This document shows, piece by piece, positions 1 through 64,000 of a stretch of DNA of 64,000 bases. Made by a program: the position numbers and the translations under genes. The number at the start of each line of letters is the position of its first letter. Positions within the stretch are counted from its first letter, which is position 1. Origin of the DNA: Sipunculus nudus. Its lineage: Eukaryota > Annelida > Sipuncula > Golfingiida > Sipunculidae. The stretch spans positions 37,588,176 through 37,652,175 of the forward strand of contig CM049311.1 of assembly GCA_026874595.1 (NCBI GenBank), written 5' to 3'. A model generated the notes under the pieces. That model ran no database searches and was not told where the DNA came from. It saw only the letters and a list, made by a program, of their open reading frames with translations.

Positions 1-126
1 CTCAAACTTTAATAAGATGATCTGCAGGATACACCACTGTATGGACTGTAAATTGTAGTAATAATAAGATTAGTATTTGAAAAGTACCTGTATAAACTAT
101 TACAAAAATGAATACGATTTCAGAAC

Positions 127-336
127 TTACATTTCTTTCACGCCAGTTGGAAATCCTGTCGGGGTGGAGTTAAGATTGCATGCAGCACACCCTACTTTTA
201 TCCCACCATCAGTATCTTCACAGGTGCAACAGCGGGCATCGGAAACACAATTCTCAGGAACCTCACCAAAGAGGCTTCCTGATAATGAAAGCCATACGAA
301 ACACAACATGGCTAACACTGATATGATAAACGCCAT
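127..336 (-). CDS. First coding exon, secreted Cys-rich protein (unidentified)
   Basis: The ATG at 336 opens a hydrophobic signal peptide (MAFIISVLAMLCFVWLSLSG), followed by a short mature stretch with clustered cysteines (NCVSDARCCTC, then GCAAC). The exon most likely ends at 131, where the minus strand reads AAAT then GTAAGT, a near-perfect splice donor; the stop at 127-129 would then be intronic. The rest of the gene lies off the left edge. The Cys spacing (C-x6-CC-x-C-x9-C-x2-C) suggests a disulfide-rich extracellular module, but I cannot assign a family. The exon is seen directly; the gene is inferred. Confidence 0.55.
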   Translation of the reverse strand: MAFIISVLAMLCFVWLSLSGSLFGEVPENCVSDARCCTCEDTDGGIKVGCAACNLNSTPTGFPTGVKEM

Positions 337-744
337 GGTTTCCAGATTAAGCAGCCTCGCGGTTGTAGACTACATAAGAAGGAGACGTGTGTGCAGTGTC
401 ACTTCTCCTTCTGTAGGAGCCGGGTCGTTTAGTCGCTTCCAAATTTAACACGTCTGATTAATTCGGACTTGTCTTCAGTCAAAAAAGACCCGTTTTCTTT
501 CTCCGATAAACGATAAAACGATCATACAAGGCTCATGACTGTTGTTGATGCTGACTGTTCCCCACTTGTCGTTGTTTACGCAGACTGTTGGCTGGCCTCA
601 TGCACGTAATGATAAAAACGGCTGTCCTACCACAACCGTCTCACTTCCTAGTTGTCTGTATAATCTCTGTTGGTCTATAATTTCGTTTTGAGCGTGTGCG
701 TCACAACCGATACAAGGGATGAGTGCTTGCTCGTCCTTTTATTA

Positions 745-1022
745 CTTTTTAAGTTTTATTTTCGGCTGGAGGTTACCGCCTCCATTCTTTATTTCTGCCT
801 TATTTAATTCTTGAGCTAAGGATTTACATCTGCAGAGTTCCATTTCGGATTGGGACTACTTTGCAGGGCGGTGGCACTCGTTTTCTCACATTTTATTTTA
901 TATCCTGGTGTCACTCAGGCCCGTTATCTTCCGCACCTGCAGGTCTTGGTGTGTCATCATCTCCATTGCTGGGTCATAACACTTGGGAACCTCCCAATGA
1001 CGGACGCACTCATTTGTGAGTG
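745..1022 (-). repeat. SINE-like dispersed repeat, copy 1 (body only)
   Basis: This shares a long block with 50665-51035: a GGAGGTTACCGCCTCC-type palindrome, TTGGGACTACTT, GGTGTCAC..AGGCCC, CATTGCTGGGTCATAACAC and CGCACTC..TGTGAGTG in the same order. Copy 3 at 58925-59115 carries the tRNA-like head that is missing here. Read on the minus strand it is the body of a tRNA-type SINE that lacks its promoter end. Confidence 0.6.
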
Positions 1023-1069
1023 ATAAATGGTTGTAATATTGTAGCCTACCAAACTGATACATTACATGA

Positions 1070-1790
1070 CAGTAATGTAGTCGAGTCCACCCCGTCAGAG
1101 TCCAAGTCCATCTTTTTCGAGAAGAAGAACCCTGGTCCAAGTCCGAGTCCAAGAATATTTCCTTGTTAAAAGAAATTTAAAGAAATTTGAAATAATCTTA
1201 TATATTTAACGTTAGTTTACATATGCTTTTTACTTAAACGTGTCATTACATTAAGCTCCCGATGCAGAGTTCCAGTTTGGTATAGGTAGCTTTTTACATG
1301 GTAGATATTTTACATGATTCGATATGGTCACAGTCTGATTTCTCGGGTCCTGACCTCCAAGTCAGAGTCCAGGACCCTCTGGTCCAAGTCCAAGTGCAGG
1401 ACCCTCTGGTCCAAGTCCGAGTGCTTGACCCTATGGTCCAAGTCCGAGTGCAGTACCCTCTGATCAAAGTCCGAGTGCAGGACCCTCTGGTCCAAGTTAG
1501 AGTCCAGGACCCTCTGGTCCAAATGCAGGTGCAGGACCCTCTGGTCCAAGTGCGAGTGAGGGACCCTCTGGTCCAAGTCAAAGTCCAGGACCCTCTTGTC
1601 CAAGGTAGAGTCCAGGACCCTCTGGTCCAAGTCCGAGAACAGGACCCTCTGGTCCAAGTCAGAGTCCAGGACCCTCTGGTCTAGGTCAGAGTCCAGGACC
1701 GTCTGGTCCAAGTCAGAGTCCAGGACCCTCTTGTCAAAGTTAGAGTCAAGGACCCTCTGGCCAAAGTTAGAGTCGGAGTCTTACATCACT
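1070..1790. mobile_element. hAT-type MITE, copy 1, with expanded minisatellite
   Basis: The left end reads CAGTAATGTAGTCGAGTCC. The right end, reverse complemented, reads AGTGATGTAAGACTCCGAC. Copy 2 at 59411-59851 has matching ends and a similar AT-rich middle containing a conserved AGCTCCCG motif. The CAGTGATGTA-like terminus is typical of hAT elements. There is no coding capacity. I could not see a clean 8-bp target duplication. The right half is replaced by a 27-bp tandem array. Confidence 0.6.
1355..1772. repeat. 27-bp minisatellite, about 15 units
   Basis: The unit is roughly GGACCCTCTGGTCCAAGTC plus eight variable bases (AGAGTCCA, CGAGTGCA and similar). Because 27 is a multiple of three and the unit has no stop in several frames, it makes long artefactual repeat ORFs on both strands. 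It appears to have grown from the GAGTCCAAGTCC subterminal motif of the surrounding MITE, since the same motif is present unexpanded in copy 2 near 59450-59500 and 59760-59790. Confidence 0.85.
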
Positions 1791-1926
1791 AATATTAGCC
1801 CCCCCCCCCCCCGATAAAAAATGAAATTTATATTTATCTTGAGCTCATACATATTCACTGGGTTACATAGGTCGGATGGCCTTTTAAAAGAGCTCGGAGA
1901 TAGTAAATTGTATATTTTAAACTAGA

Positions 1927-2335
1927 AAAGCGCATTCTAAGGAATGCTTCCCAACCCGTGTTTGCATTCACTTATTCCTAGATTCTGTTACGAAGACAAA
2001 TTATTCAGGGGAAAATTCTGGGCAGACCTGGGATTCGAACCCATAACGGTGGCGCACAAGTCCGGCGTACCAACCGCTTCGATAGCAAAGCAGTTCGTTC
2101 CGCTTTAATGTCACCCCGTAACAATCCATTCGTGCATAAGTGACTATACTCTTGTGAATATTCCTTTATGACGTTCCTGAATTCGTATAATAAACCGGAT
2201 CGACATCAAAATCTAATCCATCTTTTATTCCCCCATTCCCTGAAAATTTCAGGAGTTTATGTCCATGTTTGTGGGAGTTATTTTGTGAAAAAACACACAC
2301 AAACACCCACATGAACGTTGAAGAAAGCAGTTATT
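1927..2335. repeat. Dispersed repeat, copy 1 (interrupted)
   Basis: The segments either side of 1986-2123 match 12165-12430: AAGGAA(T/C)GCT, GTRTTTGCATYAACTTATT, then ATTCGTGCATAAGTGACT, TTGTGAATATTC, GATGACGTT and CCCTGAAAA.TTCA. Copy 2 lacks the insert and serves as the empty site for the 138-bp element at 1986-2123. The class of the host repeat is unknown. Confidence 0.6.
1986..2123 (-). mobile_element. Solo LTR of TRIM-type element, copy 1
   Basis: This 138-bp unit starts TGTTACGAAG and ends CCCGTAACA. Compared with the empty site near 12240 the insert is exact, flanked by ATTC (1982-1985) and ATCC (2124-2127), a 4-bp target duplication with one mismatch. On the minus strand it holds GGGTTCGAATCCC (a perfect B box) and an A-box-like stretch TATCGAAGCGG. 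It matches both terminal repeats of the TRIM at 62824-63180. It is a fossil with no coding capacity. Confidence 0.65.
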
Positions 2336-4425
2336 CACAGTTACAGAATCAATTCATAAGGCCACCTTTGACACAAAATTAACTTTATCTGTAAATTCAT
2401 AATGTATGCATATATAAATATATATATGTCTTAGGGATGGGTTATAGTAATATGTTTAATTAATAGTAACAGAGAATTACTGGTTCTCAAAGTAACAGTA
2501 ATAGTAATAGTAATAGTAATAGATAAGATATTTTAATCTCTTATAGCAATAGTAAAAGTAATAGGACCCTAAGTAACAGATGCATAGCTATTACATTAAC
2601 TATTACAGCCCTTGACCAGAGCAGTTAAAGGATGGAGCGTTTGTTTTATTTCATTTGAACACATCATATTATCCACACCAAGAGAGGATTTAATCTATTA
2701 GGATACCGGAAATGAGTCACCTGTGTGACCTATACGTTAAAAAGATATCGGATTGAAAGCATATTTAAGGGAACAAATAGCACTGGAGACAGTTTTGTTC
2801 ATACAGCGCAAACATAAAAGTGCGGGTTAATCACGTATAGCTGCTCGAATGACTTTGTGATTTCATCTTCTGATTTTTTATAATTTGAAAGGGTGCACAG
2901 AAAAAGAGGGACAACCTACAATTCCTTCAGTTTTACACAAAGTTTAATTGTAATTTCACACTTATTTTAACAAGTTGCCAATATAATACTCGTTCGGCTT
3001 AGCAGACCAAAACATTATGTTTATCATTAAAATCAAAATGAGGGATTCATTTAAAACGCATTATTTTTATCATTTAAATCTTTGAAAAATGCAGCCTGTC
3101 AAGGATTTTCGCATGTATCAAACGAGCTAATATGGACATACAAGCACCTAAAATGTGATTTTCCCTGCGGGTTAATCAATTTTCAATTGTTAAGGACATA
3201 ACACTTGTCCTCCAAATTACAAGTTGTCCAGAAAGAGTTTATAAAGCTTATTCATACAGCCTTACACTAACCAATACATTTAATGGTAGCGTCACGTGTT
3301 GTAATGCAGACCGTTGTGATTTTAAGATATGACCCTGGCGGTACTTGATTGTTCGACAGTTCATACATATTGTATGCCATACTGGTCACAAAACAGCTTG
3401 ACATTTCCAATAAAATAATAAAATAACCATATGCAGCGATAACATTGTTCTTTTATCTGTAAAACAATCAATTAGCTGAATCACTGTATCTTTGCTATAA
3501 TGGGTCATGTATATGACGCATGTGCCTAACTGTAGATTTATCTTATCTTTACATGAACAAATTTTATTTGTTTAACGCCAACAGTGTGATAAAACGCTTA
3601 ATGTCTCTATCTGATTATTAAAAAGATATGTTAGGCAAAAAAATAAAAGATATGGTTCTCAGGCACCACCCGCGACGAATTTTTTACCCCACGGGTTTTC
3701 ATCTTTCAAGAAGATAAAATAGCACAATTTTGATTTCCTTTCTTATGAAGTGTTTTAATATGTTAAGCAAGAATAAAATCTGTCATTATCATGCTTTTCC
3801 CTGATCATATGACATTTTTATCGAAACATACAAAAACGGTAAAAAAAAAATATCGCCCGCACTGGTTTCTGAAAAAAAGTGCCCGAAAACCATACCTGTT
3901 TTTGGCCTTATGATTATCTTGTTTTCTCTCCACTTCACCAGAAAACAAGAATGCTTCCTTGTTATAAATGTTATCTCTGTTTGGTCCTGACCATTATACC
4001 ATATAGATGTAAATATGCGCTTATGGTTATCAACCTGATGCTATCGATGTCCTGAGTTAGTATGACACAAACACGGTCCTAAGTAATGGGGTACTCTAGA
4101 TTTATCATGTGGGATAATCTGATTTTGTATTATATGCCTTTTGAATTGCGACTTATGGCAGATTCAAGATTTCCTTGAACTAAATGCATTCGATATACAA
4201 GTTAAAGTTTAACTAATAGCGGGTTTAAGATTAATGCAGGGATAAAATACATTTCAGATATGATTCCCTTTCCGAATCATTTTCAGTTTCGATTAACCAT
4301 GGTCATACAAGGAAATACTTGAGACCATGTCGTATTGAACGTACCGTATCCATGTGCCATGTAAACAATGGTAGAGACACTCCATTGCTTGGCCTTAAAT
4401 GAGCAGTAATTTTTTAGCAATTATT
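2336..4425. other. AT-rich non-coding stretch
   Basis: No supported ORF, RNA gene or terminal repeat was seen. A short TAGTAA/AGTAAT-rich low-complexity run lies at about 2446-2560. Confidence 0.5.
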
Positions 4426-4429
4426 TTAA

Positions 4430-5098
4430 AGCCCAAAACAGACTAACGCGCGCGTCACGCGCGCGTCAAGCGTCACGCGTGCGCCACGCGGCTAATTCAA
4501 AACACACTAACGCGGCTACAACACGCACGACACGCGTCAGATTGGAAGGTATTAACCGAGCAACTATTGCATTTTTTTTGTTTAACTTTGTATAAATAGT
4601 AATTTCGATAATCAGCGTTGGATTAATTGTATACAAATATATATGTTTTGTGACCTGTTCTAAATATGACCGAACTCAGTCACTATTATGAACGATATTT
4701 ATATATCTGTGTTGCTTTGTTTCATATTTTCTATCCAGACACAAATGAATAATTATAGTTCAATGAATTATAACAAACGTTTCACCCGGAGTTTTATATA
4801 GAATTTGAGTGCTGGGGAGGGAAACCCTCTATTTATTAATGTCATTATCAGGAATCCCCACGCGGCTAGCGCGCGTCACGCGTCAAAAATCGCTCCAGGA
4901 GCGATAGCTGACGCTTGACGCTTGACGCGCGCGTGACGCGCGCGTTAGTCTGTTTTGTCATTGATAGATAGAGTGGTCGATTTTTCCAGATTTGACGCGT
5001 GACGCTTGACGCGCGCGTGACGCGCGCGTTAGTGTGTTTTGGGCTTGACGCGTGACGCTTGACGCGCGCGTAACGCGCGCGTTAGTGTGTTTTGGGCT
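4430..5098. mobile_element. CpG-rich MITE with TAA flanks (PIF/Harbinger-like)
   Basis: The left end reads AGCCCAAAACAGACTAACG followed by alternating CGCG and CACGCG blocks. The right end is its inverse, ending GTGTGTTTTGGGCT. TAA flanks both sides (4427-4429 and 5099-5101), consistent with the 3-bp target duplication of PIF/Harbinger elements. The middle (about 4570-4850) is AT-rich without coding capacity. The right terminal block, TGACGCTTGACGCGCGCG plus GCGCGCGTTAGT, is present three times (about 4910-4957, 4996-5043 and 5045-5098). Confidence 0.7.
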
Positions 5099-5164
5099 TA
5101 AAGCTCACCTGTCAGCCAAAGTCAACTATAGCCGTCAGCGGACTATTGGGACGGTATTAGTACA

Positions 5165-5545
5165 TTGTTGTTTTGTGTTTGTGGGTTGGTGGTTGTTTGT
5201 ATGGTTATGGTTGTCTGTGGGCTGGTGGTGACTAGTGGGACGGTATTAGTACGTTGGTGTTTGTGGCTTGGTGGTAGTTTGAATGGTTTGGTTGTCTGTG
5301 GGCTTGTAGGAGCTTGCAAATCACTAGGTGTCTACAGGGCGGTGGCGGTGGTTGTTCCTAGTCTGGTGTCATGTCGGCCGGTGGTGGTTCCTGGTCTGGT
5401 GTCATGCGGGATGGTGATGATTCATAATCTGAGTGGTTTGTGGGCTGGTGGTGGTTCCTAGTCTGGTGTCATGTTGGCCGGTGGTGGTTCCTAGTCTGGT
5501 GTCATGTGGGCAGGTGGCGTTTTCTAGTCTGTTGGCTTGTGGGCT
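5165..5545. repeat. GT-rich degenerate minisatellite, about 33-bp unit
   Basis: The unit GGTGGTGGTTCCTAGTCTGG plus TGTCATGT(C/T)GGCC is clearest from 5340 to 5520, grading left into looser GGTTGT/GGTGGT repeats. The plus strand is strongly G and T rich. The ORFs here are products of the repeat. Confidence 0.7.
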
Positions 5546-5549
5546 GGTT

Positions 5550-7200
5550 GGTGGTTTATACTTGAAGTTTGGCAGCTTGTGGGTTGATAATGGTATTTCA
5601 TTTATAATCATAGATTAACTCATTTCCTTATTACGGGAAAGGTTCCTGTCGAAATCTCCGTGTCGAATTTCATTTTGCAAAACACACAGTCTGAATATAG
5701 TTGAAATCCTGTATTTGTATGAGTAGAATAAGTCAAATATGTTAAATTCTGTGCATACAATCTAAAATGATATAATATACCGCATTTCCTTGATCAGACG
5801 CTGGGGCTTTAATAGTCGCAAACATTTAAAATACTGATGTTTCTGTGTTATATTCAAGGGAAAATCATAATATCAGATGCAACTTATATTTCATTTAAAT
5901 AATCTAAGCCACATTAATACCCTACTTATAAAGCATTAACACATTAGAAATAACATTTCAATTTTTTCAGATGAATCCCTGATTGGACAAATAAGGAAAG
6001 TGTAGTTAAACATGGCCTTATAAATGCGAAGGTACCGGTCTTCCTCAGAACCAGCAACTTTCAGAGAAGGAATTATCTCCAGTGAAACTGACAGATTGTC
6101 AGTTTTTAATTCCATTTTATCTTTTACCATGATGAATTCTTTAAATACACGTCATTGGTTTTTTATGTCATTTCGAGGCATTCAAGGTGTTATACAACAA
6201 TAGTGATGACAATGAAGCAGGTTTTCTGAGGCAAAGAGGACATAGCGGTTAAATCTAGGAAAAATTTGTGTTAACTGAAAGGACAAATGTGGAATACAAC
6301 TAAAAAATACTAAAATAACAGTATATATATTATTATTTGAATATTATAATATATATATTATTTTTTTTTCTATCAGAACCTAAGGAAAAACCACTGAACT
6401 ACTAAATACTAAACTAGTAAAGATACTAAACTAGTGTCTATTTACAATATCAGCTTGATACTTATCAAAGATTACACTATATAAACATTTGTAAGGGTTA
6501 CTTGTCATATAACTTGTCATACTTGATTATACAGGTAATCTGAGCTATAGTTATGAACCATTGTCCATCGTCTGTCAGTCCAACTGTTTGACTGGCAAGT
6601 TTTGAAACCATTAAACATACGAATCCAAAATTCGACTAATAGTTAGATGTCCCAAAACTGCATCACAACGACTTCGTTCCTTCGAGAAATTAAGGAAACC
6701 CTAAATTTTCAATTGAAATGTTATCACTGGGGAGCACCCCTGCTGTCATAGCTGTACATGTTTTCTTCTATTACTCTCCCATCCAGCCCACCCAACCCCC
6801 AAAAAAATCCAAAAATTGACTTGCGGTTTGATGTTCCTGTGTTCTTCTATTATAACCCGAAACTGGGTCATGGCGTCCTCATTTTTTCGAGATTTTTTTC
6901 AGATTTTTTTTTATATATTGAATTTAAAAATTTATAATAAAATAAATAGGATTAAAATTTTTCTTTAAATAAATCATTATTCTCATGCCAAAATAGAAAT
7001 GCTGAAAAATACTTTTTAATATAAACGTAAAAGCAGTACTCCCCTGACTCCGCAGAGAGTGAACTAAAGAAATAATTCCACCTGTCCGTGTTTACTGTTT
7101 TTTCCATGGCAGCCATATGAGAGTATTAGTTTTAATCACCAAATAAAAGGGCCATTTGGGCTGATATACACAGTACAAATAAGTATATTTTGCATCTGCT
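5550..7200. other. Non-coding AT-rich stretch
   Basis: Nothing supported here beyond short A/T runs, for example at 6300-6370 and 6890-6970. No gene or recognisable repeat ends were seen. Confidence 0.45.
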
Positions 7201-7389
7201 ACATTTTTACAAAATTCAGCTGCCAGGACCCATAGCCAGTTAAGGGTCCCTTGTTATCAAATTTTAAACAGTATACTAAGGTTTTTGCATTTTGTATTCA
7301 CAGGATGCTTCATCTGTTGACAAAATAACTTGAACATCGAAAAAAGGAACAGTTGGTCCTCAAATGCTATACATTAACTCACCTGGAAA

Positions 7390-7640
7390 AAGCTGGTACA
7401 GCTGGGTCATCTCGCCAACAACACAAAACCTGCAGAGGTAGAGCATAAGTGGAAGAACATTACAAAGAAGTATAGAGATGTTGATAATGACATTAAATCA
7501 GGAATGGAGTGGAAAACTTGTCCTTTTATGAACATCTACAGGATGTTTTGTGGCAGAGGCCTAATGTGGCCCCGGAATTCGTCGCCAGTCTAAGAGGGCC
7601 TAAAAGAGGCCCCCTGGGTCCGACAGTGACAGTGAGAGAG
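7390..7640 (+). pseudogene. PIF/Harbinger SANT/MADF-like DNA-binding ORF remnant
   Basis: From about 7430 the plus strand reads EVEHKWKNITKKYRDVDND then IKSGMEWKTCPFMNIYRMF. The pattern W-x2-I-x-KKYR with SG-x2-W-x2-CPF is that of the SANT/MADF-like protein encoded as the second gene of PIF/Harbinger transposons. The flanking sequence is degraded and no intact start is visible. It lies about 1 kb from a Harbinger transposase remnant on the opposite strand, the usual two-gene layout of these elements. Assignment is by motif recall. Confidence 0.5.
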
Positions 7641-8599
7641 AAGAGTAAAACGAGAAAAACTAAGTAAGGAGTGAACCATCAGGTATATAAGATGAACCGT
7701 CAGCGATAAAAAGAAAACATAAAAAAAATGGCTGAAAGCTATGATTAATAAAACAACAAACAGAAAACCAAACTAAAGCAGTGGAGGAGATGCACAAAGA
7801 CAGGATGATACCGATAGTATCATTCCTAGAAATCTTTAAAAAATTGTTGAACTGTAACTATTGTGACAATTACTCATTAAAACTAGGCTTTTTCAGTTTT
7901 ATCTAACTTTTTATTTTTTATATAAAATTCAAGATAAAAACTGAATAAGCAGTTTTGAAAAATGTAAATATCACTTTTTAATATGTTGTAGTTTCTTATT
8001 TCCGTGTTCACTCATGAATTAAGCTTCTCAAGCAGCCATTATACACTATTAGTCCACGATCTCCTTTCGTATAACCGTTGCTTTATACAGCAATATATGA
8101 TACTACACTCTCATTGGTCTATTACGATTCTTTACTCTGCATGTGCGCACCCTGGTGTTCTTACCCTGAAAAACTTACTTTAAAAAACAACGAAGAGAGA
8201 TCTGGGACGACTGGAGTGTATAACTGATGCATGAGAAGCGTACTTATTTAAAAAAAAAATGATTTGGCAGTTATTCAAATATAACTTTTGAGCATGTCGA
8301 AATTCTTTCCTTCAACATATTTGTTTACTTAAGGGCATGATTTAAATTTGACTTGATGATCTGCAGTTACTCATCTGCAGTTAATTGTCATTATATTTGT
8401 TGTACCTCATTACACAAACGTGTTAATTTATAAAGAATACTGTATGATATATATAATTTCAATATTATTTTGTGCCATTCTAGTCTATGATTTCGTACGA
8501 TTTTGTATGATACTTTTGAAATAAATAACAAAAGACACTGGATGCTTTTATGACTTCTATTCGCTCAGGTGCTGTTTGATCAAAGAAATAAATCCGTAA

Positions 8600-8837
8600 C
8601 TATTCTTTTACGTATACATCCTGGTACGCATTGATGTCAGGGCCATCTTCTGGGCCCATCTCTGTTTCTGCAAAGAAATCCTCCAAATCACCCTCTGCCA
8701 AACAGACATTATGATACATGCAAGCAAAAATGACTACTTTACCTGCATGTTCCAAGTCCTGGACAACTAAACATTTTAGTCTTCAGAACCTGCCTTTCAA
8801 CACTATAAATGTCTTTTCGATGGCCATTCGGGTGCTG
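8600..8837 (-). pseudogene. PIF/Harbinger transposase, C-terminal remnant
   Basis: On the minus strand from 8837 the translation reads RMAIEKTFIVLKGRF, an in-frame stop (TGA, apparently from an Arg CGA codon), then RLKCLVVQDLEHAGKVVIF, ACMYHNVCLAEGDLEDF and an acidic tail ending at a TAG (8600-8602). The AIEKTF-x2-LKGRFxRLK and HNxC signatures are those of the last part of DDE_Tnp_4 (Harbinger) transposases. The catalytic D-D-E part was not found nearby. This is a decayed DNA transposon. Confidence 0.6.
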
Positions 8838-9668
8838 CTACTCGAGTACCCGACAGGCATTACCCGACCCGGACTCGAGTGGCAACGCTGTAAAGTTAAA
8901 TGGACAATCTTTTTATCAAAACATACATAAATTTGACCTCGTGACGGCTTGACTTTATCCAAACGATATAGATACTAAAATTTAACAGAGTGGAAAAATC
9001 CATTTATTCGAAAGCATATAACTAATAAATGTAAGTCTCTTCGAAATAAACTGTACAGTATGATTATAACTTCCATAATGAATAACTAGGCAACCATCCA
9101 CTTCAAAATGAAACCGTTGTGAATTAGGTTTCCAGGAACCGAAACCAGTTTCGAATTTCCGAGTGGGAACTTAGCCTTAGGGACCTGTCATCATATGTAC
9201 ACCGCTGTTGGTTCCAGACTGCAGGATATGAAACTAAGAAAAAAACTCCAGCAAAACTGTTCTGTTAGTTGACTGCATGTGATCGCAATGTATATGCCTA
9301 GTAAATCTTTGTGAAATTCCCATCAGAACTGTCCCCCCGGCATATCATTGTATCAAGCTTACAATATATCACCGCTGGCGAGAGAATTTGTTTATAAATA
9401 TTTCAAACTGATACATTGTTGTAAAACCGACCAGCACTTTTTTCCTTCGAGTATTGAAAAATGCCATAGGCATTGAGCCAGATGTTTCTTTTTTCTTGAC
9501 TTCCTTCCTCATATATAGGGTTCTCACAGAAATACTATGCAGTAAAATCCGCAAAACAACGACAGAATAATAAAACCTATATGTAGGAATATTTCTATGA
9601 GAATTAATAAAATTTTATTATACCCATTACCAAGCGAGAAGAAAACTGGTGAACAAATTTGAATGCGC

Positions 9669-9673
<5 letters not shown>

Positions 9674-9729
<56 letters not shown>

Positions 9730-9737
9730 AATATATG

Positions 9738-9778
<41 letters not shown>
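9674..9778. repeat. (TA)n microsatellite
   Basis: Two TA runs (about 9674-9726 and 9740-9778) are separated by GTAAATATATGTAAA. Apparent YIYIY peptides here are artefacts of the repeat. Confidence 0.95.
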
Positions 9779-9781
<3 letters not shown>

Positions 9782-9853
9782 TTACTATATCATATTTAAT
9801 AGTAATAATGGAGGTAATAATGTCAATCACCATTCTTTTTTACAGAAGCGGAA

Positions 9854-9854
<1 letters not shown>

Positions 9855-9884
<30 letters not shown>
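9855..9884 (+). repeat. Poly-G tract of 30
   Basis: An uninterrupted run of about 30 G. It could form G-quadruplexes and is also the kind of tract where length calls are unreliable. Confidence 0.9.
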
Positions 9885-9885
<1 letters not shown>

Positions 9886-9899
9886 CCGGACAGCATTTT

Positions 9900-10866
9900 T
9901 CGCCGCCGCTACCTTAAAGGGTTTCAGACCAATTTTTGCGTCTTAGACCTGCTGTTTCGGACTTGGAGACCTTTTTCCAGGTTTTGTCATACGTCCTAGC
10001 TCCTGGATTGAACCCATTTTTTTTACCAAATTTTGCTAGCAAAATATGAAGTTTCATGATTAAACTATTTGATCAAGAACAAAGTCCTTGGTAACCAAGC
10101 AACAAGGGCATGCATTACGTCAAATTCTTTGTATATTTCCTTAATTTGCAGTCCCTTAAGTCTGTTTCAACTTAATCCCAAAATATTCTCAGTTTATTGC
10201 ACGTATAAAAACTAAATGTTTTACATATTCGACCTCCGGTGTAAATCAAAACTAAATAAAGTAAATGTGATGTATATTTTCTTTGCCAGAAAAGTTCGGT
10301 ATTAGACCGTATACTTTTTCCTAATTTGTAACTTAAATCGCAAGATTTTGTAGCCCTCTTATGGTTATTAAAAGTCTTATTTTTGAATAGGAGCGGAAAA
10401 TTATGCGGTATTAAGCTTTTATGAAGTTGCGGTTAAGTTGCGGTACGCTCGCGGTTGCTGATAGAGCGGAACATATCATATTATGAAGGACCGATTCCTT
10501 TTATGCGTGTCCAACCTGTCATCAGACAAAATTTTAGGTTTGATCATGCAGCGACCGATCCGACAAAAATTAAAAAGCTGACGGGGTCGGACGAGATTTC
10601 CCGCTCTTTTATATACATCACATATAGGAGTTAAAGTTTCATGTTTAGGATTAACGCGTTATCTGTATATGCCACGAGGAAAAAAAGTTCTCCGCCTCAA
10701 ATCATCGATTTAAATTATTGTAAATATGTGAATCATTTACATGCCATTCACTGGCGAGAGATCTGACCAATACATGTATATCTGTTTCGATTCAAGCAGC
10801 TGGTTTATCTTTCACTACCTTTTTCACAATGCAGGGATACATGCGTGCATAATATATATCATACAT

Positions 10867-10906
<40 letters not shown>

Positions 10907-11380
10907 GTACAAATTATGTATATTACATACAAACGTACAATTTAAACGCGACCGCATGAAAGGAAATCGTCTTGTTACAACCGCGATCTGCATCCGCGTA
11001 AAATGAATCATAGCTTTAATGAACATCCTGCGTGCGTGTAAAAAGATTTATATGTACATCCTCCTGCGTGTGTATTGACAGATTAATGCCGATGTCGAGT
11101 GTCTTGGTAAAACTAAAATTTTATGAAAATTTTAGTTTGTATGAGTAAATATTATATTTTGATGATAGAAAGTTATCTTCATGGTGTTTTAGAGATGTGT
11201 CGAATAATAAATGCCAGTTAACATTTATCATCCTTTGCATTCTTCTTGTTCATGCAGGGCAACATTTTTTAAGTGAACAGACGTAAAATTCCTTTGGAAA
11301 TGACGGGATGACTACAAAGATTTGATCTTTTATCATATAACCTCTTCAATCTTCATTACTACCCCCGTCCTCACAATGAT
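9900..11380. other. Non-coding stretch
   Basis: A TA microsatellite lies at about 10867-10904. No supported gene or element ends. Confidence 0.45.
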
Positions 11381-11383
11381 GTA

Positions 11384-11735
11384 CACTTTATGGCTGTGGG
11401 AGTTTCCTTGTTCAAATCGTATCAAAGTGCGGGTCCTCCCAATCTGCTTTACAAGATTGGCACAAATGTTTAGTTCTCACATGTAAGTCAGGAAGCAGCA
11501 CCATACGGTGTACCACAGTGCACAACTGTACTTAAAACCACATGTTTTTCTGCACTTTGTGGTTGTCGAAGTTTCCTTGTTCAAATCGTATCAAAGTGCG
11601 GGTCCTCATGATCAGCTTTACAAGATAGGAACAAATGTTTAGTTCTCAAATGTACGACAGGTGGCAGCACCATACGGTGTACAACGGTGCACAACTGTAC
11701 ATAAAAACAAGTCTGCGCTCTGTGGCTGTTGGGGT
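11384..11735. repeat. Two-copy direct repeat, about 172-bp unit
   Basis: Both copies contain GTTTCCTTGTTCAAATCGTA, TCAAAGTGCGGGTCCTC, ACAAATGTTTAGTTCTCA, GCAGCACCATACGGTGTAC and GTGCACAACTGTAC in the same order. The copies differ at scattered positions, so the duplication is not recent. Function unknown. Confidence 0.75.
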
Positions 11736-12164
11736 TTTAAAATATGAATTAAGATTTTATATAGACAATACCTCCATGACTTGACACACATCATTTAGGT
11801 TTACACTGATTTTGTTAACATCAAAGAACGTTTACCACTCCAGTGGTTAAGACCAAGCATCTTACACATTACTGATATTCACTGGTGATCCTAGAGACCA
11901 AAATGTAATCACCTTTGTTACCTATATAAATGTGTGTATCTCAAAATAATAACATTCTGTTGTCTTAATAACACTCTCCTTTCCTGGTAACTTTAACTGA
12001 ATATGTCGGTCTTTCTTAACATATTTAATTTTCTGAGACAGGTTTTGTATTTCAACAATAGATAGCCCCCTGCTTGCAATCGATTGCAGTCAGTTTATGT
12101 TATTAATACTCGGTATATTGCTGTATACATCAGTAAGATAATTTAAATACTTTAAATGTGTATT

Positions 12165-12416
12165 ATAAGGAACGCTGGTCCCTATGGTGGGATGATCCCA
12201 CAAGCGTATTTGCATCAACTTATTGGGCCGATATTCCAAGGTTCATTCGTGCATAAGTGACTGTCGGTTGTGAATATTCATTGATGACGTTTCTGAATCC
12301 AGATCATGTTCCGGTTCCTAACTTTCATTGATCCACTCCCGCAATGCCCTGAAAAACTTCAAGAGATTCCGTTCATGATTGCGTGAGTTATGCTGTGAAC
12401 AACACAATCACACACG
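12165..12416. repeat. Dispersed repeat, copy 2 (uninterrupted)
   Basis: Matches 1927-2335 but has no insert at the position of 1986-2123, which makes it the empty-site reference. The hAT-like left end begins directly after it, at 12425. Confidence 0.55.
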
Positions 12417-13405
12417 TGTAGGCACTAGGGCTGTATCAATATACCAATATATCGAAACATATCGGTGCGCAAAATCAATACGGTTACCGATACGCTTGGC
12501 ATGCTGTATTGTCGCATCGATAAAACACAATAAAATACAACGCTCACTTAAACTGTAATATGTCCTATTTACAAAACCTAAGCTACTTTTGTTTCTTATG
12601 TTTACGTTTAAGGGTTAAATAAGTTCGCATGTCGTATGATCGACTATAGGTGAGGGATGTATGTACACTTGTCTGTGCTTCCATGATAAGCCGGCGCGTG
12701 TGAGTGATGAAAGACGAATATTGCGAACAGTCCGCGTTAGTGGTGAAAACGATGCTCATTTTATATATTTCTACCTTCAAAATGTTTGTTGCTTGTTTTT
12801 TACATTTTATGTAGTAGGACATGTGTTTCCCTTAATAATCGATTATTCTATCACTGATTGTTTTAAATTGAGCGAAGAAATCTCAAGGTCCATATATAGG
12901 CCTATATAGGAATATTCTGACATATAGTTAGACAACAGGTGAACTATAGTTTCATCCCCATGTGTCCACCTGTTTTTTGCGAGAAAATTTTTCATTTTGT
13001 GTCATAAATATAAATAATTGATAAAATAGGGTACAATATCAATGAACCTTATTATTACATTAAGAATAAAAACTTTACCTTGCGTGAAATTTTCGTATAC
13101 GATTTAATTTCAAAATATGAGAATCAGTCTATTCCTTTGCGACAGTTTCCATGCAGCCAAACCCATACAAAGGTCAAGGACGATTGGCTGGGAAAGTCCA
13201 TTATTTGAAGTAGGGGAACAGGTCTAAGTTATAATACTTGAGGTTTAAGTTGTTTTGTGGCTGTGCTGAATGCAATTTTTACCTAATCCTACTATATATT
13301 GTATTAAAATAAATTTATAAAAAGGATTAAGATGATATGTTAAGGAAATTAAGAGGTGCTTTCGTTTTGGCGGGGCTTTTTCATTGATACATAAGTGCCC
13401 AACCT

Positions 13406-14156
13406 TCAACGGCAAAACTCGCAACGCCACTTCATTGGAGACAGCAGCGAGGATGTGGCTTGCTGAAGGTCATAGCTGAAGTAAAAGTTTGTGGTTTTTA
13501 TTTGGTAATATATATATATATAAACAATTAAAAATTCAATAATAATAGAATATAAAAAAATAAAATATGAATTTAATATGAAATCATTTTAATTTGTTAT
13601 ACCAAGTTAAACCTTTTTTATATGTAAATGCGAGGTTGTGTAAACAAAATAATGTAAAACACTCGCGTACTACTGCACAAGCGTGCTACATTGTTTATAG
13701 ACGGTGATTATGTGCGCAAGGACATTATAAAACAGTGTGATGGGGATTACAAATATAAAGGGGTTTTTCCATGTGCGCCTTTATGCTTGAAAATCGTTAA
13801 TATATGAATTTGTAACTGGGGTGTTTCCATGTGTGCGTAAGCATGTGTGTATGTGTGTATATATGCCACAAAAGAGATTTTCACGCAAAAGGTCTGCCTG
13901 AACTCAGGGATTTAGGGTAAAATGACGTTACTTCACCATATTCTTCTTGGAGGCCTGCTCCATCAATTTAATTAATATATTAGCCTGCCAGTTCACTAAT
14001 ATATGGGGACATGGAAACACACCTTAATAAGTATAATTTAAGTTAATACCTATCTAGGCATGTTTTGTGATACCAAGTATCACAAGTATCACAGCCCAGC
14101 CAATCCTCGTCAACGCCATCATGTGACGTACAATATCTGCAGGCAGTGGTGTCTGG
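13406..14156 (-). pseudogene. PHD finger exons 9-10 of copy A
   Basis: Exon 9 (14050-14156) reads ACRYCTSHDGVDEDWLGC then DTCDTWYHKTCLDR. Exon 10 (13406-13475) ends KWRCEFCR and a stop. Joined at AG/C (phase 2) the cysteines and histidine follow the C4HC3 order: C-x2-C, C-x2-C, H-x2-C, C-x2-C. The exon 9 acceptor reads CTATATAG and its donor GTATTA; the exon 10 acceptor is ACTTTTACTTCAG. PHD fingers usually bind histone H3 tails, so this may target insertion or regulate the element; that is inference. Confidence 0.7.
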
Positions 14157-15499
14157 CTATATAATAATAATAATAACAACAACAAAAATGATAATAATAA
14201 TATATATATATGTGTTAAATAATTATATTATAGACACTTAAATTTGACACCCACTGCTTTTGTGGGTACATGTGTATTAAATATTTCCTGTGTTTTATCA
14301 ATATATATTATATAAATTTTGGACTATAAGGCAAATTATTTTGGGAATCTTATGTGTGTTTATAGTTTCAGAAAAGAAAAATTCATTATTAAGAAATAAT
14401 TCTATTTACATAAAAAGTTGTTTAATGATAATTAGGAAATGTTTTGAAAATTGTATGAAAACATAAAAATATACATTGAATAAATATGATAAAAAAATAT
14501 GTATGCCTCTTCCCTAATAATTGTCACATCGTCAGGTGCCTCTTCATCTGTTTCTTCATCGTCCTCTTGAGTGAATATTATGAGTTCGTGATGATTACAG
14601 ACATCGAGGACCCTGTCCTTTTCCCAATAGTGGGCCTCCACTTTTAGAACGTGTTCCACTTATCTGGGCCACTCGTTTCCTGTTAAGTGTGCGAAACCAT
14701 GTAAAATACTTTCATATCTTTCATAATTGAAATATATATATATTACTAATATAAATGGGGAAATGTCATTTTTTATATTAAGAAATGCATTTAACAGAAA
14801 ATAATGATTATAAATATACGAATGAGAAATTAACACAATTAATGTAAAAATATATATTGTTTAAATGGACACGTGCATATGAACTGATGTTGAAATGATA
14901 ATAATATCATTGATGATATTATCATGATAATAATAAATATGTATTAATGAAATACTATTATTATAATTTTTATTGATGTCAATGGACCACGTTCATTTCA
15001 TTGCATTCAAGTTGTAGGAAGAAACTTGATCCCGGTTATTAGGCGAGTGCGTCGTCTGTTATTGAATAGCTGAAAAAAAAAGAAGTGGACAGTTTTATTA
15101 ATCATGACAAATTTTATGTTTATTTTTTTTTCATGTTGAGTTATTGTATAGGTGAAACGTAAAAAACAATTAAAAATACAAAATTATACAAGACCAACAA
15201 AATTTCAAGAAAAAATGAATATATAAATATATAAAAATATTGAATAATTATACAATGATAGAAACGGGTTTAACAAGAAACACCCTTTAAAAGTGTGATC
15301 AAGTAGTAAATCACCGTTTGTGACTTTGTTTTTAGCTTCTGCAAAAAGCTCTTGTACGGTTTCCATCTTTCCTGTGGTGTTATGGGCGGACAAGTACCCC
15401 ATAGCTCAATGGGATTAAGGTTGGCATGGTACGGCGGTAACCTTAGTACCTGCATAATCGTATTGAATAAATGAACATGTATCTATATATCAGTGTTCT

Positions 15500-15849
15500 C
15501 CACTAGAAATTCTGATAAGGTGGTAGCAGGCCCGTAGGCTGGGGGGGTTCGGTGGGTTCGGACGAACCCCCCCCCGCTGAGCATCTGAGTTCCACCTGAC
15601 GAATACAGACATGCTATAATCTCGGAAAATTATACACAACTTTATGTTTAACCATTTTTGTCGTCCGGTTCCATGCATATCCTCACAGGGAGAGACCATA
15701 TTTCTGTATAAATATTGTTTATAGCGCCGATTAGCGGCCTCGATCTTTTAGCTTTATTTAGCTCTGCCTGGGATGTAGATTGCAAGTACAGTTCAAAATG
15801 TTTAATTTCACCTCTGAAACAAGCTTTAAATAACCCGTTCACTGCTTGC
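15500..15849. other. Unassigned ORF-bearing part of copy A intron 6
   Basis: A minus-strand frame (15648-15914) reads QAVNGLFKACFRGEIKHFEL and LYLQSTSQAELNKAKRSR, not recognised. It begins inside the neighbouring 49-bp repeat, so its N-terminus is repeat-derived. A C-rich tract lies at about 15569-15577 beside GGGGGGTTCGG. Confidence 0.3.
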
Positions 15850-16487
15850 TTCTGATTATAGTCAAGAACTGGATGTTTGTTGCCGTGTGAGAGGGGACTT
15901 CTGATTATAGTCAAGAACTGGATGTTTGTTGCCGTGTGAGAGGGGACTTCTGATTATAGTCAAGAACTGGATGTTTGTTGCCGTGTGAGAGGGGACTTCT
16001 GATTATAGTCAAGAACTGGATGTTTGTTGCCGTGTGAGAGGGGACTTCTGATTATAGTCAAGAACTGGATGTTTGTTGCCGTGTGAGAGGGGACTTCTGA
16101 TTATAGTCAAGAACTGGATGTTTGTTGCCGTGTGAGAGGGGACTTCTGATTATAGTCAAGAACTGGATGTTTGTTGCCGTGTGAGAGGGGACTTCTGATT
16201 ATAGTCAAGAACTGGATGTTTGTTGCCGTGTGAGAGGGGACTTCTGATTATAGTCAAGAACTGGATGTTTGTTGCCGTGTGAGAGGGGACTTCTGATTAT
16301 AGTCAAGAACTGGATGTTTGTTGCCGTGTGAGAGGGGACTTCTGATTATAGTCAAGAACTGGATGTTTGTTGCCGTGTGAGAGGGGACTTCTGATTATAG
16401 TCAAGAACTGGATGTTTGTTGCCGTGTGAGAGGGGACTTCTGATTATAGTCAAGAACTGGATGTTTGTTGCCGTGTGAGATGGGATA
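15850..16487. repeat. 49-bp tandem repeat, about 13 near-identical units
   Basis: The unit begins TTCTGATTATAGTCAAGAAC, continues TGGATGTTTGTTGCCGTGTG and ends AGAGGGGAC. Copies look identical until the last, which changes to GAGATGGGATAAAG. Such homogeneity points to very recent expansion or to collapse or expansion in assembly. It lies in intron 6 of the copy A transposase gene. Confidence 0.95.
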
Positions 16488-16499
16488 AAGAGAAAATTG

Positions 16500-18322
16500 T
16501 TGATTGTCCCGTCTCATGCAAAGAGGGCAGTAGCACCCTCTTGTTTCCTGGCCAAAGGATGTAACTAAAACCACTTTGTCAATATAGCACAGGGGACATA
16601 CGTGTCAAGAGTCCAAACCAAACCTGATTCCATAAGAATATTAAATAAAAGAAAAAATACAAACAAAAAGTTAAAATATATCATTTAGAGATTTATAAAT
16701 GAGCTTATGGAACTTTTCGATTTGTTGGTGTTGCAAATTAAAAGGAGGGCCTTGCATATTACTTCTTTAGTTCAGAAGATATATATGGCGATGATCCACT
16801 GTATATAGTCGTCCTATCAGCAGTTTGTCTGCCCGTTAGATAAGAACGATTTTACATCATTGGATTACATTTTTACATCACCTATGGATTTGAAATTTTA
16901 CACACAGTACGATGTACAGAAGTTCTACCAAACCGGAAACTAGGTCACTGTGCTTTGTTTTTTCTAAAATTAAACTAAACCAGTTTGCACTCAAACCTAT
17001 AATACCAATTCAAGACTGCCTTATATAAAAAATGTTTAGCTTGTATGTGAGGAAAATTATGTCAAGATTGAGTAATTAAAAAAATTAGGGACTGGATCAT
17101 ATGTTTAGTCGAGAATATTTTTACTAAATTATTTTGTTAACCACTTAAGCTGGAATTCGGTTCATCCAGAAAATAAATATATAGTTGATTTAGATGTAAG
17201 TATATACACCGGAGATAAGGTCAGAAATTCAATGTATTTTTATAGTAATCAACAAATGTAAAATCACTACCATGCATGAATTTCACCCTATACTTTGACA
17301 ATCGCATATTGTTTCTTGTAATCACTGGTGATTTAATTTTCAAATATACCATGAATACATGGAATTAAGTATTGGTTCTGAAATTCTAATGCAGTTACCC
17401 AAAGAAAATTGGTCAGGTATGGGAGTTTTCAGGGGGGTAATACTATATAATTTATGAGTAATCTAGATCAGGGAACAGGCCATCTCCACAGTGTACTGGA
17501 GGGCAAGCTGGCGATTTGGTATAAATATATGGCGAAGTGAAGCACACCTGCTGTGTGCGCGTGTGCCCCTGCCTGTAAGGACTGATGAATGACATAATTA
17601 TCATTTAATATATTTAATATTAACATGGATTTCATTCACAAAGGCTCTTTAAGTTACTTTGATCGTTTATTTTGTCAGTTTTAGGCTATACACCCCCTAA
17701 ATTGTTCAGTCTACACATTTTGTTTTTATTCGGAACTCGCAGAAATGCCCCGGGATCTTAATTGATCCCCAAAGTTCTAGCTCCGGCCCAGTTATGTCCT
17801 ATATACTGCTTCATTTGTCAAAGAATTTGAATATAATTCTAACATTTTCAGCATCTAACTGCCTCGCCTGCTGGTCCTTTTTTTTTAATTTATGCAAATT
17901 TCAAGTATAGCTAGAAACACCAAACACCGCCCGGTTAATTTCTTTCCATGAATATTAATGTACAAGTTATCTGCATCGAATGATATAAATTTCAAGCAAC
18001 CTCTTTTAATTGTCAGTTAACGTGATAATCATTCGGATGCACAGCTACCGGAGAATATCAGATGACTGAGGTGTGAGTTTGACATTGAATTTAATTATTT
18101 TCTTTTTTTCAAATCTGAAATCAAATGGATGCCAATGCACTTTTTGTTTAGTGTACACGTATATACAGCCTCCTTATGACCATGCATACTTGTGCTGTAG
18201 CAGAAGCTTGCGAAACACTTTGGATGGGACGTTCTGAGTAACGTTACACACGGCGAGAAAAAGGACAATCCGCTAATAATAGCTTATTTGGATTGTTTTT
18301 ATTTCGTTTAAAGAAAACATCG

Positions 18323-18324
<2 letters not shown>
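16500..18324. other. Remainder of copy A intron 6
   Basis: No supported ORF, repeat array or element end seen. Confidence 0.4.

Positions 18325-18387
<63 letters not shown>
18325..18387. repeat. (TA)n microsatellite
   Basis: About 31 TA units in intron 6 of copy A. Further TA tracts lie near 19417-19460, 19671-19700, 19750-19797 and 20541-20588. Confidence 0.95.
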
Positions 18388-18389
<2 letters not shown>

Positions 18390-19422
18390 GTTCCATCAAC
18401 AGTGAAAACGAACCCTCCCACTCAGCAGTCAGCCTACGGGCCTGGGTAGTGTGCGTGGTCGAACCGGGCCTGGTGCCTACATGTTGTGCATCATTCTTTT
18501 TTTTTTTTTTTTTTTATTGTCTGATAAAACAAATTAATCTACATGGCTTTTTTTATGCATGGAAGAACATTAAGAGCAAGAGGAAGGGCATGTAATGTGT
18601 TTGTATGAGTTGTCATTAGAACAACTAATAAATTGCAAATATAGACATTTATTCTAACATTTCGGTGAGAAATGATAGGGTGGCGGTGCGCAAGCCTATA
18701 TTGTCTATATTGGAGAACTCTGTATATATAATTAATACAGTTACAAATACAAATATCGGGACAATAAGCATAAAATAGCACATACACATGCATGTGACAT
18801 TTTATATTTTTACCGTGTGGCCGCTCTCCTCGGCAATCGTATCTATGATAAACCGCTTCGAATGGATTCTCTTCGCCAACTCTTTGAGTTCTACGTGAAG
18901 CATGTCCTCGGTGAATGGAACATCTGCATGGAGGACATGTGTTACATATTATCAGAATTTAAAAAATGAAAATACTCACTTGCAATTAATTACTTTACAT
19001 AAATCATATCGTAAACTCATGTCGTTATAATTTGGTAAAAACTCGTACCTTATATATTAATATAAATTAATATAACATTTATTACATACAATTGAAATAT
19101 TTATAAACATGAAGGACCACATATGCAATGGAATTTCTCTTATACAAGTATATATATATATCTATATATATATATATATATCACGCGCTATCGATCAATC
19201 TGTCCCATCGGCCGATGGGTTTTGGCGCAGCGGTGTATTGACCGATGTCCCGCAGGGCAAACCGATGGGCCAAACCAATCGGGCAATATTTAATTTCTCA
19301 TTTGAATAAAAAATGTATACTATATATCATTATTTTTTATTTTGTGTATTAAAACAGACAATAGAATATATTTCAGTGATTATGTAAAACTTCTTACATT
19401 AGAATAACTGATAACTAAAGGG

Positions 19423-19464
<42 letters not shown>

Positions 19465-19668
19465 GTGTGTGTGATTGTGTGTAAACGATAAATGCTCTAC
19501 TAATATATATAGACAAATTAACCTCTCTGTCGCAGCCATTGCTGAACATCTGATTTGCGTGTAGGGACACGACTATCCTCTGTTACCACTGAGTGGTATG
19601 ACGCGTTGTCCATAACGAACACTGAGTTGGGGGTCACATTTGGGATAAGTTGTTCCTGTATTATATGT

Positions 19669-19699
<31 letters not shown>

Positions 19700-19746
19700 G
19701 GTTATAGCTAATATATACGGACAGGCACTGACCCGGTATACCGATA

Positions 19747-19800
<54 letters not shown>

Positions 19801-20508
19801 CCTTAATGACCTGAAAAGTGACAATTTTAATATTTAAAAACAATACTGCTTTATATAAGAAATATATAAATTAAATTAATATGTTCATGTAAGGAAGCTG
19901 TTCCTAAAGAAAGAAGCATTCAACATAAGTTGCACATATTAATTTACTAAAAACATTAAATTAATAATAGTTAAGATATTAACATGTGGCATCAATATTT
20001 TTTTCAGTTTATAGAAATAACAAATAACATTAATTAAAAACAAACTTAATTTTTTATATACATATATAAATGCATGCATGCAAACAAACTCTTGAAAGCA
20101 AAGTAGGAATATTAATAACATGTGCATGCATGTATACATATTTCATTTATAATTTGATTATTATAAGTATTTATACAATTGCTCTTAAAAGTAATTTTTA
20201 AATATAACAAATTTTCCCTACTGTGAACCATTTCACAAATGTATCCCCGTTTATCTCTTCATGGTAATCCGATGAAGAGCTGGATCGGAAAACCAGCTCA
20301 GCTCCAGGCACAAACCCATCCTCATTCCCGGCATCTATTATTATTAGCCGGTTGCCACGCCCATTGCCACTGAACTTTCTCCCTTGACCTTCACTATATA
20401 GGATATAATGGTAATAAAAATATGGTGAAGTAGTTTTCAACATAATAAATCTTATAAAGAAAAGCCTGGGGGTTGAAATCAATATATCATAATAATGACT
20501 CTCTGTAT

Positions 20509-20590
<82 letters not shown>

Positions 20591-21170
20591 TTTTAATAAT
20601 TATATTTTTATGATTATTTGTTTTCATGATACATACTTATAGTTCCAATTTATTTTGATATATGATTCTAGCACACTTAAATTTACTTTTATTTAAAGTA
20701 TAAGAGACAGATATATGGTCAAGCGTCTAATTAATTCCATTTTTTTCTGTTTCTTGATAAATGTTTAGGCTTTTTAAGCCAACTTGCCTGTCATACCACT
20801 CCTTGGATGGACAGTGACCACTGTTCACCCACGTCTCATCGAGGAATATAATACACCGGCCCTGTTGGCGGTAATGACGTAGCTGACGCAAATATTTTAC
20901 ACGCAACCTTATAATCATTTGCCGCTCCATTATGTGGTAGTCAGTTCCTCTTTTCTGACAATATTATATAAATACACACTAACACATGGTATATATGTAC
21001 ACACTGTACACATGCTTGTTTGATTTTATCAAGTGTACCATAAATAAATATATGGTTAGGTTTGTAAATAAAAAAACCAATCCATTGTGCTCCCCCATAC
21101 ATTTGCAATAAATCTCTATGAATATTATATTGCAATATCAGACAATATGAATTATATGTCATGCATTACT

Positions 21171-21173
<3 letters not shown>

Positions 21174-21226
<53 letters not shown>
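21174..21226. repeat. (CT)n microsatellite
   Basis: About 26 CT units in intron 2 of the copy A transposase gene. A shorter CT run joined to TA repeats lies at about 20512-20588. Confidence 0.95.
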
Positions 21227-21229
<3 letters not shown>

Positions 21230-22433
21230 GACATTAATGCAATATGAGAATATAAACATGATGCATAGTTATTGGGATATATTTTTTTAAATAATACATT
21301 CAAAGGATAAAAATGATAATTATTATATAAATATTGTAAAAGTGATTGTATATTTATTATATATAAGTAGATAAAATTCGCAATATACAACATATGTAAA
21401 TATTCTGGATCCGCCCCTTTATATATTGTTATATATAAAACATGTTACAATAAGTGTATAACGTAATGAATTTCGTACATATATAAATTAAAAATACTAA
21501 TCACAACACATGTGATATATAATAGGCCTATAATAAACAACCTATAAAATATATACATATATATTTTTATTAATTTCTTTCCTCAAACATTCATCACAAA
21601 CACGATCTATATTTCGCATCTATCATAACATCTTTATTCAGTAACATATTATTTGTAACTTCAGCACTGTAAAGTTAATAACATTTGATTACCTTAAACA
21701 CAAATCCATTTTTCTTTAACAACCAGTAGAGTCAAATGCGGTTAACACGCAGGTCGTCCTTAGCACACGTTCGAGTGTAGCCAGGCTCAGCACTTCCCCG
21801 GCCTCCCAACAGGCATAGATGCGGCGTATATGATGTATACATACATGCAAGTATAACCTGCTTCTAATTTTTGTCAATGATATTTTACTCCCTTTCTCAA
21901 ACACGTACATGTGCATTATTACAGTTTTTAGATAAAATATTTAATATATTAAATCATAATATAGATATATATAATATCTCTTAATCCCTTTAAATTAAAA
22001 TATAATACATTATCATTATTTTTTTCGTATTTTATTTTATATATTTAAATATATTCTTCTGACTTAATATATTGCTACATTTTATTTTTTATTTATTTAG
22101 AATAAAAACAGGAGTGTACATTTATTTACCGTATGACATCCTCGTCAAATCCATCAATGACGCTTGTCGTCGTTCCATCATCTGATGGGGCGTCTTCTTC
22201 TGAGATTGATTTACCAAAAAGGTACCTGTGCAGGGTGTTCTCGGAAATTCCAAGCATTGATGACACACGGTCATTAACCCTGGCGAGGGACACTAAGAGT
22301 CTCCCACGCTTTGCCTCCTGAAGGCAATAGTTGTATATTTTCCTCACTGTCTGAGCCATGATGACCCTGTTGACAGGTAAGAAAAGCAAGACCTGACGCC
22401 CCCACTCAAGGTGTTGTTTGGCATAGTCGAACT

Positions 22434-22455
22434 CACGTGACCTCTGTGACGTCAT
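22434..22455 (-). promoter_or_regulatory. Conserved E-box plus CRE upstream of copy A transposase
   Basis: CACGTG, then ACCTCTG, then TGACGTCA, lies about 75 bp upstream of the likely start codon (22359). Exactly the same 22-bp block is found at 32114-32135 upstream of the copy B start, although the surrounding sequence has diverged. CACGTG is an E-box and TGACGTCA a CREB/ATF site. Promoter function is inferred from conservation. Confidence 0.5.
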
Positions 22456-22702
22456 GACTCCCCCCCCCCCTCCAATTTGTAAACATGGCGGTTGCAGGAT
22501 GGATAGGAACGCTAGAGCTACTTACAAACATGAGTCGACAATGTTGTTAAGTAACAATATTTTATTGCACCAATAACTCATTCATCACATATTAGGTTGT
22601 CTCTCATAACTGACAAAGGCTGCATCATTTATTGTTAATAAGAAATCTGCGAAACTCTAAACGAAAAAAACAGGTGGACAGCCGATGGTGAAACGGACTA
22701 TA

Positions 22703-23284
22703 GTCCGTCCCAGTACCCGTGTCCGCATGTTTTTTTCGCGATAATTATTTTTAAAATATTCTTTAAAAATGCCCTTTGGCCTGAAGCAGATATACAGATA
22801 TTCCGCCGATATTGTGTAAAGTTGTTATATATCATGAAAAACGTATTTACTTTGCGACTCTTTTGCGTTATTTTTGCTGAAATACCGTGAATGGCGTCTT
22901 CCCGGCACTGCTAGACAGTACATTCCTCCATGTTACACTTTCCATGTCTATGGCTGCGTTTGGTGTTTGTTAGACAACAGTGACGTCACAAAGACGTCAC
23001 AGTGATCGGTCGCACGTCATCATCAATTGACTGACGTCATAAGTTTGACTGGCTTGTTTATTATCAGTACTCAGCTAAGGAATAAGTCGTAAACGCTGTA
23101 GCTTGTTTTTTCATATTTTGGATTATTTGTCTCATATAAAATCAAGGCAAGGTAAGGTATTACTTTTTACGCAGGTTGTCGGCGGAATAGCTCCTGCAAC
23201 CTTTGGACAAGAAAGGTTTACACTGCTTTACTTGTATAAAAAATTATTCCGGAAAAACATGCGGACACGGGTACTGGGACGGAC
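22703..23284. mobile_element. ITm-related MITE, copy 1
   Basis: 582 bp, flanked by TA. It has perfect inverted termini GTCCGTCCCAGTACCCGTGT followed by CCGCATGTTTTT. The first and last parts resemble the termini of elements A and B (GTCCGT..CA, then GTCC-C-TGTTTTTTTCG), so it is probably mobilised by the same transposase family. There are no coding regions; several TGACGTCA-like motifs (about 22981-23040) lie inside. It sits exactly between the right end of A and the left end of B. Confidence 0.75.
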
Positions 23285-23500
23285 TATATACTCCGTTCCA
23301 CGACCTATGGTCCACCCGTATTTTGCGAGAGAAAAAAAAGTGAAGTTAGGTATCAGAACAAATCTTACAAAAAGGAGTTGAATAAACATTCGCCTAATTT
23401 TCCATCATAAATGTAAAACTGTACCTTGTAAGTTGTTTTCACAATCAATTTTTTTCTAAAATGTGAGAACAAGTCTACAAGTTTACGACAGCTTCTCCAA

Positions 23501-24417
23501 CACCCTTCCGCCAGAGGTCGTTTCTACTCAAAACGAATCTCTTCTGTTTGGGCACTGTGGGAAGGACCGAACTACTTGACAAGTGTAGCCTGGTACCAAA
23601 TTCTCTTAACACTGAATTAACGGACGGACGGACTAACCATAACTACAGCACATATATACCGGGTTACTTATCAGCTAATAGTCATGCAGACGTCAGCTGA
23701 GCTAAAATTGTGGGTTCCCTTAACTTGCCGAAGCCCGAAGTTCAGCCCCGTATATATTATGCACCTATATACTACATCCCAGTACCCGTGTCAACATGTT
23801 TTCTGGGATAATTTTTCATATGTGTGAAGCAGTGTAAACCTTTCTTGTCCAAAGTTTGCAGGAGCTATTCCGCCGACTGCCTGCGTAAAAAGTAATGCCT
23901 TACCTTGTTTTGATTTTGTATGAGACAATCTAAAATATGACAAAACAGATCACAGCGTTTACGAATTATTCCTTGTCTGAGAACTGATAATAAAAAAAGC
24001 CAGTCAAACTTATGACGTCAGTCAATTGAAGATGACGCGCGACCGAACATTGTGACGTCTCTGTGACGTCACTGTTCTCTAACGAACACAAAACGCAGCC
24101 ATAGACACAGAAGTGTACCATGGAGGAATGTACTGTCCAGCAGTGCCGATAAGACGCCAACCACGGTATTTCAGCATAAATAAAGCAAAAGAGTCGCAAA
24201 GTAAATTCGTTTAACATGACATAGAACTACTTTAAACAAAATTCAACGCATTTTGACGGACTACATTGGCCCCTTTTCACCACTTGTGTATTTCCGCTGT
24301 CAGTGTACATGTTGATGCCGCGCGGTGCATTATTGGAGTCAGATTTTGACTCCAACAATCCCTAGACAGCAGTGTCGTACTCTCGAGAGTCCGAGTCTGC
24401 GCAGTGTGCTTCTCCAA
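23501..24417. mobile_element. Insert in copy B left end
   Basis: GCTTCTCCAA occurs at both edges (23491-23500 and 24408-24417). Copy C is uninterrupted at the equivalent place (about 32620), so about 0.9 kb was inserted with a 9-10-bp duplication. No terminal inverted repeats are obvious. MITE copy 2 lies within it. The class is unknown; a 9-10-bp duplication would suit a Mutator-like element. Confidence 0.4.
23772..24261. mobile_element. ITm-related MITE, copy 2 (inverted)
   Basis: This is the reverse complement of the MITE at 22703-23284, diverged and shortened to about 490 bp. It has TA flanks (23770-23771 and 24262-24263), CCCAGTACCCGTGT at one end and TTTTGACGGAC at the other. Shared landmarks include GAGTCGCAAAGTAAAT, GCAGGAGCTATTCCGCCGAC and the TGACGTCA cluster. 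Confidence 0.65.
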
Positions 24418-25303
24418 GTGGTGGTTATAAACAAGGGGTCAAGGACGTTGCCCTGGATTAGATGGAATAGTCTATTTTACCACAGGGGGTTAACGTGTGT
24501 TTTATGTTGTTGCTGTAATGGGGTGACAACTTGTTCACTGTGTTGAATGTACATTAGAGTATGTACAAGGTCTAAATCAAAATTTTAATGTGAATTTAAT
24601 TAAAAGAGATATAAATATATAGTTGTTGATGAGAGAGCAGATCATAAATATGACGAATCTTTCATTTTTGACGGGCCATTTTTACTGTAACAAGTGTATG
24701 TGCCCAACCTTCCTCCTTTTTCCGGGCTTAGGACCGGCAGGATAACCAAGAGATCAGGTTTTCCAGGCGGAGTTAAAAAAAAAACCCAAAAAATAACGGT
24801 GAAGAGAATATTATAAAAAAAGCCAACTTGAATACAAGTCATCTAACAGACGTGACTTGAGGTGCTCCGTGCAGTGATCCCTCTGTAATAATAACAAACA
24901 TACAATTTATTTATAAATATATGCCTACAATTAAATACCACAAGTATACTAATATTAATAATATTAAAAAATTATTACTCACTAATAATACAGTACTACT
25001 AATAAAACAATAATATAGGACACACGTACACACACACATATATATTAAGATAATATATATAATCTACAAGTTTCCTGAAATAAGTTTAGAAGAAAACGAT
25101 AATATTTTAATGTAGTTAATGTATATAAGCTTATATTCCCCATATATTTTAATTTTCTATATAAATAAATGATATAGGCCTAAACTTTGTATATTTATAT
25201 TCGAATATGTGTTGTAAATTTATATTTTAGCCTTAATTAAAGTATAAGACATAGAAAAAGTATTTTAATTTTTAAAGTTATGTAAGTTTAAAAACGTGTA
25301 TCA

Positions 25304-25760
25304 TCACCAGTGTATGAGGGCATCCCCAGAACCACCTCTTTGAATATCCTGTATGCGACACAATTCGCAACGCCACTCCAAGGCTTCTGTTATGGAAGCC
25401 ATGGCATCCCTGAGGTCATTGCTGAAACATTAGTGGTTTTAAGATTAAATATATCAAGTAAATAATAATAATATAAACATAAATAACATATACAATAATA
25501 AAAAATTAAATAAATATAATATTTAATAAAAAAAAAAGAAAAAAATATTATTTTAAAAAAGTTTTCATAAAAAAATTTAAAACATGGCCGCTGTCATTCA
25601 AAATAATGTTTGACAGCAGTATGAATTTAATGCATGTTTTAATTTATTTTAACCTTTCAAGACATGTTTGGTGGAACCACATGTCGCATTTGTCGCATCC
25701 AACCCACGTATCTTCTTCCCCTTCCGGTGATCTGCAGATTGTGCAGCCGAATGGTTCAGG
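25304..25760 (-). CDS. PHD finger exons 9-10 of copy B transposase
   Basis: Exon 9 (25654-25760) reads PEPFGCTICRSPEGEEDTW then VGCDKCDMWFHQTCLER. Exon 10 (25304-25421) reads SNDLRDAMASITEALEWRCE then LCRIQDIQRGGSGDALIHW and a stop. Together they give a full C4HC3 PHD finger (CTIC, CDKC, HxxC, CELC) with the usual Trp before the last cysteine pair. The exon 9 acceptor TTTTTTCTCCTTTGTAG is strong. Exon 9 starts in phase 0, matching a GAAGAA/GTAAAT donor near the end of exon 8 that would bypass the exon 8 stop. Both PHD exons are intact here. Confidence 0.72.
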
Positions 25761-26429
25761 CTACAAAGGAGAAAAAAGCATATTTACTTTATACATATAG
25801 GTTGATTTAGATATTCTCTGACTTATGTGAACGTCAAGTCAGCTGAACATTTGACGACAGTGTTGCCCCCTGGTGGATAAATTAGAGCGGTGGCGGCCTT
25901 TCAACCTGATGGCGCACAGTTCACGTCGTCGCCATATTGACACGCAGAATTTGCCGTATTTCATTAAGATACAGGAACCAATGGTAAGTTATTTTAATCT
26001 TTATGTTACCCTGTACCCTTAGAATAATACATTGTACGGTGACATATTTATAACAAACTTTAATTACGACATGTGATCAAAAGAATTTGGTTTTCCTAAT
26101 GCAATGAAAAAAATTATTTGCGCATGCGCATTACTGCAGTTCATGGAATACCATATAGGCCTAGTCATTGGCTAGAGTAACAAGGAATAAAGATTGGAGA
26201 AGGATAAAATTGACATCTCAGGCGCAGATCGAGTTATATTTAACGTTCAGTAACGTAAAGGGTATGAGTAAGGTGAGCGCCAAAATAATTGTTAGGGGCT
26301 GTGAGATTTCTGTAAAATAAAAAAAAATTATGGGTTTTTATTAAATACAGATAGAATAGTGCAAGAATGTTCCTTTTAAAGCAATTCACCATTCATAGTT
26401 AAAAATTGGCCAAAAAAATTATTGGTGCT

Positions 26430-26478
26430 TGATAGGGGGGGGGGGCTATGCGTCCACCCTAACCCCCCCCCCCCCCCC
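26430..26478. repeat. Paired poly-G and poly-C tracts
   Basis: A G-run at about 26437-26445 and a C-run of about 16 at 26463-26478 lie about 20 bp apart. They could form a hairpin. They lie between exons 8 and 9 of copy B. Confidence 0.7.
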
Positions 26479-28532
26479 TTCCAGTTGTGCACATGCATTT
26501 TAAATGCATTTAATCTTATTTTATGTATTTTCAGATGAATGGGATTTATTTTAAAAAACAATTTGGTGTGCATTTCGCGAAACGGCCCTTTAATGGAGTA
26601 CACACCTAGTGATATAAATGTAATTCACTCAGACCATGGGACGGTAGGCCTATATATATGCGTCCCCATGGAGACAATGACAGAAGAGACAGAAAGAGGA
26701 ATGCCAGTGTGTCACCAGACACCAGTATCACCAGACCCGTGGAAAATCAATTTACTTCTTCAGAAGCAGGTTCTTCCGCTGGATCATCTTCCTCCTCCTC
26801 CTCATCTTCACCAGTATCCACCACAAGGTGAAATGTTGGTGACACATCCAGAACTTTATCCCTGTGCCAGAACTGATCCCCCACTTTCACAGTGTGATCC
26901 ACGAATTTGTTCCACAAGTTTTCTGTTCAGTTTGTTGATGCAATATATTTAAAACATATAAATTATTTGTTACAGTTTAAAATTTCAAATCATCAGATAT
27001 GATATATATTTCTATGGTATATTTTTAATATAGGCGTAAGTATCTTTAAGTAATTGTAACTGATATACAAAAAGCATAGTGGGAAACAAAGAATATTAAT
27101 CATAACCCTATTCATGAATATATGTTAAATTATGGTATAGTTTTATTTTCATTTTGTTAAACATGTAGTAATTGTAATGTGTTGACTTGAGGCATGTCAC
27201 CAGGCAGATGATTTTGTCGATGACACTCTGTTGAAAGCAGAAACTGAAGGGCATTTTCAAGGTTTGTTTTGTAAAGCTGTAAAATATAGTTAATGTGTAA
27301 ATGTACATATTTTATAAAGAACTAGAACTATCATTCATGAGATAATATTAGTAACAGGATTAAATCAAACACAATTAGACATAATGAAATAAGAATGCAA
27401 AAGGTTCAACGTCCATAAAGCTAATGAAACATTTAAGGATAAAAACTGATATTATTTTAAACCTTAGAAGGTTAAACCTCGGGAACAAGTTATTTACCAT
27501 TTGCTACTTTGTAGCGGGCCTCCATAAAAATTTGCTGGACATCCAGTAACTTGGCTGTCGTATTGTTTGCCGCCACATGCCCTTTCATGCTGGCCCAACA
27601 TAATTCTATTGGGTTTAGCATTGAATGGTAGGGCGGGAGTCTTAGCACCTATATAATAGTATTGGAACAATTAACACAACCCTAGAATATTTAATAATAT
27701 GTTTACATATAATGGGGGAGGGGGACATAAAGTGATTCAAGAAATGCTATATATTTGAATGTAAATCATTAACTCGTATATGTCAGTATTTGTTAAGTGC
27801 ATGCATTTATAGGGCTGAAATCTTGTAGACGTATGTCAGAAATTTTTTTTACAGATTTATCTCGTACACGAGATTGGTTGTGCTACCTCATATATTTTTA
27901 TTATTTTTTTAGACATTCAGGTGTTGTTTGTGGAAAGCTCGTATGCCACAATTTTTAGGGCTGTCATTTCATACCTCGCTTTATCCATGCTGATGTTATA
28001 CGGCTGATGTACGTCGTTTGTTCACTGCTCATTTTGTATGTAATTCATAATGTACGTTATTCCATACGCCGATACACACAGGAGTGCTATAAATAGTTAT
28101 ATAATTTGCCACACGGAGGCAGGACCTACATTTAGCGTTACAAGAGTGAGAGAACGTTTGATTTCTCTGTCAGAGGCCACCATTAGGTCTTAACCATTTC
28201 ATGAACTGGGCCAGTCAAATTTTTACCGTGTGACCACTTTCTTCCGCTAGTTGATCGGCCATGTATTTTCTCTGGTGATGACGCTTCATCAGCTCCACCA
28301 GGAGCATATCTTCACTGAAGTTTGTCTGAAAATAAAATCCATTAACGAGAACGTGCATTGACACGGGGCACCTGGCACATTTCAGCTTTCAGCAATTTAG
28401 ACTAATAAATCTTGAAGGGGGGGGGGGGATCCTCTTCCCACGGTGTGGTTTTTTTTAGATCAGCTGACTAAGTCGTCTGTGCTATATCGATCACCCTTTG
28501 TCCGTCGTCCGTCCGACCAGTCGTCTGTCCGT

Positions 28533-29000
28533 GAACAAGGCACAAATCGTAACTGCTGGACCTGGAATCTTCTTACTTGACATCCAGGGAGGTCCATGAA
28601 AAATCCTCTTGATAACATGGAATTAGGTCTCTGTTACCCATATTATTCGAGCTATGGGGCTCCGAAGTAATCCCCCCCCCCTCCCCGAATAATGGAAATT
28701 TGATACTAAAGCTCAAGTGTCTGAGCAACTAATGCATTGATCACCATGATTCTTTGCATTGATATTTGTGATGGAATGTTTTATCGGTTTATGCAGTTTG
28801 GTGATGCCCCACTGTATTTTTCAATTTTTACAATTTTTTTCTCTTTTTTTAGACCTCTTAAGATATTTTCATCTGTTAACAGGGCACAAATCATAATCAC
28901 TGGATCTAGAATCTTCTAAGCTGACATCCTGGGAGATCTGTAAAAAATCTGCTTGTAAAATGAAATTGGGTTTCTGTTACCCATACCATCTGAGCTATGC
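28533..29000. repeat. Direct repeat pair in copy B intron 5
   Basis: 28533-28650 and 28874-29000 share AAC..GGCACAAATC, CTGGA.CT.GAATCTTCT, TGACATCC.GGGAG and TTCTGTTACCCATA in the same order. They are old and diverged. The left unit is preceded by a GTCCGTCGTCCGTCCG tract. Confidence 0.55.
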
Positions 29001-31116
29001 TTAAGTTGAATGTGGATACCTAGTCAGCTGAGCGTCATGACCCCTGTTTCACCTGTTTATATTACACATGCTATAAATTGACATTTCTGTTAGTAGTTTT
29101 CTTGTAATATATGATATAATGAAAAAGATAATAGTTGGGTTTTATTTACTAGGCTAAAGGCTGAATGATAGTTATTTAAATTGAACTTTATTGTCAATAT
29201 TTTTTCGTAAGAATGATCATAACCGGTACTGGAAGTAAAATAATAACCTCTTTCGCGCAACCATTCTTGCACGTCGGCTTTTCTGGTTGGTACACGACTG
29301 TACGTCAGACGTAAGCACTGTGTGGTAAGCCGCATTGTCCAATACAATTACCGAATGATGCGGTATGTTTGGTAGAAGCTGTTCCTGTGGTATACAGTAT
29401 ATTAATTAGACACATTAAATATAAATACTTTAACCCAGCTTACAAAAGCATCACATTTGTATATAATCATTTATGCAGTATTTACTTTTCATGTGTTTTA
29501 TCACAATTATTTGTTACAAATTAGTCATATTTTTAAACAATTTGAAAACACCATATACCAGAATACTTAGTGCGCAGAAGCGTGTCAGATTTATTTTGTT
29601 CTCCTTTTCCTAATTTTTTTTATCTAAATTACAACATACGTATTTTTATTTAAAATATTGTTTTATACATTCTCTCTTTTTTAACTCTAGAACATAAGAT
29701 CATGGTACAGGATGTTCACACATATGTAAACATAATTAGATGATTATGGAATGTTATGGCCCGTACTTTGAACCATTGTAGGAATCTCTCCCCATTCATT
29801 TCCTCGTGGTAGTCCCCAGAGGAATTTGAGTGGAATATCAACGAGGCCCCAGCGATAAATCCGTTGACTGTGCCAGCGTCAACTACAATGAGGCGGTTGC
29901 CTCGGCCGTGGCCACTGAATTTTCGGCCTCTGCCTTCTCTAAATTTGATACCACATGTTATTGAATGCCATATGTCAATTAACTATTTTACAAATTACAA
30001 ATAATATTTATTCAAACGTGTATAAAAATTAATGATATCATTGTACATCTTCATATTTCTACAAACAGTAGCTTTATATATATATAATATATAGCTGTAT
30101 CAAATATTGCGATTCCTTTCACCAGATCAGTGTAACATTTGCCTGCAAAAGTACCCACGTCTACAAGGAACTAGAGCATCAATCAATCGTTAGACAATTA
30201 TAATATAGGCAGTCGGCAAACGACTATGTGTATCCGCAGAATCACGGGATATGGAAGTTATCCGGGCGTGAAAACAATATAAATGTAATTGTGTATTTGC
30301 TCTAGTCATTTATCTTTAATTTTTAGCCAAACCCAAAATACATTGCAACCCTTTTTTTGGCGTCCCAGTTTAGAAGATATTTATGTTCCATATAGCCCTA
30401 TTGAAAACAACTTTGCTCAACCCGGCTCAAGACTGAGTTCCCTAACCTGTCAAGCCACTCTTTTGATGGGCAGTGACCGCTATTTACCCACGTCTCGTCG
30501 GTGTAGACAATGGGACGGCCTTCCTCCCGGTACCGCCTTAGCTGCCTCAGGCACCTGGCCCTCCAGCATACTATGTCGAGCCGCTCCATTATGTTCCAGT
30601 CTGCTCCCCGTTTCTGATAACATCATTGTATCGCATACGGATAAGCATGTTCTTAGGAAATAGAAAACTTCGACCATTAAGGAGTAATAATTAAATGTAT
30701 TTCGACATAATACAAATTTATTCTAACTTTTTTTTGTCTGAGTGTAGAGTCTTACAAGGTATATTATAGCATTTCAAATTCTGCCATGAACTTAAAATAA
30801 TTATTCAAGCCCTATTTCACCATAGTTTTTAAGCTGTAAGTATACTATTCTCCTAGTATTTCCCACATGCATAAATGTTTTTTTGTTTGCCTAATTGTAA
30901 CATACACCTCTTCTTTAGCCTATATGTGTATATACAATATATATGTCATAGCTATTAGGAAGCACGCAGGACAAATATTTATTTTTTACCTTTTCAACCT
31001 TTGACATTTTTTTATATATATCATTTGACTATTTCAGTTCTTTCAGTTAAACGTATTTCATCTTTTAATGTCTATATAACTTGGCAGGTTGAAGGTTGCT
31101 CATGTTTTTTTCTAGT

Positions 31117-31120
<4 letters not shown>

Positions 31121-31177
<57 letters not shown>
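31121..31177. repeat. (TA)n microsatellite
   Basis: Directly downstream (minus sense) of copy B exon 2. A second array at 31364-31421 lies upstream of the same exon and a third is at about 31743-31797. Confidence 0.95.
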
Positions 31178-31180
<3 letters not shown>

Positions 31181-31357
31181 TACCTTAAATACAAAACCAT
31201 TCTTCTTAAGGAGCCGATACAACGTAGTGCGATGCACTATCATCGCGTCCCTCTCTAGGAGGACCCTGACCAGCGACCCCAGGGATACCACCTCTCCGGC
31301 CTCCCAACATGTGTAGATGCGGCGTCTGCATTGTTATATCATTCATTTGTGGACATG

Positions 31358-31363
<6 letters not shown>

Positions 31364-31421
<58 letters not shown>
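31364..31421. repeat. (TA)n microsatellite
   Basis: About 29 TA units in intron 1 of the copy B transposase gene. Confidence 0.95.
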
Positions 31422-31422
<1 letters not shown>

Positions 31423-31739
31423 TTGCAAAGTTTTAAACAAAAGTTATATCACATCTTTAATATCCATTATTTTTCCTCCTCATTCTCAAACATTAACATA
31501 CGTCAAGGCAGATTTCAACATTGTTGTATTGTAATAATTACATTATAATTGGCTATTTTTTTTTATTATATTAATTCAGTCATTGCTTTTTTTAGATAAT
31601 TCATATAAATTTATAATTTAAAATTTATATATGCGTAGTTATGTTTAATAATAATGATATAATTACCTTCAATTAAATAAACTTATAAAAATAACGTAAT
31701 GTCTTCTTATGTGTTCAACAGTTATTCAATGTTCAATTC

Positions 31740-31780
<41 letters not shown>

Positions 31781-32113
31781 ATATATATATATATTCACAT
31801 ATATTTACCTTATTACATCCTCATCAAAAGAGTCAATGCTGCTGTTTACACTTCCAGCGTCCACGGATGCAGAGCCTTGAACCCTCGCATCGCCCCAAAC
31901 ATAGCGGTGCAATGTCTTTTAGAAATGCCAAGCATTGAGCAAACCCGCTCGCTTACTCGGCTCAATGCTATATATAGTTTGCCTCGCCTAGCCTCTTCCA
32001 GGCAGAAAGTATATGCCTTTCTAACTAACGCTGCCATAACTTGCTACCTTCTAGGCACCATGAACCGTATGACCTGACGCCCCCACCAAAGTTGTCGTTG
32101 GAACAGTCGAACC

Positions 32114-32135
32114 CACGTGACCTCTGTGACGTCAT
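32114..32135 (-). promoter_or_regulatory. Conserved E-box plus CRE upstream of copy B transposase
   Basis: The same 22-bp block as at 22434-22455 (CACGTG, ACCTCTG, TGACGTCA, T), 77 bp upstream of the copy B start codon. Flanking GGGGGCGTCAGGTC is also shared between the copies. Confidence 0.5.
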
Positions 32136-32414
32136 ATACCCCTCCCACTGTTTTTAAATATGGCGATTCCCGCACAACAATACTTACCAGTGCTGCATTA
32201 CAAAGAACTCAACAACGTCGTAAGGTATTAATATTTTATTTCATCAACAAATTAATACACATATATTAGGCGGTCTCTCATACTTATTGGATTTCACAAT
32301 ATTAATGCCTAGAACACAATACATTACAAACTAAATGAAAAAAAAACGGGTGGACCATGGGTCGTGGAACGGAGTATATAGTTGTCAAAATCTTGGGGAA
32401 AATCAAATACTGTA

Positions 32415-33093
32415 CTCCGTTCCACGACCTATGGTCCACCCGTTTTTTGCGAAAGAAAAAAAAAGTGAAGTTAGATATCAAAAGAAATCTAACAAAATGG
32501 GGTAGAAGAAACATCCGCCTAATTTTCCATTATACATATAAAACTGTACCTTGCATGTTGTTTTCACAATCGATTTTTTTCTGAAATGTGAGAATCAGTC
32601 TACAAACTTTGCGACAGTTTCTCCAAGAGGCGCTTGTAAACAAGGGGTCAAGGACGTTGCCCTGGATTGGCTGGAAGTGGCCATTTTATCAGAAGGGGTG
32701 AAATCGTTTATGTGGTTCCTGTGCTGTGGTGACACGTATCGTGTTGTTTGTTTACCGTTTTGATCGTAAATTAGAATATTTACACAAGTATAAATCCAAT
32801 TAATAATGCCAATTTAATTAGAAGAGGTATAAATGTATGATTGATGAGAGTACAGAGAGCAGATGATAAATAAAGGCCTAATGAATGTTTGACATTGTAT
32901 GGGCTATATGTTCACTGGAACAAGCATATAGGCTAATAATAGTAATATATATTGGCCCAACCTTCCTCCGGGCTGAGGGACGTTTGTGAGAAGTTGCTCC
33001 TGTTTTGGCCCATAAAATATTTTAAATCATATTTGTAATCATATGTTTATTAACATTAATTTTGTAGATAGAGACATTTAATCAGACATTTAA

Positions 33094-33145
<52 letters not shown>

Positions 33146-33427
33146 TTGTATCACATTTTTTTTCAAATCAGATGGATCTATAAATTAATAAAATAAGTAT
33201 AATCAGTTATACAATTGATTGAACATCATGGACATCACCTGGACCCACTTTATGTATGTTTTACCATTCAATTCTTTTTGTATTCATCCTATATCAAATG
33301 TACTTATTATATATTTTGATTTTGTTATATTATTCATTATATATATATATTCATAATAAATATATAATATATTATCATTTTATTATATTATTCATTATAT
33401 ATTTTAAATGTGTCATAAATATATATA

Positions 33428-33468
<41 letters not shown>

Positions 33469-34306
33469 TATGGTTTGTTCTTCTGAATGAAAAAAAAATA
33501 CAGAGTCATACAAGGGCGTATGAACAGTAAGTCAAACAGCCGCGGGCATACAATCCGGCATTTCGAAATAATATATTATCACTGCATTATGTATAAGCGT
33601 CCGGGTCCCTGAATAATTTTGAAAAACTTCTGAAATTCACATAATCTCAATAGTCACCACTCACCAATTGTCTGATTATGAAATGGCATGTGTTAGCACT
33701 GAAACTGGTGCACACGGACAATTTCCCGCAATATATCTCATGAATGAAACTTTAAGTGCGCGGAACTTCGTGTATAGTATATATATACTACGAGAAAGGG
33801 TAGTCAGTCAATTTCTCATAAAATGAAAACGATAAAAGTATACCCCTTATAAGACTAACAAAAATAATAAAACGTCCATGTCTTTCTCACTGTCTTTCAG
33901 GATAGCGACGATCGAGAATACGTAATTTCACCAATTAATGCTTCTTGGAGATATGCATTTATAGAAAAACAATAAGTAAATAAAATACATATATACTCTA
34001 TTTCCATCGCATATAGGCCTATGCGGGAAGATGCCATGCAGAAATTTAACAATGACCCGGGCGGATGGAAGAATTAAGATCGATTAACCTCCCGCTATGG
34101 TTGCCGCATGACAAGGTTCAGTGGTGCTGCTTTAAAAATGACTTAACAGCGTTGTTAGGTAACATTCTTTTATTTCATCAATAATTTTCCGGAAATAAAT
34201 TAGGCGGTCTCTCACATCTCTTTGTTCTTGCAACACTGAAGCCTGAAATTTAGTTTGAAACAAAATAATTGGAAAAACCATGTGGACCATGGTTCGTGGA
34301 ACGGAG
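32415..34306 (-). mobile_element. Internally deleted ITm transposon, copy C
   Basis: 1.9 kb with TA flanks. It has the same termini as copy B (CTCCGTTCCACGACCTATGG left, its inverse at 34270-34306). The left 550 bp follow the copy B left end. The right 250 bp follow the 5' end of the gene side (TTAGGCGGTCTCTCA). Near 32985 the left end joins a short piece of exon 5: on the minus strand CAG then GAGCAACTTCTCACAAACGT (EQLLTN), matching EQLLPN in copy B. It has no coding capacity and contains TA tracts at about 33097-33142 and 33420-33465. Confidence 0.7.
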
Positions 34307-34734
34307 TATAGTTTACGAGGGGAATGTGATTTAGGGGATTCGAATTCCCAGAAACAACCGAAAACATTGTAATTACAAGATATAAAAATATTACCGATAA
34401 TCTTCCTAATAATTTGCAAACGTATTGGGGATTAAGCATATAAAGTTAAAGAAAAAGGAAATAATATGTGTCTAAATGTGTCATTTATGAAACGACAGAG
34501 TTGGCCAATCATTTGAAATATGCGATTTAATAATAAATACTATATATAATTCATATATATATGTACGACACACTTATATTAATATTTTTACATTAAGGTT
34601 TATAACCCCAGACGTTTTAATCAGAAAAGGATACATAAAGAAAAATAAGCGTGTCGTCAATACGTATCGCTTTACGTGTATCGCAATACGTATTGTACCT
34701 GAGTAGGCTGACCGATACCCAGCCCTTGTATGCA

Positions 34735-36050
34735 CAAAAAAGGGTGAACGCATACCATCCTGGTGAGCAATATAATAACATTACCCTGGTAACAATACTA
34801 TAAAGCCATATTCCATACCATGTTCACTACAATTTCTATATTTCTGTACTTAATCCTCCCTGTCCTATAAGTGGCCCACAAATTATAAGAGTTAATTTTT
34901 TCTCTCCATCGGCTTAAATCAAATTATTATCGTATCAAGTGTCAGATTTGGTCAGTACTAATATTACAGGTTGGTACTCACATTTAAGAAGCATAATAGA
35001 ATATTTAATTTGTGTCTATGATAAGAGCTAAGGCTCTCCCCACATGTCAAGCTTTCTTGGTCTAGAACTTTATAATATTGTACATATCCCATATTATCAT
35101 ATACAATGTCATAAAAGGAAAGTATTAGGCCCCTTTTCCATGATTAGTCCTGGGGCCACTTCCCAGATAGGGCCTAAAATTTCGAGTTTGCTGCATCCCC
35201 CCCCCCCCCCCCCGTCATTATTATGTTTAATGTTATTTTCTGTTTGAGTAGTTCCTAAATAAGCTTTTTGTCAAAACATTACCCCCTCCGAGAAAGTGTC
35301 CAAAAGCCCAGAAATCGGTCATTTTTCATACGACCTTACATTAGTTTCTATCAAAACTGTGATTTCTTATTTTTCAGAATCGTTTTGTAAATCATTTGAA
35401 ACCTGTGAGGAATAATTCTTAAAGCCTGACAAAATCAATTAGAAACCATTTTGTAATGTGCTGAATCCAAAAATAAAATCCCACTAGCTGTTTTTTTTTT
35501 AGTTTTTATCCAAAGGAATTTTGTTTAATGTTAATTTTTATAATATATCTGATATTCATAGTATTTTATGTTAATTTGCACGTGAACTTACATATTAACA
35601 ATAAAAATATTTGTTAATGCTAAATCATGTGTAATTATTAACCGAGTCTCATTTCGAGGGGGTTTAACATAGTATTCATATGTACGATGTATTTATTAGA
35701 TGCCTTTAATATATTTTAAATAAGGTTTAAAATAACATAAAAAATAAAGAGCATAACATTTGGTGTTTAAAAAACAACAGGAAAGCTATTCTGTACAAGA
35801 TTGATGTTACGAAACCTTTAGAAATATCTTTAAACTTTGTATTCGATTTTATTACAATAGAATAATGTTTTTGTCTAAATCTTTTACACGTTTATTTATT
35901 TAAAATGAATTAATTATATTCAATTACTTGGGACGCATTATGATTCCATAATTTGCGATTTGTGATTATGAAAACTCGTGTCCCAAACAATAACATGCAC
36001 ACTCATTGTTAACATGGCCTAACAATAAAAAAATTAAATCATTTATTTCA
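34735..36050. other. Non-coding stretch
   Basis: A C-run of about 17 lies at 35197-35213. No supported gene. Confidence 0.45.
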
Positions 36051-36087
36051 AAACCATAATTACTTTTTTTCATATAAAAGTCGGTTT

Positions 36088-39060
36088 CTAATATAAAAAC
36101 CACCAAGAGTAGACCAAAACTCGCTCAGCTTCAGATTCTTTTTCTGATTCGGCATAAATAACAACACCCGATACTCTACAGTTTTCACTTTTCGTTTCAC
36201 TGCATTTGCATACCCCCGTGCAACTGAGTCCATTCCACCTGCAGGAACAATTTCTCGTTGTGCACTTCTGACACTTGCAATTAACGCACACGAGCACGGA
36301 ATCAGGGGCTGGGGTAACATCCAACCATGTGATGTTGATGTCTTTGCTATTTACTCCACAATCGTGACCAAAAGGGGATGGTACGGAAGGACATGCCTGG
36401 TAATTGGGTCGAAGAATATGAAGGTGGGCTGCATTTTGGCATGGCGTGAGTCTGCATGGGTGTATAGTTTGCGAACCAAACATATTATGACGAAGATTAT
36501 TCACCGAAGCATCCCTCTTTCCATATAAAGGGCATATTGCTGCTTCGCCCATGGCAAGCATTTCAGGCGTCATTTTGAATGACCTGCCAAAATCATACAT
36601 GACCCTGCGAAAGTCTGAGTTTTCTTTGAGAAGCTTCAAACCAGCTGCTTTACCTCGTCCAAGAAAAGAGCCCTGGTAGAATCATATAATCTACTAAATG
36701 CATGGTCTCCTAGCATATCTCGCGACCCAGGTTGTCGGCAATACCTGTCAAGAGAACGCTTGTATTGTTTGTTACCGGTACGAAAGATCAACTTTGATTA
36801 AATTGTGTGATAGACGGAAAGAACAACCACATCTACATCAGTATCAGGAGATTTCATCACCCTTCTCACTGGAATGGGCCGCATGTAACAACATTCGCGT
36901 GTCTGCCTCCTCATGGGTGCACCTCAACTCATCAACTGGGTCTTTTCTAACGCATTTATCACCGTTTCTTTTTAAGCGGTAGCAACACTCCCCAGAGGTG
37001 ATGAACAATGTGCGGCTCCCTATCCTGTCTGAATATTCCAATCTGGACCATTCCTCTACCAGATATTTTGTCAGATTTTCCTTGAAATTTCCACTTCACA
37101 ATGAATTTTTAAATTGTTTGTCCATTTTCTGTTCCCATCCACGGATTTTGGTTTCCAGCACCCCTGAGAGTGAGGCGCCTCATCAGTCACGCTCTACATT
37201 TTTGATTGATAGTTTGACTATCCAGTCAATACGACTCTCCTCCTGTGTTCTCCTAACGATCGTGTCAAATACGTTTGATGCTAATTGTGAGTATGTCATT
37301 ACATTTGTTATCTTTATTGTCTGCAAAACGGCCTTAGCATCAATAACCCAGGTACACTGAGCTGGAATAGTTGACAAGGGAGGCTGCACTTCCAGTCCTT
37401 TGATCAGAGTAGCCTTGACTATCATCACAGGGAGTCTATCTGGTGTAGCAATGGATAATGGAAGAGGACGAGGGGTATGACACTGATTCTTTCATTGATA
37501 ATTGACGCGTTTGTCCTATCATGAGCAGTCGCCAAAAGAGGTCCCTGGTTGTTTTCTGGACATCGTATTTGATCTTCTCCCGTTTCTTGGTTTTATCCGG
37601 TGAAGAAAACGTCCATCAGCTATCTCAACTCGAGCGACACGACAAGAAGCGAGGTGGCAGTGTTGGTCATCAGAAATAGTGGATTGATCCAATTCTCAAC
37701 GCACGTACATATGGACTGAACCATTTCCTCCTTATTCTGCAGACGCTTTTGTCCTGACTCCTTGTGTCGTACCTTATGTTCAGCTTCACAGGATCCTGAT
37801 ATCTGCCGACACCTCTGTGAGAACTCGGCACGATCTGCCCGAAGAATCATCCATTTGAAGACAGCACCAGGATTCAAACTCATGCGAATGATTCCTCCCT
37901 TTGATATGGTATCCTTGTTGATGGTAAACACATTGATCTGGTCTTAAGGTATTCGCCCAAAAGTATTGTCTTTGGTACATGGAAAGGCAAACTCGTCCCT
38001 AAGCAGCTGGGTATGAGCGTCTGGGTGGGAGTTTTGCAGATCCAGCATCTGCAAAAGGTACATGGCAAATACCTCGCATAGTTTGCTCTGTCATATGCAC
38101 AGAACCAAGGGAGAAACTGGATAAGAAATTTGTTATGGAGGTCCCAGTTGGACTCGCGCGTTGATCTAATAAACTGTAGCAAAAGGCTCATCATATCAAG
38201 ATATGAGGACCAAAATCTTCAAATTGGACCCAGTGTTTGGCAAAATTTCTTATACATCTTCTCTACGCCAATGAAATCCTGTGATTCAATCACATTTTGA
38301 ATTGTTTCTGCGTTGACATGCGAAGATAGATGGTTCAATTTGGTGGTTAAGGTATCTAATCTGCTGGTTTGAAAAGCATTCCACTCTCTGAACGCCGCCC
38401 ATCTCAATCTCCCCATAGCTTCTGCCAACAGCTTATGTGCTCTCATCTCACGATTATAATGCCTGCCATCAAGAACCGAATTTACTGACCCGGAAGCTAA
38501 GACATCAGACTCTATCAGAAGGTCTCGTAGTCCTGCGCTTCCAAAGCGGCGTCCAGTGACAGGGAGGAAGTTCAGGATTACATGAAACTCTTCCATTCGA
38601 AGAACAACTCTGTCTAGATCAAGCACTGAGACTGGAGAAAATATTTCTAGAGCTTATTCATAGATTGCTTAATCCACTACTTCAATCACAGACGACTTGT
38701 TGTCTTTGCCCATTATTTTCTTTGTTGTTTCTAATGATTTCATCAGAATGGTGTAGACAGTGTCTGGATTTGTGGGTGATGCATCTAAAACTGGAAGGTA
38801 TCCGATCTCGTGTGGTTTAGGTATTGTTTTATTGCATCTTGACATTGCATTGAAAGCAGACAACCTGTGATTTTCTGGACATCGTCCGCTTTGGGTGGAA
38901 TGAGATCTCGAGACAATCTTGACAGAAACCGAACCCGATCTTTCCTCTGGAATAACCTTCTGCCAATGCTGCAGCGTTACGTGGAATTGAGACGTTCTGT
39001 TGCATTATCTATACGTTTAGGCCCAATTCGTTTGCCCTGTCTGCAATGGAATAAAATGAG
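36088..39060 (-). pseudogene. Broken ORF family with HEEADTRM and CXC motifs
   Basis: Minus-strand frames from 39060 to 36088 give an ordered series of conserved pieces: NVSIPRNAAALAEGY; GYLPVLDASPTNPDTVYTIL; LDRVVLRMEEFHVILNFL and GRRFGSAGLRDLLIESDVLA; WFCAYDRANYARYLP; SLNPGAVFKWMILRADRAE; CTHEEADTRMLLHAAH; and a cysteine-rich end (CVNCKCQKCTTRNCSC, LSCTGVCKC) like a CXC/tesmin motif. I recall this order from large uncharacterised proteins that recur in invertebrate and fish genomes, often next to transposons; the mobile class is unknown to me. It is broken into several frames, so it looks dead. Terminal repeats were not found. Confidence 0.55.
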
Positions 39061-39129
39061 TAAAGTAATCAGTACTCTGTATTCTAGTATTTGTCTCAGG
39101 GTACAAAACACATCTGGTGCCTTTTAAAT

Positions 39130-40429
39130 GGTTCACATAGGCAATGAATGCATGTGAACATTAAGCATGAATGCACGGTGTTAAAATAAAAATGAAATCT
39201 TGACGCCATCTGTTCACCTGTCTTGCCTGTAGAATGTATGTCATTTCTGGCTTACACAGGGCACACAATAAGCAAACGTAGGATATTCCTGCTGAAATGT
39301 TTTAATTAGCTTATCCTTGTCACGGATGTATAAGCATTTCGTAAGCATAGTGTAAGTACCAGTGTTTACAAAGGGAAAGTACTTTGCAAAACTTGTCTGA
39401 TATGCCACCATATCTCCTTGCTGGACATGTTTTGATTACAATTCGTGGCAATTAGACGGGCCCCTTCATGCCTAAAACACTGGAATATGAACAGAACGAC
39501 CAACCAGTGCACCGCAGGGTAGGCACTTTTTTTTAGATTTTATCTTTTAAAGGTTTAAGAGATTTTTTTATATTGAATACGTCACGTATCGGAGTTGGAT
39601 CTTTTAAAGAAACTATACTTACTGCACATGCTTGTATCGCATTTTATCACCGCAAGATCATGGCGAGGAATAAACAAATTTCAAAATTGGATTTTATTTA
39701 ATAAAATCATACATTACGCCAGAGATAAAGACAACTAAAAGACAGTTATAACTGCTGAAAACTTGATAGTTAAACACTGGTTAAACGGATCGCAGGTTGA
39801 TTGTAAATTCTTACATGTACTCCAACAATGGCTTTGGGTCTATTGTTATTGATCGCTTAAGACTGACTCTCGATGGTCTAGAATCCTCTGGGCTGATATA
39901 TCTACAACTGGAAACTGCCTGCTGTATAACGATGCCATTGGTGCAATGTGTAGTTCGTTTTCCTGCCTACATGTGTACTTTCCATCCAGGGCATTGAAAT
40001 GTACAACATTCTCAAGCTGGAGCTTGTACATTTCGGTGTCACTGCAAGTCTTGTTTATCTGAGCCAGCTTGCATGACTTTGTTTCCACGTACAGTTTTAT
40101 TGACTCTTATTATGAACTAATCCTCGCAAATCCACCCCAGTCCCATAAAGTGGTTTATCAAGTGCGAAAATCGAAGGTAAACTGAAGCGAAACATCCTAA
40201 CCTACCAAAATAAATAAATGCTTTTATATAAGAAACAAAATATTTATTCAAACAATGAATACATAAAAGATGTAATATGCCATCAGTTATACGAACTATC
40301 GGGAAAATGTCAATAAAAATGCAATCTTAGAACAGGTTGATAAAATAAAAAAGAGTATTTCTAGACTACGGCAAAGCATTGGACATAATAAGCCATTTAA
40401 TTATAATACTACTTCATAAACAGTGGGTA
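39130..40429. other. Non-coding stretch
   Basis: Nothing supported. A minus frame at 39846-40088 (METKSCKLAQINKTCSDTEM..) is not recognised. Confidence 0.4.
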
Positions 40430-40433
40430 ACTA

Positions 40434-41312
40434 TGTTACGGAACCTAATAACAACAGATAACGTAGTCGTGACGAGCATGCATTTAGTTATGTAGATAAA
40501 AAAAAAATCAGATTCTGTAACACTAGGCAGCGTGAAATGTCTAGGGGAATGAATAAAGAAGTCAGTGGGGTTTTTTTTTGTTAATAAATAATTATAATTT
40601 ATGCTTAAAACAACCCTAACATTACAATTCACTAAATCAATACAATTATACAGTATAACAACAGTATAACAGTAAATCAATACAATTACACATAATAAAT
40701 AAAGTGTACAGTACCAGAGTGTCCGAATCCTCTTCTTTTCTGGATACAGCCACTGTCACAGCTCAACAAGTCCTTTAAAACATATAATCCAGATGAACAG
40801 TTCACGTAAACCTTCTCAGAGAATAATAGTCCAATGTAATCCCGAAATCAATCTGTTGTAAACCAAATGTAGTTCTGGGAATGATCCCAAAGGCAAACTG
40901 AAGACTATATAAAATCCGTTTCAAATTTCGAAGAAGATGTATAACTGCTAAAATTATCGGAAAGGTCCACAAATTGACTAATACTCTTCCGTGTCCGCTG
41001 GAATATTTTTCCCTCTCTCCTCTCGGTTCTAAACACAGCCCCTAATTCATAGCTTCTCGTCCCAAAGCCTAAAAACTACTATTTCACGAACAATCCAAAG
41101 AACACAACAATACCTAATTCACACGCGCTCAAAGTCCAATGCAAGACAAGCCCAGAAAATTCCAGATGAGCACGAGCGCTGTGTCTTTACACGCCAGGGT
41201 TGACCCAGTACGGATAACACCGAGCGCTGTGTCTCTACACGCCATAGCAATTGACGCCCAGGGCTTGCGCCTAACACGAAACAGAATGTCAATAAAAGAG
41301 ACACCTGTAACA
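40434..41312 (+). mobile_element. Solo LTR, family 2, copy 1
   Basis: 879 bp from TGTTACGGAACCTAAT to ACACCTGTAACA. It has TG..CA ends and a perfect 4-bp target duplication ACTA (40430-40433 and 41313-41316). It shares its whole length in patches with 46989-47820 (CAGATTCTGTAACACTAGGC, AAACAACCCTAACATTACAA, GCTGTGT.T.TACACGCCA). There is no internal region: a solo LTR fossil. Orientation is not certain. Confidence 0.8.
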
Positions 41313-41399
41313 ACTATCAGATACTATGACTATGAGGGTCCGTTCTGTGTAATACATTAGTCAACGGTCACGATAAATGATGGGGATACCGGAAGTTAC

Positions 41400-41649
41400 T
41401 GTTCTAGCACCCCTGGTTTTATATACATGGGTGACTGTAATAACTGCAAAAAAAATATTTTTTATGGGACTCGATACTATTCAGTCTCTATAAATTGAAC
41501 TAAACAAGAATATAATGTAAACAAATATTCGGCCGCGATCGGACTCGTACCGGCAGAGAACAGGGCTTAATCTCGCGTCGACCATGATCGCAAATAACAG
41601 AAAACATATATATACATATATATAGAGAGAGAGAGAGACAGAGAGAAAC

Positions 41650-41680
<31 letters not shown>

Positions 41681-42273
41681 AAGAGACAAGCACACACTAT
41701 TGTCTATTTGGTGATCGCATTGGAAAATAGACCATTTTATGCTGATTGCAAATACAAAAAGTGTCTTTATAAATAATATGACCACCTGCGGATTTTGCAT
41801 AGTGCCAGAGAAAAAGGGAGGTTTTCCAGTAAATCCATATATATGGCAAGGCAGCACTTAAAGCAAAGAAAAAAAAATCAAATTTTACGTCTCCACATCT
41901 GCTTTATTTTTTATTTTTTGACTGAAAGGTTGATGATTTTCCCATTTCTTCCTATTATTAGTTCTAATCATTTTTTCTTTTATTTTTTTTTGTTCTCACA
42001 AAATTTTAAACATTGTGAAAGATAAAAATAACATATTTGCAATTATCATTTTTAACATATGTATATTGTATTCGGTATATTGAGTTCCATTTTATCATGT
42101 AAGACATAATATTTACATATTTTTATAAGTTATTATTACTCTTATTTTCAATTATGTATATAAGTATAAACTAACAAAATATAGAAAATAAACCCCCCTC
42201 TCCCCGAGACTGTAAAAAGTTAGTGAAGCATTAGTAAAGAAGTTAATTTTGAAGTGTACGTAATTCATAATGT

Positions 42274-42319
<46 letters not shown>

Positions 42320-43900
42320 GAAAATTATCATATATGATAATTTGATATATAATATATAAGGGTGCCAAAATTGTAACAGGCGGCCTATCAAAACATAGCT
42401 TAAAATAATATTCCTTTTACAAGCGGTTGCGATACCATCGCGGTTGCGGATACAATCCTACATGGAAAGGCAATTTACATCGCTCAGTGTACTCTTGTTA
42501 AATAATATGTCATATTACGCTTCCACTTTGTTCCCGTTTCACCGACCTAGTATGACGTTAAGTCTAATTTATCGTAGCCATTTATCCGTGACCAGCAAAA
42601 CGTACATCAGCCCAGCGAGGACCGCCCAGAGCCAATCTTGTTACATTTCGCGGCCCGGCAAACCGTGAGCATGGGCCTATGACATATGCTTTTATGCGGA
42701 CGGAAACTTATTGTGGCAGGACTGGTCCCCCCACCTGACCTGACTTTGTTTCAGTTTTTCCTTTGCATGGAACAATCTAATGCTTTAAAAACCCCTAAAG
42801 TATACATTTTCTGAAAGCTAAGAAAATTCTCTATAGTTTGGTGATAATAAACTTTGTTTCTGGGGAACAGGTTTGAATTTGTAAGAATTTTAATTTAATT
42901 TTAATATTTAACAAAAAAAGTTTATTCCAGCACAACTAAAGCAGATACAGAAAATCTTCTTAAATAAATCAAGAATTTAGATAATAATCCCCAGCCTTTT
43001 TTTTGTTTAGTGAGTTAAGTCTAAAAATGACGATTTTACATAGTATTTAATTTTGAAATCTTCACAAATCATTTCAATTTTTACTTTTCCTTAATAAAAT
43101 CCTTCAAATTTAGTATAGGCGTAAAATAAAAAAAACGCTTTTTAGACGACATATTAACAATTACATATATATAAGATGGTATGTTTCGGACAAGTAATTA
43201 CTGAGAAATAAGGCTCTAAAGATAAGGTGTTCAGGTGAAATGATATCTCGAGAAAATGGCCAAAAACTATATTCGTAGAGATCATTCGTCCTACACACGT
43301 AACTAACCACAACTACATGTTGACAGTCACATGAATTTGGTCAAGGCGGTGGTTCTTATCAAACCATGCTATAATAACATGGATTAATTGACTATTTTGC
43401 TTTAAAAACGTATTAAAACGATAAAAGTTTTTCCTGTCACACCAGCGACTTGTCAAACACCACGTGCATGGACTTCAAGCAGGCAGAGCTAACAGTTTTG
43501 GCCGAGTGCCATGGTGCGCTGAACACCAGACAACCGGGACCCGCGGCTGAACATGTGCATAGCCGGGCCTTATAGGTAACCGCGTGTTTACACAGGAACA
43601 AGGGGAGTGGGATCTATGGGCATTCCAGGAGAACGAAGATTGATTTACTTATCACGGTTTACAAACATTATAGGTATTAAGGAGTTGGCAATAGAGACGA
43701 GTTTATAATGATCATACGAATCTTGCATACACATACAAGTCATATGTGAAATCTGGACTTATTGTTTATTGGAGGGAAGTATAGGAATTTAGACGACGGT
43801 TTGTAACATTCATAAATCATGCACACACATTCAAGTCACAGAAGGAGCCCGATTATCTTATAAGAAGGTTTATTTTCATGGAATCCATAAATAGCAACAA
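41400..43900. other. Non-coding stretch with microsatellites
   Basis: GA-rich run at 41624-41690 and (TA)n at about 42277-42316. No supported genes. Confidence 0.45.
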
Positions 43901-44014
43901 ATTAAACAATCAACAAATAACAGCGTCCAAGAAGGTCTGGAGGTTCACCGCGTAGCCCCCCTGAAAAATAAAACGCATAATTAACCAGATATGTCGTATA
44001 TTTTGATCCAACAT

Positions 44015-44023
<9 letters not shown>

Positions 44024-44081
<58 letters not shown>
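44024..44081. repeat. (TA)n microsatellite
   Basis: About 28 TA units. Confidence 0.95.
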
Positions 44082-44083
<2 letters not shown>

Positions 44084-44346
44084 CAACCGCCAGAAGTAAG
44101 GTTTATATTTTGATATATGCAAAATAAACGTGAATATATAATAACTAATTGTATAGTTAATACATCCTTGACCCTCACTGTTTACACAGTTTAGTTTTAT
44201 AAACCGTTTATATGTACTGTTTAGTGCGTAACATTATATATTTTAATACTATTACGTACCGGACTTCCACGAGACCAACAGTTCCATCACGACAGATCGC
44301 ACATACAACAGCGGCTGACAATAGCACGTTTATTTGATAACACTAC

Positions 44347-44528
44347 CAAAGTCGATAGGTGTCGGCCTCCGGTTTTCCTTTCGTAAACGTAGAGATGCCG
44401 TCATCTGACGATTCATCGTCGCTGGCCATCAGTTTGATCACGGAAGTAGGTTCTGCCCGCCGAGACTTCTTGATATCATTCACTTGCTGCAGTTTTTCAA
44501 GTGGCATGCGGGATTTGCGTCGGCCCAT
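44347..44528 (-). CDS. Possible exon of a small basic protein (unidentified)
   Basis: The ATG at 44528 opens MGRRKSRMPLEKLQQVNDIK, then KSRRAEPTSVIKLMASDDES and a Ser/Asp-rich stretch ending TYRL. A donor (CTTTG/GTAGTG) follows at 44347, before the stop. The basic N-terminus and acidic patch would suit a nuclear protein. Possible further minus exons (44259-44304 and about 43905-43953) have splice signals, but their phases do not join convincingly. It could equally be a chance ORF. Confidence 0.25.
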
Positions 44529-44769
44529 CGTAGTTTCGTTTGGTATTGGCGTAATATTTATTTGTTGCAGTTTTGACCGTATGAATATCATGGACTTTAT
44601 GGTTGGGATATGAAGCAGCTTTTTATTAAGTAATTTTACGTATCTGTTGATAGGCTCAGGATATAGCAGAAATAACATGATGTCAAGTGAAAATTTGTGT
44701 TTCGGCGTAACATACCCGATAAAAGACAGAAAGGCCAAAGACACTAACAGATAATTCACAAGGACGGGT

Positions 44770-46240
44770 TTGTTTGCACACTAATTGGCTAGAGTTAGGG
44801 TTGCTCTCCAACGTTTATCAGTTGTATGCTCCGCTAATTAGATAAGGCTATCAAACGTCGACTGTCAGTTCTTGCCACCTCGTGCACGGAGGGACTTGGC
44901 CCATGCATTAATTAAACACTTGCACCTCGTGATTGGCTGAATGAACAAGGTGAGGGCTAGGGGCAGAGTGATAGATAGGCCTGTGGCAGGACTGGAGTTA
45001 GTTTACAAACACCCTGTCAACATATCTTGGTGTTTACTGAATAGAAATCACCCTTTTCCACAAAATGCGACCCAAATTGTGCTCAGCTGCATTAGATCCG
45101 CCCAGTATTCAATATTACATATACATTTTATTGAAAAAAAAAACACCAAATTTTAGGATTTTGACCCGTCCTGCTACCTTAACAACATGCAGGGGGATTC
45201 TCCTATATGCTAAGATGAACATTACCGAATCTTTTTACACCCTATATGGGCGATGTTAGAAAGAACAAAAACACCTGACGGCTTTCCTTTTTTTATCGTA
45301 GTTGACAGCGTGATGTAGGACGTTAGGTATATTATCAAGTTCCACCACTCTGATACCTCAGCAGAGGAAAAACTCCGGCTAGATTACTTGCCGATTGTGT
45401 TTAATTATCACAATATTCAGTGGAGGATGGAAAAGTGCAAGACATTGTAAATAGTAACCTCAACCGGTGAAAATGTTCATTCAGTTAGGGACGTTTGTAG
45501 ACATCCCCTTTTTTTATCATAAATGCATTACCTGTGGGTTCTATATCTGATGGATTTATTTTCTATCATGGCAGATACATATTTGCAGGTGAACTTGCAT
45601 TACTTTTTAGTGTTTTGTTGGGTCAGAAACGTAACTCGGGACTAATTGTTTCCAGTCTACACCATGTTTTATTGTATAGCAGAAAACTTCGTGAGCGAGT
45701 TTAATTTACCAACTGAAGGCCGGAAGGTATGTAACAAATATCAATAAGGCAAATTGGTTTATATTTATTTAATAACAGTTAAACAAATATTGCCTCATTC
45801 GCTGTGCCTCGCCGCTTGTTTCGGGGTAGCAAGATGTCTTGTTCCTTGGCGTAAACACTAGCAGCGCGTACATGCGTTCGTAGCCCTGCTGTCCCGGTCC
45901 TGTGTTAAGTAGGCCTCAATGTTCAAAAGAGCGCAAATTTCGTTATGACACACAAAAAATGACACGACCCAATTTGTTCAGTTTTGTAATCCTCGTGAAT
46001 AACAATTCTTATGTTTGTTAATATAATTCTGTAAAATAGACTATGCACCTGTGCTCTCTGTCACATATTTCTTTGCATGTTTGGCGTCTTAATATTGAAA
46101 ACGTTGAAATGTATTCTCTGATGTGATGTGTCATCAATTGTTTGTATTGACAAACCATACTTGTATCTGTTATTGGTAACGATTTAACTCCTGATAGTAT
46201 CCGGGCGTAATGTTTGTAATACGAAGCGTCTCATAATTCC
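44770..46240. other. Non-coding; includes likely 3' UTR of the D8C gene
   Basis: No supported ORF. On the minus strand AATAAA occurs at about 45760-45770, roughly 490 bp past the stop at 46251, a possible polyadenylation signal. Confidence 0.35.
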
Positions 46241-46250
46241 CAATAATATA

Positions 46251-46537
46251 CTAGTTCTCTTGCCCCCTGATATCCTCATGAATCCCCTCATCCTCTGAAG
46301 CAAGTCTCGTCTGCGATTCCCAGGGAGAAGCAACAATTCTATTATGAACCTGGCGCCGACGTAGACGGGGCAGCATTACTTTTGCGACAAACACCAACAA
46401 CACGATTATGGGAAGTGAGAGAAGCATCAAATACCACTTGGGATTTACATTCGAGGTTTCTGCTTGTGCGGGCGGTTTTCCTGACACAAAGTTATTGGAA
46501 GAATTTCCTGTTGTGATGGCCTGTTCAGGAAGCGAGC
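46251..46537 (-). CDS. D8C membrane protein, exon 4 (TM and tail)
   Basis: The acceptor TTTTCCACTTTCAG ends at 46538. The exon opens in phase 1 (G from exon 3 plus GC gives Gly), reading GSLPEQAITTGNSSNNFVSG and a Ser/Thr/Pro-rich stalk. WYLMLLSLPIIVLLVFVAKV follows, a single transmembrane helix, then a basic stop-transfer LRRRQ and a tail of about 35 residues ending EDIRGQEN and TAG at 46251-46253. This makes the product a type I membrane protein. The tail has no recognised kinase, ITAM or death motif. The 5.4-kb intron before it contains a solo LTR, a TIR element and a SINE. Confidence 0.65.
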
Positions 46538-46988
46538 CTGAAAGTGGAAAATACATGAATCAAGGTATGCTTGTAAACTTTATACAGGATTCTTGCAAAT
46601 GGTGCAAAGTGCAACATTGGGGGCTTTATTTGGTATCAAGGTGATTTTTTCCAAGTTCTTCGTCAAAATGGGCGGAGGCGCCCACTAAATCTGGGAAAAA
46701 TTGGTCCTCATACCCCGAGTACTCCTGAAGAGCCCCAGTAATTCCTAAAGTTTTTGTTATTGTTTACCAGACATAATGAATGCAATCACTTAAAATTGTA
46801 AAAATCATACTTATTTACTTACCCTTTCCCTAACGATTAGTTAACCTTGTTCATAAAGGGAAATTTTCTGACTTGCATGGGAAAAAATGATCAGTAGATC
46901 TATATTACCGCAACATTTTGAGGTGTTAGTTGCAGCCATTCCTGGTGCATTTGGTAAAACAAATTACATTATGCCTGTGTACATATGT

Positions 46989-47820
46989 TGTTACGGAACC
47001 TAATATCAACAGATCACGTATGCGTGATGAACATAAATTCATAATGAAAACAAAAATCAGATTCTGTAACACTAGGCAGCGTGAAATGTCCAGGGGTTTG
47101 AATAAAGAAGTAACTATAATTTATTCCTAAAACAACCCTAACATTACAATTCACTTAATCAGTACAATTACACAGTACACAACAGTATAAAAGCAAATCA
47201 ATATAATTACACAGCCTAATAAACAAAGTGCACAGGACCTGGATACCATCACTGTCACAGCGAAAAGTTCTTTAAAATGTATAAGCCGGATGAATAGTTC
47301 ACACAAATCTTCTCAGAGAATAACAGTCCAATGTTAAGCTCTTGTAACAATCCCTAAAGTAAACCGAAGACCAAATAAGATGAGTCACAAATCCAGAAAA
47401 ATATCTGAAGAAAATCTATAATTGCCGCACTTATCGTAATAGGTCCCACAAACTGACTTTCACGCTTCTGTGTCCGCTGGAATATTCTCTCACCTCTCTC
47501 CCGGCTTTAAAAACACAGCCTCTTTATATAACTTTCCACCCCAAGCCGAGAATTTTCGTCTTCTCGAACAATCTAAAGAACCTAACATAATAAACACACT
47601 CAAAGAACATACTAGAACAAAGAACGCTGTGTATCTACACGCCAGGGTTAAACCAATGCGGATTAAACCGAGCCTGCAACATCCGGCCAGGCGAGGCCGC
47701 AACAACAAGAGCTACGCGTGGCACACGAACCAAATGTCAACAACGCATGGAGCACCCCTGCGCACAATAAAAGACACACATGCAAGACCACTGCACACAA
47801 TAAAAAGGTCACCTGTAACA
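46989..47820 (+). mobile_element. Solo LTR, family 2, copy 2
   Basis: 832 bp from TGTTACGGAACCTAAT to CACCTGTAACA, with a perfect 4-bp duplication ATGT (46985-46988 and 47821-47824). Second copy of the family at 40434-41312, diverged from it by many substitutions and indels, so not a recent pair. It lies in intron 3 of the D8C gene. Confidence 0.8.
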
Positions 47821-47829
47821 ATGTAAACA

Positions 47830-49820
47830 TCGTCAAATATTGGGATAAATCGCCAATAACTAAAACAAAACTTGTACAGTTTTGAGATAAATTTCATTCT
47901 GGTAGCCTTAAATGTTAAGATGATGCTAATGATTTAAATACCCTGAACCAACACAAAATAGTTGCTCAGTCACCAGGAACACTGAGAAATTTCTGACTGT
48001 CAAGGTCCTCAAAATCATGCATTGGGCTTGTACAAGGATATATGTCAACGTGACCTAAATTTGGAGTTCAAGGGTAATATTACGAAATGACCTTCTGGGT
48101 TAAAAAATTGACGTCCTGATTATCATTGTTAAAGCTCAGTTGACATTCAGGCACCTAAAAAAGGACCATAAAAATCTACCAGTATTTAATTCTAAAAGTC
48201 TACCAGTACACTAAAGTTTAAAACTATACAAAAATCAACCGCAATCGACACAATTTCATTGACACTTGATTGGAGCTACATAGTAAACTGATGAAGGCAT
48301 TCTGAATATAGAGAATAAGGAAAGGTAAAAATAGACTGCAAAACTACCAAGGAAATCAAATAGAAGAAAAAGGCATCACTATAGATACATGAAGAAGTTT
48401 GGCATATGTTGGTCAGTCCACTGCCTTACAGAAACCGACAGCATCTCAACAGACCGAGACGTGGCTGGGACCACTTTGAAGAGGACAATATTTGTCAGCC
48501 AAGATGTGTAAAACAAAGGATTTCTAAAGACATTATTGAAGGGGTTTTGGTGGAAAGAGAACATGGAAGATAGTCAGCTGTATCTCATGTGGTATTTCTA
48601 AAATCTCAGTTTGACCATAATTCACTATGTAAACCAATACTTATATGTTGATGTTTTCTCTGGTTAACTAACCGGAATATGATAAAACCATCAAGGAACC
48701 CTTTTTTTCTTAGAGTATGGTTGAAACATAAGCCGGTACATACGGACCTGTTTGAGTGTCTGTTGACTCTATACTTGATGACGTCACTATCCTTTTCTGG
48801 GTGCTGGATCTTGTTGTGAGGTCATGCAATGGAGTATCCCCTACAACATTTGCCAAACTTATGCGTTTAAAACTATAATTACTGTGAATAACAAAACAAT
48901 TGTGGATCATCTAGAGTATTCTTATATTTTAAAATTTGTCTTTTACAAATAATACTAAAATATAGAGTAAATATATGTTCAATAATTATATAATAAATAT
49001 TATTTATATTAATTATATGTTAAACAATTCATTTTTTTTCGATCAAGACAAAAACATTCCGACTATACATTGGTTATAATCAAATTTAGTAACAAATCCA
49101 GTTCGCAAAATTTAATCAGAGACATCAATAACAGCAATACAAACTCATACTTGAATCATCAACACTAACTTCAGTTAAGTTGTGTACGAAATGGCATGTA
49201 GCATGTTTTAAGTTTCTGTCTAATTTTCATTTTCGGATTTTTGTATACTCTTTCAAACTAAGGGTATACCCTTCGAAAAAACAGTCATTCTATAGGGGCT
49301 AACCCAATTTGATAATCCTAAATAGAAATCTTTTTATCCAGGGGTAATTTTCCTTTAGAATTGATTTCTGCTACAATAATTTTGTTCTTTACATATTTAA
49401 TGATATACATTCCATAATTTTGCATATTTGAATAAATAAGCGGAATTAAATATTTACTTCTGTGTCAGAGAGTTATTTTTCCGATAATGTGTGTGTGATG
49501 GTGTGTGTGTTTGTGTGAAAGACTGAAAGCCTTGTAAGATATCGCCCGCGTAGTGTTAGACTGGGTTAGTCAGTGGATATAATAGTAATGTCATTATAAG
49601 CACTGTTAAATGCTGTCTATCACAGTTGCTTGTTTGACCAGATAAAAAAAACAGACGTGCATGGAACACAGTTGTGTTATTATCACTTGCGTTGATTCAT
49701 AAGCTTATGGAGCAAATATATCCACCCGCGAATACATATTCATTTTTATTAGAATATCTGTCAATATTTCGTTCTAAAAAAGTTCGATCATTCCTCTGCA
49801 CAAATGGTAAAAAGGGACAA
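47830..49820. other. Intronic non-coding stretch
   Basis: Within intron 3 of the D8C gene. No exon with good splice sites or recognisable repeat was seen. Confidence 0.4.
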
Positions 49821-50439
49821 GTGGGGGTGTGACTATTTACGGTCCGGGACCGTCCGACACCTTCCCGGACTCCCTGAATTCCATCCGGGATATGGCTGTA
49901 CCGCCCGGGTCACTAAGATACCGTCCCAGACACCAGATTAAGCTTAAAAGTATTACTTAAATGCAAACAGACCTTCCGGGACCGATTGGGCCTCCAGTAT
50001 ACCGTCCGGGTCAACAAATCCAGCCCTAAACAGACCTGGCTGTTGCGCACAAATGCACAATAACGAAATATACTACATTGCAAAACACTCAAAGATCATG
50101 TGATTATATTCCACATATATTGATTATTATAATTTAATATGAATTTATCAGTTTAACGCCATGTTAATGATTATATTATTATTATTAATATTATTAATCT
50201 ATATGCAATATGCATATCAATTAAGGCCTAATCCTCATGGTTAACAAAGGCGACCCTAATAGATATATTTTATTATATTCCATATTGCAGTAATAATAAC
50301 GTTTCATTAATTATATTTCCAATACATGATACTATCAGCAATACGCACATCAATAAAGGCCTCATCCTCATGGTAAAAAAAAATGCGACCCTCATAGATA
50401 TATTTAATTATATTCCATATTGATGACGTTACTTATTTT

Positions 50440-50442
<3 letters not shown>

Positions 50443-50481
<39 letters not shown>
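50443..50481. repeat. (GA)n microsatellite
   Basis: About 19 AG units inside the TIR element. Confidence 0.95.
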
Positions 50482-50484
<3 letters not shown>

Positions 50485-50664
50485 TCATTCTATCATTAAT
50501 ATATTGTGTGTAGTTGTTTGCACAATTGTGGGTGGAAATTATAAGGTATCTTTTATCTCTCTTTAAACAGATGGAATCGTTACTAAAAATAGCAAAATCA
50601 CTGTACAGTCGCTAATTAATTAAAGCAATATTTCATGGGATCTGGAAAATAAAATCGTGTACTT

Positions 50665-51035
50665 TTTTATATATATTTTTTGGTGGAGGTAACCGCCTCC
50701 ATTTTTTTAATGCTGTCTTATCTATTTCTTAACCTAAGTATGTACATCTGCAGAGTTTCCATTTCGGTTTGGGACTACTTGACAGGGCGGTAGCACTCGC
50801 TTCCTATCATTTTTATATCCTGGTGTCACCAGGCCCGGTGTCTACCGCACCTGCGGGTCCTGGGTGTATAATCATCCCCATTGCTGGGTCATAACACCGA
50901 GGAAACCCCCAAAGACGCACTCGCATGTGAGTGAAACACGGCTGTGGGGCACAACCTCCCCATTAAGCCTGCAGAGCGCTCACCCTGGGTGGGGGCCGAC
51001 CGTGAAAAACCTCACCGCCTCGGCTGAGATTGGAA
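50665..51035 (-). mobile_element. tRNA-type SINE, copy 2
   Basis: The longest copy of the body shared with 745-1022 and 58925-59115. On the minus strand a truncated head (GGTTCCAATCTCAGCCGAGG, B-box-like) is followed by GGTGAGGTTTTTCACGG, CGGCCCCCACCCAGGGTGAG, GAGTGCGTCTTTGGGGG, GTTATGACCCAGCAATGGGG and GGGCCTGGTGACACCAGG. Nested in the TIR element. Confidence 0.6.
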
Positions 51036-51960
51036 CCCACGTGTACTTAACATCAATAAGTGTCTATATGCATTTAGGTAAAATTTAAATCTAGTTCTGG
51101 TGTCCCGGGCTGTACAGCTAGGTCCCGGACGGTATTCAGGGAGTCCCGGACGATGTCGGACGGTCCCGGACGTCCCGAACGGTAAATAGTCACTCCGGAC
51201 AAGGGGCGCAAAACATAAATATGGCACGCCACCTGGTGGTCGCACCGCACTACTTCACAAATCAAGATTTGTCAAGATTCTATTGATGTTCTTTCGTATT
51301 TCTTACTTCATGTGTCTTCTCCTTCTATAGCAAACCTGTGAGCTTATACGATGGTGGGGCGCCATCCGTCGTCTGTACGTTAACACAGTTTATCTCAAAA
51401 ACAGCTGGTACTAGCATCACCAAATTTTATGCAAAAATTAATCGGTCATCTAAAAAACTCTGTCGGATTAAGCTTATTTTTTAGCTCTCTGTATTAACTT
51501 AGATTTTACAGGGGAAAAACTAAAAATAAACTTTAAAAAACTTCTCCGAATGTCCAGCCAAATTGTTCAATATTTCACAGAAATAATTTCAGAATCCTCT
51601 TGTGTCAAATGTAATGAAACAAGAGTCCAAGATAGTAACATATCAAATATGCGTACCCTAATTAATGTACGAGAAAGAATGTTGTACGTACGTGATATGT
51701 TTTAATATATATTATTTATTTTAATCTATCATGGCCATTGTTTTATGTGGTCGACATTTGTAGGCTCTGCTAAAAAAAAGACAGACGAATGGGGCTTGTA
51801 ACTGTATATTCCCGCTGCGCTAAGGCAAGAGTTATGTAACAAACCTATTGTGGATGTATAAACTTTATATATGTTTATATATAGAGAGATATATATGTGT
51901 GTGTTTGTGTGTTTGGTGTCGATTCTTATTAGGAATTTTAGTGCGTTAGGTGAAGCTCAC

Positions 51961-52125
51961 CAAAGCAGTAGCGCATCGGACACCCTGGTGGATGGACCAA
52001 GTAGTACACATTGAATGAGGAACAGTTTTTGACCTTCACTGTCACAACCTGATCTTTACAGTTACCGAACCTGTGAATATACGCTTGCTTGTCGTAGATC
52101 TTTCCGTCCAACGGCGGGTACACTC
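51961..52125 (-). CDS. D8C membrane protein, exon 3 (D8C C-terminal half)
   Basis: 165 nt, phase 1 at both ends. The acceptor TATACTCTTCAG ends at 52126 and the donor TTTG/GTGAGC starts at 51960. It reads GVYPPLDGKIYDKQAYIHRF, GNCKDQVVTVKVKNCSSFNV and YYLVHPPGCPMRYCFG. The VKNC-SSFxVYYL-x2-PPxC-x3-YC pattern is the end of the D8C domain found in uromodulin, OIT3 and related extracellular proteins; four cysteines lie here. A Gypsy-class element begins only 49 bp upstream of the acceptor (at 52175 on the plus strand), inside a TA repeat that fills this piece of intron. Confidence 0.7.
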
Positions 52126-52132
52126 CTGAAGA

Positions 52133-52133
<1 letters not shown>

Positions 52134-52174
<41 letters not shown>
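52134..52174. repeat. (TA)n tract split by LTR element insertion
   Basis: TA repeats run up to the 5' LTR and resume right after the 3' LTR (58854-58873). The element therefore inserted into a TA microsatellite. The exact target duplication cannot be read because both sides are TA. Confidence 0.85.
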
Positions 52175-52179
<5 letters not shown>

Positions 52180-52908
52180 CATGGACGTCACCCGGACATC
52201 GGAGGATGGCGCCACGAAGTGGTGTGGCCGCCCCCGTTTCCACGCTTATGGATCCACCCCGCTATCAGTGACTACTGACGCGCTTTTAGAAACATAAAAA
52301 CTATTCTTGGACCATTCAGTACTGGTTTTGCAGTTCTGCCGGCGCTATCGTTTCTCTCAAGCAAAACCACAAACTTCTGCGGTTTCCACCCATTGTTGAA
52401 AACCTATAAAACGAACTCGCCTGCAGTACGAGGCGGGACTATTGACTTCGCCAACGCCACGTTGCTGTTATCCCCGGGGACCGTGACCGTGGGCTCTTGG
52501 TCCCCAAGCCCACGGAATGCCATGAACCACGCCATGAACTTTATTATTTAGGAAGAGGAGAGACTTTATGTTTGTTTGGTGCCACATGGATTAATACAGG
52601 ACTTCAGTTTTGTGTGTGCCCGAATTATGTGTTGATGATGGACTTCAGTTTCTCGTATACCGGATTCAGTTAAGTATTTCGTTACAGTTCGTTATTTAGA
52701 GACTCAGTTTTCGTCAGAGACTTGGTTATAAATTACGTTATGTATTGACTATTATATTATTTGTGTACGATTGTAAATATTGTAATATAGTAATATAGTA
52801 CTGTTTTTGCACCCATATTTTAGTTAGGTATTCATTTGAAGAGAACGAGTCTGAGCATATGTGTTACGGTTCGGCCTGAGTTGTTTGGTGTGAAAAGGGA
52901 CCGTAACA
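52175..52908 (+). repeat. 5' LTR of the Gypsy-class element
   Basis: 734 bp, TGTTGCATGG to CCGTAACA (TG..CA ends). It differs from the 3' LTR by about one base. A TATAAAA box lies at 52405-52411, a plausible promoter for the element. Confidence 0.95.
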
Positions 52909-53066
52909 TAATGGCGACCGCGACGAGACTCTGTATTTCGTAATAACGGCTACATTTGGATGTAAAATTTCACAGTGGTCTCTATAACTTCTAGTTATTG
53001 AACTAGTATTTAACTACAATTGCACTCGTATATTTCTCAGACACGTTATCTTGATACTTTGCAAAT

Positions 53067-54290
53067 ATGGGTACGGAATTTAAACCAAATGAAATTATAC
53101 CACAATTAAGAGAAAATAGGAGCTTATTGTATACGTTAAAGAAAAATGAACTTGAAATTGTTGCTCTACATTTAAATATTGACATCATGGATGTATGCAC
53201 TGTAGAGGGTTTAAGAAATGTACTTAAGAAATCATTATATGGTGATGTAGAAAGTAAAGAGGAATCTGATTTGGAGGAAAAACCTATTAAGGAACCTCTT
53301 GGGGCAACAGCTATTGACCCGATAGAACTAGAATTGAGAAAGTATGAACTTAAATTGAAATATGAAGCTCAAGTTGAAACGGAAATCCGTAGATATGAAA
53401 TCGAAAGAGAAACGCAAATTAAGTTGAAAGAGTTAGAGTTACAAAATCCTCAAAATCGTAAAGCACATGAGCCGTCTGAATTCCTATTCAGAAATTCGAC
53501 AAAAGTACCTCCCTTCAATGAAAATGAAGTGGAGCGTTATTTCAGTTATTTTGAACGGGTGGCCACTTTAATGGCTTGGCCTAAAGGCCAGTGGACCCTG
53601 TTGTTACAAAGCGTTCTGGTTGGTCGCGCACAGGACGTTTACACTGCGCTCACAGACGAACAATGCAGGGATTACGACACTGTAAAAGAGGTCATTCTGA
53701 GAGCCTATGAATTAGTCCCCGAAGCGTATCGCTTAAAATTTAGGAATGCCACCAAAAGAGAAAATCAACTCATGTTGAATATGCTAGAGACAAAGAAAGT
53801 GCATTTAATAGATGGTGTCAGTCTATGAAAATTGATCAGGATTTTGAAAAACTCAAACAACTAATTTTGATAGAAGAGTTCAAAAGGCATATCCGTAGTG
53901 ACATTAAAATATTTTTGGATGAACATAAAGTAAGAAATGTAAACGAGGCTGGTGTCCTGGCAGATGAATTTGCCTTGACGCACCGCCCCAGTTATACCAG
54001 TCACAGGAGGAGGTATGGTGAGAAAAGAGAGGGTAGCAAAAGCCCAAAACTGGGTCGGAGAAAGGGTAGTCCCTACTATCGGGGTCACTCCGGCTCAGGT
54101 AAACCACAGTCCGATCATGGTAAACCCCAGTATAAAAGTCAATCTGACTCTCCTGCTCAACATAAAGAGGGACAACCTAGGACTGGACCCAAATATTGTA
54201 CATTCTGTGAGTTCAAGGGGCATACAGAATCTGAGTGTTATAGAAAAAGATACGGTCAAAGTAAGCCTAAACCTAATGCGTTAACTGTTA
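53067..54290 (+). other. Gag region of the Gypsy-class element
   Basis: The ATG at 53067 begins MGTEFKPNEIIPQLRENRSL. A charged coiled-coil-like stretch (about 53330-53450) is followed by a retrotransposon-gag-like core (VPPFNENEVERYFSYFERVA; WPKGQWTLLLQSVLVGRAQD) and, near 54197-54238, a CCHC zinc knuckle (CTFCEFKGHTESEC). Domain limits are approximate. Confidence 0.75.
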
Positions 54291-54429
54291 CGCAGAGCAT
54301 GAAACCGGTAACAATGCCCAGTAAACTAGAGACTAAAGGTGAAACACAAAGCCCTGTCCACGAGAGCTTTCAGCCCTTTGTGTCAGATGGCTTTGTTCAG
54401 TTAGAGGGTAACCATGCAAGAAAGGCCCG

Positions 54430-54560
54430 TGTTAAAATCTTAAGGGATACCGGGGCAACCCAAAGCCTCGTTTTGAAATCTGTTCTTCCCTTCTCTAAAG
54501 AGAGTTACGCGGGGTGTTCAGTTCTAGTCCAGGGCGTTAATTCGGAATTTTTAGAAGTTC
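54430..54560 (+). other. Protease region of the Gypsy-class element
   Basis: RVKILRDTGATQSLVLKS carries the DTGA active site of retropepsin-type proteases. Limits approximate. Confidence 0.7.
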
Positions 54561-55249
54561 ATTACACAGAGTGAAACTAGAATCTGATTTAGTCTCTGAA
54601 TTTGTAACTGTAGGAGTTTGTTCAAAGTTGCCAGTAGAGGGCGTTTCGCTCCTCCTAGGCAACGATTTAGCTGGTGACAGAGTGAAAATTGATCCCAGAA
54701 TGACAAAATTGCCGAGCACTGATAGGGACACAGACCTGCTCCAGCAGGAGTTTCCGGGCGTATTTCCAGGCTGTGTAGTGACTCGAGCGATGAGTAAAAA
54801 GGCAAGTCTGAAACCAGAGAGTTCTGTACTTGACCTCTCGCAAACCTTTATGGCGCATTCAAACGATGAAGTCAGTGGCTTAAAGCCCGTTACGCGAGTA
54901 AATATTAAATCGCCTGTATGTGACCCAAGTGGCACACCCAGTCCAAAGGACTCGACTACAAATGTAGTACAGGGCAAACAGACCCTGAATAGAAATCTCC
55001 AAAGGAGGACAAACGGCGTGAAATCGCCTGATCAAAATGGGCATGAACAGTTAAAGAAGGATAGGAGTGTAAAGAATGTAGAAGTTAGCATGAAAACTGA
55101 TGATTTGATAGAAATGCAAAAGAAAGATCCTGATATTGCCTCCCTTAGAGAAAATGCCTTGACTAAAGAGGAAGCAGATAAAGTTCCAACTTGTTTCACC
55201 TTACAGAATGATGTACTAGTCAGAAAATATAGACCTCCCACCATACCAG

Positions 55250-56350
55250 CGGACGAAACGTGGAAAACTCTTTATCAAATTGTAGTTCCCTCCGAGTATC
55301 GCCCAGAATTCTTAAAACTTGCACATGATCATCCTATGCCAGGACATTTGGGTGTAAGGAAAACCAAACACAAAATTCTCCAACACTTCTATTGGCCCAA
55401 GTTAAAACGAGACGTGGCGAAATACTGTAAAACTTATCATGTGTGTCAAATGATTGGAAAACCAACCCACCAAATTAGTCCTGCGCCACTCTCACCCATA
55501 CCAACAACACATGATGCGTTTGAATCAGTAATACTTGACTGTGTAGGACCGCTAAGAAAAACTGAACATGGCAATGAATGTTCTAACAATCATGTGTACT
55601 GCAACTAGATTTCCAGAAGCTATTCCTCTTAGAACTATATCTGCAAAGAAAATTGTTGAAGCTCTGGTTAAATTTTTTACTACTTTTGGCTTACCAAGAA
55701 CAATACAAACGGATCAAGGTTCAAATTTCATGTCAAATATATTTGCCCAGGTTATGACAGAGCTAGGCATAAAACACTACAAATCCAGTGCCTACCATCC
55801 TGAGAGTCAAGGTGCTCTAGAGCGATTTCACCAAACTCTCAAAAACATGATTAGAGCTTATTGTCTTGATACTGGGAACCAGTGGGATGAGGGTTTACCC
55901 TTTTTGATATTTGCAGCCCGAGAAGCAGTGCAAGAAAGCTTAGGGTTTAGCCCTTTTGAATTAGTGTATGGGCACTACGTAAGAGGCCCCCTGGCGGTGT
56001 TAAAAGACACTTGGATGGAAAACAGTTGTCAAAGTAGCTTGTTAAAATATGTTCAGGAATTCAAGGAGAAATTAAGTAGGGCAAATGACATCGCCCAAGA
56101 ACATTTAAAGAAAGCCCAAAACAAAATGAAAGTATGGTATGACAAAAAGACGACAAAAAGAGAATTTAAACCTGGTGATAAAGTTCTGGTATTATTCCCA
56201 ATTCCAGGACATCCCCTGCAAGCAAAATACTCTGGACCATACAAAGTTGTTGAGAAGAAATCAGATTTGAATTATGTGATTGATACTCCTGATCGTAGAA
56301 AGTCGCAACAACTTTGTCATATAAATATGTTGAAAGAATATCATGACAGA
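55250..56350 (+). other. Integrase region of the Gypsy-class element
   Basis: H2C2 zinc-binding module (HDHPMPGHLGVRKTKHKILQ, YCKTYHVCQ), then a catalytic core with D (VILDCVGPL), D (TDQGSNFMSN) and E (YHPESQGALERF), then a GPY/F module (KYSGPYKVVEKK). It lies upstream of the reverse transcriptase. Confidence 0.85.
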
Positions 56351-56599
56351 TCAGCGGAAACATGTCAATCTAGTCCTCCCCAAACAAATTTGGTACTCAT
56401 TAAAGAAACTGAAAAGAATGCCGAGGATGTTCTCATGAAGAAAACTGAACATCCTGTAAAACTGAACAACTCTGATATTTTAAATAATTTAGATCAGAAA
56501 TTGTCACATTTGGATTTCGATCAGTTATCAGAGTTGAAGGAAATCCTGCTTAATTATGACTCTTTATTTCCTGATGTCCCCAGTAGAACTAATGTACTA

Positions 56600-57300
56600 C
56601 AGCATGATGTAGACGTTGGAGATGCTTCCCCTATTAAACAGGCACCATATAGAGCTGGTCCCCAAAAGTTACAAGCCATAAAGAATGAAATCAAGTATAT
56701 GATAGAGAATGATATTATTGAAAACAGCAGTAGTGCCTGGAGTTCCCCATGTTTGTTGATAAAGAAGCCTGATATGACCTACAGATTTTGTACAGACTAT
56801 CGAAAAGTTAACACTGTAACAATAACAGATACTTACCCTTTGCCCAGAGTGGAAGATTGCATTGATAGGATTGGATCTGCTACGTATATTAGCAAGTTAG
56901 ATCTGTTAAAAGGTTATTGGCAGGTACCTCTTACCGAACGGGCTAAGCAAATATCTGCGTTTGTAACGCCAAACGGTTTGTTCCAGTACAAAGTTATGCC
57001 CTTCGGAATGAAAAATGCGCCAGCCTGCTTCATGAGACTTATGAATTGTGTATTATCTGGCTTAGATAACTGTACTTGCTATATTGATGATGTTGTTGTA
57101 TACAATAACATATGGGAAGATCATAAACAAAGTTTGGTAGAACTCTTTGAGAGACTGAAAAAAGCAGGATTGACAGTTAATCTTGCCAAGAGTGATTTTT
57201 GTCGTGCAACTGTAACATATTTAGGGCACGAAGTAGGTCAAGGTTGTGTAAAACCAATTGCCAGTAAAGTATCTGCTATCGTAGAATTTCCAGTTCCTAC
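56600..57300 (+). other. Reverse transcriptase region
   Basis: Recognisable blocks are SSAWSSPCLLIKKPD, YRFCTDYRKVN, SKLDLLKGYWQVPL, FGMKNAPACFMRLMN and the catalytic YIDDVVVY near 57080. Typical Ty3/Gypsy reverse transcriptase. Confidence 0.9.
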
Positions 57301-57479
57301 TAATCGCAAGGAACTAATGCGATTCTTAGGAATGACTGGGTATTACAGGAAATTTTGTCAGAACTTTGCAGAAGTTGTAAATCCGTTAACGGACCTATTG
57401 AAAAAGGACAGAAAATTCCATTGGAATAAAAACTGTCAAAATGCTTTTGAAAGAGCCAAAGCTATATTACAAAGTGCAC

Positions 57480-57886
57480 CTGTGTTACAGGCTCCAAATT
57501 TTGATAAACCGTTTTCTCTCATGACGGATGCCAGCGATTGTGGTGTAGGCGCTGTGCTCATCCAAGAAGATGACTTTAACATAAGTCATCCGGTTTGCTA
57601 CTATTCAAAGAAATTTTTACCTCATCAAAAGAATTATTCTACTATTGAAAAGGAAACTCTGTCACTATTGATGGCGTTACAGCACTTTGAAGTATATTTG
57701 GGCTCTACGCCTTATGAAATAACTGTTTATACAGATCATAATCCCATAACATTTCTTCATAAGATGAAGAATAATAATCAGAGATTAATGAGATGGAGTC
57801 TAGCCCTGTCAGAGTTTAACCTAGTTATCAAACACATCAAGGGCTCCGATAACATAATCGCTGATACGTTATCGAGACGTCATTAA
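57480..57886 (+). other. RNase H region
   Basis: Blocks are FSLMTDASDCGVGAVLIQ, YSTIEKETLSLLMALQHF, VYTDHNPITFLHKM and IKHIKGSDNIIADTLSR, the standard Gypsy RNase H with catalytic D, E, D and D positions visible. Confidence 0.85.
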
Positions 57887-58120
57887 TTTTGATCTGATGA
57901 TTGACTCTTGTTATAGCCTCGGACATGTTTTGTCCTTTGGAAGAGTTGTATTACATATATTACATGTATTAAGATATTGCTGATTATACTATTTGTGATG
58001 ATGATAATTAATTAGCTGTAAGAAGCATAAACTAATGCTTAAGATGTCAAACTACTCATATACTCGTCATACAGTGCTAATGCTTTGCTCTCCTTACCTT
58101 CTTTCTTTTAAGGGTGGGGG

Positions 58121-58853
58121 TGTTGCATGGACGTCACCCGGACATCGGAGGATGGCGCCACGAAGTGGTGTGGCCGCCCCCGTTTCCACGCTTATGGATC
58201 CACCCCGCTATCAGTGACTACTGACGCGCTTTTAGAAACATAAAAACTATTCTTGGACCATTCAGTACTGGTTTTGCAGTTCTGCCGGCGCTATCGTTTC
58301 TCTCAAGCAAAACCACAACTTCTGCGGTTTCCACCCATTGTTGAAAACCTATAAAACGAACTCGCCTGCAGTACGAGGCGGGACTATTGACTTCGCCAAC
58401 GCCACGTTGCTGTTATCCCCGGGGACCGTGACCGTGGGCTCTTGGTCCCCAAGCCCACGGAATGCCATGAACCACGCCATGAACTTTATTATTTAGGAAG
58501 AGGAGAGACTTTATGTTTGTTTGGTGCCACATGGATTAATACAGGACTTCAGTTTTGTGTGTGCCCGAATTATGTGTTGATGATGGACTTCAGTTTCTCG
58601 TATACCGGATTCAGTTAAGTATTTCGTTACAGTTCGTTATTTAGAGACTCAGTTTTCGTCAGAGACTTGGTTATAAATTACGTTATGTATTGACTATTAT
58701 ATTATTTGTGTACGATTGTAAATATTGTAATATAGTAATATAGTACTGTTTTTGCACCCATATTTTAGTTAGGTATTCATTTGAAGAGAACGAGTCTGAG
58801 CATATGTGTTACGGTTCGGCCTGAGTTGTTTGGTGTGAAAAGGGACCGTAACA
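58121..58853 (+). repeat. 3' LTR of the Gypsy-class element
   Basis: 733 bp, near-identical to 52175-52908, preceded by the purine tract. TATAAAA at about 58349-58355. Confidence 0.95.
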
Positions 58854-58924
58854 ATATATATATATATATATATAACAAGAAGCAGGGGATATTTGTAAAT
58901 TTGATAAGACGAGTTAACACAAAC

Positions 58925-59115
58925 CATCATACCCCAAGACGCACTCGTTTGTGAGAGACCCATGGCTGTGGGGCACAGGCTTCCAATTAATCCTTCAGAG
59001 CATTCCCTGGGTGGGGGCCGACCGTGAAAATCTCACCGCCTCGGCTTAGATTTGAACTCACGACCTCCCGGCTTTCAGTCCTGTGTGCTACCCCTAGACC
59101 ACAGAAACCGGTGGT
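58925..59115 (-). mobile_element. tRNA-type SINE, copy 3 (with head)
   Basis: Minus strand: GGTCTAGGGGTAGCACACAG (A-box region), GGAGGTCGTGAGTTCAAATC (B box GAGTTCAAATC), then AGCCGAGGCGGTGAGATTTT and CACGGTCGGCCCCCACCCAG as in copy 2. The body is cut near 58925. Shows the family is tRNA-derived. Confidence 0.65.
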
Positions 59116-59410
59116 TTCAACACAGCTATATACAGTATACATACATCGTGATTGTGATGTTATCTCAAATGACATATGGCTTGAACGAAATGAGCCAGAC
59201 TATCAAATATACGTATGTTTCATAGTGGGAAGCCCATTGAATTTGGCAAAATTTTCATTAAATGGCAGAAAATTCTAGAAGGTAAATCTGAAATTAAAAA
59301 AAATTAGGCATAACCATACCTTGCAAAATATATAAGTGATAAAGTAAAATCAACATCTGAGAGAAAAATCTATTTATCTGATACCATGATAAAGGTCCAG
59401 GCCAATTACC

Positions 59411-59851
59411 CAGAAATGTAGTCGAGTCAACATCATCCGAGTCCCAGAGGTTCTAGTCCAAGTCCACCGCCTTCGAGTCCGAGTCATTCGGAACCTGGGT
59501 CCAAGTCCTAGTCCAATAGAAAAATAATTTAATAAAAAAAAATTAAATAGAAATTTCAGATTACCATGTACATTTTTATTTATTAGTTGCACCTGGTGTT
59601 ATTATGATGGTTAATTCCATTTATAGCTCCCGCTGAGCAAAGCTTGGTATATAGAGTGATATTATTTTGTAATTTTCTTCTATATTATATGGCAGTGTTT
59701 TTCTTCTGGAGTCGAGATGGACTCGGTCTTATATCTCGAGTCCTTATCTCCGGGTCCGAGAACAAGTCCGAGTCCAGGATTCTCGAGTCCAAGTCGGTGT
59801 CACTAAAAAATGTGACTCGAGTCCGGACTGCACTCGAGTCCTACATCACTG
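59411..59851. mobile_element. hAT-type MITE, copy 2
   Basis: The left end reads CAGAAATGTAGTCGAGTC; the right end, reverse complemented, reads CAGTGATGTAGGACTCGAGT. Matches 1070-1790, but without the 27-bp expansion. GAGTCCAAGTCC and GAGTCCGAGTC motifs sit inside both ends. Non-coding. Confidence 0.6.
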
Positions 59852-59859
59852 CAACGGTC

Positions 59860-61290
59860 ACATGCTCAAATAACTATAGTTAAAAATTGCTGAATAGTTA
59901 TTCAATGTTATGAATATTTGAAAAATGACTATCAAAGTAAGGCTGAAAACCCATGGCAGACCCCGTGTCACTTCTTCAGTGGATTAAGAAATAACCGTGT
60001 GATATGTAAAAAAATAAACAAATGGTTTTGTAATGAGGTTTTTCATCTCAAAATGAGGCCTCAGTCCCTCTACCCCATAAGTATCAAACTGTGTGATTAA
60101 ATTAAAGTATGTGAAAATAATCGCCAATTTCAAATGGGCACCCACAGGATAGATATATCAGATACTATAGATACATTTAAGGTCCAATTTAATTTTAACC
60201 AACCAAAAAAATCGGGAGTGCTTCGTGCGATGGGGGGTCTGATTTCAGGTGCAGCGTATTTAATCTGCTTCGCTTCCTACGACAGGGGTCTGAGCTCTAG
60301 GGTTGCGTTCTAAACCTACGTAACAAGCTTTGAGACGGTCATAATCGCCCAGTGTTAAGCCGCTACGTGCCCAAACCAGCGGATGCAAATGTTCGTTCGA
60401 GCGACTAGGGTTGCTTATATGTACACATTAACTGGTTCGGTAAACATAAATTTGACAGGAATAACATCATTGCTTATAGAACGTTCGTGTGACATTCTAT
60501 GCAAAAATTATTAAGTGTTACACATATAATCACTCTGTTTGTTTCTTAATCCAAATGTTAAATGTGTAGTAATAAGTGTTAAGGGAGGTTCGCACGTTTC
60601 ATGTGTTTGTTATGATTGTGAATAATTAAAGGCATTTTAAAAATTTGGAAAAGGATGGCTCGGAACAGATCAAAGCGAACTATAGTAACAGGATGTTTCA
60701 ATAAAAGACAGGGTATAAGTAAAAATAACACGTAGGAGGGACGCCCAGATAGAATAGAAAACTAGCTCCTTTTATCTTTGATGCCGGCTAGGGAATGCAT
60801 GCTTGACCCTAAAATATAAAGCAACTATGTCTTGTGCCTCATATAAATAGGTAAATATAAGCATAGATGATACGTAAACCCAGGGGCGCCAATCCAAGTG
60901 GGAATGGGGTATATATCCCCGCCACATTTTGGCAAAGGGAGGGGGTGATAAATGTAATCATCCCCTGCATTTCAGAGAGTAGAATTTATATACTGGATTT
61001 ATATACTGGAAATAAAATATTTAAGTAAGTATAATGAGAGTTTTGAGCCTGTCTAATTTACCATATTGTTTTAATCTTAACTTGGTTGTAATATCTCAAA
61101 TATATCAATGTTCACATGCATTATGTGTGTATGCATGCAGGTTTACATGCATTATGTGCACATGCAGGCTCACATGCATTTTCATAGAACAATGAGATAA
61201 TGCTATATTCGTATAAGTTAACAAAAACATTCTACTCTATGAGTCATCCCCTACCCCTGAGGATAAATTTACGCCGCTGCAGAAAATCTT
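59860..61290. other. Intron 2 of the D8C gene, non-coding
   Basis: No supported element or exon. TGCATGCAGGTTTACATGCA-type short repeats lie at 61115-61185. Confidence 0.45.
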
Positions 61291-61296
61291 TTTTAC

Positions 61297-61502
61297 CTTC
61301 CATCCAAATAGGAAACAAACTTCCACATCGGCCTGTTCCAGGGAAAACAAGTTTATCAAATCGCCACCGGAGGGAGATACCACTCGATACCAGTCTGTTT
61401 TGAGGTCACGGTCACATTTTGGCTTCTCGCTCTGAGTCAGATCATTGAAAATGCTTCTTGAGGCCTGGTGATAATCCAGGATGGCATGACGAGTGCATGG
61501 AT
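61297..61502 (-). CDS. D8C membrane protein, exon 2 (D8C N-terminal half)
   Basis: The acceptor CTTTGTCTTTCAG ends at 61503 and the donor GAAG/GTAAAA starts at 61296. With the G carried from exon 1 it reads DPCTRHAILDYHQASRSIFN, LTQSEKPKCDRDLKTDWYR and VVSPSGGDLIN. The opening DPC-x5-L, RS, CD-x-L and WYR match D8C domains. The expected next motif appears only in another frame: KLVFPGTGRCGSLFPIWMEG, which ends in phase 1 as exon 3 requires. The exon is 206 nt, one short of 207, so one base seems missing between about 61355 and 61370. Either this allele is broken or the sequence has an error. Confidence 0.6.
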
Positions 61503-61509
61503 CTGAAAG

Positions 61510-62815
61510 ACAAAGGAATGATCTTTTCAAAACAAGAATTGGGGTTAATTAGTTTGTCTATATTTGTCTTTCACCGTATATTTTTATGTGACATTTTTCT
61601 GGAAGCTAGATAGCAATGACGCTCTCTTCATATTTCGCTTCATGTGTCAGTCACATTCAGTGCACAAAATCACATGTTAGGCAAAACAAGTATGTTTTTT
61701 TTTCATTATTGGGAGTGGGCGGTTGATTTGTTTTTTACCCTTTTTATTATAGGTTTTCGATAAAAAATATATCATCCAGGGACACAAGATAACATAATCA
61801 CTTTGCTAAACAGTTTAAAAAACATCAGAACATAGGGATCGCTTTTTCCCCTTTCAGTAAGCGCTATGTCCTTGGACCACAAACAAGATGAGTGCAATAT
61901 CAGGGAAGCAGGGGAGGGGAAAAGCAACATCAATGGCCTGCTACTTCTGCAGCTTTGCGTAACTCACTTCCTATCATCCCATCTCTTTCAGTCCTCTGCC
62001 AACCAGCCATGATTATTATCTAAAACGACCACTTTCTGCCTTCTGTTACTGCAGGGTGTAAAATAGTATAGATATTCAAGGAACCTGTGTCCTACGAGCT
62101 GTACGTCTAGAGTTGTGATGCTCAAGACGTTGAAATGGGATGAGTTTCTACGTTGCAGAAGTAGCATTAAAAGCGATTAGGCAAAGGTGTCACGTCTTCA
62201 GCTAAAGAAGCAACATCAACGTTGAGGCAACGAAATGGAGCAGCGCTACAAATAGAGAGATCATCGAATCAAACATGTCAAACATGCTGGTAAAACATGT
62301 CAACTCCGTCAGTGCCATGTTTGTGGTATCGATATCCTCCCTTGTTCGGGTCACTTTTCCATCTATGCCAGAGATCTAGCGGAATTAATGATCTAATGCA
62401 AGCAGTTCCTAGGAGAAAAGTGCATTATGGATTCGAAGATGGAACAAGTGTATCTGAAGCACTAGACCTCTCATATAAATGAGCCCTTAGTATATATCAA
62501 AGTTCGGTATAACAAAGAATAGACGAGCCTGCTCAGATAATTGCGAAATGTTAAGATCAAAAGTTTATAAATTTGTCGGAACGGTTCAAGTACTAGTTGG
62601 ATATGCAACAAAAACTAGGTGAGCTTGTGACAAGGGAGTTGTTATCGAGGATCCACAGATTGAAGTTGTTAAGCAAAGTTTATCTGCTTGGTTAATAATA
62701 AGATCATGTTAACAACACTTATCAAGGTGTAGACAAAGCGCTGTCATTCAGGATTTTGCTTTTGATACAGGTTACAAAAAAGACCGTGAGAGAAATATCC
62801 CGCGGTGTAAAAGCA
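61510..62815. other. Intron 1 of the D8C gene, non-coding
   Basis: No supported exon or repeat was seen between exon 2 and the TRIM element. Confidence 0.45.
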
Positions 62816-62823
62816 TTACCTGT

Positions 62824-63180
62824 TGTTACGAAACAAATTGGTCAGAAGAAATTTCTGGGCCGATCCGGGATTCGAACCCATGTCTGTAGCGCACATGTCC
62901 GGCGTTCAAACCGCTTCGCTAGCGAGACAGTTCGGTCCGCTTTTACGTCAACCCGTAACACAACCCCTCTTAAGAGCGTTCTGCTATCAGAATAAGACTA
63001 TCCCAGGAGTCACACCTTCGGTGAACTAGGTGGCGGTAATTTCCTAATTACTTCAAACCACCATTTCCTGGGCCACAAAGTTTGCCGTAATATTGGACGA
63101 GCCCCCATTTGTTACGAAGATAATTGTTCAGGGGAAAATGCTGGGCCGATTCGGGATTCGAACCCATAATGGTGGTGCTT
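62824..63180 (-). mobile_element. TRIM-type miniature LTR element
   Basis: Minus orientation. The downstream LTR at 62824-62960 (137 bp, TGTTACGGGT..TTCGTAACA) is complete; the upstream LTR at 63110-63180 is partial. Between them are about 149 bp with no coding. Next to the upstream LTR is TGGGGGCTCGTCC (63095-63107), a 13-base match to the tRNA-Pro primer site; next to the downstream LTR is AAGAGGGG, a purine tract. Each LTR holds GGGTTCGAATCCC (B box), and the complete LTR also TAGCGAAGCGG (A box), so it has a tRNA-like pol III promoter. A solo copy is at 1986-2123. It is a non-autonomous fossil. Confidence 0.65.
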
Positions 63181-63802
63181 TTGACCTAACCCTGTCGTAA
63201 GCTTGCATGGAAATCTGCGATGAATTAAGGATACTTCCTGGGTGACTTTGTATTTTTTTAAAGTGACCTATCAAGCTAATATTCCTCATGGGAAAAGCTC
63301 AGTTTACCGTGTATATCATCGAGTATATGATAACTTTAGATATGTGTATTGTTACATTTAAATATAGAAAAAACACCTCATTATATTTTCAAAACGGCGG
63401 CAACTATAATAACCACAGGCCAACCTGTTTCTAAAATAGCTCATCCTTCAGCTATAAAAATCCCGCCGCGATAAATCCTTTCGAACTTATTGTTTGGCCA
63501 CCGTGAATATCAACGAGTATATGATCACGTTATATATATATATATATATATGTTTTGTTACATTTAAATAGATAAAAAAGCGATTTCGGTTTAACCTTCG
63601 TCTCCGAAGCCAATGATCTTGATACTGACGTTCCGCTGACGCTCTGGAACAAACTAGGTAGTCCCATGTGATTTTTTTATAAAATAAATTATATATATAT
63701 GAGACTAAACAGGCCCAATTGTCATCGAATGTCTTCCAGCAGATGTTTGAGTCTTACGTTAACCCCTCACAGTATTAAGAACATACCATTCGCCAACTTT
63801 AC

Positions 63803-63896
63803 CTTGGGCATGAGCTGATTTTGACAGTCCCTCCAGAATTATAAGACAAAGTTGAGTAGCTAATAATGTGATGACTGGATGTCTACAGGTACCCAT
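63803..63896 (-). CDS. D8C membrane protein, exon 1 (signal peptide)
   Basis: The ATG at 63896 opens MGTCRHPVITLLATQLCLII then LEGLSKSAHAQ, a clear signal peptide with probable cleavage after SAHA. The donor CCCAAG/GTAAAG leaves one base (G), which completes GAT (Asp) with exon 2. The gene then runs 63896 to 46251: signal peptide, one D8C domain, Ser/Thr stalk, transmembrane helix, short tail, about 250 residues. D8C domains occur in uromodulin, GP2, OIT3 and VWDE-like proteins, often on epithelial or blood-cell surfaces. No ZP, EGF or VWD domain is seen, so it is not a direct counterpart of those genes. The function is unknown; recognition or adhesion is a guess. Confidence 0.65.
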
Positions 63897-64000
63897 GTTG
63901 AAGGTGTTTAATATGGCGGCATGAACAGCCACATTAACGAAGGCCCGCTTATAGCACCTGAGGTAAACACAAGTTTAAAGATTAACATATTTCAAAAGCT

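Follow-up and report, generated by a model that had tools for sequence, protein, structure and literature searches.

E1 and E2, two elements that lie side by side in a 64,000-nt window of the Sipunculus nudus genome, are most probably decayed copies of a transposon family of the IS630-Tc1-mariner (ITm) type near Sailor, in which a single gene encodes a transposase with a C-terminal PHD finger. The elements belong to a repeated family that has TIRs and TATA flanks, a shared exon order, and a PHD finger physically linked to the transposase exons. The best reading of these observations is that of a Sailor-like lineage, unreported within the literature searched, with a histone-tail reader fused to its transposase.

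Two elements and their ten-exon gene

E1 (9,750 bp) occupies positions 12949..22698 and E2 (9,084 bp) positions 23291..32374, both on the minus strand. Comparison of the TIRs and flanks places TATA on either side of both elements, at 12945-12948 and 22699-22702 for E1 and, as TATATA, at 23285-23290 and 32375-32380 for E2. The TIRs of E2 are identical in 40 of 42 aligned columns; those of E1 match more weakly, with a 4-base gap. A short non-autonomous element with related TIRs (22703..23284, no strand assigned) fits between E1 and E2 in shared TATA sites. A third element (32415..34306, minus strand), internally deleted and flanked by TGTA and TATA, carries TIRs of the E1/E2 kind; a search for coding exons within it found none.

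The same ten collinear minus-strand exons, separated by nine introns, were recovered in both E1 and E2, in agreement with the first-pass annotation, which had described two TIR-flanked elements with one gene plan. Exon 1 (22130..22359 in E1; 31809..32037 in E2, frameshifted) would encode an N-terminal helix-turn-helix-like part, as judged from the exon alignment and from HTH Pfam matches that are weak and below cut-off (the query joined exon 1 of E1 to exon 2 of E2). Exon 2 lies at 21693..21827 in E1, where it is frameshifted and has lost its acceptor AG, and at 31184..31325 in E2. The first catalytic aspartate is found in exon 3 (20788..20954, as DETW, in E1; 30447..30613 in E2), which is followed by exon 4 (20222..20393; 29767..29938). 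The second aspartate resides in exon 5 (19523..19655; 29248..29384), with a frameshift past it in E2. Exon 6 (18814..18923; 28227..28325) is shorter in E2, 99 nt compared with 110 nt in E1, and exon 7 (15315..15449; 27498..27648) holds the catalytic glutamate, which is part of NPIEL in E1 and is followed there by a frameshift. An acidic C-terminal part is encoded by exon 8 (14528..14679 in E1, with approximate bounds and an in-frame stop; 26756..26922 in E2). Exons and Pfam together place the first half of the PHD finger in exon 9 (14050..14156; 25654..25760) and the second half in exon 10 (13404..13475; 25304..25421, the latter including a tail and the stop codon). The identical lengths noticed earlier for exons 3, 4 and 9 were recovered at 167, 172 and 107 nt in both elements, the 107 nt of E1 exon 9 being obtained with the donor placed at AG|GT. 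With these defects the genes of both E1 and E2 are broken, and every PHD-bearing copy in which most exons were read is likewise broken or incomplete.

A DDE_3 Pfam match (E 6.8e-16), obtained with a query of mixed E1 and E2 exons, bears out the assignment of the transposase core to the IS630/Tc1/mariner type. The catalytic spacing D-x89-D-x79-E, proposed at the outset for the gene as a whole, stands for E1 by a hand count on the exon peptides; in E2 the D-E spacing is about 76-77, a value made uncertain by the frameshift and the short exon 6.

The PHD finger and the exon 8-9 junction

The last two exons were said to form a complete C4HC3 finger, and this is the case. Pfam family PF00628 is matched over its full length in E1 (E 4.5e-10, 39.8 bits) and in E2 (E 4.8e-9, 36.6 bits), both copies in the window being above the curated cut-off of 24 bits, and the zinc ligands of both follow the pattern C-x2-C-x12-C-x2-C-x4-H-x2-C-x20-C-x2-C, divided between exons 9 and 10. 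A tryptophan pair, W19/W28, is present in six of the seven exon-9 copies compared; the filter used in this comparison required the second tryptophan and dropped the seventh copy, L058, which shows both tryptophans when read directly. In another copy, L055, the finger has decayed, with stops and the loss of one cysteine and of the first tryptophan. Tryptophans have a cage role in PHD fingers. The zinc ligands together with the pair (W-[VL]-G-C-D-x-C-x-x-W) suggest that the finger would bind the K4-methylated tail of histone H3, the tryptophan cage being treated in the accessible part of PMC10124903.

Between subfamilies, exon 9 has a dN of 0.29-0.38, and its dS is beyond estimation because synonymous sites are saturated; the identities of E1 and E2 at the three codon positions of exon 9 are.87/.70/.27. 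The PHD finger has been under purifying selection between subfamilies. Since its amino acids were kept while synonymous sites became saturated, the finger was selected while the elements moved. A donor of the finger was sought and not found among the other genomic PHD matches, which are at most about 50% identical over the matched part.

Exon 9 opens in phase 0, straight after an AG, in three subfamilies: E1, E2 and the group of the copies C17, C11 and C1. Exon 8 of E2 ends in phase 0 at a GT, and the placement of the exon 8 donor in the C17 group is tentative. In E1 and E2 an in-frame stop immediately precedes exon 9, so that the PHD finger can be read from upstream only via splicing. This arrangement suggests that exons 8 and 9 would be spliced in frame to give one protein, and the transposase gene probably ends in the PHD finger. 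The unspliced exon 8 frame of E2 stops three codons beyond the GT, and a transposase ending there, without the finger, could also be made. Such a stop would fit a two-product arrangement like that of RAG1L and RAG2L, with the transposase terminating shortly after exon 8 and the finger made as a small protein of its own; in RAG-like transposons the PHD finger is on the second protein (PMC7204232, accessible part), and one copy, L057, has a methionine codon two codons ahead of the first PHD cysteine. However, the PHD and transposase exons are on the same strand, the phase 0 start right after AG recurs in all three subfamilies, and exon 9 of E1, E2, C17, C11 and C1 has no methionine codon before the finger, so that a PHD protein made separately would have to start in a further exon that is not seen. 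Two products are therefore unlikely, and a single spliced protein is preferred.

Copies across the genome

The survey covered the same host genome of 1.43 Gb. Of the 41 transposase clusters, 17 have a same-strand PHD match within 6 kb downstream, where about 0.004 would be expected. With two PHD-linked loci added by hand this becomes 19 of 45 intron-type loci, compared with none of 13 intronless relatives (Fisher p 0.005). The first-pass annotation had asked whether most copies lack the PHD exons, and the answer is divided: 26 of the 45 loci have no PHD match within 6 kb, many of them being fragments, and where exon 7 is detectable, in 19 of the 41 clusters, the finger is present in 11 and absent in 8. 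Three of four PHD-less loci that were read also show no exon 8 and therefore look truncated. Direct reading of the sequence that follows exon 6 or 7 in twelve other intron-type copies showed one or both PHD exons in eight of them.

The genome is rich in PHD matches (at least 108 among the 150 of 1144 candidates that were scored), which would suit a chance capture of the PHD exons, or the insertion of elements into a host gene that owns them. Yet many loci, spread over several contigs, have the match on the same strand and about equally far away, a TIR lies downstream of the finger in E1, E2, C1 and C11, and PHD-bearing copies occur in each of the two main branches that the intron-type copies form in the in-genome tree. 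Chance linkage and a host-gene origin are thus extremely improbable and were rejected on the multi-locus linkage, the shared exons 7-10 and the selection. Nine regions around genomic PHD matches, and one beside the window, contained no transposase exon at E 0.05; these are other PHD genes or elements.

In the C1 copy (flanks TATA and TATG) TIRs enclose exon 1 and exons 5-10, the PHD exons included, with exons 2-4 missing. Together with the 19 of 45 loci, this copy supports the initial proposal of an intron-rich ITm-type transposon with a 3'-terminal PHD finger. C17-type copies, when set against C11 and C1, come to about 6.4 kb. C17, C11 and C1 diverge by 3.5-4.6% over exons 7-10 including introns, with exons (3.0-4.4%) close to introns and UTRs (3.6-3.7%), which is the pattern of transposon copies that decay once inserted. 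Such equal divergence of exons and introns within a subfamily, the TIRs and TATA flanks, the scattered and broken state of the copies, and a deleted derivative with the same TIRs (the third element) all speak against a transposon-derived, domesticated host gene family, which the many introns and the purifying selection between subfamilies would otherwise suit. We consider domestication of the family very unlikely and a mobile element the proper description, though a single domesticated copy may exist elsewhere. A domesticated host gene origin was reportedly suggested for TLEWI, which also bears introns.

A single scan of viral contigs and another of prokaryote genome contigs gave no confirmed relatives. 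The intronless transposase gave no match to solved structures up to E 10.

Proposed function and relation to known transposons

On this reading the element inserts at TATA and has nine introns of its own. Its intact, spliced gene would produce an N-terminal helix-turn-helix-like part, a D-D-E core with a long D-E spacer, an acidic tail and the PHD finger, whose binding of the K4-methylated H3 tail, predicted from the motif, might steer or license transposition in open chromatin. Mariner-type elements are usually short and intronless, and are seen as showing little chromatin preference. A lineage that has retained nine introns together with a chromatin-reader module under selection would add another independent gain of PHD by a transposase to those of Rehavkus, Ginger and the RAG-like transposons. 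Chromatin targeting would then become testable by comparing the insertion sites of PHD-bearing and PHD-less relatives within one genome. A new group is plausible, the tree being built of in-genome sequences only. More tentatively, and with somewhat less than even confidence, it is possible that this is a separate family-level ITm lineage in which an H3-tail-reading PHD finger was fixed in the transposase ahead of the split into today's subfamilies, so that a mariner-type element would choose its targets by sensing chromatin, in parallel with RAG2.

Classical Tc1/mariner elements have DD34-41 spacing and a TA duplication; D-x79-E and TATA place the present elements outside them. TLEWI, reportedly described by Puzakov in 2020 as Tc1-like elements of molluscs that bear spliceosomal introns, is said to be DD36E, without TIRs, and found in bivalves. 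It shares with the present group an ITm-type transposase gene with introns, but has 3-5 of these according to the accessible part of PMC10379824, whereas the elements described here have nine introns, DD79E, TIRs and a PHD finger, and thus fall outside TLEWI.

The closest described group is Sailor (DD82E), with which the elements are compared here through its published description. As far as the accessible part of that description goes (PMC8533490), Sailor ranges from DD78E to DD111E, duplicates TATA, has TIRs starting with GT or CC and an insert of 12-15 aa in the D-D interval, and is at most 6.98 kb long. The likeness to Sailor that was suspected from the start holds for the D-E spacer of E1 (79, within the range; about 76-77 and uncertain in E2) and for the TATA duplication at E1 and E2. 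The TIRs are divided, starting with GT in E1, C17 and C1 but with CT in the third element and E2. The elements are also about 40-48% identical to intronless relatives in the host genome, one of which, L019, is DD82E. The insert is absent, however, 89 residues separating the two aspartates compared with 102 in L019 (13 fewer), and the present group has nine introns, adds the PHD finger, and reaches 9.1-9.8 kb in E1 and E2, C17-type copies being shorter. In the accessible text of PMC8533490 the words PHD, exon and zinc do not occur and 'intron' occurs once, in a reference; no description of a ten-exon transposase with a PHD finger in this type of transposon was found in the literature searched.

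PHD fingers are found in other DNA transposons as well. Rehavkus (PMC6446971), Ginger1-9_HM (PMC2836005) and the RAG-like transposons (PMC7204232) resemble the present elements, as far as the accessible parts of these sources go, in that a DDE transposase contains a PHD finger or is accompanied by one, but their transposases belong to other superfamilies.

Structure of the two elements and their surroundings

Two neighbouring transposons, element 1 at 12949-22698 and element 2 at 23291-32374, carry terminal inverted repeats (TIRs) and a gene on the minus strand, as described in the first-pass annotation. The flanking TA reported there reads as TATA on both sides of element 1 and as TATATA on both sides of element 2. 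In an alignment over about 40 bases, the TIRs of element 2 are identical in 40 of 42 columns; those of element 1 are weaker and have a 4-base gap. The ten exons come in the same order in both elements, and the equal lengths claimed for exons 3, 4 and 9 are borne out (167, 172 and 107 nt, the last with the element 1 donor set at AG|GT), as is the wide D-x89-D-x79-E catalytic spacing, found in copy 1 by a hand count on the exons.

Exons 3-8, searched as a query of mixed exons from both copies, match Pfam DDE_3 (E 6.8e-16), and the helix-turn-helix matches of the N-terminal exons are weak and lie under the Pfam cut-off. The last two exons form the complete PHD finger that had been proposed: Pfam PHD is matched over its full length in each copy (E 4.5e-10 and 4.8e-9), and both have the zinc ligands C-x2-C-x12-C-x2-C-x4-H-x2-C-x20-C-x2-C. 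In copy 1 the AG before exon 2 is gone, exons 2 and 7 carry frameshifts and exon 8 contains a stop; in copy 2 there are frameshifts in exon 1 and in exon 5. Because both genes are broken, the window holds the remains of a family and not an active element.

The element 1 intron between exons 6 and 7 contains a 49-bp minisatellite array (15702-16583), the central units of which are 98-100% identical. A short non-autonomous element (22703-23284) lies exactly between the two elements, shares their TATA sites and has TIRs resembling those of the subfamily found on contigs C17 and C1; an inverted second copy, 87% similar, is situated at about 23766-24242 in the 3' part of element 2. A third element (32415-34306), a few dozen bases past element 2, has the same kind of TIRs at both ends. 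No coding exon was found in it, and it is an internally deleted derivative.

Association of the PHD finger with the transposase

The copies on contigs C17, C11 and C1 speak for mobility of the transposase and PHD exons as a single unit: across exons 7-10, introns included, they diverge by 3.5 to 4.6%. Divergence is similar in the exons (4.4% and 3.0%) and in intron plus UTR (3.6% and 3.7%), as expected for inserted transposon copies decaying without constraint. In the C1 copy, a pair of TIRs of about 112 bp (87% identical) brackets exon 1 together with exons 5-10, PHD included; exons 2-4 were not found in it. The C17 copy has all ten exons, exon 5 being matched in two frames, and a left TIR; downstream it is flanked by N.

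The 1.43 Gb genome was searched for the family with only the best candidates scored, so that the match lists are lower bounds. At least 98 matches to transposase exons 3-7 appear as exon-sized pieces at many loci (intron-type) and as continuous stretches at others (intronless). The 79 rows of exon-sized pieces that were typed give 41 clusters, 17 of which are followed on the same strand by a PHD match at a distance of less than 6 kb; had the 48 PHD matches used for this count (of 121 rows) been scattered randomly, 0.004 would be expected. Further searches added a PHD exon at C6:44398999 adjoining an already counted locus, a transposase exon at C3:85715710 upstream of a PHD pair at C3:85717286, and single transposase pieces, raising the intron-type loci to 45, among which C10:24274158, a single-piece locus assignable to neither type, was placed. 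In the same lists, 19 of the 45 intron-type loci are PHD-linked, versus 0 of 13 intronless loci (Fisher p 0.005).

The first-pass annotation held that its proposal would fail if most copies lacked the PHD exons. By loci, fewer than half show a PHD match, though many of the loci without one are fragments; among the 19 of 41 clusters with a detectable exon 7, 11 do and 8 do not (hand count). PHD exons are present in 6 of ten copies fetched past exon 7, and two more copies, retrieved with exon 6 or 7 as the starting point, have one PHD exon each (8 of 12 overall). No PHD exon was found beyond exon 7 in the other four (L049, L052, L053 and L054). In the first three exon 8 was not found either, and these look truncated; L054 keeps a decayed exon 8.

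Twelve of the 41 clusters lie within one 3.5 Mb stretch (C2:76.4-79.9 Mb). At C6:44396144-44423083, next to a single transposase locus, there are two exon 9 matches and two exon 10 matches, the members of each pair lying about 14.9 kb apart, an arrangement resembling a segmental duplication of a PHD-bearing copy.

Reading frame and conservation of the finger

The simplest reading of these sequences is one spliced transposase-PHD protein. Exon 9 starts in phase 0 directly after AG in both window elements as well as in the C17/C11/C1 group; in element 2, exon 8 arrives at GT in phase 0. An in-frame stop stands immediately upstream of exon 9 in both elements, which leaves splicing as the only way to reach the finger from upstream, and in elements 1 and 2, C17, C11 and C1 no methionine codon precedes the finger within exon 9. 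Two points speak against the fusion: the unspliced frame of element 2 exon 8 stops three codons beyond the GT, and in the C17 group the donor of exon 8 is uncertain, the frame staying open for at least 30 codons further. In copy L057 a methionine codon lies two codons ahead of the first PHD cysteine, which would favor two separate proteins.

Between subfamilies, exon 9 has a dN of 0.29-0.38 with dS beyond estimation. Its identity between elements 1 and 2 is.87/.70/.27 by codon position, in agreement with a run on slightly longer exons; this is a pattern of purifying selection on the finger between subfamilies. Six of seven exon 9 copies passed the filter. In all six the zinc ligands are retained, as are the two tryptophans of W-[VL]-G-C-D-x-C-x-x-W; since the filter required the second tryptophan, the first alone counts as independently observed. 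The seventh (L058) also has both. The finger of L055 is decayed, with stops and with the first tryptophan and one cysteine lost. A similar tail and stop close the last exon of element 2, C17, C11 and C1; the end comes one residue later in L064 and earlier in copy 1.

Proposed mechanism and relation to known systems

By the standard reading for its enzyme class, the DDE transposase would bind the TIRs and move by cut-and-paste, inserting at TATA. The finger would most likely bind the histone H3 tail, the K4-methylated form by means of its tryptophan pair; its nearest solved chains include KDM5B, Pygopus 2, BPTF and TAF3. The H3-tail-bound finger might then direct or license the transposase in open chromatin, a role also proposed for the PHD finger of RAG2; we regard this suggestion as tentative and somewhat doubtful. 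The role of the cage tryptophan is described in a portion of PMC10124903, and binding of methylated H3K4 by the sea-urchin RAG2L finger in a portion of PMC7204232.

A tree built from exons 3-5 of 20 loci, which we rooted on the intronless set and in which several inner nodes are weakly supported, has a branch of 0.66 between intron-type and intronless copies. As PHD-bearing copies occur in both main intron-type branches, the finger was probably already present in the ancestor of that clade. Ten intronless loci (L019, L020-L024, L028, L030, L032, L035) have no PHD match. They represent at least two families, the L019 group (about 3 kb, copies mostly 85-97% identical) and L024/L030/L032.

The first-pass annotation had also brought up the wide-spaced Sailor (DD82E) group. 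According to excerpts of PMC8533490, Sailor elements have DD78-111E spacing, TATA duplications, TIRs usually starting with GT or CC, and a 12-15 aa insert between the two aspartates. The D-E spacing and the TATA duplication of the window family fit, and the TIR start fits in part, but the insert is lacking: the D-D distance is 89, versus 102 in the intronless L019 (C5:54286334, D-x102-D-x82-E), the gap being visible in the alignment. Because this one reported feature is absent, the family is Sailor-like and is not called a Sailor member. In the text of PMC8533490 the words PHD, exon and zinc do not occur, and 'intron' appears once, in a reference. Among the titles and opening abstract lines listed from the literature searched, which covers open-licence papers only, no PHD-bearing IS630-Tc1-mariner element is named, and the novelty of the family is therefore provisional. 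Elsewhere, a PHD finger is known in Ginger1 (PMC2836005), Rehavkus (PMC6446971) and RAG-like elements (PMC7204232), and the intron-bearing Tc1-like TLEWI elements are cited as having 3-5 introns (PMC10379824).
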